A stretch of 64,000 nt of DNA from Kutzneria kofuensis. GTDB lineage: Bacteria > Actinomycetota > Actinomycetes > Mycobacteriales > Pseudonocardiaceae. The notes under the pieces were generated by a model. It was not told the origin of the DNA. It did not search any database and saw nothing but the letters and a program-made list of their open reading frames with translations. The stretch is taken from assembly GCF_014203355.1 (NCBI RefSeq), contig NZ_JACHIR010000001.1:2358038-2422037 (forward strand). The letters are read 5' to 3'. A program made the position numbers and the translations under genes. Positions 1 to 64,000 of the stretch are shown piece after piece (position 1 is the stretch's first letter; each line of letters begins with the position of its first letter).

Positions 1-597
1 AGGCCAGGGACGGAGGCGCCGCCATGGCGACCGTTGTTGAGCCCGAGGATGGGCCTGCTCTCGACCAGCGCCCTGGTGTCGTTCCTCGGCAGCGCGGGCC
101 TGCCCTTCCTGGTGGCGTTGTACGCGCACGACTTTCTGGCGGCCTCGCCGGAGATGGCGGGTGTGGCGCTGGTCGGGTTCGGCCTGGCGGGCCTGGTGTT
201 GGGGCCGGTATGGGGCACGGTGTGCGATCGGATCGGCGGCAGAGCGGTGGGGGTGATCGGCGCGCTGGCCGGAACGGGGCTGGTGGCGGTGATCGGGTTG
301 ACGGGCTCACTGTTGTCGCTGGCGCTGTGGTGGACGGTGGCGGGAGCGGCGTCGAGCATGCTGACGGTGTCGTTGCAGAACCTGACGATGAGCGCGGTGC
401 CGGGCAACCGGGCGGGGGCGGTCTCGGTGGTGTCGGGCTTCCGGTTCGCGGGCAGCGCGTTGGCGCCGACGGCATGGCTTCCCGTGTACCACAACGGCTC
501 CACAATCGCCTTTGTCGCCGCCGGGAGCAGCCAGCTGATCGCGGCGGCTGCGTTACTCTGCCTTCGTGGCCGAGACGATCCTGCCGCGGTACGGTGA
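1..597 (+). CDS. MFS transporter, C-terminal part (5' end outside window)
   Basis: The frame is open from the first base, so the N-terminal half lies upstream. The visible 198 residues hold about five hydrophobic helices. Between helices sits GPVWGTVCDRIGGRAVG, which matches the conserved MFS loop motif (G-x-x-x-D-R-x-G-R) that normally follows helix 2 or, as here, helix 8. This suggests a 12-helix drug or metabolite exporter. Its last 32 nt overlap the next gene in another frame, so the two are probably co-transcribed and translationally coupled. Substrate cannot be told. Confidence 0.75.
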   Translation, partial: RPGTEAPPWRPLLSPRMGLLSTSALVSFLGSAGLPFLVALYAHDFLAASPEMAGVALVGFGLAGLVLGPVWGTVCDRIGGRAVGVIGALAGTGLVAVIGLTGSLLSLALWWTVAGAASSMLTVSLQNLTMSAVPGNRAGAVSVVSGFRFAGSALAPTAWLPVYHNGSTIAFVAAGSSQLIAAAALLCLRGRDDPAAVR

Positions 598-1675
598 GCG
601 CTCGCTGTGCGAGGTGACACCGTCGCTGCTCGCGGCGCTGGGTGTGCCAGGGTTTGACAACGTGCTGGACGCCGAGCGGGTGTCGGCGGCGTGCCTGCTG
701 GTGATCGACGGTCTCGGCTGGGACCTCCTGCAAGCCCACGCCGAGGATGCACCGTTTCTAAACGCCCACGCGGCCAACAGAGAGCCGCTGACGGCCGGAT
801 TTCCCAGCACGACGGCGACCAGCGTGTCGTCGTTCGGCACGGGGCTGACCTCCGGCACTCACGGCATCGTGGGCTACAGCTTCGCCGCGCCGGAACTGCT
901 GTACGCGTTGCCGTGGCGGGTCAACGGCGCGGATGCGCGGGAAACCCTCGTGCCGGAGGAGATCCAGCCGTTGCCGACACTGTTCGAGCGAGCCGGCATA
1001 GACGTGACGATCGCGGCCCCCTTGCTGCAACGCGGCTCGGGCCTGACGCGGAGCGTCCTGCGCGGCGGCGCGTTCGAGCCGGTGTTCGCACTGGGCGACC
1101 TCGCCGCGAAGATCCTGGCGAACCGGAGCGGGTTCTGCTACGCGTACCACGGCGATCTGGACACCGTGGGCCACCTCTACGGGCCGGGGTCACAGGCGTG
1201 GCGGTGGCAGCTCAACCACATCGACCGGCTCGTGGCGACGGTTGTCGCCGCGTTGCCGCCGGGCGCCCTGCTCGCCGTCACAGCAGATCACGGCATGGCG
1301 CAGATGACGTCCATAGTGGACTTCGACACCGAACCCCAGCTGCGGGAAGGGGTTCGCCTGCTCGGCGGAGAGCCTCGCGCACGGCACGTCTACGCCGAAC
1401 CGGGCGCCGCCGACGACGTACGAGAGGCGTGGCGGAACGTGTTGGGCGACAGGGCGTTGGTCGTCAGTCGAGAGCAGGCGATCGACGAGGGCTGGTTCGG
1501 CCCGGTCGCCGATCGCGTGCTGCCGAGGATCGGCGACGTCATCGCGGCGGCCCTCGGCGAGGTCGGCATCGTCCGCACGGTCAAGGAGAAGTTCGAGTCG
1601 GGCCTCCTCGGCGTGCACGGCTCGCTGACGCCCGCCGAGATGCGGGTGCCGTTCCTGACCTTCGTCGGCAGCTAA
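566..1675 (+). CDS. Alkaline-phosphatase-superfamily nucleotide pyrophosphatase/phosphodiesterase
   Basis: A 369-residue protein of the type I phosphodiesterase family. Metal-binding Asp48 lies in LLVIDGLGWD, and the nucleophile Thr (about residue 82) lies in GFPSTTATSVSSFGTG. Further metal ligands are in GDLDTVGHLYG (about 196-206) and TADHGM (about 239-244). No signal peptide is visible, so it is probably cytoplasmic and hydrolyses phosphodiester or pyrophosphate bonds of unknown metabolites. The GTG start overlaps the MFS gene by 32 nt. It ends tail-to-tail with the acyl-CoA ligase, overlapping it by 4 nt. Confidence 0.85.
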   Translation: MAETILPRYGERSLCEVTPSLLAALGVPGFDNVLDAERVSAACLLVIDGLGWDLLQAHAEDAPFLNAHAANREPLTAGFPSTTATSVSSFGTGLTSGTHGIVGYSFAAPELLYALPWRVNGADARETLVPEEIQPLPTLFERAGIDVTIAAPLLQRGSGLTRSVLRGGAFEPVFALGDLAAKILANRSGFCYAYHGDLDTVGHLYGPGSQAWRWQLNHIDRLVATVVAALPPGALLAVTADHGMAQMTSIVDFDTEPQLREGVRLLGGEPRARHVYAEPGAADDVREAWRNVLGDRALVVSREQAIDEGWFGPVADRVLPRIGDVIAAALGEVGIVRTVKEKFESGLLGVHGSLTPAEMRVPFLTFVGS

Positions 1676-3240
1676 CCGCCGTAACGCTTGCGCAGCTCGA
1701 ACTTCTGCACCTTGCCGGTGGCCGTCCGGGGCAGGCTGTCGACGACGATCAGCGCCGTCGGCTTCTTGAACGACGCGAGCCGGTCCCGGCAGTGCTCGAC
1801 CACATCGTCCAGCGTCGGCGGGTCCGCCGGGTCGACAGCCGTGACGACGGCGACGGGCGTCTGCACCCACTTCTCGTGCCGCGCACCGATGACGGCGACA
1901 TCGCCGACCTTGGGATGGCTGTCGATGACCGCCTCCACCTCGGCGCAGTAGATGTTCTCACCACCGGAGATGATCATGTCCTTCTTCCGGTCGACCACCC
2001 AGATGAAGCCGTCCTCGTCGGCCCGGCACAGGTCGCCGGAGTGGAACCAGCCGCCGGCGAACGCCTCCGCGGTCGCCTCGGGCCTGCCCCAGTAACCCGG
2101 CGTGATCACCGGGCCTCGGTAGACGATCTCGCCGACCTCGCCCGGTTTCACGTCACGCATCTCGTCGTCGACGATGCGCACCTCGATGCCCGGAATCGGC
2201 GTGCCGACCGAGCCGCGCTTGCGCACGGCGTCCTCGGCGCGCAGCAGGCAGACCGTCGCGCACGTCTCCGTCTGACCGAAGGCCGTGAACGCGGCCGCAG
2301 CCGGGAAGGTGTCCGCCAGCGCCTGCAACGTGGACGGCGAAGCGGGCGATGCGCCCCAGGTTATGTTGCTCAGCACCAGGTTTCGCTGCTTGATACCCGG
2401 CACCGCGCAGATCGCCTGCCATTGGCTCGGCACGAAGAAGGTGTGGGTGACCTGTTCCCGCTCCAACAGGTCCACGACCGCAGCGGGGTCGAAGGCGGCA
2501 CCCGAGTAGATCACGATCCGGTCGCCGCCGAGCAGCCGGCCGAGCGCGGTGCCCATGCCGGCGATGTGGAACATCGGCACGCCGAGCAGCACGACCTCGC
2601 CGTCCGGACACTTGCCGCCGGCCGCGATCCGTTGCAGCATCAGCGCCATGTAGAGGTTCCGGTGCGTCAGCACCGCGCCCTTGGGACGGCCGGTGGTGCC
2701 GGAGGTGTACATGATGAACGCCGGATCCTGTTCCGGCACGACGATGTCCAGCGAGTCGTCCGGTTCGACGGCCATCGCCGCCTCGAACTCGGGGCCGATC
2801 CGCAGTGTCGACCGCACGCAGTCCACTTCGGACAGCGCGGCGTCGGCCAGCGGCGCGGTCAGGTCGTCCACGATCAGCAGGCACGCCGTGCAGTCGTGCA
2901 GGATGTAGGCGACTTCGCTTGCCACCAAACGGAAGTTGATCGGCACGGCGATCGCGCCGAGCCGCAGGATCGCGTAGAACGCCTCGGCGGTCTCGATGTG
3001 GTTGGTGGCGAGCACCGCGACCCGGTCGCCGGCGTGCACGCCGCGTTCACGCAACGCCCTGGCCAGCCGATTGACGCGGCGGTCCAGCTCGGTGTAGGTG
3101 CGACGGCACTCGTCGAGCTGGAGCGCGACCCGGTCCGGGAAGATCCGCGCGGCGCGGGCCAGCTGGTTGGCCAGCGCCATGCTGCCGGCCGCGGTGGCGG
3201 CGGCGACGTCCGGATGCGATGCAGCGATCATCGTCCACAC
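1672..3240 (-). CDS. AMP-forming long-chain acyl-CoA synthetase (FadD-type)
   Basis: A 522-residue ANL-superfamily ligase that adenylates a carboxylic acid and transfers it to CoA. The P-loop-like motif YTSGTTGRPKGA is at about residues 178-189, the A5-type FGQTET motif at about 340, GGWFHSGDL at about 405, the hinge DRKKDMIISGGENIYCAEVE near 430, and the catalytic Lys in RTATGKVQK near 512. Length is normal. It is monocistronic, with a 60-bp gap to the phosphatase gene upstream. Substrate chain length cannot be read from the sequence. Confidence 0.88.
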   Translation of the reverse strand: MWTMIAASHPDVAAATAAGSMALANQLARAARIFPDRVALQLDECRRTYTELDRRVNRLARALRERGVHAGDRVAVLATNHIETAEAFYAILRLGAIAVPINFRLVASEVAYILHDCTACLLIVDDLTAPLADAALSEVDCVRSTLRIGPEFEAAMAVEPDDSLDIVVPEQDPAFIMYTSGTTGRPKGAVLTHRNLYMALMLQRIAAGGKCPDGEVVLLGVPMFHIAGMGTALGRLLGGDRIVIYSGAAFDPAAVVDLLEREQVTHTFFVPSQWQAICAVPGIKQRNLVLSNITWGASPASPSTLQALADTFPAAAAFTAFGQTETCATVCLLRAEDAVRKRGSVGTPIPGIEVRIVDDEMRDVKPGEVGEIVYRGPVITPGYWGRPEATAEAFAGGWFHSGDLCRADEDGFIWVVDRKKDMIISGGENIYCAEVEAVIDSHPKVGDVAVIGARHEKWVQTPVAVVTAVDPADPPTLDDVVEHCRDRLASFKKPTALIVVDSLPRTATGKVQKFELRKRYGG

Positions 3241-3300
3241 TCCCTTGTGCGCCGGACCATTCGACGCTACCCAGGGAACGCGGCCAAGACAACAGGCGAT

Positions 3301-3891
3301 TCAGGCCGAGAGGCGGTGCAACGTCCAGCGCGGCGGCGGCCACGCCGTCGGGTCGCCGTCGGTGGTCCACTCCGTGATCGAGGCCGGCGCGACGGCCACG
3401 TCGAAGTCGCGGAGCAGCGGCTGGTTGCCGAACACCGCGAACGACGCTTCGACGGTTTCCGTGTGGCCGACGGCGATCACCGTCTCGTCACGATGCCGCG
3501 CCGCCAGTTCGAGCAGCGTGCGGCTCACCCTGGTGACGAGGTCCGCCCACGCCTCGTTCCCGGTCTCGAACGGCCGGAACACACCGCCGCCCTCGATCCC
3601 GAAGCGTTGTTGGAACTCCGCCGACGTCAGGCCGGTCGCCTCCGGCGGCGTGTGCCACGTGCAGAGGCCGCAGTCCCGCGTCGGTGTCACGCCGAGCCGG
3701 TCGGAGATCACCGCCGCTGTCTCGATCGCCCTTACCTCCGTCGACGAGTAGACCGCGACGGGTCCGCGTTCCTCGGCCGCGAGGCGGTCGGCCAGCGCGG
3801 CGGCCTGGCGCCGGCCGGCCGAGGTGAGGCCCTCCGGGCCACGCAGCGTGTGGTCGGATTCGCCGTGCCGGACCAGCAGCAGTCGGGCCAT
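3301..3891 (-). CDS. Histidine phosphatase superfamily (phosphoglycerate-mutase-like) protein
   Basis: A 196-residue protein starting MARLLLVRHGES, where RHG carries the phospho-accepting His. The second conserved His is in AVGHTETV (about residue 147). The fold matches small SixA/CobC/PhoE-like phosphatases. The start is chosen at the ATG immediately before the RHG strand; an in-frame upstream extension is rich in Arg/Cys and unlike the family. A TCCATAGTGGA palindrome lies 8 bp upstream (3899-3909). It diverges from the leucine-leader/tRNA-like locus. Confidence 0.82.
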   Translation of the reverse strand: MARLLLVRHGESDHTLRGPEGLTSAGRRQAAALADRLAAEERGPVAVYSSTEVRAIETAAVISDRLGVTPTRDCGLCTWHTPPEATGLTSAEFQQRFGIEGGGVFRPFETGNEAWADLVTRVSRTLLELAARHRDETVIAVGHTETVEASFAVFGNQPLLRDFDVAVAPASITEWTTDGDPTAWPPPRWTLHRLSA

Positions 3892-3924
3892 GCAACACTC
3901 CATAGTGGACGCTGGTAAACACCG

Positions 3925-3957
3925 TTGACGGCATCGCCGTCGCTGCGGCACTGTATC
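3925..3957 (+). promoter_or_regulatory. Putative promoter of the leader/tRNA-like transcript
   Basis: A TTGACG box (3925-3930) is followed about 19-21 bp later by ACTGTAT (3950-3956), a usable sigma-70-type -35/-10 pair with a long spacer. It would start transcription shortly before the AGGAG ribosome site of the 7-codon leader ORF. The spacing is longer than ideal, so this is tentative. Confidence 0.35.
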
Positions 3958-3984
3958 GGCACTCACCGAACGAAGGAGTCCACG

Positions 3985-4008
3985 ATGCTTCGCCAGCTAC
4001 TGCTCTAG
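3985..4008 (+). CDS. Leucine-rich 7-codon leader peptide (MLRQLLL)
   Basis: GAAGGAG (3972-3978) sits 6 nt before ATG CTT CGC CAG CTA CTG CTC TAG. Four of seven codons are leucine and each is a different CUN codon (CUU, CUA, CUG, CUC). This looks like a ribosome-stalling leader sensing leucyl-tRNA supply rather than a functional protein. It lies immediately before two alternative hairpins and a Rho-independent terminator. No longer protein can be read here in any frame with good codon bias. Confidence 0.6.
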   Translation: MLRQLLL

Positions 4009-4012
4009 GGAC

Positions 4013-4060
4013 GGCTCGACGTTCGTCGTGGAGCCGCCGCGTTGTCGTGGCGGCTTTTTT
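4013..4060 (+). promoter_or_regulatory. Putative leucine attenuator: competing antiterminator and terminator hairpins
   Basis: Hairpin A pairs GGCT (4013-4016) with AGCC (4032-4035), with inner CGAC/GTCG around a GTTC loop. Hairpin B, the terminator, pairs AGCCGCC (4032-4038) with GGCGGCT (4049-4055) and is followed by a T run to 4060. Both need the AGCC at 4032-4035, so they exclude each other. This is the layout of a ribosome-mediated attenuator: a ribosome reaching the leader stop at 4008 versus one stalled on Leu codons would favour different folds. The only gene downstream on this strand for about 1 kb is the tRNA-like gene. Confidence 0.5.
4032..4060 (+). terminator. Intrinsic terminator between leader ORF and tRNA-like gene
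   Basis: A perfect 7-bp stem AGCCGCC/GGCGGCT with a 10-nt loop is followed by six T residues. This is a strong canonical terminator by the standards of a high-GC genome, where T-tailed hairpins are uncommon. It precedes the tRNA-like gene by 14 nt, so readthrough would be needed to express that RNA from the leader promoter. Confidence 0.75.
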
Positions 4061-4074
4061 GTTGCGTTCAAGCG

Positions 4075-4146
4075 GCTCTGGCCCAACCCGGCAGAGGCAC
4101 CGGATTCAGGATCCGGCCGGTCCAGGTTCGAATCCTGGCGAGGGCA
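4075..4146 (+). tRNA. Atypical tRNA-like gene, anticodon CAG (Leu), short variable loop
   Basis: The anticodon arm CCGGA-TTCAGGA-TCCGG (anticodon CAG at 4107-4109) and T arm CCAGG-TTCGAAT-CCTGG are perfect. The acceptor GCTCTGG (4075-4081) pairs with CGAGGGC (4139-4145) with one mismatch, followed by discriminator A and no CCA. The variable region is only 5 nt, whereas bacterial tRNA-Leu is class II with a long arm. The D stem (GCC/GGC) abuts or overlaps the acceptor strand, so linker positions 8-9 are missing or the 5' end is degenerate. It may be a decayed tRNA, a non-coding tRNA mimic or an unusual functional tRNA. Confidence 0.5.
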
Positions 4147-4150
4147 CGGG

Positions 4151-4176
4151 GTGGCCCCCGGAGATCCGGGGGCCAC
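4151..4176. terminator. Bidirectional hairpin terminator
   Basis: GTGGCCCCCGGA-GA-TCCGGGGGCCAC forms a perfect 12-bp stem with a 2-nt nominal loop. It ends the tRNA-like transcript on one strand and lies 6 nt past the stop codon of the F420-dependent oxidoreductase on the other. There is no T tract, which is common for actinobacterial terminators. Confidence 0.75.
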
Positions 4177-4182
4177 CACACC

Positions 4183-5046
4183 TCACAGGTCGGCGACGCG
4201 CTGCACGGCGGGGGCGATGAACTCCTCGATCCAGCGGGCCGGGGTGCCGGTCGGCGGGGCCACGATGACGGTCTGGATACCGATCTTGGCGTACTCCTCC
4301 ATCTGCGCGGTGAAGGAATCCAGGTTGTCGGCGCGGACGGTGAGGGTGGCCTCGATCTCCGAGAAGTCCCGGCCGACGTCGTCGCAGTGCGCCCGGATGA
4401 CGTCGAGCTTGTGGCTGACCTCCTCCACGGAGCTCGGGAACAGGTTGCACGCGTCGGCGTACTGCGCGACGAACCGCAGGGTCTTCTTCTCGCCACCGCC
4501 GCCGATGAGGATGCGCGGCCGGGGCGAGCGCACGGCCGGCGGGTGGTTGATGGTCTCCGCCAGCTGGTAGTGCTTGCCCTCGAACGGCCCGTCGTTGCCC
4601 TGGTCCCACATCTGCAGGCAGATCCGCAGCGTCTCCTCGAGCCGCTCGAACCGCTCCTTCAGCGGCGGGAACCGCACGCCGAGGCCCAGGTGCTCGCGCT
4701 CGTACCAGGCGGCGCCGATGCCGAGCGTGCCGCGGCCGTTCGACAGCACGTCCAGGGTGGTGACGATCTTCGCCAGCAGGCCGGGGTGGCGGTAGGTGAC
4801 GCCGGTGACCAGCAGGCTGAGCTCGATGGTCGAGGTGTGCGCGGCGAGGAAGCCGAGCGTCGTGTAGCCCTCCAGCATGGGGTCGGGCGCGCCGCCGTTC
4901 TGCTCCATCTGGAACCAGTGGTCCATCACGGACAACCAGCCCACGCCGGCCGCCTCGGCGTTGCGGGCCACCGCGGCCAGTTCGGCGCCGATGCCGGCCG
5001 AACCCGCCGGGTTGTCGAACTTGGTGACGTGGACGCCGACTCGCAC
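4183..5046 (-). CDS. LLM-class F420-dependent oxidoreductase
   Basis: A 287-residue luciferase-like TIM-barrel protein beginning MRVGVHVTKFDNP (GTG start, with GGGAG 8 nt upstream). Family features are WLSVMDHWFQM near residue 40, STIELSLLVTGVTYRHPGLLAK near 75, GRGTLGIGAAWYEREH near 105, PRILIGGGGEKKTL near 180 and a C-terminal TVIVAPPTGTP segment. Such enzymes use reduced F420 (or FMN) to reduce small organic substrates. It is divergent from the BASS transporter across a perfect 18-bp palindrome. A longer in-frame upstream extension would run through that palindrome and is rejected. Confidence 0.86.
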   Translation of the reverse strand: MRVGVHVTKFDNPAGSAGIGAELAAVARNAEAAGVGWLSVMDHWFQMEQNGGAPDPMLEGYTTLGFLAAHTSTIELSLLVTGVTYRHPGLLAKIVTTLDVLSNGRGTLGIGAAWYEREHLGLGVRFPPLKERFERLEETLRICLQMWDQGNDGPFEGKHYQLAETINHPPAVRSPRPRILIGGGGEKKTLRFVAQYADACNLFPSSVEEVSHKLDVIRAHCDDVGRDFSEIEATLTVRADNLDSFTAQMEEYAKIGIQTVIVAPPTGTPARWIEEFIAPAVQRVADL

Positions 5047-5089
5047 AGTCGTCTCCCATTCGGTCGTGAGTGTCGCCACAACGCTATGT

Positions 5090-5107
5090 CCTGGAGCGCG
5101 CTCCAGG
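5090..5107. promoter_or_regulatory. Perfect 18-bp palindrome, candidate TetR-type operator
   Basis: CCTGGAGCGCGCTCCAGG lies in the divergent gap between the F420 oxidoreductase (start 5046) and the BASS transporter (start 5133). A TATGCT -10-like box at 5121-5126 would give a leaderless transporter mRNA starting near 5133, with the palindrome over or just beside the -35 region. The shape suits a dimeric repressor controlling both genes. No regulator gene is adjacent. Confidence 0.6.
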
Positions 5108-5132
5108 TCAATCCCGTGCTTATGCTGCCCTG

Positions 5133-6095
5133 ATGTCCCGGCTGCGGATAGATCCGTACATCCTCCTGCTGCTGGCCACCGTCGGTCTGGCCTCGATACT
5201 GCCCGCACGCGGGATGTACGCAACCGGACTCGGGTACGTCACGACCATCGCGATCGGCTTCCTGTTCTTCCTCTACGGCGCGCGGCTGTCCACCCGGGAG
5301 GCGCTGGACGGCCTCAGGCACTGGCGGCTGCACTCGCTGGTGCTGGCCTTCACGTTCGTGCTGTTCCCGGCGCTGGGGCTGGTGTGCGCGCTGCTCGTGC
5401 CACACGTGCTGACCCCGGAGCTGTACACCGGCCTGATGTTCCTGTGCTGCCTGCCGTCGACGGTGCAGTCCTCGATCGCGTTCACGTCGATCGCCCGCGG
5501 CAACGTGGCGGCGGCGATCTGCAGCGCGTCGTTCTCCAACCTGATCGGCATCGTGCTGACCCCGCTGCTGGTGACGGTGTTCATCGTCAACGGCAGCGGC
5601 GGCGTGTCCTTCGACTCGATCCGGGACATCCTGCTGCAACTTCTGGCCCCGTTCGTCGCCGGCCAGGTGCTGCGCCGTTGGCTCGCCGGCTTCGTCGGCC
5701 GGCACAAAAAGGTGTTGGGCTACGTGGACCGGGGATCCATCCTGTTGGTCGTGTACGTCGCATTCAGCGAGGGCGTGGTGGCCGGCATCTGGGGCCGGCT
5801 GTCCGTCGTGTCGCTCGCCCTGTTGCTCGCGGTGAACGCCGCCTTGCTCGCGTTCGTCCTCGTGACGACGACGGTGCTGGCGCGCCGGTTGAAGTTCGAC
5901 AAAGCGGACGAGATCGCCATCGTGTTCTGCGGGTCGAAGAAGTCGCTGGCCAGCGGGCTGCCGATGGCCAGCGTGCTGTTCCCGGCGGCCTCGGTCGGCC
6001 TGATCGTGCTGCCACTGATGCTGTTCCACCAGATGCAGCTGATGGTCTGCGCCTGGCTGGCCCGCCGCTACGCCGACCAGTACTCCCATGCGTGA
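5133..6095 (+). CDS. Bile acid:sodium symporter family (BASS/SBF-like) membrane transporter
   Basis: A 320-residue protein with about ten hydrophobic helices starting MSRLRIDPYILLLLATVGLAS. The paired conserved blocks PSTVQSSIAFTSIARGNVAAAICSAS-type (about 120-145) and FCGSKKSLASGLPMASVLF (about 270-288) mark the two inverted-repeat crossover regions of the YfeH/SBF_like branch. It likely moves an organic anion. The start is the ATG 7 nt after TATGCT, implying a leaderless message. Its stop overlaps the adenosine deaminase start by 8 nt, suggesting an operon. Confidence 0.85.
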   Translation: MSRLRIDPYILLLLATVGLASILPARGMYATGLGYVTTIAIGFLFFLYGARLSTREALDGLRHWRLHSLVLAFTFVLFPALGLVCALLVPHVLTPELYTGLMFLCCLPSTVQSSIAFTSIARGNVAAAICSASFSNLIGIVLTPLLVTVFIVNGSGGVSFDSIRDILLQLLAPFVAGQVLRRWLAGFVGRHKKVLGYVDRGSILLVVYVAFSEGVVAGIWGRLSVVSLALLLAVNAALLAFVLVTTTVLARRLKFDKADEIAIVFCGSKKSLASGLPMASVLFPAASVGLIVLPLMLFHQMQLMVCAWLARRYADQYSHA

Positions 6096-7026
6096 TCTCG
6101 CCGCGCTGCCCAAGGCGCACCTGCACGTCCACCTGGAAAGCGCCATCCGGCCGTCGACGCTGGCGGAACTCGGTTTCCACTCGGACGCCACGGCGTTCGA
6201 CGGCTTCCGGTCGTTCGCCGACCACAACTCGCTGGTGCGGCAATGCCTGCGGAAGCCGGAGCACTTCACCCGGATCGCCGCCGAGTTCTGCGAGGACCAG
6301 CGGGCACAAGGGGTTCGCTACGGCGAGGTGACGTTCACCGCCGCCGCGCACGGCGAACGGCTGGGCGACCCGGAGATGCCGCTGGCGGCCGTTCTCGACG
6401 GCCTGACGCCGGAATTCGCCGTGATCCTCGACCATTCCCGGCGGCGTTCGCCTGAGCGGTTCGCCGCAACGCTGGAGCTGGCCCGGAAACACGATCGGGT
6501 GGTGGCGATCGGGATGGCCGGCGAGGAGCGGCACCCGATGGCGCCGTTCGCCGAACTCCTCGACGCCGCAAGGGATGCCGGCGTCAGGCTGGTGCACCAC
6601 GCCGGCGAGGACGCCGGGCCGGACAGCATCGTGGAGGCCCTGGACCTCGGCCACGCCGCCCGCATCGGGCACGGCATCCGCAGCCTGGAGTCACCCGATC
6701 TGGTGGCGCGGCTGCGGGACGAGCGGGTGCCGCTGGAGGTCTGCCCGTCCTCGAACGTGGGGCTCGGGCTGGTGCCGTCCTGGCCGGAGCACCCGCTGCC
6801 GCGGCTGGTCGACGCCGGCCTGGTGGTCACCGTGAACACGGATGTGCCGGCCTCGGTGGGCACGGACCTGGTCACCGAGTACGAGCGGATCCGCAAGGTC
6901 TTCGGCTACGACGACGAGGCGCTGGCGGCGCTGGCCCTGGCCGGCGTGGACGCCTCGTTCGCCTCGGACGCAGGCAAGGCGGCGTTGCGTGCATCGATCG
7001 CCGACTGGCTGGCGCCCGGCCCGTGA
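6088..7026 (+). CDS. Adenosine deaminase family metal-dependent hydrolase
   Basis: A 312-residue amidohydrolase. Metal ligands are in HLHVHLESAIRP (about residues 11-22), LVHHAGEDAG (about 168-177, with catalytic Glu in AGE), RIGHGI (about 190-195) and NTDVPASVGT (about 250-259). The usual LDGA after the HxH is LESA and the usual NTDDP is NTDVP, so substrate preference may differ from adenosine (another purine or aminodeoxy nucleoside). It is translationally coupled to the upstream transporter (8-nt overlap), which suggests uptake then deamination. Confidence 0.85.
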   Translation: MRDLAALPKAHLHVHLESAIRPSTLAELGFHSDATAFDGFRSFADHNSLVRQCLRKPEHFTRIAAEFCEDQRAQGVRYGEVTFTAAAHGERLGDPEMPLAAVLDGLTPEFAVILDHSRRRSPERFAATLELARKHDRVVAIGMAGEERHPMAPFAELLDAARDAGVRLVHHAGEDAGPDSIVEALDLGHAARIGHGIRSLESPDLVARLRDERVPLEVCPSSNVGLGLVPSWPEHPLPRLVDAGLVVTVNTDVPASVGTDLVTEYERIRKVFGYDDEALAALALAGVDASFASDAGKAALRASIADWLAPGP

Positions 7027-7054
7027 CGTGGTGGGCACGGGCCGAGCACACGGC

Positions 7055-7258
7055 TCAGAGCATTCGGACGCCGACCGCCTGCGGTCCCTTGCGGCCCTCG
7101 CCGACCTCGAACTCAACCGCCTGGTCGTCGGCGACGCCGGTGAAGTCGTAGCCCTGGATCTCGGAGTGGTGCACGAACAGGTCCGGGCCGCCCGCCGCGG
7201 GCGCGATGAACCCGAATCCCTTGGCGCCGCTGAACCATTTCATTGTGCCCTGAGTCAT
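7055..7258 (-). CDS. CspA-family cold-shock protein
   Basis: A 67-residue single cold-shock domain, MTQGTMKWFSGAKGFGFI onward, with RNP1 (KGFGFI) and RNP2 (LFVHHS). It is a nucleic-acid chaperone that binds single-stranded RNA/DNA. The start has GAGGAC-like purines upstream within a long non-coding leader (7259-7425) that carries three copies of a 22-nt repeat. That long leader is usual for post-transcriptionally controlled csp genes. Confidence 0.92.
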   Translation of the reverse strand: MTQGTMKWFSGAKGFGFIAPAAGGPDLFVHHSEIQGYDFTGVADDQAVEFEVGEGRKGPQAVGVRML

Positions 7259-7299
7259 GAGAGTCCTCTTCCGTGTTGGGGGACGTGAAGTCCGGAGTG

Positions 7300-7440
7300 C
7301 TGGCGGCCAGGCACGAGGGCGCGGTCGGGGAACCCGCGACCGAGATGCTGGCGGCGAGGCGTGCAGGCGTGGGCCCGTGGCCCTTGCCACCGGGGCAAAG
7401 GCACGGTCGGGCTCGGTCCTGGCGGCTAGGCGCGAAGGCG
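7300..7440. repeat. Three spaced copies of a 22-nt GC-rich repeat upstream of csp
   Basis: CTGGCGGCNAGGC followed by RYGNRGGCG occurs at 7300-7321, 7348-7369 and 7419-7440. Copies are 3-5 mismatches apart and spaced 26 and 49 bp. The third overlaps the stop codon of the upstream small gene; all lie in the leader of the cold-shock gene. They could be an RNA or protein binding array or a decayed duplication. Confidence 0.55.
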
Positions 7441-7653
7441 TGGGGCCCGCGGCGGCAGGGAGTCCAACCCCAGCATGCGGAGCAGTTCCCGGCAGTCACC
7501 CACGTCGAGGGCGTTGCCCGCGACCGTGATAGTGGCTCGCGCCTGTTGATTGACGAGCACCTCGTGCGCCGCGGCGACGCGCTCCTGGCCGATGCCACCG
7601 GCGATGGTGCGCGACCGGTCCGTACGGACGACGCGCCTCACGAGCGGCCCCAC
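7426..7653 (-). CDS. Small hypothetical protein
   Basis: About 75 residues, ending IGQERVAAAHEVLVNQQ, ATITVAGNALDVGDCRELLRM, LGLDSLPP. Third codon positions are strongly G/C from about 7640 to the stop at 7426 and become irregular upstream, so the start (GTG at 7653 or 7641) is uncertain. No family recognised. It is on the same strand as csp, 167 nt upstream of it. Confidence 0.45.
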   Translation of the reverse strand: MGPLVRRVVRTDRSRTIAGGIGQERVAAAHEVLVNQQARATITVAGNALDVGDCRELLRMLGLDSLPPRAPRLRA

Positions 7654-7852
7654 GGCGAGGAAGAGGACAGAAGGCAAGGTTCGAGCAGGCATTCCGGCAG
7701 CAAGCCGGTGCTCCCGTCTCCGGCCGGTAACCACCGGGCCGGGCTGGGTCCGGACGCCGTGACGGCTGACTGCCGCTCACTGACGCCCCGACATGGCCGA
7801 CTCTACCCCAGCGGAGGGGGACAGCGGAGAAATGACGCAGTACGGTCGTCCC

Positions 7853-8080
7853 ATGTCCGAAGAAGCAGGCGGGCCCGTGCTCGGTCCGACCCTGGCCGAG
7901 TGGCTCAAGGCCCGCGCCGAGACCGAACGCCACCTGGACACCGCGGCGCCGCCGGTCGACGCCGACTGGGTGCAGCGGCTGGCCGACCTGCTGACCACCG
8001 AGCGGTCGTGGCAGGACCAGTACACCGACCTGATCGCGCTCGGCCGCAGCGACGGCCGGTTCCCGTCGTCCAACCGCTGA
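7853..8080 (+). CDS. Small conserved-looking hypothetical protein
   Basis: A 75-residue, mostly acidic and helical protein: MSEEAGGPVLGPTLAEWLKA, then ERHLDTAAPPVDADWVQRLADLLTTERSWQDQYTDLIA in two pieces, ending in a basic tail. Codon bias is good throughout. ATG at 7853 follows a TACGGT -10-like box by 6 bp (leaderless); an alternative ATG at 7832 has GGAG close by. No function recognised. It precedes the ABC-F gene by 57 bp. Confidence 0.6.
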   Translation: MSEEAGGPVLGPTLAEWLKARAETERHLDTAAPPVDADWVQRLADLLTTERSWQDQYTDLIALGRSDGRFPSSNR

Positions 8081-8137
8081 GGCGCAAGGAAAACCGGGCG
8101 GTGCTCGATTCCGCCCTCCAGTAGGATCACCGCCCTG

Positions 8138-9778
8138 ATGAGCGCGACACTCGTAGCCAAGGACCTGGCCGCCGGGCATGGGGACCGTGTGCTGTTCTCC
8201 GGACTGGACCTGGTCGTCGCCCCGGGCGACGTGATCGGGCTGGTCGGCGCCAACGGCGCGGGCAAGTCCACCCTGCTGCGCACGCTGGCCGGGCTGATCC
8301 CGGCCGAGCAGGGGTCGATCCGGCTGAACCCGCCGACCGCGACGGTCGGGCACCTGCCGCAGGAACCGGAGCGCCGGGAGGGCGAGACGGTCCGGGCGTT
8401 CCTGGGCCGCCGCACCGGTGTCACCCAGGCGCAGCTGGACCTGGACGCGGCGACGGAGGCGCTGACCGAGGGCCGGCCGGGCGCGGACGACGCGTACGCG
8501 GCGGGCCTGGACCGCTGGCTCGCGCTGGGCGGCGCGGACCTGGACGAGCGCATCGACGAGGTGCTCGCCGACCTGGGCCTGTCGGTCGGCCTGGACCAGC
8601 CGATGACCTCGCTGTCGGGCGGCCAGGCGGCCCGCACCGGGATGGCGTCGCTGCTGCTCAGCCGGTACGACATCTTCCTGCTCGACGAGCCGACCAACGA
8701 CCTGGACCTGGACGGGCTGCACCGGTTGGAACGGTTCGTCACGGACCTGCGGGCGGGCACGGTGCTGGTCAGCCACGACCGCGAGTTCCTGGCCCGCACG
8801 GTGAACCGGGTGGTGGAGCTGGACCTGGCCCAGCAGCAGGTCAACACCTACGGCGGCGGCTACGAGTCGTACCTGGAGGAGCGGGCCACCGCCCGCCGGC
8901 ACGCCCGCGAGGAGTACGAGGAGTACGCCGACACGAAGGCGTCGCTGGAGGCCCGGGCCCGGATGCAGCGGGGCTGGGCGGACAAGGGCGTGCGCAACGC
9001 CATGAAGAAGTCCCCGGACAACGACAAGAACATCCGCGCGGCCCGGATCGCGTCCAGCGAGAAGCAGGCGGCCAAGGCCCGGCAGACGGACAGGATGCTG
9101 GAGCGGCTGGACGTCGTCGAGGAACCGCGCAAGGAGTGGGAGCTGCGGATGGAGATCGCCGCCGCGCCCCGCTCCGGCTCGGTGGTGGCGACGCTGCGCG
9201 GCGCGGTCGTGCGCCGCGGCGACTTCACCCTCGGGCCGGTGGACCTGCAGGTCGACTGGGCCGACAAGGTGGCCATCACGGGCGCGAACGGCGCCGGCAA
9301 GTCCACCTTGCTCGCGGCCCTGCTCGGCCGGCTGGAGCTGGACGAGGGCAACGCGGCGCTGGGGCACGGCGTGGTCGTCGGCGAGGTGGACCAGGCGCGG
9401 CAGCTGTTCTTCGGCGACGCCACCCTGCTGGAGTCGTTCGGCGCGGCGGTGCCGGAGATGGCGCACGCCGAGGTCCGCACCCTGCTGGCCAAGTTCGGCC
9501 TCGGCGCCAACCACGTGCTCCGGCCGGCCGTCACGCTCTCCCCCGGCGAGCGGACGCGGGCCGCCCTGACGCTGCTGCAGGCGCGCGGGGTCAACCTGCT
9601 CGTGCTGGACGAGCCGACGAACCATCTGGACCTGCCGGCGATCGAGCAGCTGGAGGCGGCGCTGGCCAACTACCCGGGCACGCTGCTGCTGGTCACGCAC
9701 GACCGGCGGATGCTGGCGGCGGTGCACACCACGCGCCGGCTCGAGGTGGTCGACGGCAAGGTGTTCGACCGAGCCTGA
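8138..9778 (+). CDS. ABC-F family ATPase (ribosome-associated / antibiotic-protection type)
   Basis: A 546-residue soluble protein with two ABC domains and no membrane segments. Walker A GANGAGKST occurs at about residues 38-46 and 386-394. Signatures are LSGGQ in domain 1 and the variant LSPGE in domain 2. Each Walker B carries DEPTN, followed by SHDR or THDR H-loops. A charged inter-domain linker (about 245-320, rich in Arg, Lys, Glu) fits the ribosome-probing arm of ABC-F proteins. It may be a translation factor or a resistance factor of the TlrC/OleB group; the sequence alone does not decide. The ATG follows TAGGAT by 11 bp. Confidence 0.88.
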   Translation: MSATLVAKDLAAGHGDRVLFSGLDLVVAPGDVIGLVGANGAGKSTLLRTLAGLIPAEQGSIRLNPPTATVGHLPQEPERREGETVRAFLGRRTGVTQAQLDLDAATEALTEGRPGADDAYAAGLDRWLALGGADLDERIDEVLADLGLSVGLDQPMTSLSGGQAARTGMASLLLSRYDIFLLDEPTNDLDLDGLHRLERFVTDLRAGTVLVSHDREFLARTVNRVVELDLAQQQVNTYGGGYESYLEERATARRHAREEYEEYADTKASLEARARMQRGWADKGVRNAMKKSPDNDKNIRAARIASSEKQAAKARQTDRMLERLDVVEEPRKEWELRMEIAAAPRSGSVVATLRGAVVRRGDFTLGPVDLQVDWADKVAITGANGAGKSTLLAALLGRLELDEGNAALGHGVVVGEVDQARQLFFGDATLLESFGAAVPEMAHAEVRTLLAKFGLGANHVLRPAVTLSPGERTRAALTLLQARGVNLLVLDEPTNHLDLPAIEQLEAALANYPGTLLLVTHDRRMLAAVHTTRRLEVVDGKVFDRA

Positions 9779-9823
9779 CCCACGGGGAGACGCGCTCAGG
9801 TCGACCGGGATCACCCGCTCGGG

Positions 9824-10285
9824 CTAGGCGACGCGGGCCCGCAACCAGGCCAGTTCCGCCTCCCGACCGGCGGTCAGCACGGCCAGCCGGCACTGCTGGT
9901 ACGCATCCGTGCCCTCGGGCAACGCCCGAGCCTCCAACACGGCGAGCCGGCGGCGGAGCAGATCGGCGGGATCGGGCAGTGCGCCGAGGAAGGCCAGGGC
10001 GGTCAGCCACGACGGGTCGTCCGCCACGTCGACCGCGGCCAGCCGGCGGACGAGTTCGGCGTGTCCGGCCGGCGTAAGGGTGAGCACCTGCCTGGGCGCG
10101 GCGACCTGACCCGGCCGGGCCTGCCGGGTGAGCAGCCCGGCCTCGGCCAGCCGCTTGATCGCGGGATAGAGGGTGCCGTCGGCGACGGGGCGGCCGTGGC
10201 CGGTGATCTCGGGGATGCGCAGGCGCAGCTCGTACCCGTGCGCCGGCCCGGCGGCGAGCAGCCCAAGGATCACCAACTCCACCAT
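9824..10285 (-). CDS. PadR-family transcriptional regulator
   Basis: A 153-residue protein with an N-terminal winged helix: MVELVILGLLAAGPAHGYEL, then DGTLYPAIKRLAEAGLLTRQ, the hallmark PadR recognition-wing segment. A C-terminal helical domain (about 85-150) would dimerise. PadR proteins usually repress detoxification or transport genes in response to a ligand. It ends tail-to-tail with the ABC-F gene, a plausible but unproven target. The ATG lies 54 bp from the importer operon end. Confidence 0.85.
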   Translation of the reverse strand: MVELVILGLLAAGPAHGYELRLRIPEITGHGRPVADGTLYPAIKRLAEAGLLTRQARPGQVAAPRQVLTLTPAGHAELVRRLAAVDVADDPSWLTALAFLGALPDPADLLRRRLAVLEARALPEGTDAYQQCRLAVLTAGREAELAWLRARVA

Positions 10286-10338
10286 GCCAGCATTAAAGCG
10301 GTCAGGACGGCAGCGGGAGGGGTGAAGGCGAAAGCGGG

Positions 10339-11247
10339 TCAGGACTTCGGCAGGCCAGGAGGGTTGATCTCGGAATGCGGGACGGCCTCGTTGCCCAGGC
10401 CCCAGCGGTCCAACACCTTGGCGTAGCTGCCGTCGGAGATCACCTGGTTCAGGGCGTCGTTCAGCGCCCTGACCAGACCGTTGCCCTTCCTGGTGGTGGC
10501 GGCGATCTCGCCCTGCAGCGTCGGCCCGGCGCCGGAGATGGTGCCGATGATCTCGGTCTGCCCGGAGCTCTTGGCGTGGTAGGCGGCGGTGGGGTTGGGC
10601 CCGAGGTAGGCGTCGATTCGCCCGGACTGCAGCGCCAGGTAGTAGTCGGTGGAGTTCTGGAAGTACTTGACGTCAACGGGTTGGAGACCACGAGCGACGT
10701 TCTGCGCGTTCCAGTCGAGCAGCAGCTTCTCCTGGTTGGTGCCGGAGCTGACGGCAATCGTCCTGCCGGCGACGTCGGCGGGCCCGGTCACCTTCCACTT
10801 GCCGCCCTTGCGCGCCTCGAAGGAGACGTTGTCCAAGCGGTAGGTGGCGAAGTCGTACTTCTCCTTGCGCGCCTCGGTGACGGTGATGTTGGTGAAGCCG
10901 GCGTCGTACTTGCCGGAGTCCAGGCCCACGAACACGTTCTCCCAGGAGGCGACGTTGACGTGGGTCTTCAGGCCCAGCACGTCGGCGACCAGCGAGGCGA
11001 TGTCCTCCTCGACGCCGATCGGCGTCTTGTTGTCGGTGTCGTAGAAGGTCAGCGGCGGCACGGTGCCGACGCTCGTGATCACCTCCAGGGTGCCGCGGTC
11101 GCGGATCGCCTGGGGTACTTCGGCGGCGATCTTGTCCACCTCGGCGGTGGTGATGCGCGGCTGCTGCTGGCTCTGCTCGCCGGCCGCCGCGCCGCAGGCG
11201 GTCACGGTTGTCACCGCCAAAAGTGCCGCTATGAGCTTGCCGTACAA
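10339..11247 (-). CDS. Polar amino-acid ABC transporter, substrate-binding lipoprotein
   Basis: A 302-residue SBP_bac_3 family protein. The signal MYGKLIAALLAVTTVTAC ends in a lipobox (V-T-A-C, Cys18), so it is anchored outside the membrane. The mature part shows the family landmarks DTDNKTPIGVEEDIASLVAD and NITVTEARKEKYDFATYRLD. It binds an amino acid or related solute and hands it to the permease encoded upstream. It is the last gene of a three-gene operon (permease, ATPase, binding protein) with a 10-nt gap. Confidence 0.9.
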   Translation of the reverse strand: MYGKLIAALLAVTTVTACGAAAGEQSQQQPRITTAEVDKIAAEVPQAIRDRGTLEVITSVGTVPPLTFYDTDNKTPIGVEEDIASLVADVLGLKTHVNVASWENVFVGLDSGKYDAGFTNITVTEARKEKYDFATYRLDNVSFEARKGGKWKVTGPADVAGRTIAVSSGTNQEKLLLDWNAQNVARGLQPVDVKYFQNSTDYYLALQSGRIDAYLGPNPTAAYHAKSSGQTEIIGTISGAGPTLQGEIAATTRKGNGLVRALNDALNQVISDGSYAKVLDRWGLGNEAVPHSEINPPGLPKS

Positions 11248-11257
11248 CGCTCTCCTC

Positions 11258-12010
11258 CTACAGGACCTTGGACAGGAACGATCTGGTCCGCTCGTGCTCG
11301 GGGTTGTCCAGCACCCGCGCCGGCGGCCCCTGCTCCAGCACGCGGCCGTCGTCGATGAACACGACGGTGTCCGCGACCTCGCGGGCGAAGCCGATCTCGT
11401 GCGTGACGACGATCATCGTGGTGCCGCTGCGGGCGAGGTCCAACATCGCGTCCAGCACCTCGCCGACGAGTTCCGGGTCCAGCGCGGACGTCGGCTCGTC
11501 GAACAGCACCACCTTGGGGTCCAGCGCCAGCGCCCGGGCGATCGCCACCCGCTGCTGCTGGCCGCCGGACAGCTGCCGCGGATAGGCGTCGGCCCTCTCC
11601 GCGAGCCCGACCCGGCCGAGCAGCTCCAAAGCCTTGGCCCGGGCCGGTTTCCGCCGCAGCCGACCGGTCGCGACCGGCGCCTCGGCGACGTTGTCGGCGA
11701 CGGTCAGGTGCGGGAACAGGTTGAAGTTCTGGAACACGAAGCCGATCGCGCTGCGCTGCTTGAGCACCTCGCGTTCCTTCAGCTCGTACAACTTGTTGCC
11801 ACGGCGGCGATATCCGATGAGCTCGCCGTCGACCCGGATCTGCCCGCGGTCGACCTTCTCCAGGTGGTTGACGCTGCGCAGCAGCGTGGACTTGCCGGAG
11901 CCGGAGGGCCCGAGCACCACCGCCACCTCGCCCGCGGCGACGTGGAGGCTGACGCCCTTGAGCACCTCGTGCTGGCCGAAACTCTTGTGCACGTCCCGAA
12001 TCTCGATCAT
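11258..12010 (-). CDS. Polar amino-acid ABC transporter, ATP-binding protein
   Basis: A 250-residue ATPase with Walker A GPSGSGKST (about 34-42), Q-loop QNFNLFPHLT, signature LSGGQQQR, Walker B VVLFDEPTSALDPE and H-loop THE. It matches the GlnQ/HisP branch that powers amino-acid import. The ATG overlaps the permease stop (ATGA), a sign of translational coupling. Confidence 0.93.
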   Translation of the reverse strand: MIEIRDVHKSFGQHEVLKGVSLHVAAGEVAVVLGPSGSGKSTLLRSVNHLEKVDRGQIRVDGELIGYRRRGNKLYELKEREVLKQRSAIGFVFQNFNLFPHLTVADNVAEAPVATGRLRRKPARAKALELLGRVGLAERADAYPRQLSGGQQQRVAIARALALDPKVVLFDEPTSALDPELVGEVLDAMLDLARSGTTMIVVTHEIGFAREVADTVVFIDDGRVLEQGPPARVLDNPEHERTRSFLSKVL

Positions 12011-12885
12011 CGGGACCCCTTGGCGTAGTGGCGTTCCACGTAGTGCTGGACGAGCGAGAGCAGGGAGGTCAGCACGACGTACCAGACGGTGGCGACCATC
12101 AGCAGCGCGACCACGCGGGCGTTGCGGCCGTAGATCACCTGGACCTGGTAGAACAGCTCGTTGATCGCCACCACCGACACGATCGACGTGCCCTTGAGCA
12201 GCGAGATCACCTCGTTGGCGGCGTTGGGCAGGATCGACCGCATCGCCTGCGGCAGCACGATTCGCCGGAACTGCCGGGCCCGCGGAATGCCGAGCGCGGC
12301 GGCGGCCTGCAGCTGGCCGGCGTCCACGGCGAGCACGCCGGAGCGGATGATCTCGGCCGAGTAGGCGGCCTGGTGCAGCGTCAGGCCGATCACGGCCGCG
12401 CCCAGCGGCGAGAACAGGTCCTGGGTCGCGACCGTGAACAGCACCGGCCCGAACGGGACGCCGAAGCCCAGCTTCGGGTAGAGGTAGGAGACGTTGAACC
12501 AGAAGATGATCTGCACGATCAGCGGGATGGAGCGGAACGCCCACACGTAGCCCCAGGCGACCGTGCGCAGGAACCGGCTGTGCGACAGGCGCATCAGCGC
12601 CAGCACCGCGCCGACGGCGAAGCCGAGCACCGTGGCGTACGCGGTGAGCTGCAGCGTCGTGCCGAGGGCGGTGACAACGGCGCCGCTGGCGAAGAACGCG
12701 GCGAAGGTCGGCCAGTCCCAACCGGGATTGGTGGCCAGGCCGTGCACGAACTGCGCGAGCAGCACGAGCACGACGGCGATGCCCGCCCACCGCAAGGGAT
12801 AGCGGGCGGGCACCACGCGGAGGTCGGCGGTGTCGTCGGGCGCCGACGCGGTGGGGCGCGGTACGGACAGGGTCACGCGACCCAT
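12007..12885 (-). CDS. Polar amino-acid ABC transporter, permease
   Basis: A 292-residue His/Glu/Gln/Arg/opine-type permease. It has an N-terminal helix (about 33-48), then a five-helix BPD_transp_1 domain. The EAA coupling loop is QLQAAAALGIPRARQFRRIVLPQA (about 192-215). No separate second permease exists, so it presumably forms a homodimer. It is first in the operon; the 49-bp gap to the ligase gene upstream must contain the promoter. Confidence 0.9.
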   Translation of the reverse strand: MGRVTLSVPRPTASAPDDTADLRVVPARYPLRWAGIAVVLVLLAQFVHGLATNPGWDWPTFAAFFASGAVVTALGTTLQLTAYATVLGFAVGAVLALMRLSHSRFLRTVAWGYVWAFRSIPLIVQIIFWFNVSYLYPKLGFGVPFGPVLFTVATQDLFSPLGAAVIGLTLHQAAYSAEIIRSGVLAVDAGQLQAAAALGIPRARQFRRIVLPQAMRSILPNAANEVISLLKGTSIVSVVAINELFYQVQVIYGRNARVVALLMVATVWYVVLTSLLSLVQHYVERHYAKGSR

Positions 12886-12934
12886 CCGAACAGCGCGCCC
12901 ACCGACGCGTCAACGATTCCTAGAGAGTGGGAAG

Positions 12935-14623
12935 TCAGCCGTTTCGAAGTGCGGGGAAGTCCTCCTCGCGGTGTTCACCATGTGGACGCTCGGGGCCGGA
13001 GTGCTTGTCGTTCTCCGCCCCGCGCAGCTCGACCCGGCGGATCTTGCCGGAGATCGTCTTGGGCAGCTCGGCGAACTCCAGCCGGCGGATCCGCTTGTAC
13101 GGGGCCAGATGCTCGCGGGAGTGCGCGAAGATCGCCTCCGCGGTGCTCGCATCCGCGGCCCAACCTGCCGCGAGCACGATGTACGCCTTCGGCACGGCCA
13201 GCCGCAGCGGGTCCGGCGACGGCACGACCGCGGCCTCCGCCACGGCATCGTGCTCCAGCAGCACGCTTTCCAACTCGAACGGCGAGATCCGGTAGTCCGA
13301 CGCCTTGAACACGTCGTCGGCACGGCCGACGTAGGTGAGGTAGCCGTCCACATCGCGGGAACCGACGTCCCCGGTGTCGTAGTACCCGTCCCGCATCACC
13401 TCGGCGTTGCGCTCGTCGTCGCCGTGGTATCCGACCATCAGCCCGAGCGGGCGACGAGCCAGGTCCACGCAGATCTCGCCCTCGTCGCCGAGCTCACCGG
13501 TGGCCGGGTCGACCAGCACGATCTCGTAGCCCGGCACCGGGCGGCCCATCGAGCCCGGCTTGATCGGCTGCCCCGGCGTGTTGGCCACCATGACGGTCGT
13601 CTCCGTCTGGCCGAAGCCGTCGCGAACCGTGACGCCCCAGGCCTTGCGAACCTGCTCGATCACCTCGGGGTTGAGCGGCTCGCCCGCGCCGACGACCTTG
13701 CGCGGCGGCTTGGTCAGCGCGGTCAGGTCGGCCTGGATCAGCATCCGCCACACCGTCGGCGGCGCGCAGAAGCTCGTCACGCCGCAGCGCTGCATCTCGG
13801 CCAGCAGCCGCGACGCGTCGAACCTCGTGTAGTTGTAGACGAACACCGTCGCCTCGGCGTTCCACGGCGCGAAAACGTTGCTCCACGCGTGTTTCGCCCA
13901 GCCCGGCGAGGAGATGTTCAGGTGCACGTCGCCGGGCTCGAGCCCGATCCAGTACATGGTGGACAGATGCCCGACCGGGTAGGACGCGTGCGTGTGCTCC
14001 ACCAGCTTCGGCTTGGCCGTGGTGCCGGAGGTGAAGTACAGCAGCAGCGTGTCGTCGGCCCGGGTGACTCCGTCCGGTTCGAACTGTACTGACGCGTTCA
14101 CGGAGTCGGCATAGTCCAGCCAGCCCTCGGCCGGCGCGCCGACAGCGATCCGGGTGTAGTCGCCCGGCACGTCCGCGTAGCTGCCGGGCAGGCCGGTGAC
14201 GACATGCCCGGCCCGCCCGCGTTCGACCCGATCGCGCAGGTCAGTAGCCCCGAGCAGGGTGCTGGCCGGGATCAGCACGGCCCCCAGCTTCATCGCCGCG
14301 AGGATCGTCTCCCACAACTCCACCTGGTTGCCCAGCATCAGGATGATCCGGTCGCCGCGGCGCACCCCGTGCCCCCGCAACCAGTTCGCGACCTGGTTCG
14401 ACCGCTGCGACATCTGCTCGAACGAGACCCGCCGCTCGCTGCCGTCCTGCTCGACGATCCACAGCGCCGGACGGTCGTTGCCGACGGCGATCGCGTCGAA
14501 CCAGTCCAGCGCCCAGTTGAACTCGCCGAGCTCTGGCCAGCGGAAACCGTCGCGGGCGACGGCGTAGTCTTCTCGATGGGCGAGCAGCAGGTCACGGGCC
14601 GCCCGGAATGCCGTATCGGTCAC
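12935..14623 (-). CDS. AMP-forming acyl-CoA synthetase (medium-chain/acetyl-CoA-synthetase-like)
   Basis: A 562-residue ANL ligase. The P-loop motif YFTSGTTAKPKLVEH is at about 203-217, DGFGQTETT near 340, GYYDTGDVGSRDVDG near 420 and VFKASDYRISPFELE near 445, with the catalytic Lys in KTISGKIRR near 535. The SDYRISPFELE form of the A8 motif is typical of the medium-chain/MACS branch. GTG start. It is divergent from a GAF-LuxR regulator across 56 bp, its likely regulator. Confidence 0.88.
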   Translation of the reverse strand: MTDTAFRAARDLLLAHREDYAVARDGFRWPELGEFNWALDWFDAIAVGNDRPALWIVEQDGSERRVSFEQMSQRSNQVANWLRGHGVRRGDRIILMLGNQVELWETILAAMKLGAVLIPASTLLGATDLRDRVERGRAGHVVTGLPGSYADVPGDYTRIAVGAPAEGWLDYADSVNASVQFEPDGVTRADDTLLLYFTSGTTAKPKLVEHTHASYPVGHLSTMYWIGLEPGDVHLNISSPGWAKHAWSNVFAPWNAEATVFVYNYTRFDASRLLAEMQRCGVTSFCAPPTVWRMLIQADLTALTKPPRKVVGAGEPLNPEVIEQVRKAWGVTVRDGFGQTETTVMVANTPGQPIKPGSMGRPVPGYEIVLVDPATGELGDEGEICVDLARRPLGLMVGYHGDDERNAEVMRDGYYDTGDVGSRDVDGYLTYVGRADDVFKASDYRISPFELESVLLEHDAVAEAAVVPSPDPLRLAVPKAYIVLAAGWAADASTAEAIFAHSREHLAPYKRIRRLEFAELPKTISGKIRRVELRGAENDKHSGPERPHGEHREEDFPALRNG

Positions 14624-14679
14624 GCAGGCGATGGTGGTGCCGGACGATGCAGTCCGCTACCCCCGGAAAGGGGGACCGG

Positions 14680-15501
14680 ATGGAGGATGCCGCCCCGACT
14701 CATGTCGAACGCGACGAGGTTCGCCGCGCCCTGGCGACGATGCGCACGACCACCGGGCTGCCGGTCGCGTTCGGCGGGGTGGTGCAGACCGGCGGCGTGA
14801 AGCTGTCCGAGTTGCTGGGGACCAGCACGAACTCACTGGCCGGCCTCATGGTCGTGCGGGGCAACGGTCTCGGCGGCAAGGCGCTGGCCCTGGCCAAGCC
14901 GCTGGCCGTCACCGACTACTCGCACGCCGCCGGCATCAGCCACCAGTACGACCAGCCCGTGACGGCCGAGGGACTGCGGTCCATCGTGGCCGTTCCGGTC
15001 GTGGTCAACCGGGTGGTGCGGGCCGTGCTGTACGGGGCGCTGCGGCAGGCCCTGCCGCTGGGTGACCGGGTGCTCACCGCCGCACGGGAGGCAGCGCGGG
15101 ACCTGGAGCAGGGGCTCGCGGTGCGCGATGCGCAACGCAGCCGTATCGAGGACGTGAAGGCCCCTCGTGGCTGGGAGGAGGTCCGGGCCGCGCACGCCGA
15201 GCTCCGGCAGCTGGCCGCCGAGGTCACCGACGACGCGTTGCGGCAGCGGGTGCACGACGTCTGCGCGCGGCTGGCCGCCTCCTGGGCGCCGCCGGACGCG
15301 CCCGTGCCGGCGCTGTCCGCGCGGGAACTGGACGTGCTGGCCGGCATCGCCCTGGGGCAGACCAACGCCGAGGTGGCGCGCAGGCTCGGGGTGCGGCCGG
15401 AGACCGTCAAGGCGTATCTGCGCAGCGCCATGCGCAAGCTCGACGTGCACTCGCGGCTGGCGGCGGTGGTTGCCGCCCGCCGGTTCGGGCTGCTGCCCTA
15501 G
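14680..15501 (+). CDS. GAF-domain LuxR-family transcriptional regulator
   Basis: A 273-residue protein. Residues about 25-145 form a GAF-like ligand sensor ([20 protein letters not shown], then [20 protein letters not shown]). The C-terminal LuxR helix-turn-helix is at about 208-265 ([37 protein letters not shown]). The ATG has GGAAAGGGGGA upstream. It is divergent from the acyl-CoA ligase gene, an arrangement often seen for GAF-LuxR regulators controlling fatty-acid or aromatic acid activation. It is followed 10 nt later by pxpA. Confidence 0.86.
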
Positions 15502-15511
15502 GTTGGTGGCC

Positions 15512-16273
15512 ATGACCGTCATCGACTTGAACAGCGATCTCGGCGAGGGCTTCGGGGCCTGGCGGCTCGGCGACGACGACGCCCTGCTCGACGTCGTGAC
15601 CAGCGCGAACGTCGCGTGCGGCTTCCACGCCGGCGACCCGACCGTGCTGCGGCGGGTGACCGAGCGGGCCGCCGAGCGCGGCGTCGCCATCGGGGCCCAG
15701 GTCGGCTACCGGGACCTGCCCGGCTTCGGCCGGCGGTTCATCGACGTCGACCCGGCGGAACTGGTCAACGACGTCATCTACCAGATCGCCGCGCTGGACG
15801 GCTTCGCCCGCGTCGCCGGCACGCGGGTGCGGTACGTCAAGCCGCACGGGGCCCTGTACAACGCAATCGTGACGAATGCGGCACAGGCGGCGGCCGTGGT
15901 GGACGCCGTGCGCCGGTACGACCCGTCGCTGCCGGTCCTCGGGCTGCCCGGGTCGGAATCCTTGCGGCAGGCCGAATCCGCCGGGCTCACGCCCGTGCGG
16001 GAGGCGTTCGCCGACCGTGCCTACACGCCCTCCGGCGAGCTGGTGTCCCGCCGCCTGGACGGGGCCGTGCTGCACGACGTGGACGAGATCGTCGCCCGCT
16101 GCGTGCGGATGGCGTTGGAGGGCACCGTGACCGCCGTGGACGGCACGGTCGTTTCCGTTGCGCCGCAATCGTTGTGCGTGCACGGCGACACGCCGGGCGC
16201 GGTGGAGATCGCCCGCCGCGTGCGCGCCGGGCTGCTCGAAGCGGGGCTGTCCCTGGCGCCGTTCGCGGTCTAG
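15512..16273 (+). CDS. pxpA: 5-oxoprolinase subunit A (LamB/YcsF family)
   Basis: A 253-residue LamB/YcsF protein with the hallmark start [12 protein letters not shown], then [25 protein letters not shown] and [11 protein letters not shown]. PxpA works with PxpB and PxpC to hydrolyse 5-oxoproline to glutamate using ATP; pxpB and pxpC are not in this window next to it, so they must lie elsewhere. The gene begins 10 nt after the LuxR gene and overlaps the downstream convergent gene by 4 nt. Confidence 0.9.
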
Positions 16274-17229
16274 CCGGGCACCCGACGCAGCAGCGTGGCG
16301 GCCTCGTCGGCCTGGCCGGCAGCCAGCAGCAGGTCGACGGCCTCCACGGAGAGATCCGGCACCGCGGGCGTGGACCAGGCGGCGGCGGTCAGCAGTTCGG
16401 CCGCCTCTCGCACGTGGCCACAGCGGAACTCCGCCACGGCCAGGTTGCGCAGCGCCCACGGTGACACGGCCAGCTCGATGGAACGCCGCCACGCCGCGAT
16501 AGCGGCTTCGTTTTCCCTTGCGTGCCAACGGGCAACGCCGATGTGGTAGGCGGTGAGCCAGTTCTCCGGCGCGGCCTCCAGCATCGTCCGCCACGGCGCG
16601 GACACCAGGCTGCGACCCGGCGGCTGCTCGGGATCGGTGGCGGTCATGTTGCCGTGCAACAGATCCAGCCACGGCCGCTGCGCCGGGCCGAGACCGGTGA
16701 ACGGGGTCGCCGTCAGCCGGGCGCCGAGCCGGGTCAGCTCCAGCGCGCCCCAACCGGAGCCGGCCATGATCAGGTCACCCGGCGGCGTCTCGTCCCACTC
16801 GGTGTGGCCGCGCGGGTCCCGCACCTTGGTGTCCACCCGCAGCGCCTCGCCGTCGGGCAGCACGAAGTCGATCTGGTACGGCAGGTCGCGCGCGGTGTCC
16901 CACTCCCACACCCGCAGCGTGTCGCCGCCCACCGGGGCCGCGAACACCGGGCCGCCGCTGGCCGGCTGGAACGCCGGCGAGGAGAACGGAACCGGGCGAT
17001 GTTCCCGCTTGTGCCACAACGAATGCAGCCGACCGCCGCGTCCGATCAGGACGGTGGCGATCAACAGGTCGTTCTCGAGCACCACTGCCGGCACCGGACG
17101 TGGATCCCGATGCCGGGCCGTCCGCCGCGGCCACGGCACCGCACCGATAGCACCAAGGGCCGACACCGGGCTGTCCTGGCCGCACTCGACGACCGGCAGC
17201 ACCACCTCGGCTTGACGCAGCTGGGTCAC
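16270..17229 (-). CDS. Compact DUF5107-like protein with TPR-type C-terminus
   Basis: A 319-residue protein (GTG start, GGGGAG 7 nt upstream). The N-terminal part, [20 protein letters not shown] then [17 protein letters not shown], resembles the galactose-mutarotase-like DUF5107 domain. The C-terminal half ([20 protein letters not shown] onward) is TPR-like helical repeats. Family members known to me are about three times longer. Here short segments matching the start, middle and end of such proteins are joined in frame, so it looks internally deleted but keeps good codon bias. Function unknown; sugar or glycoconjugate related by family only. Confidence 0.6.
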
Positions 17230-17714
17230 CACTTCACTCCCCGACTCGCCTGCGCGAATGCTCCCGACCGACCGCACCGCTGTCAACCTGAGGATCCCCC
17301 GACCAGGTCACATCGACACCGTTGACAGGCGCTGCCGACTGTGACGACACCGTGGTGGCGGGACTCCGGCGCGGCCCTCGCCACCGTGATCAGGATGTGC
17401 GCGAGGACGCATGGGCCACCCGTCAGCCGGGAGACCGGCCACGGCACCGCAGGGCGCGTCCACGAGGCGATGGAGGTCTGGCCGTCGATGCCCGCGCGCG
17501 CCGCACCGTTCGATACTCGGTTCACAGGTCTGAACGCCGCCTTGTTCTCGTGTCCTACGGGCCGGCGGATGTGCGCTACTGCCGGTCACCGACAGGCTGG
17601 CCGCGCTCGTCGCGCACATGATCGGCGGGACCACCCGGCCGGGTGACGCCCTCGTCTGGGACGTGCGACCGCTCCGAGTTCTGCTAAGGGCGGTCGCCGG
17701 GGCTCGCAGATCAC
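17230..17714. other. No intact gene; degenerate coding remnant
   Basis: No frame has a start, ribosome site and sustained codon bias. A stretch from about 17550 to 17685 on the + strand reads like coding sequence (CALLPVTDRLAALVAHMIGG, then TTRPGDALVWDVRPLRVLL) but lacks a start and runs into rare codons, so it is probably the remnant of a decayed gene. The remainder shows nothing recognisable. Confidence 0.4.
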
Positions 17715-18050
17715 ATGGCTGCGCCGGCGCGGAGGAACGCAGCGTGCGGTCGCCGTGGCCGACTGCCTTCGACTCGGCGAAACGGTTGTCGGACAAGAAC
17801 ATCAGTGAGAAGACACCGCTCAGGCGAAGGTCTTCGACTACGATTGCCGTGGGGACAAGCAGCCGCTGTCCTCGGGGCCGACGACGAACAGGCACGGCAG
17901 ATGGCGGACTTCCTGCTGGGACGGGCCGAACTGACCGGCCACCCGGCGATCACGCGGCACCGGTTCTCCGTGCTGCCCTGTGCCGACCGGGTTTTCGGCG
18001 TCCGCTGCGTCGACTCCGCCGTAGCAGAGGTGAAGTTCCGCCATGACTGA
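17715..18050 (+). pseudogene. C-terminal fragment of an unknown protein, coupled to the FhuF-like gene
   Basis: Only the last 65 or so codons have normal third-position bias (AAAVLGADDEQARQMADFLL, then RFSVLPCADRVFGVRCVDSA, ending KFRHD). Upstream, coding-like text continues in a different frame (AKVFDYDCRGDKQPLSSGP, 17824-17880), as if a frameshift had occurred. Its stop overlaps the next ATG by 8 nt, implying an original operon. Family not recognised; it could be an intact very short gene starting near 17860. Confidence 0.4.
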
Positions 18051-18684
18051 GCGCATCCTGCCCGGCACCGCCTTGGCCGACCCGGCCGAGATGGAGCGCT
18101 TCGTCGCCGACAGCCGTGCGCGGTGGTCCACCTCCGACAACCGCGTCGCCGGCACCCTGTGGTGGTACAGCACCAGCAGCGTCGTCTTCACCTCACTGCT
18201 CACCCGGCTGGCCGAGATCGACCTCGCCGCGGATCCGGCTCTGGACCGGCTTCGCGTGCATGTCGGCGAGGACGGTCGGGTGGTGAACGTCTACCCCGGC
18301 GGGTTGCTGCCTGACGTTTCCTCGCTGCCCGGGGCGTTGCGTTCCGCCTTGAGCCCGGTGCTGGAGACCCTGTCCGCCGTCTCCGGTGTTCGGCTGCCTC
18401 CCCTGTGGGCCATCACCACCGATGCCATCGCCAACGCTCTCCTGCGCGCCTGGCGGGAACTCGGCTCCCCCGCGAAAGGCGTTGAACAGGCGTCGTGGCT
18501 CGTGGCCTCGATGGGCTCGCCGCTGCCGCCCGCTCGTTTCGTGGAGCTCGAAGGCAAGCCGTTGGTGCGGCGGGTTTCGTGCTGCCTCATCGACCACGCC
18601 GGCTTCGCCCCGTGCGCCAGCTGCCCCCACCAGGACCCCGCCGTCCGCGAAAGCCGAATGCTCGAAGCCTCCCGCCTCCTGTAA
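18043..18684 (+). CDS. FhuF-like (2Fe-2S)-binding ferric iron reductase family protein
   Basis: A 213-residue protein with the C-terminal Cys pattern of FhuF: SCCLIDHAGFAPCASCPHQD (about 183-202), i.e. CC, ten residues, then C-x2-C. FhuF proteins reduce ferric siderophore iron in the cytoplasm. No siderophore transporter is adjacent. Upstream lies a decayed gene whose end overlaps this start, so the original operon has been eroded. Confidence 0.75.
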   Translation: MTERILPGTALADPAEMERFVADSRARWSTSDNRVAGTLWWYSTSSVVFTSLLTRLAEIDLAADPALDRLRVHVGEDGRVVNVYPGGLLPDVSSLPGALRSALSPVLETLSAVSGVRLPPLWAITTDAIANALLRAWRELGSPAKGVEQASWLVASMGSPLPPARFVELEGKPLVRRVSCCLIDHAGFAPCASCPHQDPAVRESRMLEASRLL

Positions 18685-18695
18685 CCCCTGGCGGT

Positions 18696-19502
18696 TCAGG
18701 GTTTGCGGGCTACGCCGGCGTAGATGCCGGAGTGGTCGGGGTCGTCGCCGAGGTCGGCCGCGGACTGGGGGCGCCAGTTGGCGGTGAAGACCACGCCGGG
18801 TTCGACGAGGTCGAAGCCGGAGAACATGGCGGTGATCTGGGCGTGGGAGCGGGGGTGGATGGGCTCGGCGCTGTGGGAGAAGACGTCCACGGCCTTGGCC
18901 ATGCCCTCCTCCAAGTTGTCCGGCGTGAAGTGGGACAGCGCGAGGTAGCTGCCGGCGGGCAGGGCGTCGCGGTAGCGGGCGATCACCCCGGCGGGGTCGT
19001 CGGCGTCGGGGATGAACTGGAGCACGCCGACCATGAGCAGGCCGATGGGCTGGTCGAAGTCCAGCATCCGCCGGGTCTCGGGGTCGCTGAGGATCCGCTC
19101 GGGCTCGCGCAGGTCGGACTGGACCATGACGGCCTGCGGGTCGTCACGGAGGATGAGCCGGCTGTGCGCGACGGCGACGGGCTCGTAGTCGACGTAGACG
19201 ACCCGGCACGAGGGGTCGGCCTCCCGGGCGATCTCGTGCACGTTGCCGACGGTGGGAATGCCGGAACCGATGTCGAGGAACTGCCGGATGCCGTTGTCGA
19301 TGAGGAAAAGCACGGCCCGGCGCAGGAACGACCGGTTCAGCCGCGCCATCTCCCGCACGGGGACGACCTGCGCCAGCTGGTCGCCGATCATGCGGTCGCG
19401 CTCGAAGTTGTGCGCCCCGCCCAGGACGTAGTCGTAGATCCGGGCCGAGCTGGGAACGTCGATGTCGACCTCGGCCGGCACCCAGTCCACCGCTCCTGAC
19501 AT
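18696..19502 (-). CDS. SAM-dependent methyltransferase, DUF574 family
   Basis: A 268-residue protein of the actinobacterial S-adenosyl methyltransferase group. SSARIYDYVLGGAHNFERDR near the N-terminus is the family signature; QFLDIGSGIPTVGNVHEIAR is the SAM-binding motif I, and VVYVDYEPVAVAH motif II. Start chosen at ATG 19502 (MSGAVDWVP), with GAGGAG just upstream; an in-frame GTG at 19526 is possible. These families are expanded in actinomycetes; methyl acceptors are unknown. It lies 20 nt behind the GGDEF gene, likely co-transcribed. Confidence 0.88.
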   Translation of the reverse strand: MSGAVDWVPAEVDIDVPSSARIYDYVLGGAHNFERDRMIGDQLAQVVPVREMARLNRSFLRRAVLFLIDNGIRQFLDIGSGIPTVGNVHEIAREADPSCRVVYVDYEPVAVAHSRLILRDDPQAVMVQSDLREPERILSDPETRRMLDFDQPIGLLMVGVLQFIPDADDPAGVIARYRDALPAGSYLALSHFTPDNLEEGMAKAVDVFSHSAEPIHPRSHAQITAMFSGFDLVEPGVVFTANWRPQSAADLGDDPDHSGIYAGVARKP

Positions 19503-19522
19503 GGCTCCTCGCTTCCCCGCGC

Positions 19523-21637
19523 TCACTGGCCCAACACGATCCGGTCCGCGCTCACCGACGGCGAGAGCGGCTCGCCCTGTCCCGCGTCGACGCCGACGGC
19601 TCGCAGCCGGCGCAGGTGATCCTCGTGCCGGATGCCGGTGACCGCCACCGGCAGGCCGAGGCTGTGGGCGAAGTCGACGAGGCTGCGCACCACCGGCTCG
19701 GTGATCTCGGCGGTGCGGTCGTCGGCGAGGGAGTCGCCGAGCCGCGCGTCGAGCACGACGGCGCGCAGCGTGAACTCCCCGCGCAGCAACAGCTCGGCGT
19801 GCTCGGTGCCGAAGTCCACAAGGGACGATGCGACGCCCATTTCGGCGAGCACCAGGATGTTGTCGATGATTTCGTCGTTCTGCGCCTCGGTGCCCAGCGA
19901 CACCCCGAGCCGGAGCTGGTCGGCCGGCAGCTCGACGGCGTCCAGCTCACGGCGGACGACGCCGACCAGGTCGGGGTCGCGGGCCTGCCCGGCGGAGAGG
20001 TCGACGGCGACGGGTGGCGCGGCGATGCCGTGCACCTGCCACCACAGCGCGGCCTGCTGGCACGCCTTGCGGATCGCCCACCGGCCGACCGGCAGCACGA
20101 CGCCGGTCTCCTCGGCCAGGGCCAGCACCTCGCAGTGCCGCTGCGGCTGCTGCGCGGGCGGCCGCCAGGCCAGCCGGGCGGTGACGGCGATCATCGTCTC
20201 GTCGGAGAACCGCAGCAGCGGCTGGTAGACGACGTCCAGCTGCTCGGCCTGCAGCGCACCGGGCAGGGTCGCGGCCAGCCGGAAGCGGGAGCGGTCGGCG
20301 GCGTCCTGCCGCGCGTCGAACAGGTCCCACTGGCCGGCGCCGCGCCGTTTGGCCCGGTGCAGCGTCATGTCGGCGGCCCGGAGCAGCTCGGCGGGGTCCG
20401 TGCCGGTGCTGATCCGGTCCACGATCCCCATGCACGTCGAGACGGCGATGCCGTCGCCGCCGATGAACATGGGGTCGGCCAGCGCGTCCAGCACCCGCGC
20501 GGCGTAATCGCCTACGCCGGGCGTGTCCTCCTTGCCCTCCAGCAGGACGGCGAACTCGTCGCCGCCCAGCCGCGCGACCATCGCGGTCTCGCCGGCGAAC
20601 ACGCTTTCCAGGCGCTGCCCCACGGCCCGCAGCAGCTGGTCGCCCACGTGCTGCCCGAGGCCGTCGTTGACGACCGTGAACCGGTCCAGTCCGAAGTGGA
20701 ACAACGTGATCCGGCCGGCGGCGGACGACCGGCCCAGCGTGCTCTCCAAAGTGGACACGAAGTACTGCCGGTTGGGCAGCCCCGTCAACATGTCGTGCAG
20801 CGACTGGTGGCCGAGGCGATCGCCGAGCAGGTGCAGCTCGGTGACGTCCTCGACCATGGTGACGAGGTAGGCCGGCTGGTCGTGGTCGTCGCGCAGCAGT
20901 GACACCGCGAGGTAGGCCCATACGGAGTCGCCGTCCTGGTGCACCAGCCGGCAGCGTTCCCGGAAGTTGGCCCTACGGCCGGAGAGCAGCTCGGCGATGC
21001 TGTCCGCGAGCCAGCCGGCGGCGTCGGGATGAGCGAGGTCCTGCACGCTCATCCCGGCCAGCTCCGGCTGGCCGTAGCCGAGTATCTCGGTGAGGGCGGC
21101 GTTCGTCTGGGAGAACTTGCCGTTGGGCTCGCTGATCGCGATGCCGACGGCGGAGGACGAGAAGATCGCGCGCAGCCGGGCGTCGCTGTCGGCGAGGCTG
21201 CGTTCGGTGTCCCGCTTCGCCTTGATCAGCGAGCGTTTCAGCGCCTCCTGGCTGATGTACGTTCGTTCCCGCAACGCCTCCGCGTAGCCGGCGGCCAGCG
21301 CGCTGAGCACCGTGACGACGCGGGCCGGCAGGTCGGCCGGCGCGTCGGGCATCGCGAGCAGGCCGCGGCCGAGCACAGCGAGGGTGGTCGACAGCGTGGC
21401 CTTGCCGGAGATGGCCCGGTTGACCAGGGCGGTGCCGATCTCGGCAACCCCGCTGGCGTCCGGCGGATCCGCGCACACGGCGTCCGCGAGCGTGCCGGTC
21501 ATCCGCCCCAGCAGCCGCACGATCTTGGCGTGCGACATGGGAATGAAGACCGTCTTCGCGATCTCCGCCGCCCACGTGCGCGCCAGCTCGGTCCGCCAGC
21601 TGTCGTCGACGGGACCTCGCAGCGGGTGATCGTTCAC
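19523..21637 (-). CDS. PAS-GGDEF-(degenerate EAL) c-di-GMP signalling protein
   Basis: 704 residues with no clear transmembrane segment. An N-terminal helical region (about 1-150) is followed by PAS (about 155-265), GGDEF (about 275-440) and EAL-like (about 455-700) domains. The diguanylate cyclase motif RLGGDEFAVL is intact. In the EAL domain the catalytic Glu of E-x-L is gone (VTARLAW), the later Glu in the L-x-E-x-S-E element is replaced (LRLGVSLGTE), and DDFGTG is VDFGTE, so phosphodiesterase activity is unlikely. It probably makes c-di-GMP, with the EAL part as a binding or regulatory module. Confidence 0.88.
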   Translation of the reverse strand: MNDHPLRGPVDDSWRTELARTWAAEIAKTVFIPMSHAKIVRLLGRMTGTLADAVCADPPDASGVAEIGTALVNRAISGKATLSTTLAVLGRGLLAMPDAPADLPARVVTVLSALAAGYAEALRERTYISQEALKRSLIKAKRDTERSLADSDARLRAIFSSSAVGIAISEPNGKFSQTNAALTEILGYGQPELAGMSVQDLAHPDAAGWLADSIAELLSGRRANFRERCRLVHQDGDSVWAYLAVSLLRDDHDQPAYLVTMVEDVTELHLLGDRLGHQSLHDMLTGLPNRQYFVSTLESTLGRSSAAGRITLFHFGLDRFTVVNDGLGQHVGDQLLRAVGQRLESVFAGETAMVARLGGDEFAVLLEGKEDTPGVGDYAARVLDALADPMFIGGDGIAVSTCMGIVDRISTGTDPAELLRAADMTLHRAKRRGAGQWDLFDARQDAADRSRFRLAATLPGALQAEQLDVVYQPLLRFSDETMIAVTARLAWRPPAQQPQRHCEVLALAEETGVVLPVGRWAIRKACQQAALWWQVHGIAAPPVAVDLSAGQARDPDLVGVVRRELDAVELPADQLRLGVSLGTEAQNDEIIDNILVLAEMGVASSLVDFGTEHAELLLRGEFTLRAVVLDARLGDSLADDRTAEITEPVVRSLVDFAHSLGLPVAVTGIRHEDHLRRLRAVGVDAGQGEPLSPSVSADRIVLGQ

Positions 21638-21756
21638 GCCGGTCGGCTCGCTCCTTTGGTCGGGATTGGCTCACAAGCGTCCGAGCGGACGTACCGTGGC
21701 AGTGTCTACTCGGTCTGGATGTTGGAAACGCTCCCCCGAACGTGTGAAAGTGTCGA

Positions 21757-22632
21757 TCAGGTCCGGCCCAACGCGTCCGGTGGCGGCTGCGGTGGGATGA
21801 CCGGTTCATCGTCGGAAAGGGTTTTCGCGTTGCGCGCGAACTCCTGACCTGCGACGCAGCGGGCCGGGAAGGCCGAGCCCGCGGTGCGGCGGGCCAGCTC
21901 GGCGGTCGGCAGGTCCTCGCCCGAGGCCGCCGCGACGAGGTTGCCGAACCGGCGGCCGCGGAACACGCCCGGCTCCGCCATCACCAGCACGTGCTCGAAG
22001 ACCTCACCGAGCGTCGCCGCGAACCGCCGGGCGAAGTGCAGGCCGCCCCCGTCGGCCAGGTTCGCCACGTACGTGCCGTGCGGGCGCAGCACTCTGCGCA
22101 CTTCGCGGGTGTACTCCAGCGTCGCCAGCGGTCCCGGCATCAATGCGCTTTCGAAGGCGTCCACGACAACCAGGTCGGCCGTGTCGTCGCGGCGGGTCGC
22201 CGTCTCCTGGCGGCCGTCGCCGACCCGGACCTTCAGCTGCGGCACCGACCTCAGGTCCAGCTGCTCGCGTACGAGATCCACCAGCGGGCCGTCGGCTTCG
22301 ATCACCAGCTGCCGCGATCCGCGCCGCGTCGCCGCCACGTACCTCGGGATCGTGCACGCACCGCCACCGATGTGAAGCACGTCCAGCGGCACACCCGCCG
22401 GATGCGCCAGATCCACCACGTCCCCGATGCGGCGCACGTAGTCGAACTCCAGGTGCGTCGGGTCATCCAGATCCACATAGGACTGCGCCACGCCGTTCAC
22501 CGACAGCAGCCAGGCCGCGGGGCGGTCCGGGTCCCGGGACAGTTCCGCCTCGCCGAAACGGACCGTCGCGCGGGCGAACTCCGGCCCCGACCGCCGATTC
22601 GGGCGACCCCTCGGCGACCTTCCGTGCCCCAC
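21757..22632 (-). CDS. Spermidine-synthase-like SAM-fold protein
   Basis: A 291-residue protein (GTG start, GGAGGAG 5 nt upstream). The Rossmann core shows VLHIGGGACTIPRYVAATRR, LVIEADGPLVDLVREQL and DTADLVVVDAFESALMPG, as in spermidine synthases and actinobacterial fused-MFS relatives. The catalytic Asp region is present, but the polyamine-binding residues cannot be confirmed by eye. Such stand-alone proteins in actinomycetes are usually of unknown substrate. The gene is monocistronic and divergent from tRNA-Lys. Confidence 0.75.
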   Translation of the reverse strand: MGHGRSPRGRPNRRSGPEFARATVRFGEAELSRDPDRPAAWLLSVNGVAQSYVDLDDPTHLEFDYVRRIGDVVDLAHPAGVPLDVLHIGGGACTIPRYVAATRRGSRQLVIEADGPLVDLVREQLDLRSVPQLKVRVGDGRQETATRRDDTADLVVVDAFESALMPGPLATLEYTREVRRVLRPHGTYVANLADGGGLHFARRFAATLGEVFEHVLVMAEPGVFRGRRFGNLVAAASGEDLPTAELARRTAGSAFPARCVAGQEFARNAKTLSDDEPVIPPQPPPDALGRT

Positions 22633-22746
22633 TGCCGCTCCTCCCCCGACCGAACCGTCGAGCCTAGTGCAGTGACGCGGCTCACCTTCCCCCGGTCCGC
22701 ACAAAACCGGCCCCTGACCTGCGCATACCGCCCCTGACCAGCCGAT

Positions 22747-22775
22747 TGGGAATTGCCGCGACGCCTGTGCTAATG
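22747..22775 (+). promoter_or_regulatory. Promoter of tRNA-Lys
   Basis: TTGGGA (22747-22752) and GCTAAT (22770-22775) are separated by 17 bp, with TG one base before the -10 region. Transcription would start about 40 nt before the mature tRNA 5' end at 22821. Confidence 0.5.
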
Positions 22776-22820
22776 TTTCTCCCGTCAGCGAGGGAAACCC
22801 TCACGGGAAACCTTCGACGA

Positions 22821-22894
<74 letters not shown>

Positions 22895-22914
22895 TCTTTC
22901 CCCAGGTAGATGAA

Positions 22915-22947
22915 CTGGGGGCCGATCGTTCAAGATCAGACCCCCAG
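22915..22947. terminator. Hairpin between tRNA-Lys and integrase gene
   Basis: CTGGGGG (22915-22921) pairs with CCCCCAG (22941-22947); the intervening bases can also pair in part (GATC/GATC). It is placed to end the integrase transcript on the - strand, 12 nt after its stop, and the tRNA transcript on the + strand. The native tRNA terminator appears to have been pushed to the far side of the element. Confidence 0.6.
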
Positions 22948-22959
22948 TATTCCCACCTC

Positions 22960-24135
22960 TTACTCTGCGGTTCCATTCACCGCTTTCTCTAGCGCCTCAG
23001 CGCCAATGCGACTCACCGTACGCCTACCCATGTAGACGTCCTGAGTCATCGACGGCCGCGCGTGGCCGAGGATGTCAGCGATCTGACGCGCCGTCAGCCC
23101 CGCGTCGTCGAGCAGGGTCGCCACCGTCTTGCGGAACGTCCGGAAGGTCACCCAGCCGTAGCCGGCCCGCTCCGCGAAGGGCTTCCACGCCCGGTTGCGC
23201 ACGTTGGACGCCTCCCGGATGGTGCCCGTAGTACTGGGGAAAATCGGCCCAGCCAGGTTCGTCACGGCCGCCCGCCGCTCGATCAGCATCGCGCAACACC
23301 AGTCCGCCAGCGGGATCGGACGCTGAGCGTTCTCCGTCTTCCCCCGGTTGAGGATCTTCCCCTTGCCCCGAGCGCGAATGACGTTGCCCTGCATGGTGAG
23401 GGTCTTCCCCGCGTCGTCGAAGTCGGGCCAGTGCGCGCCCAACGCCTCGCCGGTCCGCTCCCCCGTCGCCAGGAACAGCCGCACCAGGTCCGGCAAGTCG
23501 TCCCGCCGGGCCTGCTCGTCAGCGTCGAGTTTGGCGAGCAGGTCAAGCACCTGGTCCCCGGTGAGCGCACGCGACTTGGCCGGCTGGTTGCGCGCCTTCT
23601 TGCTCTCCAACGGCCCGACCTCACGCACCGGGTTCGTGTCGAGGGCACCGTGCCGAACGGCCAGCCCGCAGACGCCCGAGAGGATCGACCGCACCGTCTT
23701 GGCCGAACTGGCGCTCGACTCATCGCGGACACGCTTGCACAGCTTGTCGAGGATCGGGGTCTTGACCTCGAACATCCGCAGTTCGCCGACGGCCGGGATG
23801 ACGATCCCTTCCAGGCGGCTCCGGTAGGTGTCCACCGTGCCCCACGAACGGGCCTCCCGCTCTGCATCGTGCTCAACCTCTTTGAGCCACAGGGCAGCAG
23901 CGTCCTTGAACCTCGTGTTGGAGGTCACCTCGGCCCCACCGGACGGCGTCGCCCAGTCACGTAGTGCCTGTCTCAGCCGACGTTCGGCCTCGGGGCCGGT
24001 CACCCCGTACCGCTCGACGGGGTAGATCTTGCCGTCAAAGTCCCTGTAACGGCACCGCGCCCGGTACTTCTTCGCCCCCTGCCTGTAAACCGTGATCTTG
24101 CCGAAGGTGCCCAACGGCAGCGGTGGACGCGGCAT
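22960..24135 (-). CDS. int: Tyrosine-type site-specific integrase of the AICE
   Basis: 391 residues. An N-terminal arm-binding region (about 1-75), a SAM-like core-binding domain (about 80-185) and the catalytic domain (about 200-370) are visible. Box I Arg lies in LATGERTGEALGAHW. The box II segment reads TFRTFRKTVATLLDDAGLTA, with Arg kept but the usual first His replaced, as in many AICE integrases. LGHA supplies the next His and DVYMGR the nucleophile Tyr. The start (ATG, GGGGGAGAGCTG upstream) overlaps the excisionase stop by 1 nt (TGATG), so both are co-translated. Confidence 0.93.
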   Translation of the reverse strand: MPRPPLPLGTFGKITVYRQGAKKYRARCRYRDFDGKIYPVERYGVTGPEAERRLRQALRDWATPSGGAEVTSNTRFKDAAALWLKEVEHDAEREARSWGTVDTYRSRLEGIVIPAVGELRMFEVKTPILDKLCKRVRDESSASSAKTVRSILSGVCGLAVRHGALDTNPVREVGPLESKKARNQPAKSRALTGDQVLDLLAKLDADEQARRDDLPDLVRLFLATGERTGEALGAHWPDFDDAGKTLTMQGNVIRARGKGKILNRGKTENAQRPIPLADWCCAMLIERRAAVTNLAGPIFPSTTGTIREASNVRNRAWKPFAERAGYGWVTFRTFRKTVATLLDDAGLTARQIADILGHARPSMTQDVYMGRRTVSRIGAEALEKAVNGTAE

Positions 24136-24335
24136 CAGCTCTCCCCCAACGACTTGAACCACTCACGGACGCCGTCCGGCTCGTAGCGGACGTACTTGCC
24201 AACCTTCGTACCCTTGGGACCGAACCCCTTGCGCCGCCACTGGTACAACGTCTGCACAGGGATGCCCAGGAAGGTAGCCACATCCACAACAGTCCATAGT
24301 GGAGCTATCTTTGCGTTGGCAGACATTCCGCTCAC
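24135..24335 (-). CDS. xis: Excisionase / MerR-like helix-turn-helix protein
   Basis: 66 residues with a winged-helix DNA-binding fold of the excisionase type: WTVVDVATFLGIPVQTLYQW followed by RRKGFGPKGTKVGKYVRYEP and VREWF. It directs the integrase toward excision by bending att DNA. The GTG start at 24335 overlaps the RepSA stop; ATG at 24326 is an alternative. It is coupled upstream to rep and downstream to int. Confidence 0.88.
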   Translation of the reverse strand: MSGMSANAKIAPLWTVVDVATFLGIPVQTLYQWRRKGFGPKGTKVGKYVRYEPDGVREWFKSLGES

Positions 24336-25720
24336 ATCCCTTCGTGTTCGTCGTGCTCGGTCTCGTACTGGTCGGCGCGGCGCATTGCGCGTTCGGCCTT
24401 GGTTCGCTCCCAGAACGCGGCGGCCAGCTCAGCCGCTACCGGGGACACGTGTCCCACGGCGGTGAAGCGCCAATCGTTGACCACCAGCACCGTGTCCGGG
24501 TCGTCGACACCCAGCCGGGCCAGGGTCTGCGCCCGCTGGTAGTCGGCCTGATCCCCCCGGATCCGCTTGAACGTGGTGGAGTACTTCCGCGACTTGGTCA
24601 GGAAGTGGCCCCGGAAGCCCAGCATGTGCGCCCAGCGGCGAAGCTTGAGATCCGCGTACTGCGGCAGGCCGCCGAGGTTCCACGCCATCTGAATCATGCG
24701 GCGGTGGTGCTCGGAGATCCCGGTCAGGTTGTCGATGTCCAACTGCGAGCGGAACCGGCGGTCACCGCCGGCCGTCGTGCCGGTCGACTTGGTGGCGTAC
24801 TTGGCGATGTAACCCGCGATCGCCGCCTCGGACACCGTGCCGTCCGCATCCTCGAACTGGCCCGCCAGCCGGGCCGTGATCGGCCGCACGTCCACCTGTG
24901 GCCCGAACTGGACCGTCATCTCCGCCCCGGACGGCCGGTCGATCGAGACGCCAGCCTCAGCGGCGGCCAGGCGGACGCAGTCCTCCAGCAGTGAGGCGGT
25001 CACCCAGGCGGGGCGGGGGCTGTCCGGGCCGGTCGGGCCGTCGACCCGGATCACCACGTGGAAGTGCACCATGCCCCGCGCCTGGTACTCGGCGACCTTG
25101 GCGTAGGACACGCGGGCGTGCTCGCGGAACTCGCTGACCTTGATTCCCTGGCGGGCGGCCATGATCCGGGCGACGCGTTCGGTGAACTTGTGCCACAACG
25201 CGCCCGCCATCGCGTGCCACAGCACAGCGCCGACGTAGTCGTAGGTGTCCGGGTCGATCGGGGTGGACAGGATCGGGTCATCCGGGTGATGCCACGCCCC
25301 GCAGCCGCAGGGCTTGCGATTGCCCCGCGCGGTCAGCCCGCCCGAGTGGACCTTGCCGAAGCTGGGGGCGGTGACCGTGACGAACAGCCGGGGCGTGTCC
25401 CGCACGGTCAGCGGGACATCTTTCTCGCCACCGGCCAGGCCGGCGCGGATCAGGTGGAACGCGTCGGCGGCGTACCGGTCGGCGCAGGCCGGGCAGATCG
25501 CGGCCCGTCGGGTGCCGCAGGGCACCATCAGCGTTCCGGCCGTCAGGGTCCGCAGCACCGGGCGTCCATCGGCGGTCTTGTCGTGCAGCACCGTGCGGCC
25601 GGCGAGGTGGATCGGGTGGGCGCAGCCCTTGGCGGAGGCCACTCGCTCACGCCACGCGCCGAACCCTGCCTTGCCGATGAACGCGGCGTACCGGTCGGTG
25701 TCCACAGTGGTTGGTGACAT
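24332..25720 (-). CDS. repSA: RepSA-like rolling-circle replication initiator
   Basis: 462 residues, normal length for the AICE RepSA family. Cys pairs AICPACADRY (about 75-84) and KPCGCGAWHH (about 136-145) form a probable zinc site. GMVHFHVVIRVDG (about 214-226) carries the H-x-H metal motif of HUH nucleases, and conserved Tyr residues near LQFEDADG...YIAKYATK may include the nicking Tyr. It would nick its own origin to start excised-circle replication. ATG preceded by AAAGGAG. It overlaps xis, so rep-xis-int form one operon. Confidence 0.9.
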   Translation of the reverse strand: MSPTTVDTDRYAAFIGKAGFGAWRERVASAKGCAHPIHLAGRTVLHDKTADGRPVLRTLTAGTLMVPCGTRRAAICPACADRYAADAFHLIRAGLAGGEKDVPLTVRDTPRLFVTVTAPSFGKVHSGGLTARGNRKPCGCGAWHHPDDPILSTPIDPDTYDYVGAVLWHAMAGALWHKFTERVARIMAARQGIKVSEFREHARVSYAKVAEYQARGMVHFHVVIRVDGPTGPDSPRPAWVTASLLEDCVRLAAAEAGVSIDRPSGAEMTVQFGPQVDVRPITARLAGQFEDADGTVSEAAIAGYIAKYATKSTGTTAGGDRRFRSQLDIDNLTGISEHHRRMIQMAWNLGGLPQYADLKLRRWAHMLGFRGHFLTKSRKYSTTFKRIRGDQADYQRAQTLARLGVDDPDTVLVVNDWRFTAVGHVSPVAAELAAAFWERTKAERAMRRADQYETEHDEHEGM

Positions 25721-25749
25721 GGTGGTGGTTCTCCTTTGGTACGGGGTGG

Positions 25750-26310
25750 TTACTTGGTGCGGTGGGTCATGGCGACGTCATGGCCCGGGTACAGGGCGTC
25801 GGTGTCGACGCCGAGGTAGCGCAGTGCCCCGGCGAGCTGCCGGTAGGCATCGATGGCCTTATCGGTGTCCATGGACATGGTCAGCACCGTGACGGGCATG
25901 TCGGGCTGGTCGTGGTAGCCCAGGTCCAGGAACACCCGCTCGCTCTCGGTGGAGCACGACACGGCCGCGAACGCGACCGGGAAATCGTCGACGAGCAGCC
26001 CATCAGCGGTGCACGGCTCCGACGGGTGGTAGGTGGGGCGGATGTCGTCGTGGGTGGCCCAACGCGCGCCGGGTAGCGGGGTGCCTGGGTCACGGGTGCT
26101 GGTCGAGTCCCGGTCAGCGTGCCGGGTCGGCGCGTCACCGTCGTTGGAGATCCACTGCGGACTGCAGCACAGCCGCTCGGTGTCGGGAAAGCAGTACACG
26201 CGGCCGTAGCGGGTGCGTCCGTCGTGGCCCGTGACTTGCTGCCACACGGAGCCGTCCGGGCGCAGTTCGTAGCCCATCTCGACCGTTACGGGCGGAAGCG
26301 TCGTCGTCAT
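25750..26310 (-). CDS. AICE hypothetical protein
   Basis: 186 residues, acidic, no membrane segment. It starts MTTTLPPVTVEMGYELRPDG (ATG with AAAGGA 8 nt upstream). Aromatic and Cys residues are frequent in the N-terminal half (GRVYCFPDTERLCCSPQW). The C-terminal part (TVLTMSMDTDKAIDAYRQLA) looks alpha/beta. No family recognised. It lies directly upstream of repSA in the same transcript, so a replication or copy-control role is possible but not shown. Confidence 0.7.
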   Translation of the reverse strand: MTTTLPPVTVEMGYELRPDGSVWQQVTGHDGRTRYGRVYCFPDTERLCCSPQWISNDGDAPTRHADRDSTSTRDPGTPLPGARWATHDDIRPTYHPSEPCTADGLLVDDFPVAFAAVSCSTESERVFLDLGYHDQPDMPVTVLTMSMDTDKAIDAYRQLAGALRYLGVDTDALYPGHDVAMTHRTK

Positions 26311-26343
26311 GACAGGGGTCCTTTCTGGTCTGGGCATACGAAA

Positions 26344-26377
26344 GCGGGGCACAGGCCGGGTGTGGCCCATGCCCCGC
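26344..26377. terminator. Hairpin between AICE membrane protein and downstream gene
   Basis: GCGGGGCA (26344-26351) pairs with TGCCCCGC (26370-26377), enclosing a second stem GGCC/GGCC. It lies in the 83-nt gap after the 300-residue membrane-protein gene on the - strand. No T tract on either side; it could end or attenuate the leftward transcript. Confidence 0.5.
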
Positions 26378-26393
26378 GTGAGGGGTCGTGGTG

Positions 26394-27296
26394 TTAGTGG
26401 TGGCCGTTGGTCGCCGCCACCGGCGCGATGAGGATCTTCCGCGCGTAGGACTCGGGGTACCGCAGACGTTCGATCAGGTCGGTGACGGTGACTGCGCGGC
26501 CGGTCGGAGCGATCTCCGCGTGCAGCGCCTCGACCTGGGCGCGGATGTTGGCCGGGGTCGCCTCATCCAGCACCGGGGCAGGCACCGGGGACTGTGTCCC
26601 GGACTGCGCGGTGGTGGGCTGCTGTTCCTGCGGGTGCGGTTGTGGGGTCGGCTCGACAACGACCGTGGACGAAGCCGCGGTAACTGGCGTCGCCGGGCCC
26701 GGGGCCGGGGTTGGGGCGGGGTCGGTGGGTTCGGCGTCGGCGATGACATCGGCGAAACTGGCCATCATCAGCGGCATCACCTCCGCCACCAAGTAGGTGA
26801 CCACCGGGAACAGCACATGCACCAGCAGCTGCCCGGGGTCGATCTCCCACAACGCTCCGCCAGGCTGGCGGGACGCGAGCACCGACGCGGTGAGCGTGAA
26901 GGCCATCAGCAGCCACTTCAAGCGGCGCGCGGCCCTGTACTCGTCGCCGCTGATGTCCTTGCGCTCTTCGTGCATCTTGGCTTCCCACCGCAGCACGGTG
27001 ATCAGCAGGCCGCCCAAGGCGGGTTCCAGCAGCCAGTAGGCCCACCATTGCGGGTCGGCCATGTCGCGGTTGCCGGCGAGGGTGGCTTGCACGCCGGAGG
27101 CGTTGAACGCGATACCCAGGCCGAGGAACAGCCACATGCAGCGGGTGATGCTCTTGCGTGCCGCCCGCAGCGACGTAGCGCGGGCGTAGGGGTTGAGCAT
27201 CAGGCCGTGTGCCTGCTCAGCCTCGGTGACCTTCTTACGCAGGCGCGTGATCCATTTGGACTCGGCCGGCTGGTCGGTGTTGTCCTTGTCGTTCAC
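26394..27296 (-). CDS. AICE membrane protein, Spd-like, with C-terminal DNA-binding-like tail
   Basis: 300 residues (GTG start, GGAGG 9 nt upstream). Four hydrophobic helices are visible at about 55-75, 93-110, 128-145 and 160-185. A Pro/Thr/Gln-rich linker follows (about 190-245), then a short helical domain (ANIRAQVEALHAEIAPTGRA, VTDLIERLRYPESYARKIL) resembling a winged-helix half. The layout suits plasmid-spread (Spd) proteins that aid conjugative spread in the mycelium. Specific family uncertain. Confidence 0.65.
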   Translation of the reverse strand: MNDKDNTDQPAESKWITRLRKKVTEAEQAHGLMLNPYARATSLRAARKSITRCMWLFLGLGIAFNASGVQATLAGNRDMADPQWWAYWLLEPALGGLLITVLRWEAKMHEERKDISGDEYRAARRLKWLLMAFTLTASVLASRQPGGALWEIDPGQLLVHVLFPVVTYLVAEVMPLMMASFADVIADAEPTDPAPTPAPGPATPVTAASSTVVVEPTPQPHPQEQQPTTAQSGTQSPVPAPVLDEATPANIRAQVEALHAEIAPTGRAVTVTDLIERLRYPESYARKILIAPVAATNGHH

Positions 27297-27349
27297 GGTG
27301 GTTCGCCTCCTTTCCAGGCGGTGCACGCGGTCGGGTGTGTGGTGTCGGA

Positions 27350-27529
27350 TCACTCGTCATTGCGGAGCACGCGCCACACGGCGGACAGGATCACGATCAC
27401 GACGACCAGGGTCAGCAGGCCCCAGCCGATGCCGCACACGATCGCGATCAGCCCGCACAGCAGCAGCGCCCAGAACGCGACGCCCAGCAGCCGGAACATC
27501 TGCTTGATGGTCATGGTGAAGAAGAACAT
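27350..27529 (-). CDS. 59-residue two-helix membrane protein
   Basis: Reads MFFFTMTIKQMFRLLGVAFW then ALLLCGLIAIVCGIGWGLLT, LVVVIVILSAVWRVLRNDE. Two hydrophobic helices occupy nearly the whole protein. Codon bias is good and the ATG lies 3 nt after the stop of the WhiB-like gene, so it belongs to the conjugation operon. It is a good candidate for a small Spd-type or TraB-associated membrane component. Confidence 0.7.
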   Translation of the reverse strand: MFFFTMTIKQMFRLLGVAFWALLLCGLIAIVCGIGWGLLTLVVVIVILSAVWRVLRNDE

Positions 27530-27532
27530 GGC

Positions 27533-27904
27533 TCAGGCCGCCTTACCGTCGAGGTTGGACACGGCCACCGGGTGGTGGTCGCGGGTGGTGGGGTGGTGGA
27601 TCAGTCGCCGATCGGCGGGGGTCAGGCCACCGACGACGCCGTGCAGGTAGCGGGTCGCCGCCGGGTAGCCGGCCTCCCACTCGATTTGCTCGGTGGCGCA
27701 CTGGCGTTGCACCGGGCAGGCCGAGCAGATCCGCCGGGCCTGATCGCGGGAGCGGGCGGTCTCCGCGTCGAACACGCGCGGGTCCGTGTCGCGGCAGGCC
27801 CGATCCTGGCGCCACACCCCCTGTGCGCCGGTAGCGCCGAACAGGGCCACCGACAGGGCACGCGCACCCGTCCGCAGCCCCTGAGCGCGGTCACGGTCGT
27901 TCAT
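27533..27904 (-). CDS. WhiB-like (Wbl) iron-sulfur protein on the AICE
   Basis: 123 residues. Four Cys residues at about 37, 60, 63 and 69 (ACRDTDPRVF, then ICSACPVQRQC) follow the C-xn-C-x2-C-x5-C pattern that binds a [4Fe-4S] cluster. HGVVGGLTPADRR matches the G-[VI]-W-G-G turn and helix, with Val in place of Trp. Wbl proteins act with the primary sigma factor in gene control or redox sensing. ATG overlaps the upstream stop (ATGA). Confidence 0.82.
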   Translation of the reverse strand: MNDRDRAQGLRTGARALSVALFGATGAQGVWRQDRACRDTDPRVFDAETARSRDQARRICSACPVQRQCATEQIEWEAGYPAATRYLHGVVGGLTPADRRLIHHPTTRDHHPVAVSNLDGKAA

Positions 27905-28386
27905 GCCGCCACCCCCGCCACCATGCCCGCAGCGCCGCGAAACCGGGACACCGCAGCCAGGTCGCCGGTCAGGGCGTCGACATCGACCAGGGTCGTCGGG
28001 CGGACGGTGCCCACCGGCAGCCGGTAGCCCAGCACGTAGGCGGTGTTCTCCGTCGCGACGAGCACCCCGCCCAGGCACGCGATGTCCGCGCCGGCCGACA
28101 CGATCACCCCGGTCCCATCCGCCAGCTGACCGGCGATCGTGACGACCAGGTGCCGATTCGGCAGCACCAGCCATGTGACGTGCACCCCGTGCAGGGAGCG
28201 GCCCCAGGCCACCGCACGGTGCAGGCGGGCGCGTTCCTCTCCGGTGCCGAAGCTCAGCTGCACCGTGCGCGACAGCGTGGACATCGTGATGCCGATCGGC
28301 CGGGGCAGGTGGTTCGCGCGCAGGTGCGCCCGCAGCTTGGTCAACATCCGGTCCAACACCCGCGACTCACGCTTGACTGTGTTCAT
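27901..28386 (-). CDS. AICE hypothetical protein
   Basis: 161 residues, MNTVKRESRVLDRMLTKLRA onward; basic helical N-terminus, then beta-rich text (VHVTWLVLPNRHLVVTIAGQ, GVIVSAGADIACLGGVLVAT). No membrane segment or family recognised. It starts 77 nt downstream of the first tRNA-like RNA and overlaps the WhiB-like gene by 4 nt. The start could also be GTG at 28398. Confidence 0.65.
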   Translation of the reverse strand: MNTVKRESRVLDRMLTKLRAHLRANHLPRPIGITMSTLSRTVQLSFGTGEERARLHRAVAWGRSLHGVHVTWLVLPNRHLVVTIAGQLADGTGVIVSAGADIACLGGVLVATENTAYVLGYRLPVGTVRPTTLVDVDALTGDLAAVSRFRGAAGMVAGVAA

Positions 28387-28462
28387 GACACGTGACACCT
28401 CACTTTCTGTTTGGATACGAACGACAGTGGTGATGCGGCTCCCGCCTCTGGCGGAGTTGCCG

Positions 28463-28522
28463 TGGTGCTCGTGGCCCGACTCGAACGGGCAGCCCCACCA
28501 CGTTCTCCTGGGGGGCACGAGC
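28463..28522 (-). ncRNA. Minimal tRNA-like RNA, copy 1 (with encoded CCA)
   Basis: Read on the - strand: 7-bp acceptor GCTCGTG/CACGAGC, T arm GCCCG-TTCGAGT-CGGGC, then A and an encoded CCA. Between the acceptor and T arm there is no D or anticodon arm, only a 25-nt segment folding as CCCCCCA/TGGtGGGG with a bulged T and a GAGAA-containing loop. It begins 17 nt after the traB stop and lies 77 nt before the next start. A second copy at 32011-32066 shows the same fold with compensatory changes, which supports a real RNA structure. Candidate RNase P/RNase Z processing signal or tRNA mimic. Confidence 0.62.
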
Positions 28523-28539
28523 GGTTGTGGTATCAGCGG

Positions 28540-29958
28540 TTAGGCGGCGCGGAGCCGGCGGTCCGGATGCGGACGCCCGGTCACGAACTCCACCAGCTCG
28601 TGCACGTCGGTGCTGGAGGTGTAGGCCGCGCGCACCATACGGGCGGACTTCTTGGTTTCCTGCTTGAGGTAGCCGACGCCGTCGAACTCTTCGGTGGCCG
28701 GAATCTGGTCGGCAATCGCGCCGTTCTCCCGGGCACCCTCCCCCAGCAGCATGTCCGGCTGCGTGGCCGAGTTGACCCGCAGACAGATCTTGTTCGGGAT
28801 CAGGTCCCGGAAAGGCAGCACGTCCTTGTTCGGGTCCACCGAGGTGATGATCATCGCGTGATGGGTGGTGCGGCCCATCGACACCACCTTGGAGATGAAC
28901 GCGTTGATGTGGCCGGCCTCCAACGACGTGGTGAACGCGGTCAGCGACGCGACCTCATCGACGATCATCAGGTTGAGCGGAAACTCCTTGGAGATCGGCG
29001 CTTCCCGCACACCCATGCGGCTCATGCGCATCTGGGTGTCTTCCATGTCGGCGATGTAGCGCTCCATGAGCGGCGGGATGTCGGTGTCTCCGGTGTCCTC
29101 GTCCTTGGTGCCGTCCGCATACCGGCCGCCCAGCATCGGCACCAGCTGCTTGAACTCCAGCTTCTTCGGGTCGATCACCCACAGCTTGACCAGCCCGTCA
29201 CGGATCATTGGCGCGAGCGAGCGCAGCGGGGCGAACACCCAGGAGTTCTTGCCCGACCCGGTCGCGCCGCCGATCAACAGGAACGACTGCTTGCCGACCA
29301 GCGACAGGTAGACGGGCTGCCCGAACTCGTCCTCACCCACGTACAGCCGGGCCGGATCCACCTCACGGGAATCCTGCGGCATCTCCGGGGCGGGAATGGT
29401 CTCGGTGAACGGCATCGACCGCTGCACGATCATCGCGATCCGGCCGCGCTGAAGCGGCTCGAACGCCACCCGCTCCACCCGCAGCGACGCCGCGATCTGC
29501 TCGCCGCGTTCGGTGAACGTGCGCAGCGACTGGCCGCGCACCGGAGCCAGGTGCACCACATCCACATGCTGGCTGCGGCACCGGATCGACACGACCCGGG
29601 GGTACTGGACGATGCCCTTGCGGCGGTGCTCCTTGTCCAACCCGACCGAGTCGCACAGGTCCCGCCACCGCACACCCACGTAGTCCTGTGTCCAGCGGCG
29701 GCGCAGCGCCCGCAGCACCGGGGCCACGTGCACGTCGAAGGTGTCCGGGTGCGCCCGGTAGTGCACGCCCAATCCGGTGAGCACGCCACCGACCACACTG
29801 GCCGTGATCGTCGGGGCCACCACCGCACCGGCCGCCAGCGCCGTGGGAATCGTGACCATCTCGGGGTGCCGCGCCGACCAGCGCAGCGCCCGCCACTCCA
29901 CGCCCGCCGACCGCTTCGAGCCAGCCACGTTCACGTTGGTGTTGTTCCGCTTGCTCAT
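28540..29958 (-). CDS. traB: TraB/FtsK-SpoIIIE-type conjugative DNA translocase
   Basis: 472 residues. One or two hydrophobic stretches (about 36-65) anchor it in the membrane. Walker A is GGATGSGKNS (about 230-239) and Walker B LMIVDEVASL (about 320). The C-terminal region has DLIPNKICLRVNSATQPDML, typical of FtsK/SpoIIIE-like motors. In AICEs one hexameric TraB pumps double-stranded DNA between mycelia. The ATG has AAAGGATG 7 nt upstream. It is followed by a tRNA-like RNA on the same strand. Confidence 0.92.
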   Translation of the reverse strand: MSKRNNTNVNVAGSKRSAGVEWRALRWSARHPEMVTIPTALAAGAVVAPTITASVVGGVLTGLGVHYRAHPDTFDVHVAPVLRALRRRWTQDYVGVRWRDLCDSVGLDKEHRRKGIVQYPRVVSIRCRSQHVDVVHLAPVRGQSLRTFTERGEQIAASLRVERVAFEPLQRGRIAMIVQRSMPFTETIPAPEMPQDSREVDPARLYVGEDEFGQPVYLSLVGKQSFLLIGGATGSGKNSWVFAPLRSLAPMIRDGLVKLWVIDPKKLEFKQLVPMLGGRYADGTKDEDTGDTDIPPLMERYIADMEDTQMRMSRMGVREAPISKEFPLNLMIVDEVASLTAFTTSLEAGHINAFISKVVSMGRTTHHAMIITSVDPNKDVLPFRDLIPNKICLRVNSATQPDMLLGEGARENGAIADQIPATEEFDGVGYLKQETKKSARMVRAAYTSSTDVHELVEFVTGRPHPDRRLRAA

Positions 29959-30075
29959 GATCAGCATCCTTTCTACGCGTGTCCTATGTGGAGTCGTCAC
30001 GCTCCCGCCGACCCACCACCCACCGCGAGGGCAGGTGATGAGCCAGCGCCAACATGCGACCTACGCCGGTAGGGG

Positions 30076-30255
30076 CTATTCGGTGACCCGCGCCCGCGCC
30101 CACCGCAGCTCGGTGTGCAGGTCCGCGACCAGCCGGGCCAACAGCTTGTGTTGCGCCCGCAGCGAGCCCTTCTTGTCCGGCATCCCGCGCACCGCGCGGT
30201 TGAGGTTCATCATGGACTGGGCCATCCCCTGAATTTCGATGTCGATCAGCGCCAT
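30076..30255 (-). CDS. 59-residue helical AICE protein
   Basis: Reads MALIDIEIQGMAQSMMNLNR, AVRGMPDKKGSLRAQHKLLA, RLVADLHTELRWARARVTE; probably all helical, possibly coiled coil, with no membrane segment. The ATG is 1 nt after the stop of the 93-residue gene (TGACATG), so it is translationally linked. Codon bias is normal. Function unknown; it lies just upstream of traB (117-nt gap). Confidence 0.65.
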   Translation of the reverse strand: MALIDIEIQGMAQSMMNLNRAVRGMPDKKGSLRAQHKLLARLVADLHTELRWARARVTE

Positions 30256-30256
30256 G

Positions 30257-30538
30257 TCACACCGTCCATTCCGTCGTCGTCAGCTCCGTCTCACGCTTCT
30301 TGCACTCTTCGGTGAAGTCGACCAAGCCCGCGCGGATCATCCCGATCCGCTTCAGCAACTCGTCCGGCGTGGCCATCTTGTAGGTGCGGCCCTTCTTCCC
30401 CTTGTCCATGGCCTTGATGTGCTTCTCCACCCGGGGCAGCGTGCCGACCAGCACCTCCACGCAGGTCACCAGTTCCCCGTACTTCCGCTTGGCCCGCTCG
30501 TTGACAGCGGTGGCCACAACACCACTCACACTCGCCAT
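30257..30538 (-). CDS. AICE hypothetical protein, helical and basic
   Basis: 93 residues: MASVSGVVATAVNERAKRKY, then ELVTCVEVLVGTLPRVEKHI, KAMDKGKKGRTYKMATPDEL and a charged C-terminus. Predicted mostly helix, Lys-rich, cytoplasmic. No family recognised. It sits in the row of tightly packed small genes (gap of 2 nt upstream, 1 nt downstream) typical of AICE conjugation operons. Confidence 0.65.
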   Translation of the reverse strand: MASVSGVVATAVNERAKRKYGELVTCVEVLVGTLPRVEKHIKAMDKGKKGRTYKMATPDELLKRIGMIRAGLVDFTEECKKRETELTTTEWTV

Positions 30539-30540
30539 GG

Positions 30541-30864
30541 TCAGTTCTCCTCATCCTGTTGAGCACTCGCGAAGTCGAGCGCGATAACTCCTTCGTAGGT
30601 CAGCACGAGAGGCGCGCCCAGGACCGTCGAACCATCGACCTTTAAGAGCTGATACGGCTTGTCCTTCTCGACCAAGCCCTTCCGCAGCAGCAAGGTCGCA
30701 AGGAACGTGCGGTAGACCGGCGCAACCTCCGCCGTCCGGCAATCTTCGTTCAACAGCAGCAGCCGCGACCCACCCATGAAGTACCAATCCTTGCGCACCT
30801 CAGCCAGGAAGTCCCTTTCCGAGTCCGTAATCCGATCGCCGAACGAGGTCTCACTCCTGGTCAT
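30541..30864 (-). CDS. AICE hypothetical protein
   Basis: 107 residues, beginning MTRSETSFGDRITDSERDFL; alpha/beta mix with SRLLLLNEDCRTAEVAPVYR and a beta-rich C-terminal half (GSTVLGAPLVLTYEGVIALD). Overlaps the upstream gene stop by 4 nt. No motif recognised and no membrane segment. Confidence 0.65.
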   Translation of the reverse strand: MTRSETSFGDRITDSERDFLAEVRKDWYFMGGSRLLLLNEDCRTAEVAPVYRTFLATLLLRKGLVEKDKPYQLLKVDGSTVLGAPLVLTYEGVIALDFASAQQDEEN

Positions 30865-31250
30865 GCCGCTCCCTTCCCCTTGCCATGCAACGGCTTGAGC
30901 GCCTTCCAGCGAACCAACTGGTTCCGGGTCGCCCTAGGCACCAGGACCGATTGACAGGGCTTGCGCCCGTGACGGGTGTCCATCCACTTCTGTGCGCCGA
31001 CCTTGAGCAGCGACGAGCGGATCAGGTCGTGCACCACGGCCGCCTCCCAGAAGATGCACGGCGTCAGACGCTTGTCCTCCCGCAACCGGTGGGGCTGACC
31101 GGTCGGGCCGACCAGTACGTACCCGTCGTCGCCCATAGCCCGCTCCAACACCTTGATCACGGTGTCCATGTTGTTGCCCGGCTTGACCTTCGGGGCTGGA
31201 GCAGGCGCAGGCTGGGCCGGCAGCTCATTGCCGAACAGGTCCTCACTCAC
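30861..31250 (-). CDS. AICE hypothetical protein with Pro/Ala-rich N-terminus
   Basis: 129 residues. N-terminal linker SEDLFGNELPAQPAPAPAPK, then a compact domain (NNMDTVIKVLERAMGDDGYV, PCIFWEAAVVHDLIRSSLLK) ending basic (KPLHGKGKGAA). Start taken at GTG 31250, which has GAGGGG 8 nt upstream and overlaps the preceding stop by 8 nt. The SEDLFGNE opening resembles an N-terminal clamp-binding or partner-docking peptide, but this is speculative. Confidence 0.62.
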   Translation of the reverse strand: MSEDLFGNELPAQPAPAPAPKVKPGNNMDTVIKVLERAMGDDGYVLVGPTGQPHRLREDKRLTPCIFWEAAVVHDLIRSSLLKVGAQKWMDTRHGRKPCQSVLVPRATRNQLVRWKALKPLHGKGKGAA

Positions 31251-31473
31251 CGCGATCACCCCTCATCGAGTCGCACACCGCGTTCGCCCACTCGATCAGC
31301 GTCGGGTCGTCCATCTCCAGCACCGACACGGCCAAAGCCACTTCCTGCAGCGCCGTCGCCCTGCCTTGCTTGCTGCGCATGAGTTCCGGCCAACCGTCGA
31401 CGACGCGACCCAGCGCCGACCGCAAGTAGCCCCGGGCGAAGTGCGTTGCCTCGTTGGCGTCGTTGACGATCAC
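31243..31473 (-). CDS. AICE hypothetical protein
   Basis: 76 residues, helical: MIVNDANEATHFARGYLRSA, LGRVVDGWPELMRSKQGRAT, ALQEVALAVSVLEMDDPTLI, EWANAVCDSMRG. GTG start overlaps the upstream stop (GTGA). No known family. Packed between two other small genes in the leftward operon. Confidence 0.6.
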   Translation of the reverse strand: MIVNDANEATHFARGYLRSALGRVVDGWPELMRSKQGRATALQEVALAVSVLEMDDPTLIEWANAVCDSMRGDRGE

Positions 31474-31733
31474 GCCGCATCACCGCCGTAGGGCCACAAC
31501 TGCGACCAGTCCACCGAGTCGACGTCGCCGTAGACCGAGGGCGGCGACACCGCCGGCATGTCCCGCGTCCACTCATCGGTCAGGCCATCGACCACACGCA
31601 GCGCGAGCCGGCCTGACGTAGCGCCCATGCACTGCGCTGCCGACACCGTGCGGCCGGCGACCACCTTGTTACCCCACACGGTCGTCAACGTCCCAGCGAC
31701 CGCGTACGGGCCCTTACCCTTGCGTCGTGCCAT
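31470..31733 (-). CDS. AICE hypothetical protein, first gene after tRNA-like copy 2
   Basis: 87 residues from MARRKGKGPYAVAGTLTTVW; basic start, then beta-rich (NKVVAGRTVSAAQCMGATSG) and an acidic aromatic tail (VYGDVDSVDWSQLWPYGG). ATG with AAGGGAGAG 9 nt upstream. It begins a block of seven tightly spaced genes running to traB and is separated from the upstream gene by a 342-nt gap that contains the second tRNA-like RNA. Confidence 0.62.
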   Translation of the reverse strand: MARRKGKGPYAVAGTLTTVWGNKVVAGRTVSAAQCMGATSGRLALRVVDGLTDEWTRDMPAVSPPSVYGDVDSVDWSQLWPYGGDAA

Positions 31734-32010
31734 GGTTGTGCTCTCCCTTGTTGTCACGGAAACCACGGCGCGACCCCCACCAATGTTGGCTGGGGATCCA
31801 CCGTCACTCCCGGCACCCACACGGGGCGTCCGAGCGAGCACCACGCCGGCCTCTGACGAAGCGACCGGGGGTACCTGGCATCTGCTCACGTGGCCGATTC
31901 AGGCATGGCTCTATCCACTGTGGAATTGACTGAAGAACACGCAGTCGCGATCCGGGTCGCCAACCAGGGCGATTACGGCGTCTGTGCCCACCGGCTTTCG
32001 CTGCCTACCG

Positions 32011-32066
32011 TGCCCGTGGCCCGACTCGAACAGGCCGCCCCACCAACTTCTCTTGGGGGCACGGGC
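32011..32066 (-). ncRNA. Minimal tRNA-like RNA, copy 2
   Basis: On the - strand: acceptor GCCCGTG/CACGGGC, T arm GCCTG-TTCGAGT-CGGGC, discriminator A, followed by CGG rather than CCA. A 24-nt insert folds as CCCCCAA/TTGGtGGGG with the same bulged T and a GAGAA loop as copy 1. It starts 9 nt after the stop codon of the 137-residue gene. Differences from copy 1 keep pairing (acceptor pair 3 is T-A there, C-G here; T-stem pair 4 C-G there, T-G here). Confidence 0.6.
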
Positions 32067-32075
32067 GAAAGCTTG

Positions 32076-32489
32076 TTACGCCGCCATCTGCGGTGACGCC
32101 GCGACCAGCGACAGGGAGTCGATCCGCCACGCGAAGTCAGCGCCCCGCAGGTGCCCCATCCGGGCGCAGTCGCTGTCAGTGACCTTGCTGGTCTTCAGCG
32201 TGACCCGCACGCCGTTCAGAGCGACCATCGCGCCCTGCGTCACCCCCGGAGCGGGCTCGGCCAGCAGGTCAGCACGGATCGGGATCGGCAGCGGCGACCA
32301 GTCGCTGTCCGGACGGGGCCGCTCCATCAGGACCAGGTCCACCGTGTACTTGATCGCCTTGGTCTGCCAGTCCTTCATGGGCTCGCTGTTGCCCTGCTCG
32401 TCCGGGCGCGTCATGGCCATCTTCGGGGCCTGGGCAACGATCACCGTGTACTCGCTCATGTCCACCATCAACTTGGGGGCCTGTGCCAT
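32076..32489 (-). CDS. SCO3933-like AICE regulatory protein
   Basis: 137 residues. The pattern YTVIVAQAPKMAMTRPDEQG, WQTKAIKYTVDLVLMERPRP, then GAMVALNGVRVTLKTS and FAWRIDSLSL resembles the beta-rich proteins found next to the KorSA-type regulator in SLP1-like elements. First gene of the leftward operon and divergent from the GntR repressor, with shared operators between them. Exact role unknown. Assignment rests on layout and general similarity. Confidence 0.55.
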   Translation of the reverse strand: MAQAPKLMVDMSEYTVIVAQAPKMAMTRPDEQGNSEPMKDWQTKAIKYTVDLVLMERPRPDSDWSPLPIPIRADLLAEPAPGVTQGAMVALNGVRVTLKTSKVTDSDCARMGHLRGADFAWRIDSLSLVAASPQMAA

Positions 32490-32519
32490 CTCTGATCAGC
32501 TCCTCTAGACCGGCTCGAT

Positions 32520-32575
32520 TAGAACTAGCTCTATTAGACATCTCGCCTGCTAGTCTGTCAATAGAGCTAGTTCTA
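32520..32575. promoter_or_regulatory. Paired inverted operators in the AICE divergent control region
   Basis: TAGAACTAGCTCTAT (32520-32534) recurs as its exact reverse complement, ATAGAGCTAGTTCTA (32561-32575), 26 bp away. Each copy is also nearly palindromic around CTAG. They lie between the divergent leftward operon (start 32489) and the GntR gene (start 32638), the AT-richest spot nearby, so they are the likely binding sites of that repressor. Confidence 0.75.
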
Positions 32576-32637
32576 TCGACCCAACTGGCCGTGTTTCCGC
32601 AGGTAGAGATAGACTTATCGGATCATGAGGAGGTGAG

Positions 32638-33402
32638 ATGAGCACGGGCTACCGAGAGCTTGCAGACGAGCTACGCGATGCCATCCGGCGAGGGGTGTAC
32701 CCGCCCGGAACGACGCTGCCCAAGCAGGAGGAGCTAGCGGCGGAGCATGGCGTCAACATCAACACCGTGCGGAAGGCAGTTGCCAGCCTAGAAGCCGAAG
32801 GACTTGTAACCCCAGTTCGGCGTCGCGGCACCGTGGTACGCGAACGACCGCCGATGAAGCGTCTCGGCATCGAGCGGTACGCCAAGAGCAAGTGGAAGTA
32901 CGGACTGGTGGCCTTCGCGGCCGACCGAGAAGCCTCGGGCCGCGACTGGAAGCGCGGCGACCAGACCAACAAGGTCCGCAAGGTCCGCGCGGACAGCAAG
33001 GTTGCCGAGGCGTTGAGCATGAAGCCTGGCGATGTCGTCTACGAACGCGCGCGGCTCGTCAAGGACGGCGACACGCCGACCCACACGCTCACTAGCTACT
33101 ACAACCCTGCACACGTAGAAGGCACGCCGCTGGTTGACCCGAAGCCAGGGCCAGCAACTCCGGGTGGCGGCTTCGCCGTCCTCACCTTGCAGGGGTTCGA
33201 GCCTGACCACATGGTTGAGAGCTTTCACGCGAGGATGCCCGAGCGGGAGGAGATCGAGACGCTTGCCCTACCTGCCGGCGAACCCGTGATGATCCTCGAA
33301 CGTCGTACGTTCACCAAGGACGGTACGCCGATCGAGTTCGCTCTCGGGGTCCACGCTGCCAGCAGGTTCGAGTGGTCGTACAGCTTCCAGCTTCCAGAGT
33401 GA
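32638..33402 (+). CDS. GntR/HutC-family repressor (KorSA-like) of the AICE
   Basis: 254 residues. N-terminal winged helix (about 8-72): YRELADELRDAIRRGVYPPG, KQEELAAEHGVNINTVRKAV, LEAEGLVTPVRRRGTVV. C-terminal UTRA effector domain (about 95-250), ending FEWSYSFQLPE. ATG preceded by GAGGAGG. In pSAM2 the homologous KorSA keeps the element integrated by repressing its activator, and the paired 15-bp repeats just upstream would serve that role here. Confidence 0.9.
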   Translation: MSTGYRELADELRDAIRRGVYPPGTTLPKQEELAAEHGVNINTVRKAVASLEAEGLVTPVRRRGTVVRERPPMKRLGIERYAKSKWKYGLVAFAADREASGRDWKRGDQTNKVRKVRADSKVAEALSMKPGDVVYERARLVKDGDTPTHTLTSYYNPAHVEGTPLVDPKPGPATPGGGFAVLTLQGFEPDHMVESFHARMPEREEIETLALPAGEPVMILERRTFTKDGTPIEFALGVHAASRFEWSYSFQLPE

Positions 33403-33410
33403 GATCGAAG

Positions 33411-34079
33411 GTGAGTGCGCTGCACCCCAACATCATCCCAGGTGAGCACCGAGCGGATGTCTTGACGTTGTGGAACTACCACGACATGAAGCACCAGGTG
33501 CGGCCCGCAGATATCGCGATCGGTCTCGGTAGTCATGACATCGGAGTAGCTGTTCGGGCCGTCGAACTCTTCAAGGACAAGACAGTGCCGCGTCTCCTCT
33601 TCACAGGTGCCAACGCCCCGACGACCATCGAGCGGTTCCCGCGAGGCGAAGCGGTCCACTACCGCGAGTACGCCTTGACGCATGGCGTGCCCGACGAAGC
33701 CATTCTGATCGAGACTGCCGCCACGAATACTGCCGAGAACTTCCAACTCAGCAAGGAGGTTCTGCGGCAGCACAGAGTCGAGCCATCCTCAGCCATACTG
33801 ATCTCTCGCCCGTACCAGGAACGCCGATCGTTCGCCACCTGCAAGAAGCTATGGCCTGAACTCGATGTCGTTTGCACCTCCTACCGACCTCCGATTGACG
33901 AGTACGTCGCCGGCATCGGCGATGCGCAGTTCGTGATCAACATGCTCGTCGGCGACACCCAGCGGATCAAGATCTTCGCCGACGCCGGGTACGCCATACC
34001 GCAAGACGTGCCCGATGACGTTCAAGCCGCTTACGTCCGTCTCGTCGAGGCTGGTTACACGAGCAGGCTCATCCGCTGA
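33411..34079 (+). CDS. YdcF/SanA-family (DUF218) protein
   Basis: 222 residues (GTG start 8 nt after the GntR stop). The DUF218 core is visible: PADIAIGLGSHDIGVAVRAV, LLFTGANAPTTIERFPRGEA, ILIETAATNTAENFQLSKEV and ILISRPYQERRSFATCKKLW. Unlike envelope ElyC/SanA members it has no membrane helix, so it is cytoplasmic. Codon third positions are less G/C-rich than in chromosomal genes. Likely co-transcribed with the repressor. Biochemical role unknown. Confidence 0.8.
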   Translation: MSALHPNIIPGEHRADVLTLWNYHDMKHQVRPADIAIGLGSHDIGVAVRAVELFKDKTVPRLLFTGANAPTTIERFPRGEAVHYREYALTHGVPDEAILIETAATNTAENFQLSKEVLRQHRVEPSSAILISRPYQERRSFATCKKLWPELDVVCTSYRPPIDEYVAGIGDAQFVINMLVGDTQRIKIFADAGYAIPQDVPDDVQAAYVRLVEAGYTSRLIR

Positions 34080-34097
34080 CCGGGTTAGGTGCCGAGA

Positions 34098-34286
34098 ATG
34101 CCAATCAAAGTCCGTGACATGATCAAGGAGATTGAGGCTGACGGGTGGTACCACGTGCGCACCGCCGGCAGCCACAGGCACTACAAGCACGCCACCAAAC
34201 CGGGTATCGTGACCGTCGCAGGCAAGCCCAGCTCGGACATCCCAACCGGGACCGAGCGGAACATCCGGAAGCAGGCAGGACTGTGA
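34098..34286 (+). CDS. hicA: HicA-type mRNA interferase toxin
   Basis: 62 residues: MPIKVRDMIKEIEADGWYHV, RTAGSHRHYKHATKPGIVTV, AGKPSSDIPTGTERNIRKQAG. The dsRNA-binding-like fold with the catalytic His in GSHRHYKH, and the P-x-G-T-x-R-x-I-x-K-Q-A-G-L tail, match HicA. The toxin gene precedes the antitoxin gene by 11 nt. It probably stabilises the AICE by post-segregational killing. Confidence 0.88.
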   Translation: MPIKVRDMIKEIEADGWYHVRTAGSHRHYKHATKPGIVTVAGKPSSDIPTGTERNIRKQAGL

Positions 34287-34297
34287 AGGGAGCCACG

Positions 34298-34519
34298 GTG
34301 AGCACCTACGCCATCGTGATCGAGAAGGGCGAGACCGGGACCTTCGGTGCCTACAGCCCCGACCTTCCCGGGTGCGTCGCCGTCGGCGAGACCGAGGAAG
34401 AGACCTTGCAGCTCATGCGCGAGGCCATGACCGAGCACCTAGCGCTGCTCCGCGCAGAAGGCGACGTGATCCCCGAGTCGCACACTGTCAGCGCCACCAC
34501 GTTCACGATCGCTGCCTAG
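34298..34519 (+). CDS. hicB: HicB-type antitoxin (short form)
   Basis: 73 residues. YAIVIEKGETGTFGAYSPDL, PGCVAVGETEEETLQLMREA and MTEHLALLRAEGDVIPESHT form the partial RNase-H-like HicB fold. It lacks the C-terminal helix-turn-helix or ribbon-helix-helix domain of long HicB forms, so autoregulation by itself is doubtful. GTG start with AAGGGAG 6 nt upstream; an in-frame GTG at 34283 is possible. Confidence 0.86.
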   Translation: MSTYAIVIEKGETGTFGAYSPDLPGCVAVGETEEETLQLMREAMTEHLALLRAEGDVIPESHTVSATTFTIAA

Positions 34520-34537
34520 CCCTCGCTGCCAGCGATC

Positions 34538-34573
34538 AAACCCTGTGCTCCCTTGTGGACACGGGGTTTTTCT
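34538..34573 (+). terminator. Rho-independent terminator after hicB
   Basis: AAACCCTGTG (34538-34547) pairs with CACGGGGTTT (34560-34569) with one G-T wobble, followed by further T residues. It closes the rightward gntR-ydcF-hicAB operon. Confidence 0.75.
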
Positions 34574-35486
34574 TTGCCTGCTTGGCGGTGCGCCGAACCG
34601 ACCGTGCGCAAAGTTTCTTCTCTCTATCAAGGCGGCGGCCTGGCGGCCGCCGCTGGCCCGTCCATGCCCTCCCCCACCGCGAAGCCCTTAACCGCCCCCA
34701 GCCCTGAACAACACCGTGGGCAAGCGCGGCGGCCTATCCCCTACGGGCTGCGCCCTCCGGGGGCCACCGCGCGCCCACGGCGAAGGAAGGGGCTGGGGCA
34801 ACGCGGTGGGGCCATGACGGCCCAGCGACGACCACCATTCCACCGCGCTTCGCGGTGACGACGAGCACTGTCCTCGCCGGACGGGCAGACCTCCAGGATG
34901 ACCCCAGCGACCACAAGTAGCCGCGGTTCGGGTGGAGCAGCTGGGCGTGCCATCCCATCGGCCTCCACGAGGGCAATCACGAGCGTCAAGGGGGCCGTCA
35001 GCGCCGCCGGTTGCCGATCCACGGTCAGCAGCCCCCTTGACCCTCGTGATCGGGCACAGCCAGGCCGACGGGATGACACGGAGCCTCTCCTGTGTGGAGG
35101 TGATCGTGGGGACTCGGCCCGGGCGCAGTGGCAAGCCGGCTCCCGCTGTGGTCCTGGCGCCCGCCTGCCGCGCCCATGGACAGCTCAACGCCTTGACGGC
35201 GTCGACCAGCCCACAGGCTTGCCCCTTGACCCTTGTGGTCAGGTAGGTGGGCGCAGCCATGGGACCAGAGACAATCATTTGACCCTAAACAAAAAATTTC
35301 ATGCACCCCAGTACGCCACACCCTTAGCAAGTTGAAGCGCACCATGACCCACCAAATCCCCAGGTCAGAGCACCAGAGCACCAGAGTTGACTATCGGCCA
35401 CGACTGGCGTAACGTAACCATGGATTGAAAAAGCGGTGACGCACGCCCTGGACACGGTATCGCCAGGGCGTGTACGTTGCGTTCGC
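34574..35486. other. Long non-coding region of the AICE
   Basis: About 900 bp without a frame of sustained codon bias on either strand. It contains the hairpin CACCGCG-CTT-CGCGGTG (34842-34858), a nested inverted repeat (34948-35079), and a third, shorter relative of that repeat arm near 35220-35243. In AICEs such a region is expected to hold cis-acting sites for transfer or for lagging-strand synthesis. Confidence 0.5.
34948..35079. repeat. Nested large inverted repeat, candidate transfer or single-strand origin
   Basis: Inner arms 34976-34995 and 35031-35050 match over 20 bp with one mismatch (ATCACGAGCGTCAAGGGGGC and its partner). Outer arms 34948-34965 and 35062-35079 match at 16 of 18. 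The folded structure would be a 130-nt cruciform or hairpin with a 35-nt loop. A related CCCCTTGACCCTTGTGGTCAGG segment recurs at about 35222. It lies in non-coding DNA of an element that replicates by rolling circle. Confidence 0.7.
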
Positions 35487-35660
35487 ATGACCAACGACCG
35501 ACGCCGGGAGCTGCTGAAGTTGCTCCGCATGATCCTCACCGACTGGCGTGCAACTTTGCGTGCGGCATTCTTGATCAGCATCACTGTCGCAAGCCTGGCC
35601 GCGCTGCTACAGACCCTCCCGCCCGATCTCGCCGTTGCACTGCTCGGCCATAGTCGTTGA
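35487..35660 (+). CDS. 57-residue single-helix membrane protein at the AICE right end
   Basis: Reads MTNDRRRELLKLLRMILTDW, RATLRAAFLISITVASLAAL, LQTLPPDLAVALLGHSR. A basic amphipathic N-terminus precedes one membrane helix. The ATG is 8 nt after TACGTT, so probably leaderless. No family recognised. It is the only plausible gene between the inverted-repeat region and attR. Confidence 0.5.
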   Translation: MTNDRRRELLKLLRMILTDWRATLRAAFLISITVASLAALLQTLPPDLAVALLGHSR

Positions 35661-35863
35661 TCACCAGACACGCGCTTCGTCACCGCGCGGGACGAGCAGG
35701 CCAGCGAAGCAACTGAACACGTCGCCCCCACGTTTACCCCCAACAAACGACGACAACCAACCACGTCCAGCGACGTCCGGCGACCATTTGCTTTCGCATA
35801 CCACGCAGCTCACGGCAGGCGATAACAACCAATCACCACTGTCGACAGGGGCGGACCTCTGAC

Positions 35864-35898
35864 CAGCGGGTTCGGGGTTCGAGTCCCTGGCGGCGCAC
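35864..35898 (+). repeat. attR core (35-bp direct repeat)
   Basis: Identical over 35 bp to the tRNA-Lys 3' part at 22860-22894. The sequence before it is not a tRNA, so only the left copy reconstitutes the gene. It marks the right boundary of the AICE. Confidence 0.93.
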
Positions 35899-35911
35899 AA
35901 TACAGAATCTA

Positions 35912-35943
35912 TCCCACCCGCCGGTGCGGGTGGGATCTTTCGT
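35912..35943 (+). terminator. Displaced original terminator of tRNA-Lys
   Basis: TCCCACCCGC-CGGT-GCGGGTGGGA is a perfect 10-bp stem followed by TCTTTCGTT. It lies 14 nt after attR, exactly where a terminator would follow tRNA-Lys in the empty chromosome. Integration has separated it from the tRNA by 13 kb. Confidence 0.75.
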
Positions 35944-36251
35944 TCCTGGCCGTCCATTGTGGACAAGTGGTAGTTCCTGCGCCGACACCTACGCTGCTCC
36001 GGTGGGCCCAAAGCGGTGGAGATGGCCATGGCGGAGTCGACCCTCGTGCTGACGACGGCCAACGGCACTCACCGCGCCGGCCACACCGGGCCGCAATGTC
36101 AGCCCTGCTTGTCACACGGCGGCTTCGGGGCGGCGCGAAATCCTGGCGAGCCCGAGGGGCCGTTGGGTGGCCCCTGTGCGGACATCCCCATCCGGCCTAG
36201 CATCGGTGGCCGTTTGGAACCATCTCCATAACGGAAAGGCGGCCGCCCTCG
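35944..36251. other. Intergenic stretch right of the AICE, no gene seen
   Basis: No frame has convincing start and codon bias. It contains the palindromic TCCATTGTGGA (35953-35963), one of several copies of this motif in the window, and the ribosome site GGAAAGG (36233-36239) of the next gene. Confidence 0.5.
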
Positions 36252-36797
36252 ATGCTCCCCATGATCACGCGGCTCGCCGCGGCGGCCCCTGCCGCCGCCC
36301 TGCTACTGGCCACAGCCACCGCCCCGGCCTCCGCCGCCCCGGCGGGAGTCCATTGCAGCGGCGGCACGCTGCACGGCACCCTGACCCCTGGAATAAGCCA
36401 CGCTCCCACGAACCAGACACTGCTGGCGGAAGCGACCGGAGCCAACTGCCACATGGTGGACCTCCCGGCGACGCCCGCCCTCGTGCGGTTCACCATCAAC
36501 GCCAGCGGCAACGGCGAATGTGTCCCTGACTTCGGTATCACCAACCTGCAGGCAACCGCCGCCATCACCATCACCGTCCACAGCCTGCCGACGACGAACC
36601 ATTTCAGCGGCGCGGGAAGCATGACAGCCAGCGGCGTCGTCTTCCAAGGCTTCGTCACCGACGGCCCGCACGCCGATCAGCAGGTGAACATGAGCGCACG
36701 CATACCGGACGCGGCACTCCTGGACGGAGGCATAGCGTGCTTACTCGGCGGCTTCAAGGATTTCACCGCCGCCATCGGCGACATCGCCATCGGCTGA
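36252..36797 (+). CDS. Secreted protein of unknown function
   Basis: 181 residues. The signal peptide MLPMITRLAAAAPAAALLLA is followed by an AXA-type site (ASA-APAG, about residue 28). The mature domain of about 150 residues is Thr/Ala/Gly-rich and probably all beta, with Cys at about 35, 66, 93 and 163 that could form two disulfides. No family recognised. The start has GGAAAGG 12 nt upstream; ATG at 36261 is an alternative. Confidence 0.7.
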   Translation: MLPMITRLAAAAPAAALLLATATAPASAAPAGVHCSGGTLHGTLTPGISHAPTNQTLLAEATGANCHMVDLPATPALVRFTINASGNGECVPDFGITNLQATAAITITVHSLPTTNHFSGAGSMTASGVVFQGFVTDGPHADQQVNMSARIPDAALLDGGIACLLGGFKDFTAAIGDIAIG

Positions 36798-36923
36798 CCA
36801 ACTGGCGCAAGGACGGCCACGGTGGCGGCGTGTTCCGTGCCCGGCATGCCGGTTCGGGTCAGGTACACCTCCGCCCCCTGTCCATGACGGCTGTTCCCCG
36901 CGACCGAGGGAGGTTTTCTCCTC

Positions 36924-37970
36924 GTGCAGTGGTTTCGTCGCGACATCCTGCGCCGCACCGGCGTGGTGGCCCTCGCGGTCCTCGCGTCGCTGCTGGCGAC
37001 AACACCCGCGCCGGCCCATGAGACCGAGCCCAGCTGTCAGGACCTCGACATCCCGGTGTCCGTGCCCCTGCTCGGCCACCAGGTCATGCACGGCAGGCTG
37101 TGCGGGCCGCCGGGCGCCCGGACCGTGCAGGTGCTGGTGCCCGGCGCCACCTACAACAGCTCGTACTGGGACATCAGGCTCACGCCCGAGATCCACTCCT
37201 ACCAGCTGGCGATGAGTCGGACCGGCTACGCCACCTTTGCCGTGGACCGACTGGGCACCGGCGGCAGTTCTCGGCCGATAGGCGTGCTGCTGACCTCCAC
37301 CGGCCAGGCCTCCGCGGTGCACCAGGTGATTCAGGCACTGCGGTCCGGCTCCGGGGGACCGCGGTTCGACAAGGTGATCCTTGGCGGGCACTCGCAAGGA
37401 TCCGCGACCGTCATCCTCGAGGCCGGCACCTACCACGACGCCGACGCCGTGCTGATCACCGGATTGACCCACCACCCGAACCCGGTGAACGCACTGGTCA
37501 TCGCCGCCTCGCTGATCCCGGCCCCGCAGGACCCGGCGCTGGCCGGGCGGGGCCTGGACGCCAGCTACGTGACCACCAGGCCCGGCACCCGCTACGCGGC
37601 GTTCTTCAGGCCGGCGCCGCCGGACCCGGCGGTCGAGGCCTACGACGAAGCCACCAAGGACGTCATCGCAGTCGGAGAGGTGCTGGACGCCGCCGCGCTG
37701 GGGGTCCTGCTCCCGTACTCGCGGAAGATCACCGTGCCGGTCATGCTCGTCGTGGCCGATCACGACGGCCCCTTCTGCGGCTGGCCCCTCGGCGCGGACT
37801 GTTCCTCGACCGAGGCACTGCTCCGGTCGGAGTCGCCGTACTACTCCGCGGCCGCGAACCTGCACACCTTCGTGCTGCCCGGCTATGGCCACTCGATCAA
37901 CTACGCGCCCAACGCCCCCGACTACTTCCGGGCGGTCGCGCAGTGGGCCGACCGCGTGACCGGCCGTTGA
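36924..37970 (+). CDS. Secreted alpha/beta-hydrolase
   Basis: 348 residues. Signal MQWFRRDILRRTGVVALAVL with twin Arg before the hydrophobic stretch and a cut near APAHE. The nucleophile elbow GGHSQGSA is at about residues 154-161; a probable acid lies in VVADHDGPF (about 274) and the catalytic His in GYGHSIN (about 324). Cys pairs (SCQDL, RLCGP, FCGW, DCSS) suggest disulfides, consistent with export. Esterase or lipase-like; substrate unknown. GTG start, GGGAGG 10 nt upstream. Confidence 0.82.
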   Translation: MQWFRRDILRRTGVVALAVLASLLATTPAPAHETEPSCQDLDIPVSVPLLGHQVMHGRLCGPPGARTVQVLVPGATYNSSYWDIRLTPEIHSYQLAMSRTGYATFAVDRLGTGGSSRPIGVLLTSTGQASAVHQVIQALRSGSGGPRFDKVILGGHSQGSATVILEAGTYHDADAVLITGLTHHPNPVNALVIAASLIPAPQDPALAGRGLDASYVTTRPGTRYAAFFRPAPPDPAVEAYDEATKDVIAVGEVLDAAALGVLLPYSRKITVPVMLVVADHDGPFCGWPLGADCSSTEALLRSESPYYSAAANLHTFVLPGYGHSINYAPNAPDYFRAVAQWADRVTGR

Positions 37971-38156
37971 CGTCGACCCAGTCACGGGACCGTCGCGACG
38001 GTCGCCCACCTGGGCCGAACCCGTGAACCGCGACCGGAACTGACACGCGAGCCGAGCAGGACGATCGGGGTCGGGGCCGTGCACACGCCGATCCTCACGT
38101 CGGCAGTCGAGTGCGTCCGTGGTTTGCCGCCGACGGCGGGCGGGCAGCCACCGCTC

Positions 38157-38810
38157 GTGCGGAAGAGTCTGCTCATTCCGGTGTGCCTGTTGCTCGCTGG
38201 TTGCTCGAGCCCGGCTGTGATCTTCCCGATCGGAGCGCAACCTGCCGGCGTGAACACCCAGCACACCGCGGAACTGGACGTGGTCAGTGGCGCGAGCTCG
38301 GTGCTCGTGCGCTCGGCGAAGCTGGGTGCCGCGTTGTACCGGACCCAGGATCCGGCCCAGGTCGAGGTGCAGGGCGACGTGGTACGGGTGTCGGTGCGGT
38401 CGAGCGGCCCGGGCAACGTGGTCATCGACCTGAACTCTGCCGTGATGTGGCGGATCGCCCTGGACGGCGGGGCCACCGAGGAGAACGTCGACATGTCCGG
38501 CGGCCGGCTCTCCGAACTCGACCTGGGCGCCGGGGCCGACCGGATCACCGCGGTGCTGCCACCGCCGCGGGACACCGTGCCGGTGCGGATGACCGGCGGC
38601 GCGTCCAGCTTCGAGGTCCGACTGCCCGGTCAGGTCGAGGCGCGGGTGCTGTTCGCCGGCGGTGCCGGGGAGGCCATCATCGACGGCACGGTGCACACCG
38701 GCATCGCGGGCTCCACCGCGCTGGCCACACCGGGCTGGAACACCGCGGCCAACCGGTACTCGGTGGAGAACGCGGCCGGCCTCTCGTCGTTCACCCTGGA
38801 CCGGACCTGA
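38157..38810 (+). CDS. Secreted lipoprotein, beta-rich, unknown function
   Basis: 217 residues with a short signal MRKSLLIPVCLLLAGC ending in a lipobox (L-A-G-C, Cys16). The mature part is beta-rich and Gly-rich: ELDVVSGASSVLVRSAKLGA, then repeated short strands (VEVQGDVVRVSVRSSGPGNV, SELDLGAGADRITAVLPPPR), resembling the parallel beta-solenoid of adhesin-like proteins. No enzyme motif. GTG start taken at the signal peptide; an upstream extension has no such logic. Confidence 0.7.
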   Translation: MRKSLLIPVCLLLAGCSSPAVIFPIGAQPAGVNTQHTAELDVVSGASSVLVRSAKLGAALYRTQDPAQVEVQGDVVRVSVRSSGPGNVVIDLNSAVMWRIALDGGATEENVDMSGGRLSELDLGAGADRITAVLPPPRDTVPVRMTGGASSFEVRLPGQVEARVLFAGGAGEAIIDGTVHTGIAGSTALATPGWNTAANRYSVENAAGLSSFTLDRT

Positions 38811-38948
38811 CCCGACGTGGTCACGCCACTCGGGGCGTGTAACTTTCACCATTCGCGCATCTGTCCTTTGTGGACCCGGGTCGGCGGCTTTGAGGTGGCA
38901 AGGCCGCCTGGCCCGACGTCCGGATCCCCCGGCGCCCGGACACCTTGA

Positions 38949-40520
<1,572 letters not shown>

Positions 40521-40550
40521 CCGGCTCCACCTGACCGACACCTGCCTCCG

Positions 40551-40589
40551 GGAGGAACCCCAGCCGCCGACCGGCTGGGGTTCCTCCCG
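40551..40589. terminator. Strong hairpin terminator after GH62 gene
   Basis: GGGAGGAACCCCAGCC pairs perfectly over 16 bp with GGCTGGGGTTCCTCCC around a 7-nt loop, 30 nt after the stop codon. No T tract. Confidence 0.85.
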
Positions 40590-40969
40590 GCCGGCGTGTT
40601 GGCGGCTCCTTCTCCTTGCGGCGCCCGGCACCGAGCGACAGCCCAGTGGACGCCGCGGTGTATGAGCCGTCCTCGTGCTTCAGCTCCGGCCAATGCGAGG
40701 ACAACTCACCCTCATGGCGGTGCGGGCGAGTGCGGCATTCGTCGTAAGGGCAACCATTCATACGCGAGCGGTTCTGGCGTGGAGCCAGTAAATTCGGGTA
40801 GCGGGAAACTCGAGAGGCCGCCAGGTCGCGACCGCGGTTGGGGCCGTTTTTCCCCGAAATTCGGTCACAAGGAGTCGATGGCCGCCGGTAACTTCCTGCC
40901 AGACAGCTTGCTGCACAGACGGCAGGTGGCGAACGGCGGCGATCTCCACACAGAATGGGTGCCACAAGT
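40590..40969. other. Non-coding debris downstream of the broken ATP-grasp gene
   Basis: No frame shows both a start and sustained coding bias. On the - strand the ATP-grasp frame stays open here by chance but similarity to that family has ended. The stretch probably holds decayed or rearranged sequence. Confidence 0.45.
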
Positions 40970-41553
40970 CCTTCGCCGGCGTCGAGACCACCGAGCACCT
41001 TGGCCGCCACCTGCCACGCCTCGCGCAGTTCGTCCATCGAGTCGACCTGGGCGGTCAGCGCGCTGCCGCCACCCCGGATCGGCTTGAGCACCGCCGGAAA
41101 GCCCACCTTGCGCGCGGCGACGTCGAGATCGCTCTCCTGCCGCACCGGGTGGAACCGGGGGCAGGGCACGCCGTCCTCGGTCAACGCGACCCGCTGCAGG
41201 TACTTGTTGGTCAGGCGTTCCACCGTCGCGGTGGAGTTGAACGGCAGCCCCAGCTCCTCCCCCACCGCCGCGCCGACCCGCAGCGAGCTCTCGGAGAACG
41301 TCAGCATGCCGTCGAACGGATCCCGGACGTGCGTCGCGCTGGCGGCGGTGAGCAGCGTGCTGTCGGAGGTCACCGCCAGCGCCCGGCCGGACTCCGCCAT
41401 GATCGACACGTCGCGGTCCGGCTTGCTCAGGTCACGCTCGTCGTACAGCCAGGTCAGCCGGGCCACCGGCGCCAGGCTCGGCGCCAGCAGCATCGGGCTC
41501 GGGCCGCCGATGCCGGCGATCACCAGCAGGTGGGGACGCTCGTCTGTGTCCAC
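40970..41553 (-). pseudogene. Truncated ATP-grasp ligase (N-terminal part only)
   Basis: The GTG at 41553 (AAGGAAA upstream) starts a good ATP-grasp N-terminus: HLLVIAGIGGPSPMLLAPSL, FSESSLRVGAAVGEELGLPF, NKYLQRVALTEDGVPCPRFH and VGFPAVLKPIRGGGSALTAQ, the last being the ATP-binding Lys and Gly-rich loop. After about residue 190 the family pattern stops and unrelated Arg-rich text follows. The Mg/ATP-binding C-terminal half is absent, so it cannot be catalytic. It starts 27 nt after the synthetase pseudogene, forming a decayed operon. Confidence 0.75.
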
Positions 41554-41580
41554 GGCAGGGTTTCCTTCTCGCTCGGTGCG

Positions 41581-43835
41581 TCAGCTGCGGACGAGGGCGA
41601 ATCCCTCGCCGCGGACCAGTTCCGGCAGGTCCGGCGCCTCCTCGATGCCGGCCACCGTGTCGGCCAGCACCTCGCCGGCGATGGTGGCCGAGCCGGCGAG
41701 CAGCTCGGCGTCGACCCACAGCCGGATCCGGTCCTGGATGCCCAGCCCCGCGTCCCGGCGGGCGACCTGGATGTGCCGGATGACCGCCCGCTGCCGGCCG
41801 GCCAGGGCCAGTTCCTCGTCGATGGTGGTGTCCAGGGCGACGGTGACGCCGGCGTCGGCGGCGATCTTCCAGCCGCCGTGCAGCACGTCGTCGATGACAA
41901 CCTCGTCCGCCGCGACGGTGACCAGCTCGCCGCCGACGTCCAGCTGCACCGACTGCCCGTCGCGCAGCTTGGTCACCACGGCCGGGTCGTCGACCGCCGC
42001 GATGGCCTTGGCCACCTCGTTGACCACGCCGCGGTGGCGCGGGCCGAGCACCTTCCAGTTGGCCTTGAGCTGGTGGCTGATCGGCAGCCGGGCCTGGTCG
42101 CCGATGGTCAGCTCGACCACGTTGAGCTCGTCCAGCGCGATCTCCCGGATCTGCTCGGACCAGCCGGAGACGCCGGCCACCACGGCGGCCCGCAGCGGCT
42201 GCCGGCCGGCCACGCCCAGGTCCCGACGGGCCGAGCGGCCCAGCGAGCTGGCCTGGCGGACGGCGGCCATCTGCTCCTCCAGCTCGTCGTCGACGAACCG
42301 TTCGGGCCGGTGCGCCGGCCAGTCCGCCAGGTGCACCGACGTCGCCGCGTCGCCACGCAGCTCCCGGATCACGCCCTCGGCGACGAACGGGCAGAACGGC
42401 GCCATCAGCACCGCCAGCGTCTCCAGCGCGTGCGCCAACGTCTCCAGCGCGGCGCGGTCGCCCTCCCAGAAGCGGCGGCGGTTGCGCCGCACGTACCAGT
42501 TGGACAGCTCGTCGATGAAGTCGGCGATGCGCTTGACGGCCAGGTGCGCGGCGTAGTTCTCCAGGTCGTCGGTGACCGCGCCGATCAGCCGGTGCAGCCG
42601 GGACAGCAGCCACCGGTCGATCACGCTGTCGCTGACGAAGCCCTCGGTCGGCGTGAAGTCGACCAGTTCCGCGTAGCGGCGGTGGAAGGACACCACGTTC
42701 CACAGCGTGTGCAGGTCGCGGCGGATGCGCTGGTCGATCGCTTCGAAGGAGACCCGGCGGGCGCCCCAGGGCGCGCCGGCGGACAGCAGGTACCAGCGGA
42801 TGCCGTCCGCGCCGTACTCCGGCAGCAGCTCCAGCGGGTCGATGACGTTGCCCAGCGACTTGGACATCTTGCGGCCGTCGTCGTCGACGAGATGCCCGAG
42901 GCACACCACGTTCTTGAACGGGCTGCCGCCGAACACCAGTGTGTTGGCCGCCAGCAGCGAGTAGAACCAGCCCCGGGTCTGGTCGATGGCCTCGCACACG
43001 AAGTCGGCCGGGAAGTTCTGCTCGAACCGGCCGGGGTTGTGCGCGGGGTGCCACCACTGCGCGGCCGGCATGCAGCCGGAGTCCAGCCACACGTCGCACA
43101 CCGAGGCGACCCGGGTGGCCGGCTCACCGCAGTCGGGGCACGGAAAACGCACCTCGTCGATCTCCGGCCGGTGCAGCGACAGTCCACTTTGGTCGGAGCC
43201 GGTCAGCTTGGTCAGGCGACGAACATCGACCGGTGCGTCACCTCCCGGTAGACGCCGGGCTGGCCGAGCTCGTGCGAGGACAACGCCGTCGCGCAGCGGG
43301 TGCAGTAGGGCACGACTTTGCTGCCCTCGAAGACCAGATCCTGATCCCACATCTGTTTGATCTGCCACCACACCGATTCCAGGAACCCGTCGTCCATGGT
43401 CCGGTAGGCGTTGTCGAAGTCGACCCAGTAGCCGATACGGGAGAACACCTGCTCGAAGGTGGCGATGTTGCCGTCGACCAGTTCGCGGCACTTGCGCACG
43501 AAGTCGGCGACGCCGTACTCCTCGATGTCCCGCTTGTTCTTCAGCCCGAGACTGCGCTCCACGGCGATCTCGACCGGCAGGCCCTGGCAGTCCCAGCCGC
43601 CCTTGCGTTCCACCCGCTTGCCGCGCAGCGTCTGGAATCGCGCGTAGACGTCCTTGTACGTGCTGGTCCACACGTGGTGCAGCGCGGGCGCGCCGTTCAC
43701 GGTGGGCGGGCCCTCGTAGGTGACCCACCGCGGGCCGTCGACGTTGCGGCGCGCGAATGCGCTGGGAATGTCCGACCGCCGCCAGAACTCGAGTACCTCG
43801 GATTCCAGTGATGGCAGATGCAGCGGCCCGCTCAT
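41581..43835 (-). pseudogene. Isoleucyl-tRNA synthetase paralog, editing domain lost and frameshifted
   Basis: Residues 1-207 (ATG 43835, GGGAG upstream) include the HIGH region GPPTVNGAPALHHVWTSTYK and end at VYREVTHRSMFVA then stop (43212). The other part, in another frame from about 43215, restarts at LTGSDQSGLSLHRPEIDEVR and continues normally through DQTRGWFYSLLAANTL, the KMSKS loop GRKMSKSLGN and the anticodon-binding domain to 41581. About 280 residues, covering the whole CP1 editing domain, are missing compared with usual enzymes of about 1040 residues. As read, no single protein results. Confidence 0.8.
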
Positions 43836-44013
43836 TGCGGCTCCCGTCGAGATGGTGCGAAGCATTGTTGAGAAGGAGTGTAGCGACTTCTCGTCTCGAT
43901 GGAGAACTGCCCCGACTATTGTGTAGAGATTCCCAAGAAACGCCGAGGTGACAATTTTATCGGGATTCCGGCACGGATTCGGTGGGCCGAACGGGTGCGG
44001 AGCCGGCCGAGAC

Positions 44014-44038
44014 TGAACACCCGTTCAGCTTCCTGAAC
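44014..44038. promoter_or_regulatory. Overlapping palindromes before TetR gene
   Basis: TGAACACCCGTTCA (44014-44027) and GTTCAGCTTCCTGAAC (44023-44038) share the central GTTCA, giving three GAAC/GTTC half-sites. A TTGACG box follows at 44042-44047. Probably the autoregulatory operator of the TetR protein. Confidence 0.55.
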
Positions 44039-44077
44039 GATTTGACGGTCGGCCCCGGCCGGGTCGAGCCTGGCCGG

Positions 44078-44608
44078 GTGGACGCCAGCGACGACCTCAA
44101 GGCGCGGGCCCGGATCCGGGACGCGGCGATACTGCGCTTCGGCCGGGACGGATTCGCGGCGGCGCCGGTGCGGCGGATCGCCGCGGACGCGCGGGTGTCG
44201 GCGGCGCTGGTGGTGCACCACTTCGGGTCCAAGCAGGGGCTGATCGAGGCGTGCGACGCCCACGCGATGGCGATCGCGAGGCAGGCGCGGCACGCCGAGG
44301 GAGCCGGGCCGATGCTGAGCTACCTGGCGCGGGCCATGGTGGAGCGGCCGGCGGAGACGGCGGCGATGTTCGACGAGATGGTCGCCGTGACGGAGCGGAC
44401 GCTGGCCGACCGGGGCGCGCGGCCGGCGGCGGATCCGAGGCTGCGGGCGGTGGTCCTGGTCTGCATGGAACTGGGCGGATTCGCACTGCACGACCAACTC
44501 GGCCGCCACCTCGGCGTGGACCCGTTCGGCCCGGACGGCATGGCCCGTCTGGGCAAGGCGATGGGCGAGCTGCTGCTGGGTGGCCTGTTCGACGGGGAGA
44601 AACCGTGA
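44078..44608 (+). CDS. TetR-family transcriptional regulator
   Basis: 176 residues from GTG 44078. The helix-turn-helix is DDLKARARIRDAAILRFGRD, then VRRIAADARVSAALVVHHFG and SKQGLIEACD, standard TetR spacing. The C-terminal ligand domain is short. An in-frame GTG at 43982 would add 32 residues encoded by the palindromic region, so the later start is preferred. The stop overlaps the DUF6653 gene (GTGA), so the two form an operon. Confidence 0.83.
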   Translation: MDASDDLKARARIRDAAILRFGRDGFAAAPVRRIAADARVSAALVVHHFGSKQGLIEACDAHAMAIARQARHAEGAGPMLSYLARAMVERPAETAAMFDEMVAVTERTLADRGARPAADPRLRAVVLVCMELGGFALHDQLGRHLGVDPFGPDGMARLGKAMGELLLGGLFDGEKP

Positions 44609-45078
44609 ACTCTCTTGAACGAGCGTTTCGAATGGACGACGAGACCTGGCGCCGGCACGCGAATCCGTGGAGCGTGTGGACCCGGTTCGCGGCGATTCCG
44701 GTGCTGCTGCTGGCGGTCTGGAGCCGGGACTGGATCGGCTGGTGGTGCCTGGCGCCGCTGGCGGCGGTGGTGCTGTGGCTGTTCGTGAACCCCGGCGCGT
44801 TCCCACCCGTCGACAATCCGACGAGCTGGGCGGCGCGGGGCATCTACGGCGAGCGGATGTGGCTGCGACACCGGGAATCGCTGGGCCCGGAGAACCGGCG
44901 GGTGTTGCGGCTGCTGGCGATTCCGGGGGTCGTGGGCATCGCGATGGTGGCGTGGGGCCTGATCGCGCTGGACGTCTGGCCGACGGTCTTCGGCGCCACG
45001 CTGGTGGTGCTGGCGCAGCTGTGGCGCATCGACCGGCTGACCCGCGTGTACGACGACGCCCACGGCCGGACCGTATAG
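44605..45078 (+). CDS. DUF6653-like membrane protein
   Basis: 157 residues with helices at about 30-45, 47-64, 101-118 and 120-138. Landmarks are MDDETWRRHANPWSVWTRFA near the start and PTSWAARGIYGERMWL (about 73-88). These small actinobacterial and archaeal membrane proteins have no assigned function. GTG start overlapping the TetR stop, GGGGAGA upstream. Presumably controlled by that regulator. Confidence 0.7.
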   Translation: MNSLERAFRMDDETWRRHANPWSVWTRFAAIPVLLLAVWSRDWIGWWCLAPLAAVVLWLFVNPGAFPPVDNPTSWAARGIYGERMWLRHRESLGPENRRVLRLLAIPGVVGIAMVAWGLIALDVWPTVFGATLVVLAQLWRIDRLTRVYDDAHGRTV

Positions 45079-45087
45079 CCTGCTGTA
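45074..45087. promoter_or_regulatory. Response-regulator-type palindrome upstream of CPBP gene
   Basis: TATAGCCTGCTGTA is nearly identical to TACAGCCTGCTGTA at 47931-47944. Both lie with centres about 61-67 bp before starts that look leaderless. Likely bound by the NarL/LuxR-type response regulator encoded at 46000-46656. Confidence 0.6.
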
Positions 45088-45145
45088 CCCGGCTTCGGGT
45101 GCGCGCGGGAATGACCTCGGCCGCACCGGCTGGTGTGCTCTCCCG

Positions 45146-46027
45146 GTGACAATCACCGAAACCGCCCCCGGACTTCGGGGCAGCATCCGCCGCCGCCCGC
45201 TGACCTGGTTCTTCGTGCTGGCCAACCTGCTGAGCTGGGCCGCGTGGACGCCGTACATCCTGTCCGAGAACGGCTTGGGACTGCTGCACTTCAGCTTCCC
45301 GAGCCTGCTCGGCACCAGCCAGCTCGCCGGCGTCCTGCCCGGCGCCTACCTCGGCCCGATCTTCTCGGCGTACCTCGTCACGGCGGTCGCCGACGGCCGG
45401 CCGGGGCTGCGCCGCTGGGTGGGGCGACTGGCCAACTGGCGGGTCAGTTGGCGTTGGTACGTGGGCGTTGTCGTCGCCGTGCCGGCCGTGCTGACCATCG
45501 CCTCGGTGGCTTTGTCGGATCAGAACCCGGCGCTGCCGGCGGTTGCGACGCTGGCCGCGTACGTGCCCGGCCTCGTGCTGCAGATGATCACCACCGGCCT
45601 GGCCGAGGAGCCGGGCTGGCGCGACTTCGCCCTGCCCCGCCTGCAAAGTCGCTTCGGCCCGTTGGGCGGCACGCTGGTCCTCGGTCCGCTGTGGGGTGTC
45701 TGGCACCTCCCGCTGTTCTTCTCCGAGTGGGGCAACTGGCCCCACTGGACCTGGCTGACGCCGGTCGAGTTCGTCGCCACCTGCGTCACGTTCAGCATCA
45801 TCATGACCTGGGTGTTCAACCGGACCGGGGAGAGCCTGCCGATCGCGATGCTGTTGCACACCAGCGTGAACAACTTCTTCTCGATCGCCTGGTCCGAGAT
45901 GTTCCCGTCGCTGCCGATCCAGGCCACCTCGCACGCGTTCCTGCTCGGCTCCGGCACGATCGCGCTCGTGCTGCTGGTCGTGACCCGCGGCCGTCTCGGC
46001 TATCGGGCGCCGGTGGCCTTGAGGTAG
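45146..46027 (+). CDS. CPBP-family intramembrane metalloprotease
   Basis: 293 residues, about eight membrane helices. Motif 1 EEPGWRDFALPRL (about 151-163) carries the catalytic Glu pair and Arg; motif 2 is GVWHLPLFF (about 190) with a metal His; motif 3 LLHTSVNN (about 231) has His and Asn. This Abi/CAAX family includes prenyl-protein proteases and bacteriocin self-immunity proteins. GTG start; no clear ribosome site, so possibly leaderless. It overlaps the convergent response-regulator gene by 28 nt and shares an operator with that system. Confidence 0.87.
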   Translation: MTITETAPGLRGSIRRRPLTWFFVLANLLSWAAWTPYILSENGLGLLHFSFPSLLGTSQLAGVLPGAYLGPIFSAYLVTAVADGRPGLRRWVGRLANWRVSWRWYVGVVVAVPAVLTIASVALSDQNPALPAVATLAAYVPGLVLQMITTGLAEEPGWRDFALPRLQSRFGPLGGTLVLGPLWGVWHLPLFFSEWGNWPHWTWLTPVEFVATCVTFSIIMTWVFNRTGESLPIAMLLHTSVNNFFSIAWSEMFPSLPIQATSHAFLLGSGTIALVLLVVTRGRLGYRAPVALR

Positions 46028-46656
46028 CGCAACACCGCCGTGACGCGCCGATCGGCACTGTCGGTCGGCGCGAGATCCAGTTTCGCGAAGATGCTGCGAA
46101 TGTGCTTGTGCACGGCCCCGTCCGTGACCACCAGCCGCTCGGCGATGGCGCTGTTGCCCAGTCCCTCGGCCATCAGCGCCAGCACGTCGCGTTCACGGGC
46201 GCTCAGCCGCTCCAACCGCTTGTCCGGACGGGTGCGGACCATCAGCTGGGCCACAACCTCGGGGTCGATCGCCGTGCCGCCGCCGGCCACCCGCCGCAGC
46301 GCGTCCAGGAACTCCTCGACCCGGCCGACGCGCTCCTTGAGCAGGTAGCCGAGCCCGGAACCGCCCGTGGTGAACAGCTCGGTGGCGAACGCCTGCTCCA
46401 CGTACGCCGACAACACCAGCACCGCCAGCTCCGGCCTCCTTCGCCGCGCCTCCACCGCCGCCACGATCCCCTCGTCGGTGTGGGTCGGCGGCATCCGAAC
46501 GTCCACAATGGCCACATCGGGCCCGTGCTCGCCCACGGCGGCGAGGAAGTCCGCGGCATTGGCCACGGTCGCCACCACGTCGATGCCCTCGGCCTTGAGC
46601 AGCAACGCGAGGCCCTCGCGCAGCAACGAGTCGTCTTCGGCGATCACAATCCGCAT
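46000..46656 (-). CDS. NarL/LuxR-family response regulator
   Basis: 218 residues. Receiver domain with acidic EDD at 7-9, phospho-accepting Asp52 (DVAIVDVRMPP) and Lys near 108 (YLLKER). C-terminal LuxR helix-turn-helix (about 150-210): LSARERDVLALMAEGLGNSA, VTDGAVHKHIRSIFAKLDL. Its gene overlaps the histidine kinase gene by 13 nt. Its probable targets are the palindromes at 45074 and 47931. Confidence 0.92.
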   Translation of the reverse strand: MRIVIAEDDSLLREGLALLLKAEGIDVVATVANAADFLAAVGEHGPDVAIVDVRMPPTHTDEGIVAAVEARRRRPELAVLVLSAYVEQAFATELFTTGGSGLGYLLKERVGRVEEFLDALRRVAGGGTAIDPEVVAQLMVRTRPDKRLERLSARERDVLALMAEGLGNSAIAERLVVTDGAVHKHIRSIFAKLDLAPTDSADRRVTAVLRYLKATGAR

Positions 46657-47876
46657 GGCAGGCTCACAGTCACCACAGTAGGTCCCCCGACGGGACTGGT
46701 CAGCTCGAACACGCCGTCGTGCGCCTCGACGCGGCGGCGGATCCCGGTCAATCCGGAGCCGCCGTGCTCGTCGGCACCGCCGGCTCCGTCGTCGGTGATC
46801 TCCACGCACAGCCGGTCCTCCCGGCGGCGGAGGGAAACCGTGGCGGCGGTGGCCTGACTGTGCCGGGCGACGTTGGTGAGCGCCTCGGCCACCACGAAGT
46901 ACGCCGTCGCCTCGACGGAAACGGCGCAGCGGTCGGGCATGTCGGTGTCGAGGCGGCAACTCACCGGGCAGGCGGCGGCCAACGCGGTGAGGGCGTCGGG
47001 CAGGCTGCGGTCGGCCAGCACCGGCGGCAGGATGCTGCGGACGACCCCGCGCAACTCGGCGAGCGCCTGCTCGGCGGCGTCCTGCGCGCGGTCGAGAATC
47101 TCCTTGCTGGCGGCCGGGTCCCGGGTCAGCGCCCGTTGCGCCGCACCGATCAGCACGGTGACGGCGACGAGCCGGTTCTGTGTGCCGTCGTGCAGCGACC
47201 GCTCGATCCGCCGCAGCTCGGCGGCGTGCGCGTCCAGGGCGGCCGCGCGGGTGGCGGTCAGCTGGGCCACGCGCAGCGCCAGGTCGGCGTCGGGATCGGG
47301 CGACAGCAGGCGAATTCCCGGCCACGCCTGCAACCACGCCATCGGCGGCAGCACCACCACCGTGATCACCAGCGCCGCGATGCCGATCAGGAAGACCAGG
47401 AACGCGCCGGGCCAGTCGGTCACGGCGAAGAACCCCTGCGCCGGCGTGGCCGCCCCGGGCGGGACCAGCCGCCACCACAGCGGGAACGAGGCGTCGTGCA
47501 GGACGTCGATCGGCAGTGTCAGCGCGGCCGCGCCGAGCAGAAAGCCGACCGTGGCGTGGCCGACCAGCCAGCCGAGTTCCCGGCGCACCGCGGGTTCGGC
47601 CAGGGCGTCACGCGGCCGGGCCGGCAGCGGCTCCGGGCTGATGATCTCCCGTCCCCAGCGGGACAGCCGGCCGCGCTCCCGGTCCGCGACCGCGCGCACC
47701 ATCCGCAGCGCCGCCGGCAGCAGCAGGATGCCGACGCCGACCAGGCACAGCGCCGCCGTGGCGAGCAGCCACGCCAGCGCCGCCAGCGCGAACAGCCCGG
47801 TGCCGAGGCCGCCGGCGAGGTGTTCGAGCGCGTCCAGCACGGCACGGGCCCGACCGACCACGTATCGGGTGGACAT
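46644..47876 (-). CDS. Sensor histidine kinase (NarL-partner type, HisKA_3)
   Basis: 410 residues. Membrane helices at about 25-60, 105-125 and 155-185 enclose a small extracytoplasmic part. His229 in RRIERSLHDGTQNRLVAV is the phosphorylation site. The HATPase domain has VVAEALTNVARHSQA (N box) and DDGAGG/GSGLTGIRRRVE (G boxes). ATG lies 7 nt after TATCGT, so the mRNA is probably leaderless. It forms a two-gene operon with the response regulator. Confidence 0.92.
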   Translation of the reverse strand: MSTRYVVGRARAVLDALEHLAGGLGTGLFALAALAWLLATAALCLVGVGILLLPAALRMVRAVADRERGRLSRWGREIISPEPLPARPRDALAEPAVRRELGWLVGHATVGFLLGAAALTLPIDVLHDASFPLWWRLVPPGAATPAQGFFAVTDWPGAFLVFLIGIAALVITVVVLPPMAWLQAWPGIRLLSPDPDADLALRVAQLTATRAAALDAHAAELRRIERSLHDGTQNRLVAVTVLIGAAQRALTRDPAASKEILDRAQDAAEQALAELRGVVRSILPPVLADRSLPDALTALAAACPVSCRLDTDMPDRCAVSVEATAYFVVAEALTNVARHSQATAATVSLRRREDRLCVEITDDGAGGADEHGGSGLTGIRRRVEAHDGVFELTSPVGGPTVVTVSLPCGL

Positions 47877-47930
47877 GCCCCGGACGATAGGCCACCCGCC
47901 GGGGCGGCAGCCACGCCGAACGGCCAGAAG

Positions 47931-47944
47931 TACAGCCTGCTGTA
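47931..47944. promoter_or_regulatory. Response-regulator-type palindrome in a divergent promoter
   Basis: TACAGC-CT-GCTGTA is a perfect inverted repeat 55 bp from the histidine kinase ATG and 60 bp from the ATG of the 56-residue membrane protein on the other strand. It matches 45074-45087 except for one base. Confidence 0.7.
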
Positions 47945-48003
47945 CCTCGGACTCTCCCGGCCGCTGGATCGCCCGGCGCACCCCGGATTCCTAGGGTCGT
48001 GCC

Positions 48004-48174
48004 ATGACCAAAACCCGTCCCGTCCTCTGGGTCCTGCTCGTGATCAGCGCCGTTGGCAACGTCGTGACGTCCGCTTCCGGCCAGAACGTCCTCATCGGCA
48101 TCGGTTTCGGGGTGCTCACGCTGGCGTTCGGCGGAGCCCTGGTCGCTCACCACTACCGGAATCGGCGTGGTTGA
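48004..48174 (+). CDS. 56-residue two-helix membrane protein
   Basis: Reads MTKTRPVLWVLLVISAVGNV, VTSASGQNVLIGIGFGVLTL, AFGGALVAHHYRNRRG: two membrane helices with a basic tail. Good codon bias. The ATG is 7 nt after TAGGGT (47992-47997), so probably leaderless. It is divergent from the two-component operon and shares its operator, making it a likely member of the same regulon. Confidence 0.7.
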   Translation: MTKTRPVLWVLLVISAVGNVVTSASGQNVLIGIGFGVLTLAFGGALVAHHYRNRRG

Positions 48175-48220
48175 CGCGCCCCCGGCACGGCAGTTGACGC
48201 GCCTGTCCGCCCCTCGTACA

Positions 48221-48246
48221 TTGACTCGCTGGTGTAAACGTTTTCA
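48221..48246 (+). promoter_or_regulatory. Promoter with LacI-type operator before sugar dehydrogenase-like gene
   Basis: TTGACT (48221-48226) is followed by the palindrome TGTAAACGTTTTCA (48233-48246), centred on ACGT as in LacI/CcpA-type operators and placed between the expected -35 and -10. Repressor binding would block transcription until a sugar signal appears. Confidence 0.65.
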
Positions 48247-48294
48247 TCGCCGCCGCCGCGCCGACAGATCCGATGCGAATGGAAGGTGCGGGCT

Positions 48295-50379
48295 GTGGCC
48301 AGAACGAGCCTTGCCAGACTGGCCGCCGCGGTGGTGGCGGCGCTTGCCGTCGTCACCGCGGCCGCGGGTCAGGCCTCGGCGGCGGACACGTTGCTGTCGC
48401 AGGGAAAACCCGTCGTGGCGTCCTCATCCGGCGGCTGCTGCCAGCCGGCCAACGCCGTCGACGGCAACACCGCGACCCGGTGGGCCAGCGCGGCGAACGT
48501 CGATCCGTCCTGGATCTACGTCGACCTCGGCGCCCCCTACGCCGTCGACCGGGTGCAGCTGACCTGGGACGCCTCGTGCGCGAAGGCGTACCGGGTCGAG
48601 GTCTCCCCCGACACGACCAACTGGACCGCGATCTACACGACCACCGCCGGCAAGGGCGGCGTGGAGAACCTCACCGGACTGTCCGGAACCGGTCGGTACG
48701 TCCGGGTGTACGGCACCACGCGGTGCCGTACCGACGCCAGCAAGGGCTACTCGCTCGACGAGTTCCAGGTCTACGGCAGCGGCGGCGACCCCACGCCGCC
48801 GACCCCGCCGGGCACGCCGACCCTGGTGAGCGACACGCCGAGCAGCGCCACCATCCAGTGGCCGGCCTCGACCGACAACGTCGGCGTCACCGGCTACGAC
48901 ATCTACCACGACGGGCAGCTGTGCGCGCAGGTCGACGGGACCACGCTGACCGGCACCTGCACCGGCCTGAACCCCGCCACCAACTACGGCTTCTACGTCA
49001 ACGCCCGCGACGCCGCCGGCAACGTCTCGCAGCCCAGCCCCACGCTGTCGATCACCACGCCGCCGTCGGACGACCACCAGCCGCCGACCGCGCCGACCAA
49101 CGTGCACACCACCTCGGTCACCAGCACCAGCATCGGCCTGGCCTGGACGGCGTCCACGGACAACGTCGGCGTCACCGGCTACACGGTCTACAACCTGGTC
49201 AACGGCTCGCCGGTCGCGATCGGCGCCTCCAACGGCGCCTCCCCCAGCGCGCAGCTGAGCGCCCTGACGCCGAACACGACGTATCACCTGCAGGTCACCG
49301 CCTCCGACGCGAACAAGAACGTCAGCCCGCCGTCGCCCGCGCTGGACGTGACCACGTCCAGCGGCTCCTGCACCCAGCCGGTCTGCACCGTCACCCAGGT
49401 CGGCGCCAGTGACGACGTGGTGTGGGGCCTGGTCACGCTGCCGGACGGCACAATCCTGTTCAACGAGCGGGACGTGCACGACATCGTGCACCTGAACCCC
49501 AGGACCGGGGCCAAGAAGGTCATCGGCACGGTGCCGAACGTGCAGAGCACCGACGGCGAGGGCGGCCTGACCGGCCTGGAGATCAACCCGGTCAGCTTCG
49601 GCGCCGACCACTGGCTCTACATCATGCACACTTCGCCGTCGGACAACCGGATCGTGCGCATCAAGTACGACCCCAACGCCGACAGCCTGCAGACGTCCAC
49701 CGAGCAGATCCTGGTCACCGGCATCGCCCGCAACAAGTACCACAACGGCGGCCGGCTGCGGTTCAGCCCCGATGGCAAGTACCTGTACGCCGGCACCGGC
49801 GACGCGCAGAACGGCGACAACGCGCAGAACACCAGCAGCCTGAACGGGAAGGTGCTGCGGATCAACCCGGACGGCAGCATCCCCGCGGACAACCCGTTCC
49901 ACAACGCCGTCTGGAGCTTCGGGCACCGCAACGTGCAGGGGCTGGCGTTCGACTCGCAGGGCCGGCTGTGGGAGCAGGAGTTCGGCAACAGCGTGATGGA
50001 CGAGACGAACCTGATCGTGAAGGGCGGCAACTACGGCTGGCCGTCCTGCGAGGGAACGTCCGGCAGCTGTGGCAATTCCGCCTACATCAAGCCCAAGCAC
50101 ACCTATCCGGTCGCGCAGGGCTCGTGCAGCGGCATCACCATCGTGCGTGACGTGCTCTACGTGGCCTGCGAACGCGGAACCCGGCTCTACCGCGAGGTGA
50201 TCAGCGGCGACAGCCTGACCAACGTGCAGGTGTTCTTCGACGGCACCTACGGCCGGCTGCGCACCGTCGAGCCCGCACCCGACGGCGGCATCTGGCTGAC
50301 CACCTCCAACAACGGCGACAAGGACAGCACCCCGCACAACAGCAACGACCAGATCTTCCACGTGTCGCTGGGAAGCTAG
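48295..50379 (+). CDS. Secreted F5/8C-FN3-FN3-PQQ-type sugar dehydrogenase
   Basis: 694 residues. Signal peptide (about 1-30). A discoidin/CBM32 domain (about 33-160: GKPVVASSSGGCCQPANAVD, WIYVDLGAPYAVDRVQLTW) is followed by two fibronectin type III repeats (about 172-258 and 268-355, each with ASTDNVGVTGY). The C-terminal six-bladed propeller (about 368-694) is of the soluble glucose/sorbosone dehydrogenase type (LEINPVSFGADHWLYIMHTS, KYHNGGRLRFSPDGKYLYAG, NYGWPSCEG). It likely binds and oxidises polysaccharide-derived sugars. GTG 48295 is preferred over 48286 because GGAAGG lies 8 nt upstream. Confidence 0.88.
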   Translation: MARTSLARLAAAVVAALAVVTAAAGQASAADTLLSQGKPVVASSSGGCCQPANAVDGNTATRWASAANVDPSWIYVDLGAPYAVDRVQLTWDASCAKAYRVEVSPDTTNWTAIYTTTAGKGGVENLTGLSGTGRYVRVYGTTRCRTDASKGYSLDEFQVYGSGGDPTPPTPPGTPTLVSDTPSSATIQWPASTDNVGVTGYDIYHDGQLCAQVDGTTLTGTCTGLNPATNYGFYVNARDAAGNVSQPSPTLSITTPPSDDHQPPTAPTNVHTTSVTSTSIGLAWTASTDNVGVTGYTVYNLVNGSPVAIGASNGASPSAQLSALTPNTTYHLQVTASDANKNVSPPSPALDVTTSSGSCTQPVCTVTQVGASDDVVWGLVTLPDGTILFNERDVHDIVHLNPRTGAKKVIGTVPNVQSTDGEGGLTGLEINPVSFGADHWLYIMHTSPSDNRIVRIKYDPNADSLQTSTEQILVTGIARNKYHNGGRLRFSPDGKYLYAGTGDAQNGDNAQNTSSLNGKVLRINPDGSIPADNPFHNAVWSFGHRNVQGLAFDSQGRLWEQEFGNSVMDETNLIVKGGNYGWPSCEGTSGSCGNSAYIKPKHTYPVAQGSCSGITIVRDVLYVACERGTRLYREVISGDSLTNVQVFFDGTYGRLRTVEPAPDGGIWLTTSNNGDKDSTPHNSNDQIFHVSLGS

Positions 50380-51020
50380 AGCGCCGCGTCGACCGCTTCG
50401 CCGAGACTGTCCACGATGGACATTCCGGCGAAGTGGTCGCGGGCGTGCAGGGCGTCCCGGCCCGCGTGGTAGAGCCGGAACTGCGTGCCACACTCCCGTG
50501 CGGCGACGGCGTCGTCGACGCTGTCGCCCACGAGGAGCACAGTGGACGGATCGAACCCGAGCTCGTCGAGCTGCCGGCGCAGATGCGGGGCCTTGCGGCC
50601 ACGCTCGCCGTCCCGCAACCCGTCTACCGCGGCGAAGAAGCCGGCGATGCCGGTCCTCTGCACCAACGGCATCAGTTCGTCGTGCGGATACATCGACAGC
50701 AGCGACTGCGTGCGACCCGCACCCTGCCAGCGCTGCAACGACGTCAGGGCGTCGTGTGTCAACGGAATGGTGTCGCGTCGCTTCACGTACGCGGTTTGGA
50801 AGTGCACCGCGAGCGCCGCCTGCTCGGCGTCGGACAGCTCCCGGCCGGCCAACCGGTTGTAGAACAGCGGAATCGGCTGCGCGTGGTGCCGCTGGTACAG
50901 CTCGCGCGTGACGGCCGGCAGCCCGGCGGCGTGGAACGCCTCGATGGTGGACTCGATCAGCGCGGCGCCGTCGCCGAACAGCGTGCCGTTCCAGTCCCAG
51001 ACGATGTGCTCCACAATCAT
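50376..51020 (-). CDS. HAD-superfamily phosphatase
   Basis: 214 residues. Motif I DWNGTLFGDG (about 9-18) with nucleophile Asp (WDWN) and a helical cap (about 18-90). Motif II is in SLLSMYP, the motif III Lys in RGRKAPHLRR, and motif IV LLVGDSVDDAVAA (about 164-176). Phosphoglycolate-phosphatase-like in shape; substrate unknown. It ends tail-to-tail with the sugar dehydrogenase gene (4-nt overlap) and is divergent from the MFS gene. Confidence 0.87.
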   Translation of the reverse strand: MIVEHIVWDWNGTLFGDGAALIESTIEAFHAAGLPAVTRELYQRHHAQPIPLFYNRLAGRELSDAEQAALAVHFQTAYVKRRDTIPLTHDALTSLQRWQGAGRTQSLLSMYPHDELMPLVQRTGIAGFFAAVDGLRDGERGRKAPHLRRQLDELGFDPSTVLLVGDSVDDAVAARECGTQFRLYHAGRDALHARDHFAGMSIVDSLGEAVDAAL

Positions 51021-51059
51021 GTTCCCCCCGAACGGTCCCGGTCAGTATATTGGCGTCAC

Positions 51060-52229
51060 GTGCTCACCCGTCGCCTGACCGCCGTGCTCGCCGCCACATG
51101 CGCCGTCACGTCGTCGAACATCTACCTGATCCAGCCGGTGCTCGGGCAGGTGGCCGCCGACCTGCGGATAGGCGAGGGCACCGCCGGCATCGTGCCGACC
51201 GCCACCCAGCTCGGCTACGCGGCGGGCATCCTGCTGCTGGTGCCGCTGGGCGACATCCGCAATCGCCGCCCGCTGATCCTGTCCATGATGGCGGCGACCA
51301 CTCTCGCGCTGGCCGGGGCGGCGCTGGCGCCGTCGGTGGGCTGGCTCGCCGCGGCCGGGTTCGCGATCGGCCTGCTCACCCCGATTCCGCAGGTGGTGCT
51401 GCCGCTCGGGGTGGCGCTGGCCGGCGGCGAGCGCAGCGGTCACGTGGTCGGCATCCTGCAGGGCGGTCTCCTGGTCGGGTTGCTGGCGTCACGCGCGTAC
51501 GCCGGCGCGATCGGGCAGGTGCTCGGCTGGCGGCAGGTCTATTGGTGCTCGGTGGCGATGATGGTGATCGTCGGCCTTGTCCTGGTGCGCACGCTGCCCA
51601 GCGCGCCGCCGCATTCGTCGATGAGCTATCCGGCGGTGGTGCGGTCGCTGCCGAGGTTGTTGCTGGGCAACCGGATCGTGCTCGGGGTGTGCGCGGCCGG
51701 CGTGGTCGTCGGCGCCGCCTTCGGCACGTTCTGGAACACGTTGTCGTTCGTTTTGCTGCACGAGTTCGACCTCGGCCCGGCGATCGTCGGCCTGTTCGGG
51801 CTGGTCGCGGCGGCCAGCGCGCTCACGTCGCCGCTGGCCGGCCGGCTCACGGACCGGTTCGGTCCCCGTCTCGGCCAGTTCACGCTGGTCGGTCTCGTGC
51901 TGCTGGCCTGGGTGGCGCTGGCCGTCGGTCCACAGTGGATCGGCTGGTTCGTCATCGGCACGGTCCTGCTGGATGTCGGCGTCTGGGGCAACCAGGTGGT
52001 GAACCAGGCCGTTCTGTTCGGTTTGGACAGTGCCCACCACAACCGGTTGAACACGCTGTACTTCTTCACCCGGTTCCTCGGCATCGCCGCCGGATCCGCG
52101 TTCGGTGCGCAGCTCTGGGACGCGTGGGGGTGGTCCGCGGTCGCCGCCCTCGGGCTGCTCGCCTCGGCCGTCGGGCTGCCGGCCGCCGTGCTGGCCGCGC
52201 CGAGGTCAGAGCGCCAGCACGCGGGATAG
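51060..52229 (+). CDS. MFS transporter (12 helices)
   Basis: 389 residues with twelve hydrophobic helices. The loop motif GDIRNRRPL (after helix 2) and GRLTDRFGPRLG (after helix 8) fit the MFS A-motif. It resembles bacterial drug or sugar efflux proteins of the YbcL/AraJ kind. GTG start 8 nt after a TATATT -10 box, so probably leaderless. The 3' end overlaps menC-like gene by 24 nt on the opposite strand. Confidence 0.88.
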   Translation: MLTRRLTAVLAATCAVTSSNIYLIQPVLGQVAADLRIGEGTAGIVPTATQLGYAAGILLLVPLGDIRNRRPLILSMMAATTLALAGAALAPSVGWLAAAGFAIGLLTPIPQVVLPLGVALAGGERSGHVVGILQGGLLVGLLASRAYAGAIGQVLGWRQVYWCSVAMMVIVGLVLVRTLPSAPPHSSMSYPAVVRSLPRLLLGNRIVLGVCAAGVVVGAAFGTFWNTLSFVLLHEFDLGPAIVGLFGLVAAASALTSPLAGRLTDRFGPRLGQFTLVGLVLLAWVALAVGPQWIGWFVIGTVLLDVGVWGNQVVNQAVLFGLDSAHHNRLNTLYFFTRFLGIAAGSAFGAQLWDAWGWSAVAALGLLASAVGLPAAVLAAPRSERQHAG

Positions 52230-53162
52230 CCGGTCCTGCCACCAGGTCAGGCGGTCGCCGGTCATCTCGTACCGCTGCAACAGCTCCGGATCCGGGGTCG
52301 GCGGCTTCGCCGGCACCGGCAGGTATCCGTCCACCACCCGGAACGAATCCCGCACGACGTCGCCCTTGAGCAGCGACAAAGTCCCCAGCCCGCAGGCGAA
52401 ACCCAGCTCCGGCAACGCTCCCGCGAGGGCCAGCTGCGCCGCCAGGCCGACGCTCGTCTCCAGCGCCGACGACACCACCACCGGCAGGCCCGCCGCCTCC
52501 GCCACCCGCATCGCCCGCCGCACGCCGCCCAGCGGCGTGCACTTGATCACCGCCACGTCGGCCGCCTGCGTGACGTCCACGGACAGCGGATCCTCCGCCC
52601 GCCGGATCGACTCGTCCGCCGCGATCCGCACGTCCACCCTGCGCCGCACCGCCACCAGCTCCTCGATCGTGCGGCACGGCTGCTCCACGTACTCCAGCCC
52701 GCCGGCGGCCCGATCCAGTCGCCGGATGTGCCGCACCGCCGTGTCCACGTCCCACACCGCGTTCGCGTCGACGCGGATCGCGCCCTGGGGGCCGAGCGCG
52801 TCCCGGACCGCCTCCAGCCGGGCGATGTCCTCGGCCAGCGACTCCGGGTGGTCCGCCACCTTCACCTTCGCCGTGCCGCACCCCGACTTCGCCACGATCT
52901 CGTGTGCCCGCGCCGGCTCCACCACCGGCACCGTGCAGTTGATCGGGATCCGGTCCCGCACCGGCTCCGGCCACCCCTGCGTGCACTGCTCCACCGCCGT
53001 CGCCAGCCACGTGGCCGCCACCGCGTCGTCGTAGTCGTCGAACGGGCAGAACTCGCCCCACCCGTTCGGGCCGCGCAGCACCGCCCCTTCCCGCACGGTG
53101 ATCCCCCGGAACCGGGTCGTCATCGGGATCGCGAAAAACCGCACGTCGTCGAAGGCTGCCAC
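52206..53162 (-). CDS. menC: o-Succinylbenzoate synthase-like enolase-superfamily enzyme
   Basis: 318 residues. Catalytic Lys is in TAKVKVAD (about 99). Metal ligands are Asp in IRVDANAVWD (about 131), Glu in LEYVEQP (about 158) and Asp in IAADESI (about 182); the second Lys is in VIKCTPLGG (about 206). This order matches MenC, which dehydrates SHCHC in menaquinone synthesis, though some relatives are N-acylamino acid racemases. No other men gene adjoins it. It is divergent from the LexA-like gene. Confidence 0.82.
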   Translation of the reverse strand: MAAFDDVRFFAIPMTTRFRGITVREGAVLRGPNGWGEFCPFDDYDDAVAATWLATAVEQCTQGWPEPVRDRIPINCTVPVVEPARAHEIVAKSGCGTAKVKVADHPESLAEDIARLEAVRDALGPQGAIRVDANAVWDVDTAVRHIRRLDRAAGGLEYVEQPCRTIEELVAVRRRVDVRIAADESIRRAEDPLSVDVTQAADVAVIKCTPLGGVRRAMRVAEAAGLPVVVSSALETSVGLAAQLALAGALPELGFACGLGTLSLLKGDVVRDSFRVVDGYLPVPAKPPTPDPELLQRYEMTGDRLTWWQDRLSRVLAL

Positions 53163-53260
53163 GGTTCCACCTTAACGTTTCGAACGCGTGAGCGGATTCA
53201 CCGGCCGGAATGGGGGACGCGCCGGATTCCGGGAATCGGCGCGGCTCTATGATCGCCGGC

Positions 53261-53926
53261 GTGACCGCTTACCACGATTTCGATCCGTTCCAGGACATGG
53301 AGGTCGACGCGCTGCCCGAGCGGCAGGTGCGGATCCTGGCCACCATCAAGGAGTGGGTGGTCGAGTACGGCTATGCGCCGAGCACGCGGGAGATCGGCGA
53401 GCGGGTCGGCCTGAAGTCCACCTCCTCGGTGTCGAAACACCTCGCCGCCCTCGAGGAGAAGGGCTACCTGCGGCGCAGCGCCTCGGTGTCGCGGCCGATC
53501 GACGTGCGGGACTTCCTGCGCGGCAACGGCAAGGCCCGGGAGCACGGCGACGGCGCGGTGAGCGTGCCGGTCGTCGGCGACATCGCCGCCGGTATTCCGA
53601 TCACCGCCGAGGAACACGTCGACGACATTCTGACGCTGCCTCGGGAACTCACCGGCCGCGGCACCGTATTCGGCCTTCGGGTGCGCGGCGACTCGATGGT
53701 CGACGCCGCGATCTGCGACGGCGACATCGTGATCATCCGCAAGCAGCAGGAGGCCCATTCCGGCCAGATCGTGGCCGCGATGATCGACGGTGAAGCCACC
53801 GTGAAGGTCTATCGCAAGCAAAACGGCCACGTGTATCTGGAACCGCGGAATCCGGCCTACGACGTCATCGACGGCGACCGCGCGGAAGTGCTGGGCGTCG
53901 TGGCGTCGGTGCTGCGCAGCGTTTAA
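53261..53926 (+). CDS. lexA: LexA-family self-cleaving repressor
   Basis: 221 residues. Winged-helix DNA-binding domain (about 15-80) and S24 peptidase domain. Ala110-Gly111 in VVGDIAAGIPI is the cleavage site, Ser145 in RGDSMVDAA and Lys182 in ATVKVYRK the catalytic dyad. GTG start 7 nt after TATGAT, i.e. leaderless. The wing reads LRRSASVSRPIDV rather than the usual R-D-P-N-R-P, and only half of an SOS box (TCGAAC, 53180-53185) is seen upstream, so it may be a paralog with its own target set. Confidence 0.85.
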   Translation: MTAYHDFDPFQDMEVDALPERQVRILATIKEWVVEYGYAPSTREIGERVGLKSTSSVSKHLAALEEKGYLRRSASVSRPIDVRDFLRGNGKAREHGDGAVSVPVVGDIAAGIPITAEEHVDDILTLPRELTGRGTVFGLRVRGDSMVDAAICDGDIVIIRKQQEAHSGQIVAAMIDGEATVKVYRKQNGHVYLEPRNPAYDVIDGDRAEVLGVVASVLRSV

Positions 53927-54618
53927 CGCCCGGGGCCGCGGCCGTATTTGAGAAGGTTGCCGTCGGCGTCGAAGGCGGACAGCTGCACCACGCTGGCGGC
54001 GTTGATGTCCTCGGCGTCGTACTTCGGCGCCGCCCAGAAGACGGTGACGTTGAGCTCGGGCACGGGCTGGCTGAGCACCGACAGCGTGTCCCCCTCGTAC
54101 GTGGCCTTGAACTGCCGCACCGGCCCGATGAAGTAGCCGAACAGCGGGAGGAAGCTGCGCGGGTGGCCGGTGGTGACGCCGTGGAAGCCGTCGCCGGTGA
54201 AGTCGGCGTCGTCGGCCGACACGGACGTGAGCGTGCCGTCGGCGGCCTTGTGCGCCAGGACCAGCTGGTACCTGGCGGCGCCGCTGGCATCGCGAACGTG
54301 CGCGAAGTACAGCACGGCGTGGCCCTCGTGGTCGACGACGCCGGTGTCGACCACCGACCCGACCGGCGCCATGCCGATCGTCACCGCATGCGGTGCGGCC
54401 ACGGTGATGGTGGTCGGGGCCTGGGAATCACGGTAGATCCGGACACCGATCACGCTGCCGGCGACGATCACCAGAGCCAGCACCGCGGCGGCCCCGGTGA
54501 GCAGCCGGCGCCGGGCCCGCCGGCGGCCGCCCAGCCGCATGACCCGCTCGACGTCCACGGGGGCGAAGTGCTGGGCGGGCTGGGCCATGGCCTCCCGAAG
54601 CCGGTCGATGTCGCTCAC
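53923..54618 (-). CDS. Membrane partner protein of the ECF sigma factor
   Basis: 231 residues. A cytoplasmic N-terminus (about 1-35, MRLGGRRRARRRLL) is followed by one membrane helix (about 36-56) and an extracytoplasmic beta-rich domain of 170 residues. Its GTG start overlaps the sigma-factor stop (GTGA). By position it could be an anti-sigma factor, but no zinc-binding H-x3-C-x2-C motif is present; similar proteins beside SigE-family sigma factors are of unknown role. Confidence 0.7.
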   Translation of the reverse strand: MSDIDRLREAMAQPAQHFAPVDVERVMRLGGRRRARRRLLTGAAAVLALVIVAGSVIGVRIYRDSQAPTTITVAAPHAVTIGMAPVGSVVDTGVVDHEGHAVLYFAHVRDASGAARYQLVLAHKAADGTLTSVSADDADFTGDGFHGVTTGHPRSFLPLFGYFIGPVRQFKATYEGDTLSVLSQPVPELNVTVFWAAPKYDAEDINAASVVQLSAFDADGNLLKYGRGPGR

Positions 54619-55109
54619 GACACACGCTCCACGAGCTCCTCGGACACCCGCATCTTGGCCAGCGCCCGCGACGCCGTGCTCTTCACGGTGCCGACCGACA
54701 CGTTCAGCTCGGCGGCGACGTCGGCCTCGGACAGGTCCCAGAAGTGCCGGAGCACGACGATGGCCCGCTCTCGGGCCGTCAATCGAGCCAGCGCCCGCAT
54801 CAACCACTCCTGAACCGCCAACCCGTCGGCGAAGTCGTCCGGGATCGACCGTTCGGGCATCTCTTCGGTGGCGTCCTCCCGGAACGGCCGCCGCCAGCGG
54901 TCGATGACCAGGTTGGCGAGAACCTTGCGGGCGTAGGCGAAGGGGTCCTGGCGGCGGATGCGGGACCACACGGTGTAGACCCGCACCAGCACCGTCTGCA
55001 CGTCGTCCTCGGCCTGGTGCCGGTCGCCGGTCAGCAGGTAGGCCGCGTGCTGCAGCCGAGCCGTGCTGGCCCGCACGAACTCCACGAACTCGGCGTCACC
55101 TCTGGCCAT
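54615..55109 (-). CDS. SigE-family ECF RNA polymerase sigma factor
   Basis: 164 residues with sigma region 2 (about 8-70: ASTARLQHAAYLLTGDRHQA, WSRIRRQDPFAYARKVLANL) and region 4 (about 103-158: ALARLTARERAIVVLRHFWD, LSEADVAAELNVSVGTVKST). The G-D-x-H-x-A-E-D-x-x-Q and P-x-A-Y-x-R elements fit the actinobacterial SigE group. It is translationally coupled to a membrane partner, which fits control by an envelope signal. Divergent from the lipoprotein/exporter operon. Confidence 0.92.
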   Translation of the reverse strand: MARGDAEFVEFVRASTARLQHAAYLLTGDRHQAEDDVQTVLVRVYTVWSRIRRQDPFAYARKVLANLVIDRWRRPFREDATEEMPERSIPDDFADGLAVQEWLMRALARLTARERAIVVLRHFWDLSEADVAAELNVSVGTVKSTASRALAKMRVSEELVERVS

Positions 55110-55180
55110 GCCAGCTCCGACGCCCGACGGCCGCGGAGGGTTGCCTCAACCTTTTGCGACCGTCACTCGTCGACCCTGAC

Positions 55181-56083
55181 ATGACCACCACGATAAGGGT
55201 TGCCGTGGCACTGCTCGGCGGGGCGCTGCTCGCCGGCTGCGGCGCCGCCCCCTCGGCGGCCCCCACGACCGGCACGTCGTCGGCGGCGGCCCCGACGCAG
55301 GCCGGCCCGGACACGAACACGCCGGAGGGCCGGGCCGAGGCGGACTCGATCAAGTCCGAGAACCTGATGGCCGACTGCATGAAGGCCGCCGGTTTCCAGT
55401 ACGTGCCGCATCCGCAGCACTACACCCAGTCGGCCGGCAACGTCGCCGGCAAGGATCCGGCGACCGTCCCGTACGACGTGCTGAAGACGTACCGGCAGAA
55501 GTACGGCTACGGCAGCAACTACGCCTCGGACGTCTACCCGAACGACCCGAACGTGGTCCCGCCCTACACCCCCGCGGCGAACCCGAACAACGCCATCCGC
55601 GACGCGCTGGACCCGGCCCGCAAGCAGGCCTACGACCTGGCCTACGACGGCGGCGCCCGCGAGCAGTTCGAGTCCGGGAGCAAGAAGCCGGACATCCGCA
55701 CCGGCGGCTGCGTCGCCAAGGTCAACCAGCAGATCGGCAACACCGGCGGCCCCAAGACGACCACGGATCCGGCGGCGGAGGCGGCAGCGGCCCAGGCGCA
55801 GCAGCAGTTCCAGACCGACCCGACGGTGCTCAGCGCCGCCCAGGCGTACGGCAGCTGCCTGCAGCAGCACGGCTACACGGTGCCGAGCACCAAGCCCGGC
55901 GTGATCGAACGCACCCTGGAGCAACTGGTGCAGCAGGAGCACACCGACCACCCGGTCGCCGACAAGAAGCAGGGCCTGAGCAAGGAGATCCAGACCTCCC
56001 TGGACGACCTGGAGTGCGGCAAGGCCTACGAGGCGGCGGCGAAGCCGTTCGTGGAGAAGCTGCTTCAGGTCGGGGTCGGCTGA
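55181..56083 (+). CDS. Lipoprotein of unknown function, first gene of exporter operon
   Basis: 300 residues. Signal MTTTIRVAVALLGGALLAGC ends in a lipobox (L-A-G-C). A Ser/Ala/Thr linker follows, then a helical domain with paired Cys (LMADCMKAAGFQYVP, RTGGCVAKVN, YGSCLQQHGYTVP, DLECGK), about four Cys that could form two disulfides. Its stop overlaps the adaptor ATG (TGATG). Such lipoproteins occur before MacB-like exporters in actinomycetes; role unknown. Confidence 0.8.
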   Translation: MTTTIRVAVALLGGALLAGCGAAPSAAPTTGTSSAAAPTQAGPDTNTPEGRAEADSIKSENLMADCMKAAGFQYVPHPQHYTQSAGNVAGKDPATVPYDVLKTYRQKYGYGSNYASDVYPNDPNVVPPYTPAANPNNAIRDALDPARKQAYDLAYDGGAREQFESGSKKPDIRTGGCVAKVNQQIGNTGGPKTTTDPAAEAAAAQAQQQFQTDPTVLSAAQAYGSCLQQHGYTVPSTKPGVIERTLEQLVQQEHTDHPVADKKQGLSKEIQTSLDDLECGKAYEAAAKPFVEKLLQVGVG

Positions 56084-57228
56084 TGACGCCGAGGCGGGTC
56101 ATGCTGCTGGTGGTCGGCGTGGCGCTGGCGACCGGCGCGGCCGGCTGGGCGGTCGGCGCGCAGATCACCTCGCCGGCCGACGCCGCCGCCGCGCACCAGC
56201 CGCCGCCCGCGTCGCTGATCACGGTGGCGGTGGCGAAACAGGCGCTGGCCAGCAAGATCACCGCCCAGGGCACGGTCAGCTACACCGGCGCGATCCCGGT
56301 GACGTTGACCGGCACGGTCGGCGGGGCAGCCACCCAGCTGGTGACCCGGGCCCCGTCGGTGGGCGCGACCGTGGGGCCCGGTGAGCGGCTGCTCGAAGTC
56401 AGCGGAAGGCCGGTCTTCCTGCTGCCGGGCTCGGTTCCGATGTACCGGACGCTGACCGACGGCATGAAGGGCGATGACGTCAAGCAGCTGCAGCAGGCGC
56501 TGACGACGCTCGGTTTCGGGCACCTGTCCGGCGGCACGTTCGACGTGGCGACGCAGATCCAGGTCAAGCGCTGGTACGAGCACGCGGGCTACGAACCGCA
56601 GGCCGAGGACAACAAGGTGACCGTGCCGTCGGGCGAGATCCTGTTCCTGCCAACGCTTCCGGTACGGGTGGACACGGTGACGACCCGGGCCGGCGCGACC
56701 GCGTCCGGACCGATCGGCACCGTCACCAACAGCACGGTGAACATCCAGAGCACGCTGCCGTCGGCCGACGCGCAGTTCGTGCGCGCCGGCATGAAAGCCA
56801 CGCTCACGCTGCCGGACGGCACGACCATGGCGGCGAAGGTGGACGCGATCGGCAAGGACGCGGCGCCGCCGCCCACCGATCAACCCGTCCAACCCAGTGG
56901 CCAGCAACAACAACCGCAGCAGCAACAGTCCACTTCGGACGCCGTGCCGATGCGGCTGGTCGCTCAGGACCCGGCCGCGCTCGCGGCGTACGCGAACAAG
57001 GCGGCGAAGATCGACATCGAGGTCGGCAAGACCAACGGCGACGTGCTGGTGGTGCCGGTGGCCGCGGTCGCGACCAGCCAGGACGGCGCGACCCGGGTGC
57101 AGGTGCAGCGCAAGGACGGTCGACTGCAGGACGTGCCGGTGCGGCTCGGCCTGACCGCGAACGGCCTGGTCGAGGTGTCGGGGACCGGTCTGGCCGAGGG
57201 CGACCGAGTGGTGGTGGGCAGCAAGTGA
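56083..57228 (+). CDS. Export adaptor protein with peptidoglycan-binding domain
   Basis: 381 residues. N-terminal membrane helix (about 5-28), then lipoyl/barrel-like segments. A peptidoglycan-binding domain (about 125-170: GMKGDDVKQLQQALTTLGFG, IQVKRWYEHAGY) is followed by a Gln/Pro-rich linker (about 268-290) and a C-terminal HlyD-like part (DVLVVPVAAVATSQDGATRV, LAEGDRVVVG). It is the membrane-fusion-type partner of the ABC exporter encoded next, with cell-wall anchoring in place of an outer membrane. Start overlaps the upstream stop. Confidence 0.88.
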   Translation: MTPRRVMLLVVGVALATGAAGWAVGAQITSPADAAAAHQPPPASLITVAVAKQALASKITAQGTVSYTGAIPVTLTGTVGGAATQLVTRAPSVGATVGPGERLLEVSGRPVFLLPGSVPMYRTLTDGMKGDDVKQLQQALTTLGFGHLSGGTFDVATQIQVKRWYEHAGYEPQAEDNKVTVPSGEILFLPTLPVRVDTVTTRAGATASGPIGTVTNSTVNIQSTLPSADAQFVRAGMKATLTLPDGTTMAAKVDAIGKDAAPPPTDQPVQPSGQQQQPQQQQSTSDAVPMRLVAQDPAALAAYANKAAKIDIEVGKTNGDVLVVPVAAVATSQDGATRVQVQRKDGRLQDVPVRLGLTANGLVEVSGTGLAEGDRVVVGSK

Positions 57229-57896
57229 CCGACCTGGTCATCCGGCTGGACGGCGTGAGCCGCGTGTTCCCGGCCGACCCGCCGGTGCACGCGCTCGTGG
57301 ACGTCCAGCTGACCGTGCGGCGCGGCGAGTACGTGTCGATCGTCGGCGCGTCCGGCTCCGGCAAGTCGACCCTGCTGAACACGTTGGGGCTGCTGGACCG
57401 GCCGACCTCCGGCAGCTATCAGCTCGACGGCGTCGAGACGTCAGGGCTCCGCGACCGTGAGCGGACGGCCCTGCGTGGCAGCCGGATCGGCTTCGTCTTC
57501 CAGTCGTTCCACCTGCTCGCCTACCGCAGCGCGGCCGACAACGTGGCCATGGCCGAGTTGTACGGGAAGGCGGATCGCAAACACCGGCTGGAGCGAGCCG
57601 AGCAGGCGCTGGAACGGGTGGGGCTGGCGCACCGCAAGGGTTTCCGGCCGGATCGGCTCTCCGGCGGCGAGCGCCAGCGGGTCGCGATCGCCCGGGCGCT
57701 GTTGGGCCGGCCGGCGCTGCTGCTGTGCGACGAACCGACCGGAAACCTCGACCGCGCCAACACTCTCGGCGTGCTGGACCTGTTCGACGAGCTGGCGGCG
57801 CAGGGCGTCACGCTGGTCGTGATCACCCACGACGAGCAGGTCAGCAGCCGCGCGCAGCGGCGGGTGCGGATCGAGGACGGCCGGCTGTGCGACTGA
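57225..57896 (+). CDS. MacB/LolD-type ABC exporter ATP-binding protein
   Basis: 223 residues with Walker A GASGSGKST (about 41-49), Q-loop QSFHLLAYRSAADNV, signature LSGGERQRVAIARALLG, Walker B LLLCDEPTGNLD and H-loop THD. This is the lipoprotein-release/MacB subfamily that drives mechanotransmission exporters. GTG start overlaps the adaptor stop (GTGA); the end overlaps the permease start by 10 nt. Confidence 0.93.
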   Translation: MTDLVIRLDGVSRVFPADPPVHALVDVQLTVRRGEYVSIVGASGSGKSTLLNTLGLLDRPTSGSYQLDGVETSGLRDRERTALRGSRIGFVFQSFHLLAYRSAADNVAMAELYGKADRKHRLERAEQALERVGLAHRKGFRPDRLSGGERQRVAIARALLGRPALLLCDEPTGNLDRANTLGVLDLFDELAAQGVTLVVITHDEQVSSRAQRRVRIEDGRLCD

Positions 57897-59092
57897 TCGA
57901 TCTCGGCGACGAGGCACTGGCCGGCGTCGCCTCGCGGCCGGTGCGGACCGCCCTGACCATGCTCGGCACCTTCATCGGCATCACCACGTTGGTGATCACG
58001 CTCGGCGTGTCGGCCACCGCCGGCAACCAGATCGCCGGCCGGTTCGACGCGGTCAGCGCGACCGGCGTCACGGTTTCCGTGCCCTCCGCCCCGAATCCCG
58101 GCGGGCCGCCGCTGGTGTCGTGGTCCGGCCTCGCGGATCTGGTGCGGCTCAACGGGGTCCACGCGGCGGCGTCCATCTCCGAGCTGGACAACACCGGCAA
58201 CCCCTCGGTGCGGGCCAACGAGTTGCACGACCCGAACACCGTCAGCGACCGCGCGCTGCCGGTCGTCGCCGCGACGGCCGGGCTGCCCGAGGTGGTGAAC
58301 GCTGCCCTGGCCCAGGGCCGGTTCTTCGACGACGGGCACGTCAAGCGGCACGACCGGGTGGCCGTTCTCGGGGCCACGGCGGCCAAGCTGCTCGGCATCA
58401 CACGGGTCGACGACCAGCCGGCGGTGTTCGTCAACGGCCAGGCCTTCACGGTGATCGGCGTCCTCGGCTCGTCCGGGCTGGACCTGGACCACGCCCTGGA
58501 CGCGTCGGTGATCCTGCCGTACACCTCGGCCGCGGACCGGCTCAAGATCGGCGCCCCGACGAAGGTCCTGATACGCACCGATCTCGGTGCGGCGCCGCTG
58601 GTCGCCAAGCAGGCGCCGGTCGCCTTGAGCCCCAACGACCACGGGCAGCTGCAGGTGCTGGCGCCGCCGGACCCGGCGACCCTGCGCGGCGGCGTCGAGC
58701 ACGACGTGAACGGACTCTTCGTGGTGCTGGGCCTGGTGTCGCTGGTGGTCGGCGCGATCGGCATCGCCAACGTCACGCTGGTGACGGTGATGGAACGCAT
58801 CGGCGAGATCGGCCTGCGCCGCTCGCTGGGCGCCCGCCGCCGGCACATCGCCGCCCAGTTCCTGGTGGAATCCGGCACGGTCGGGCTGATCGGCGGCGTG
58901 ATCGGCACCAGCGCCGGCATCGTCGCGGTGGTGGTGATCTCCGCGCTGAACGGTTGGACGCCGGTGCTCGACCTGTCGCTGGCGGCGGGCGCCCCGGTGG
59001 CCGGCGCGCTGGTCGGGCTGCTCGCCGGGCTCTACCCGGCGCTACGGGCGGCCCGACTCGAGCCGGTGGACGCGCTGCGATCGGGGACCTAG
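57887..59092 (+). CDS. MacB/FtsX-type ABC exporter permease
   Basis: 401 residues with the four-helix MacB plan: helix 1 (about 20-42, ALTMLGTFIGITTLVITLGV), a large periplasmic MacB_PCD domain (about 45-275), then helices 2-4 (about 285-395) with the FtsX motif VMERIGEIGLRRSLGARRRH. With the adaptor and ATPase it would export a peptide, lipid or antibiotic across the membrane. GTG start overlapping the ATPase gene; convergent with the epimerase (4-nt overlap). Confidence 0.92.
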   Translation: MRLIDLGDEALAGVASRPVRTALTMLGTFIGITTLVITLGVSATAGNQIAGRFDAVSATGVTVSVPSAPNPGGPPLVSWSGLADLVRLNGVHAAASISELDNTGNPSVRANELHDPNTVSDRALPVVAATAGLPEVVNAALAQGRFFDDGHVKRHDRVAVLGATAAKLLGITRVDDQPAVFVNGQAFTVIGVLGSSGLDLDHALDASVILPYTSAADRLKIGAPTKVLIRTDLGAAPLVAKQAPVALSPNDHGQLQVLAPPDPATLRGGVEHDVNGLFVVLGLVSLVVGAIGIANVTLVTVMERIGEIGLRRSLGARRRHIAAQFLVESGTVGLIGGVIGTSAGIVAVVVISALNGWTPVLDLSLAAGAPVAGALVGLLAGLYPALRAARLEPVDALRSGT

Positions 59093-60018
59093 AAGTGTGG
59101 TGAGAGCTTGAGGATCCGCCGCCGGGCGAGCGGACGGACCAGTGGCAGAACGAGCCGGGCCGCCAGCGCGGGCCGGGAGCACTCGACGACGTACGCCATG
59201 ATCTCGTCGAAGCTGTGCCGCTGGAACCGTAGAACCCGTTGGCTCTCCTCGGTGTCCAGCCAGTCGGTGCAGTACGGCTCGGTGCTGAACGCGGAGTCGG
59301 GCAGCGCGCCGAGCCCGAACGCGTCCAGCGCCCGGCCGAGCATGTCCCGGTAGCGGACCTGACAGCTGGGGCCGCCCCCGATCAGCCAGGTGCCGCCCCA
59401 GATGTCGGCGGCGACACCGTTGGCGACGGCCAGCCCGGCGTCGTCCCGGTGCACCAGCTCGATCCGGTTGTCCAGCGGGATGGCGAACATGATCGGGTGC
59501 GGCCGGCGGGCCTCGTCGGGCGGCACGTCGGCGAAGCGGTAGATCGCCCACGGCCGCGGCGACTGCCGGACCAGCTCCTCGCAGCGGATCTTGTGCCCGG
59601 AGTACTCGTCGGTCCGCGCCACCGGATCGTCCACCCGGCGCGGCGGGTCGAGGTGCTGGGTGGGTCCGTAGACGTCCAAGGTGGACGCGAACAGGATGCG
59701 GGAGTTGTGGCGTGCCACCGCGTCCAGCACGTTCCCCGTGCCGCCGACGTTGACGTCACGGGCGGTCTGAGGGTCCTCGGCGACCTGCGGTGGGATCAGG
59801 CCGGCCAGGTGCACCACCACGTCCTGGTCGCGGACGGCCCGCTGCACCGCGTCGGCGTCGCGGATGTCGGCCCACACCACGTTGGTCGCGCCGCGCGCCC
59901 GCCGGAGGTTGGCCTTGCTCGGCACGTCGAAGCAGCGCACCTCATGCCCCTGACGGCGCAGCTGCGCCACCGCGCTCGACCCGATGTTGCCGAACGCCCC
60001 TGTGACCAGCACCCGCAT
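59089..60018 (-). CDS. NAD-dependent epimerase/dehydratase family protein
   Basis: 309 residues, extended short-chain fold. The dinucleotide motif is VTGAFGNIGSSA (G-x-x-G-x-x-G, about 5-16), with Ser in LFASTLDVYG and the catalytic YSGHK (about 139-143). Sugar-nucleotide epimerase-like, but no sugar pathway genes adjoin it. Monocistronic; 92 bp from the divergent CGNR gene. Confidence 0.87.
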   Translation of the reverse strand: MRVLVTGAFGNIGSSAVAQLRRQGHEVRCFDVPSKANLRRARGATNVVWADIRDADAVQRAVRDQDVVVHLAGLIPPQVAEDPQTARDVNVGGTGNVLDAVARHNSRILFASTLDVYGPTQHLDPPRRVDDPVARTDEYSGHKIRCEELVRQSPRPWAIYRFADVPPDEARRPHPIMFAIPLDNRIELVHRDDAGLAVANGVAADIWGGTWLIGGGPSCQVRYRDMLGRALDAFGLGALPDSAFSTEPYCTDWLDTEESQRVLRFQRHSFDEIMAYVVECSRPALAARLVLPLVRPLARRRILKLSPHF

Positions 60019-60110
60019 GCCACGGCATTGTGCTCGCGGCCCGCGTCACCCGACAGCGACCAAATGGATAGCACGAGTTGGTTCCATTAGCGGTGTGCTA
60101 GGTTGGCGCG

Positions 60111-60599
60111 GTGCCGGAACCGCTGCCGGTTGAGCTGATGAACACCGTCCGCGCCGACGCGGACCTCCTCGATGACGCCTGGTTGCGCGCGGTCGGCCTG
60201 CCCGCGCCGGACGACCTCGACCAGTTGCGCACGTTGCGCCGCGCGCTGCGGCGGTTGGCCGCCGACGCGACCGATGATCCGCGCGAGCCCGTGGACGCGA
60301 TGACCCGACCGGACGCCCTCGCCGCCCTCAACTCACTGGCCGGATCGGCCCGGCCGGAGCTGTCCTGGCCGGGCGACGGGCCGCCGGCGCGCACCCTGCG
60401 CGGGCCCGCGGCCGGCGTGATCGCGACCCTGGGGGTCGAATTGCTTGCCGGCGCGGATCGCGGCCGGCTGCGCGCCTGTCTCGCGCCGAACTGCGTGCTG
60501 TACTTCGTCAAGGAACACACGCGCCGGGAATGGTGCTCGCCGAACTGCGGGAACCGGGCGCGGGTGGCCCGCCACTACCAGCGCCACCGTCAGGACTGA
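60111..60599 (+). CDS. CGNR zinc-finger (ABATE-domain) regulator
   Basis: 162 residues. N-terminal ABATE domain (about 5-120; VELMNTVRADADLLDDAWLR) and a C-terminal zinc finger: CLAPNCVLYFVKEHTRREWC then SPNCGNRARVARHYQRHR, with C-x4-C...C-x3-C-G-N-R. These proteins are thought to be stress-related transcription factors. GTG start; a 3-nt gap separates it from the hydrolase, so the two are co-transcribed. Confidence 0.87.
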   Translation: MPEPLPVELMNTVRADADLLDDAWLRAVGLPAPDDLDQLRTLRRALRRLAADATDDPREPVDAMTRPDALAALNSLAGSARPELSWPGDGPPARTLRGPAAGVIATLGVELLAGADRGRLRACLAPNCVLYFVKEHTRREWCSPNCGNRARVARHYQRHRQD

Positions 60600-60602
60600 C
60601 CG

Positions 60603-61388
60603 ATGCACAGTGCGAAGACCGAGTTCGTCGGGTCGCAGGGCGAGCCCCTGGCCGCCCGGCTGGAGCTGCCCGAGGGCACGCCCCGCGCCTACGCGCTGTT
60701 CGCGCACTGCTTCACGTGCAGCAAGGACGTGCTGGCCGCGTCCCGGATCTGCAAGGCGCTGACCGGGTTCGACATCGCCGTGCTGCGCTTCGACTTCACC
60801 GGCCTCGGTGGCTCCGGCGGCGACTTCGGCAACACCGACTTCTCGTCCAACATCTCCGATCTCGTGCTGGCGGCGGACCATCTCCGGTCCACACACGCGG
60901 CGCCGACCCTGCTGATCGGGCATTCCCTGGGCGGCGCGGCGGTTCTGGCCGCGCGTCGGCGGATTCCGGAGGTCCGCGCCGTCGCGACGATCGGCGCGCC
61001 GGCCGACCCGGAGCACGTGCTGCACCTGCTCGGCGACCGGCGGGACGACATCGAGCGCGACGGCGAGGCGGACGTGGTGCTCGGCGGGCGGAAGTTCCGC
61101 GTGCGGGCCAGTTTCCTGGCCGACGTCGCCGCGCAGCCGCAGGCCGAGTGCATCGCGACGCTCGGGGCCGCGCTGCTGGTCATGCACTCGCCGGTGGACG
61201 AGGTGGTCGGTGTCGACCACGCCCGGCGGATCTTCGACACCGCGCGGCACCCCAAGTCGTTCATCGCCATCGACGGCGCCGACCACCTGCTGACCCGGTC
61301 GGCCGACGCCACCTTCGTCGCCTCGGTGCTGGCGGCGTGGGCGCCCCGGTACGCGTTCAGTCCTGCGGAAAGTCGGCCGACCGGCTGA
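60603..61388 (+). CDS. Alpha/beta-hydrolase of the OsmC-partner type, stand-alone
   Basis: 261 residues. ALFAHCFTCSKDVLAASRIC near the start and LRFDFTGLGGSGGDF are typical of hydrolases usually fused to an OsmC domain. The nucleophile elbow is IGHSLGGAA (about 99-107), Asp in HSPVDEVVG (about 200) and His in GADHLL (about 228). No OsmC domain is present here; the gene ends and overlaps the convergent SDR gene by 32 nt. Coupled to the CGNR regulator, suggesting a peroxide or organic-stress role. Confidence 0.85.
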   Translation: MHSAKTEFVGSQGEPLAARLELPEGTPRAYALFAHCFTCSKDVLAASRICKALTGFDIAVLRFDFTGLGGSGGDFGNTDFSSNISDLVLAADHLRSTHAAPTLLIGHSLGGAAVLAARRRIPEVRAVATIGAPADPEHVLHLLGDRRDDIERDGEADVVLGGRKFRVRASFLADVAAQPQAECIATLGAALLVMHSPVDEVVGVDHARRIFDTARHPKSFIAIDGADHLLTRSADATFVASVLAAWAPRYAFSPAESRPTG

Positions 61389-62187
61389 CCTCGGCCCACT
61401 TCTCCACCTCGGCGGCACGGGACTCCTGCGACTTGCGCACCTGGTCGACGGCAACCGCGCCGAGCAGCAGGCGCAGCGGCGGCTCGTCGGCGTCGACCAC
61501 GTCGACGATCACCTTGGCGGCGCGGGCCGGGTCGCCGGGCCAGGTCGCGGCGGTCCTGGCGCGGAAGCGGTCCATCTCACCGACGGTGCCGTCGTAGTCG
61601 GGGTCGATCGCCTCGTCGGTGGAGAAGGACGCCCAGTCGGTGCGGAACGGGCCGGGCTCGATGATCGTCACCTTCACGCCGAACGGCTTGACCTCGTTGT
61701 TCAACACCTCGGAGAAGCCTTCCACGGCGAACTTCGCCGACTGGTAGGCGCCCATGCCGGGCGAGCCGCCGACCCGGCCGCCGACCGAGGAGAACTGCAG
61801 GATGTGGCCGCCGCGCTGCTGGCGCAGCACCGGCAGGGCGGCGCGGGTCACGTTGACCACGCCGAAGAAGTTCGCCTCGAACTGGTCGCGGAAGTCCCGC
61901 TCCGACATGTGTTCGATGGGCGCGCTGGAGGCGTAGCCGGCGTTGTTGGCGACGACGTCGAGGCCGCCGAAGCGGTCCACCGCGAACCGCACGGCCGCCT
62001 TGGCCGCCTCGGCGTCGGTGACGTCCAGGGCGAAGGGGGCCACCTTGTCGCCGTACTCGCCGACCAGGTCGTCCAGCTGCTCGGGCTTGCGCGCGGTCGC
62101 CACCACGTTGTCGCCCGCGGCCAGCGCCGCCTCCGCCAGCTGCCGGCCGAGGCCGCGGGAGCTGCCGGTGATGAGCCAAGTCCTCAT
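61357..62187 (-). CDS. Short-chain dehydrogenase/reductase
   Basis: 276 residues, classical SDR: TGSSRGLG (about 7-14) for NAD(P), NNAG (about 82-85), catalytic Ser in LQFSSVGG (about 132) and YQSAK (about 147-151). The basic residue after the Gly-rich loop (ATARKPEQ) suggests NADP(H). ATG with GAGAAGGG 7 nt upstream. Divergent from a TetR regulator across an inverted operator pair, so it is probably repressed by it. Confidence 0.9.
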   Translation of the reverse strand: MRTWLITGSSRGLGRQLAEAALAAGDNVVATARKPEQLDDLVGEYGDKVAPFALDVTDAEAAKAAVRFAVDRFGGLDVVANNAGYASSAPIEHMSERDFRDQFEANFFGVVNVTRAALPVLRQQRGGHILQFSSVGGRVGGSPGMGAYQSAKFAVEGFSEVLNNEVKPFGVKVTIIEPGPFRTDWASFSTDEAIDPDYDGTVGEMDRFRARTAATWPGDPARAAKVIVDVVDADEPPLRLLLGAVAVDQVRKSQESRAAEVEKWAEVSRSADFPQD

Positions 62188-62205
62188 CGTCGTACCCTTC
62201 TCTAT

Positions 62206-62273
62206 AACTAACTGGATGGTTACTTCAACCATGACATCACCACAGCTATTCCATGTCAACTATCTGGTTAGTT
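62206..62273. promoter_or_regulatory. Inverted operator pair between SDR and TetR genes
   Basis: AACTAACTGGATGGT (62206-62220) and ACTATCTGGTTAGTT (62259-62273) are inverted copies sharing the pattern AACTAACnnGATnGT. They flank the two start regions (62187 and 62288) in an AT-rich divergent gap, as expected for a TetR regulator controlling itself and the dehydrogenase. Confidence 0.7.
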
Positions 62274-62287
62274 GCTACGCTCACACC

Positions 62288-62836
62288 ATGGCCAGGGACG
62301 CGCACGCCACGAGACAGCGGCTGCTGGAGGCGGCGACCGCCGAGTTCGCCGAGCACGGCATCGCCGGCGCCCGGGTGGACCGGGTCGCCGCCGCCGCGGG
62401 CTGCAACAAGGCGCTGATCTACTCGTACTTCGGGAACAAGGACCAGCTGTTCGAGGCGGTGTTCGCACGGAACATCGCCGAGTTCTACGAGCTGGTGCCG
62501 TTCGACGCCACCGACCTGCCCGGCTATGCCGGGCGGCTGTTCGACCACTACGAGGCGCATCCCGTGACGCTGCGGCTGTCCACCTGGTACCGGCTGGAGC
62601 GCGCCGAGGGGGCCATGCCCGCCGTGTCGGCGGTCAACGACGTGCGGCTGGAACGTCTTCGTCAGGCCCAGGCCGACGGTGTGGTGTCGACCCACTTCGA
62701 TCCCGTGCAGCTCTTGGTGTTGTTGCAGGCCGTGCCCGCCGCGTGGGCGACGACGAACCCGGAGCTGGCCGGCGCCTCCACCCGCGAGTTCCGCCGCCGG
62801 ACCGTCGTCGAGGCCATCGAGAAGTTGTTGGCATAG
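62288..62836 (+). CDS. TetR-family transcriptional regulator
   Basis: 182 residues. Helix-turn-helix at about 8-52: HATRQRLLEAATAEFAEHGI, RVDRVAAAAGCNKALIYSYF, GNKDQLFEAVF. The C-terminal domain has the shape of TetR_C helices with YEAHPVTLRLSTWYRLERAE. Divergent from the SDR gene, its probable target. Followed by a perfect 17-bp hairpin terminator. Confidence 0.9.
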   Translation: MARDAHATRQRLLEAATAEFAEHGIAGARVDRVAAAAGCNKALIYSYFGNKDQLFEAVFARNIAEFYELVPFDATDLPGYAGRLFDHYEAHPVTLRLSTWYRLERAEGAMPAVSAVNDVRLERLRQAQADGVVSTHFDPVQLLVLLQAVPAAWATTNPELAGASTREFRRRTVVEAIEKLLA

Positions 62837-62840
62837 AAAG

Positions 62841-62880
62841 GGATCGGCCCCCACCCGCCGTCCCGGGTGGGGGCCGATCC
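62841..62880. terminator. Perfect 17-bp hairpin terminator after TetR gene
   Basis: GGATCGGCCCCCACCCG (62841-62857) pairs fully with CGGGTGGGGGCCGATCC (62864-62880) around a 6-nt loop, 5 nt after the stop. Confidence 0.88.
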
Positions 62881-62965
62881 GGTCCCGTCGCCGCCGCGTC
62901 TTTGCTGCCACGCAAACCTTCATGACGCGTGGTGCCGGCGACGGAAGTCCTTTCGTTGTGCTTGC

Positions 62966-63001
62966 GGGGCCGGCTCGCCCTGGTACGAACGAGCCGGCCC
63001 C
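62966..63001. terminator. Hairpin terminator after MFS drug exporter gene
   Basis: GGGGCCGGCTCG (62966-62977) pairs fully with CGAGCCGGCCCC (62990-63001), 13 nt past the exporter stop on the - strand. Confidence 0.82.
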
Positions 63002-63013
63002 TTCTCGCCGCTG

Positions 63014-64000
63014 TCAGGCGACGGCGCCTTCGAGAACCTTGGTCTCTTCCGTCTTGTTGTTGTCCTTGGGGGTGGGCGGGGTCGGCTTGATCCGCCGCAG
63101 CAACGCGATCGTGAACACCGCCGCGCCCACCGCCACGACCCCACCGGCGATCGCCGAGTAGTGCAGCGAGCTGGTGAACGCCTCACGGGCCACCGCCAGC
63201 AGCGAGTCGGCCTGGGCCCGCGGCAGGCCATGAGCGACCGTCGAGGCGGTGGCCAGGGTCTGCCGGGAGGCCTGCACGGCGGCGGCCGGCACGTCGTGCG
63301 GGGTGTGGGCGTCGAAGGTCACGGCATACACCGCCGCCCCGATCGAGCCCAGGATCGCGATCCCCAACGCCCCGCCCAACTCCTGACCGGTCTCCAGCAA
63401 CGCCGAGGCGGCGCCGGCCCGCTCGGCCGGCGCGGCCGCCACGACCAGGTCGGTGATGCAGGTCAGCACGATCGCGATGCCCAGGCCGATCCCGATCGCC
63501 CCGCCCATCACCGTGACCATGCTGCGGGCCACCTCCAACTGCGTCATCACCACGAAACCCACGGCGGCGACGAGGAAGCCGGCGGCGATGATGTAGGCCG
63601 GGCGGACGGTGCGGGCGATGATCGTCACGAACGGCACCACCAGGGTCACCACCACCGGGGAGGCCATCGTCCACAGCGCGGCCTCCAGCGTGCTCATCCG
63701 CAGCACTTCCATCAGGTACTGGGTGGTGAACACGCCGAACCCGATCAGGCAGAACGAGCAGGCGACGGACACGGTCATGGAGGCGCCGAAGTCGCGGTTG
63801 CGGAACAGTTGCGGGTCGATCATCGGGTGCGACAGGGTCTTCTGGCGGCGGACGAAGACGTAGCCCAGGGCCAGGCCGGCCGCCAGCGCCGCCGCGGGCA
63901 GGGCGGAGAACCCGTTGACCGCGGTTTCCTTCAGGCCCCAGATGATCGCCAGCACCCCGGCCAGTGACAGCAGGCCGGAGGCGAGGTCGAAGCGGCCGGC
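63014..64000 (-). CDS. MFS drug exporter, DHA2/EmrB-QacA type (5' end outside window)
   Basis: The frame is open to the window edge; 328 C-terminal residues are visible, about eight helices of a 14-helix exporter. Landmarks are FDLASGLLSLAGVLAIIWGL, HPMIDPQLFRNRDFGASMTV and ERAGAASALLETGQELGGAL, the last being the antiporter-like C-terminal motif of DHA2 proteins. It likely exports a hydrophobic drug by proton antiport. Acidic/Thr-rich tail (KDNNKTEETKVLEG). Confidence 0.88.
   Translation of the reverse strand, partial: AGRFDLASGLLSLAGVLAIIWGLKETAVNGFSALPAAALAAGLALGYVFVRRQKTLSHPMIDPQLFRNRDFGASMTVSVACSFCLIGFGVFTTQYLMEVLRMSTLEAALWTMASPVVVTLVVPFVTIIARTVRPAYIIAAGFLVAAVGFVVMTQLEVARSMVTVMGGAIGIGLGIAIVLTCITDLVVAAAPAERAGAASALLETGQELGGALGIAILGSIGAAVYAVTFDAHTPHDVPAAAVQASRQTLATASTVAHGLPRAQADSLLAVAREAFTSSLHYSAIAGGVVAVGAAVFTIALLRRIKPTPPTPKDNNKTEETKVLEGAVA

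Follow-up and report, generated by a model that had tools for sequence, protein, structure and literature searches.

The AICE of Kutzneria kofuensis raises the question of what two short tRNA-like RNAs are doing among its transfer genes. The window, by which we mean the whole analysed stretch of 64,000 nucleotides, carries an element of the pSAM2 type, with RepSA, TraB, an integrase and a GntR regulator all present (Table 1). The initial annotation took the two copies to be under selection for RNA structure, to resemble tRNAs and to belong to AICEs, and these three views are supported.

Two copies of a conserved RNA and their relatives

Table 1. Positions of the two tRNA-like copies, their parts and neighbouring features in the window.
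Feature	Position	Strand	Remark
tRNA-Lys	22821-22894		beside integrase
Integrase	22960..24162	-	
RepSA	24332..25720	-	
tRNA-like copy 1	28463..28522	-	after traB; covariance search and fold
Copy 1 tail ACCA	28463-28466	-	
Copy 1 acceptor	28516-28522 with 28467-28473	-	paired
Copy 1 T-arm	28474-28490	-	
Copy 1 D-arm region	28491-28515	-	
traB	28540..30000	-	FtsK/SpoIIIE domain
boxA/boxC-like block GTTCTTCAGTCAATTCCACAGTGGATAGAGCCATGCC	31902..31940	-	AICE pattern at 31902-31927, 2 mismatches
tRNA-like copy 2	32008..32066 (including tail)	-	after small ORF; covariance search and fold
Copy 2 tail ACGG	32008-32011	-	
Copy 2 acceptor	32060-32066 with 32012-32018	-	paired
Copy 2 T-arm	32019-32035	-	
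Copy 2 D-arm region	32036-32059	-	
Small ORF	32076..32489	-	upstream of copy 2
GntR/UTRA regulator	32638..33402	+	KorSA-like

In both copies the acceptor is 7 bp and the T-stem 5 bp long, the T-loop reads TTCGAGT and the discriminator is A; the base changes between them preserve pairing, and their fold z-scores are -3.30 (copy 1) and -2.20 (copy 2); of the two, only copy 1 has an ACCA tail. The limits first given for copy 1 hold, whereas copy 2 starts, with its tail, at 32008 and not at 32011. Copy 1 begins 17 nt after traB and copy 2 9 nt after the small ORF, but this 9-17 nt distance from a stop codon is particular to the window, as elsewhere it spans 6-74 nt (median 20, 40 elements). The bulged T and GAGAA loop, presented as features of the element, are also peculiar to the window copies. 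The small ORF, named SCO3933-like in the initial annotation, gave no match in Pfam or NCBIfam, and the 137-aa ORF as query in the named genomes had zero relatives.

An ordinary tRNA or an att remnant was rejected, as the sole matches of ARAGORN and Rfam in the window are tRNA-Leu and tRNA-Lys, and no known family scores above the gathering threshold at the elements. At the elements of L050 and L042, Rfam found no family even at E<=5. Within the window, traB and the gene after it are in one frame through copy 1. Stop-codon read-through was discarded, since across 40 boxA-linked elements the next in-frame stop has no constant place and sometimes comes before the element.

When 297 genomes of the same family were searched with the covariance model, 33 of them yielded a total of 42 matches (E<=0.01). 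We count 27 of them as the element, 26 with AICE proteins nearby and one (G111, L043) with no AICE protein recognised; 11 look like chance on inspection, L023 and L030 among these being ambiguous, and 4 were left out of the inspection. These matches make the two copies more than chance, and together with covariation they rule out a chance fold (alignment A5 is fitted to the covariance model). The prediction of covariance-supported homologues next to traB and around korSA is also supported. These results confirm that both copies are genuine and part of a conserved RNA family without an Rfam match.

The covariance models place the element in AICEs of Pseudonocardiaceae and in those of a Micromonospora genome group, for which it represents a new structured RNA family; in 43 Streptomyces, Kitasatospora and Glycomyces loci it was not found. 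Class-wide, model R2 has matches in 5 of 393 genomes, those in the host's own genome and in G038 being real and two being tRNA genes; the match in G597 comes without an AICE match. Plasmid and phage collections gave no match. The element may have been overlooked earlier because neither the tRNA-like unit nor the AICE block is found in 41 Streptomyces/Kitasatospora RepSA loci; five Streptomyces contigs among the named loci are shorter than 7 kb and may be missing the leader, and several named loci repeat contigs already seen. Stand-alone ACCA copies after traB are seen only in the host's genus.

The boxA block beside the unit

The boxA neighbour of the element, which most copies have on their downstream side, had escaped the initial annotation. 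The core of the block recurs in the leader and the 16S-23S spacer of all three host rrn operons. An rrn-type boxA sequence is found in the family and is weak in the window copy itself, whose core (TTCAGTC) is divergent and whose block is missed by a stricter rrn-type pattern. No boxA was seen within 200 nt downstream of copy 1. The AICE form of the block was present in 95 of the 297 family genomes, with zero matches to the reversed pattern among the matches listed. A class-wide boxA pattern matched in 3 of 296 genomes, namely the host's own and two with 3 mismatches, and its reversed control gave 1 match.

Under a strict rule, the tRNA-like unit is upstream of 40 of the 86 examined block sites, a proportion biased upwards by the 23 sites that were fetched via RNA-model matches or as own-genome AICEs. 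Among the 63 sites fetched by the block alone, 39 of them from regions hand-picked among the block-pattern matches, 22 pass the rule and 2 more show the unit by eye. The unit was found 0 times in the downstream windows, on the reverse strand and in 1720 mononucleotide shuffles, which preserve base composition only. Its distance to the boxA search pattern is 17-21 nt in 34 of the 40 cases. AICE proteins lie near 75 of the 86 sites, and all nine named loci with the unit also have the block, always in sense orientation. The unit is non-essential to the block, as 46 sites do not pass the strict rule, five of which show it by eye, and many AICEs have the block with a different hairpin in its place. 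Downstream there is an extended covarying hairpin, with both-sided changes at 13 of 15 predicted pairs. No uniformly placed terminator was found; a conserved intrinsic terminator after boxA gave mixed results, and we make no claim for it.

Architecture of the unit and what could recognise it

In 43 of 44 distinct elements the D-loop closes with GG (GGN) just ahead of the 3' strand of the stem, for 10.2 expected from shuffled loops. GG anywhere in the D-loop is a weak signal (34 of 35 versus 28.1 from shuffling), the position being the telling feature. Moreover, all three distinct elements in which U replaces C56 of the T-loop have GA (GAN) at the D-loop end, as if A19-U56 stood in for G19-C56; these are three distinct arms from about two lineages, and the Fisher test ignores relatedness. 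Judged from sequence, the G19-C56 contact between D-loop and T-loop is thus supported, and on both observations the RNA is a tRNA that has the acceptor stem, both the D- and the T-arm and the elbow, minus the anticodon arm. It was right that the anticodon arm is missing, but the single hairpin that was thought to replace it and the D-arm is the D-arm itself. Lacking an anticodon arm, the element falls outside the tRNA family (RF00005). Its acceptor abuts the T-stem, the TTCGAGT loop is present in 43 of 46 boxA-linked elements, and the fold makes use of G-U pairs.

RNase P gauges its substrates by the elbow and the stacked acceptor and T-arm (PMC4919913). RNase P, with RNase Z or exonucleases, might then recognise them together with R73-C74 and cut the polycistronic mRNA in the manner of tRNA punctuation, leaving stable structured ends. 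R73-C74 is present in 46/46 boxA-linked elements, G1-C72 is nearly invariant and the stand-alone copies have ACCA. However, the tail of the boxA-linked elements is R73-C74-U75 instead of RCCA (U75 in 41/46), their acceptor is mostly 6 bp, 20/46 have 1-2 extra nt on the 5' side of the T-arm, the spacing to boxA is near-fixed and many AICEs do without the unit. We consider such cutting, already proposed in the initial annotation, unlikely and not the preferred reading for most elements; it may apply to the stand-alone ACCA copies.

Less probable still, the unit could mimic a tRNA so as to bring in a tRNA-binding factor (modification enzyme, CCA-adding enzyme, EF-Tu or the ribosome) that controls how stable the transfer mRNA is or how it is translated, the boxA block being independent. 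Elbow conservation and the stand-alone copies without boxA would agree with it, but not the near-fixed spacing, and the acceptor sequence, which varies freely, argues against a specific synthetase. A DNA-level site for TraB recognition (clt-like) or recombination, with an incidental RNA fold, is very improbable: copy 1 follows traB, as clt regions do in some Streptomyces plasmids, and GACCCGGA, which we take to be the TraB repeat, is present once near copy 2, but it occurs 11 times, scattered across the window, and the fold obeys tRNA rules including the loop-loop change, uses G-U pairs and keeps its sense orientation in the named loci.

A proposed antitermination leader

In our opinion, the best explanation, to which we give a probability of roughly 55%, is that the AICE transfer operon has a cis-acting antitermination leader of the rRNA type, of which copy 2 and its relatives form the upstream, structured half. 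We base it on the observed fold, covariation, position, spacing, rrn boxA match and alternative hairpins in many AICEs, and from these we infer Nus binding, antitermination and a role of the tRNA shape. The transcript would clear the first small gene and fold into the anticodon-less tRNA, after which the single-stranded boxA/boxC-type block would be exposed. NusB-NusE(S10) and other Nus factors could load on the block, with the unit in the place of boxB as docking surface or shield, and RNA polymerase would thereby resist Rho and other terminators through traB and repSA. The ACCA copies after traB might be duplicated derivatives that provide another place for loading or act in processing or stability. 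The divergent boxA core of the window and the stand-alone copies without boxA count against this leader, as do the 46 block sites at which the unit does not pass the strict rule and the failure to find a uniformly placed terminator. Moreover, boxA need not mean antitermination, because in E. coli suhB it serves repression with Rho (PMC5725501).

More tentatively, the anticodon-less tRNA may bring about antitermination itself, with elbow and acceptor stack docking on the transcription complex (S10/Nus or RNA polymerase). The mobile element would thereby give its transfer mRNA the guise of a stable-RNA transcript, and the ACCA copies that follow traB without a boxA would each work as an independent antiterminator, spaced out along the operon. 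We regard this as possible but doubtful.

Upper halves of tRNAs without a normal anticodon arm are found in the tRNA-like domain of tmRNA, viral tRNA-like structures and mascRNA, which likewise keep acceptor, T-arm and D-loop. The AICE unit is shorter (46-60 nt), is inside an mRNA, is tied to boxA and forms a three-way junction without any anticodon arm. A tRNA fold selected in this form would separate elbow and acceptor functions from decoding, and it provides a small natural RNA with which to probe recognition by RNase P, tRNA-modifying enzymes and Nus factors. In lambda nut and HK022 put, RNA polymerase is altered by a cis RNA hairpin with boxA or by a structured RNA alone; unlike these, the AICE fold is tRNA-like, and an N-like protein was not identified. 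For the leader reading, Tn916 is the precedent of a cis-acting RNA antiterminator (PMC11658703): its canT, as in Gram-positive conjugation antitermination, also concerns ICE transfer genes, with a structured cis RNA placed near the operon start as we propose here, but it has 452 nt, belongs to another phylum and has a demonstrated function, whereas that of the AICE leader is proposed. Another parallel is the rrn boxB-boxA-boxC site of the Nus complex, as the block hardly differs from the boxA region in the host 16S-23S spacer and also has a hairpin upstream, although the AICE site is in a transfer operon and its hairpin is an anticodon-less tRNA fold. This suggests that these AICEs borrow a host signal of the rRNA type for the transcription of their transfer genes. 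The host 16S-23S spacer also contains a T-arm-like stretch, GAGTTCAAACC, seen by eye.

Fold and tRNA likeness of the two copies

The initial annotation had placed two copies of a tRNA-like RNA in this stretch, and both positions hold, copy 2 being counted here with its tail. The fold claimed for them is likewise borne out against dinucleotide shuffles (z = -3.30 and -2.20), and their mean column identity in the alignment is 85%. Around them lies a pSAM2-type AICE with RepSA, an FtsK-type TraB, a GntR/UTRA regulator and an integrase that is adjoined by a tRNA-Lys. The open frame shared by traB and the next gene across copy 1 is absent in the host's second AICE (L041) and in copy 2 of the sister-species AICE (L042).

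Coordinates of the tRNA-like copies and related features
Feature	Sequence	Coordinates	Strand	Remark
tRNA-like copy 1	window	28463-28522	-	after traB
tRNA-like copy 2, with tail	window	32008-32066	-	after small ORF
boxA/boxC-like block	window	31902-31940	-	
traB and next gene in one frame	window	27901-30000	-	single TAA between; frame stays open across copy 1
R1 match, 59 bits	locus L043 (genome G111)	9892-9948		no recognised AICE protein within 20 kb

In an alignment of 25 sequences, both-sided changes occur at 9 of 17 pairs; pairing holds in 97.8% of cells, whereas slid controls reach 52.5% at most, and these figures carry the bias of an alignment fitted to the model. In a direct reading of the sequences, 14 acceptor forms appear among 37 distinct elements, pair three of the middle hairpin can be CG, GC, AT, TA or TG across 35 elements, and the T-stem varies as GCCCG/CGGGC, ACCCG/CGGGT, ATCCG/CGGAT, GTCCA/TGGAC and GCCGG/CCGGC.

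The annotation's idea that one hairpin replaces the D and anticodon arms stands in that the anticodon arm is absent; the hairpin itself reads as a D-arm. It usually begins one nucleotide past the acceptor, with a stem of 3-5 bp (6 in one) and a loop closing with GG ahead of the 3' strand; two nucleotides then lead on to the T-arm. In one relative (L146) this loop reads AGTTGGTA, which we take to be a textbook D-loop. Among the 44 distinct boxA-linked elements that have C56, 43 have a loop ending in GGN, against 10.2 expected (sd 2.7, maximum 20) over 500 rounds of loop shuffling, whereas the mere presence of GG (34/35 versus 28.1 shuffled) is weak evidence. The loops of the three distinct elements with U56, which come from four loci and about two lineages, end in GAN instead, as expected if the tertiary pair G19-C56 had become A19-U56; the association has a Fisher p of 0.00025, which ignores relatedness and comes from a classifier that tries GGN first. 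Past the acceptor, boxA-linked elements carry R73 and C74 in 46/46 and T75 in 41/46, and stand-alone copies end in ACCA. From these D-arm, T-arm and acceptor features we identify the RNA, on its sequence, as a tRNA without anticodon arm, although 20 of 46 elements have 1-2 extra nucleotides on the 5' side of the T-arm, counter to strict mimicry.

Homologues and their distribution

A pattern search gave an extra copy in the host's second AICE and one in a sister species, and the four copies formed the covariance model R1; the two AICEs hold two and three copies, respectively. The expected homologues in other AICEs exist: among 297 genomes of the same family R1 gave 42 matches in 33 genomes (E<=0.01), of which 27 were counted as the element by sequence and context, 26 of them near AICE proteins. 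The exception, in G111, has NUDIX-like, HD-like and HTH-like ORFs as neighbours, by eye only. Of the other 15 matches, the 11 inspected were taken as chance (L023 and L030 doubtful).

The wider model R2 (25 sequences) matched 5 of 393 genomes class-wide, real only in the host and G038, and gave 35 matches in 30 of 250 genomes from the family of a Micromonospora genome (E<=0.01); in that family 15 loci were inspected. Seven of the eight matches of at least 53 bits were examined: each lies close to TraB and is accompanied by a boxA-like block, which begins about 95-103 nt from the 5' end of the element and was recognised by regular expression in four cases and by eye in three. Another four inspected loci (L255, L257, L258, L260) carry U56 T-loop elements; the rest are three tRNA genes and the doubtful L256. 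The L257 element (G726, around position 1500) has no nearby TraB or clear boxA. In L255, L258 and L260 the preceding ORF resembles, by eye, the small ORF of L041 (LMVTEAPELK versus LMIVEAPEMK), and tblastn found no TraB match there.

Among the best 80 of at least 588 RepSA relatives in named genomes, 41 come from Streptomyces/Kitasatospora, 2 from Glycomyces and 37 from elsewhere, namely one from a Micromonospora and the others presumably mostly from Pseudonocardiaceae. Of these 37, 9 carry the unit and 26 the block, which matched the AICE pattern in 24 and the rrn-like pattern alone in 2. Both are absent from the remaining 43 loci, except for a 4-mismatch, opposite-strand match to a looser pattern in one Glycomyces locus.

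The boxA-like block and its position relative to the unit

Downstream of leader-type copies sits a block of type TGTTCTTTGAGAATTCCACAGTGGGCCGATCCATGCC, whose core also occurs in the leader and 16S-23S spacer of all three host rrn operons; the spacer version TTGTTCTTTGAGAACTACACAGTGGAT is one base off the L041 block. The putative name boxA follows from this match. An rrn-type pattern search of the host (25 hits; controls 1 and 1) missed the window's own block, which has a divergent boxA core. The AICE-version pattern occurs in 95 of the 297 family genomes, where its reverse gave no hit among the matches listed, and class-wide in 3 of 296, the host included. Of 86 block sites, 75 have AICE proteins nearby (the window counted as its own), and an extended downstream hairpin covaries, with both-sided changes in 13 of 15 predicted pairs (35 sequences).

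By a strict rule the unit lies upstream of the block in 40 of the 86 distinct sites, with five more by eye (L025, L036, L038, L117, L148); by the strict rule no unit turned up in downstream windows, on the reverse strand or in 20 shuffles of each site. The acceptor end and the block pattern are 17-21 nt apart in 34 of the 40 strict-rule sites and 73-84 nt apart in the other six. Two of the six (L137, L141) show by eye a second unit in between, giving a tandem in the 160 nt that precede the block. Unit-less sites often show another hairpin (AAGCC...GGCT) in its place, by eye; two other host AICEs (L082, L083), which lack the unit, have this short hairpin with a boxA/boxC block.

Proposed function of the leader

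What is observed of this leader is its fold and conservation, its position and spacing, and the identity of its block. We think, at a probability of about 0.55 and from sequence comparison, that it is a cis-acting antitermination site of the rRNA type with the tRNA-like unit in the place of boxB. Nus factors would load on the leader, the elbow of the unit would take part, and transcription would become resistant to termination. Precedents are canT, a cis-acting antitermination RNA of Tn916 (PMC11658703), and in antitermination systems of conjugation operons (PMC8955417); in E. coli, Nus-factor regulation beyond rRNA is described as repression (PMC5725501). RNase P punctuation of the transcript at the unit is a serious rival, since the enzyme measures the elbow and the acceptor/T stack (PMC4919913), but we hold it less likely given U75 in boxA-linked elements, an acceptor of mostly 6 bp, the distance kept to boxA and the replaceable unit.

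No Rfam family matches the elements, and the open-licence AICE literature, in titles and abstract openings among the matches listed, describes neither a tRNA-like RNA nor boxA antitermination. Each alone, boxA sites and tRNA-like RNAs are already familiar; we know of no other case of their combination, nor of a tRNA fold kept by selection without an anticodon arm.

The boxA-like block may also serve another multicopy gene family. Sixteen further host sites (L060-L064 and L067-L077, motif around position 1500) read TTTGACAAYTCCACAG[CG]G, and similar gene ends come before them; a check of L063 and L072 found a DUF222 gene whose stop codon precedes the motif start by 9-10 nt.
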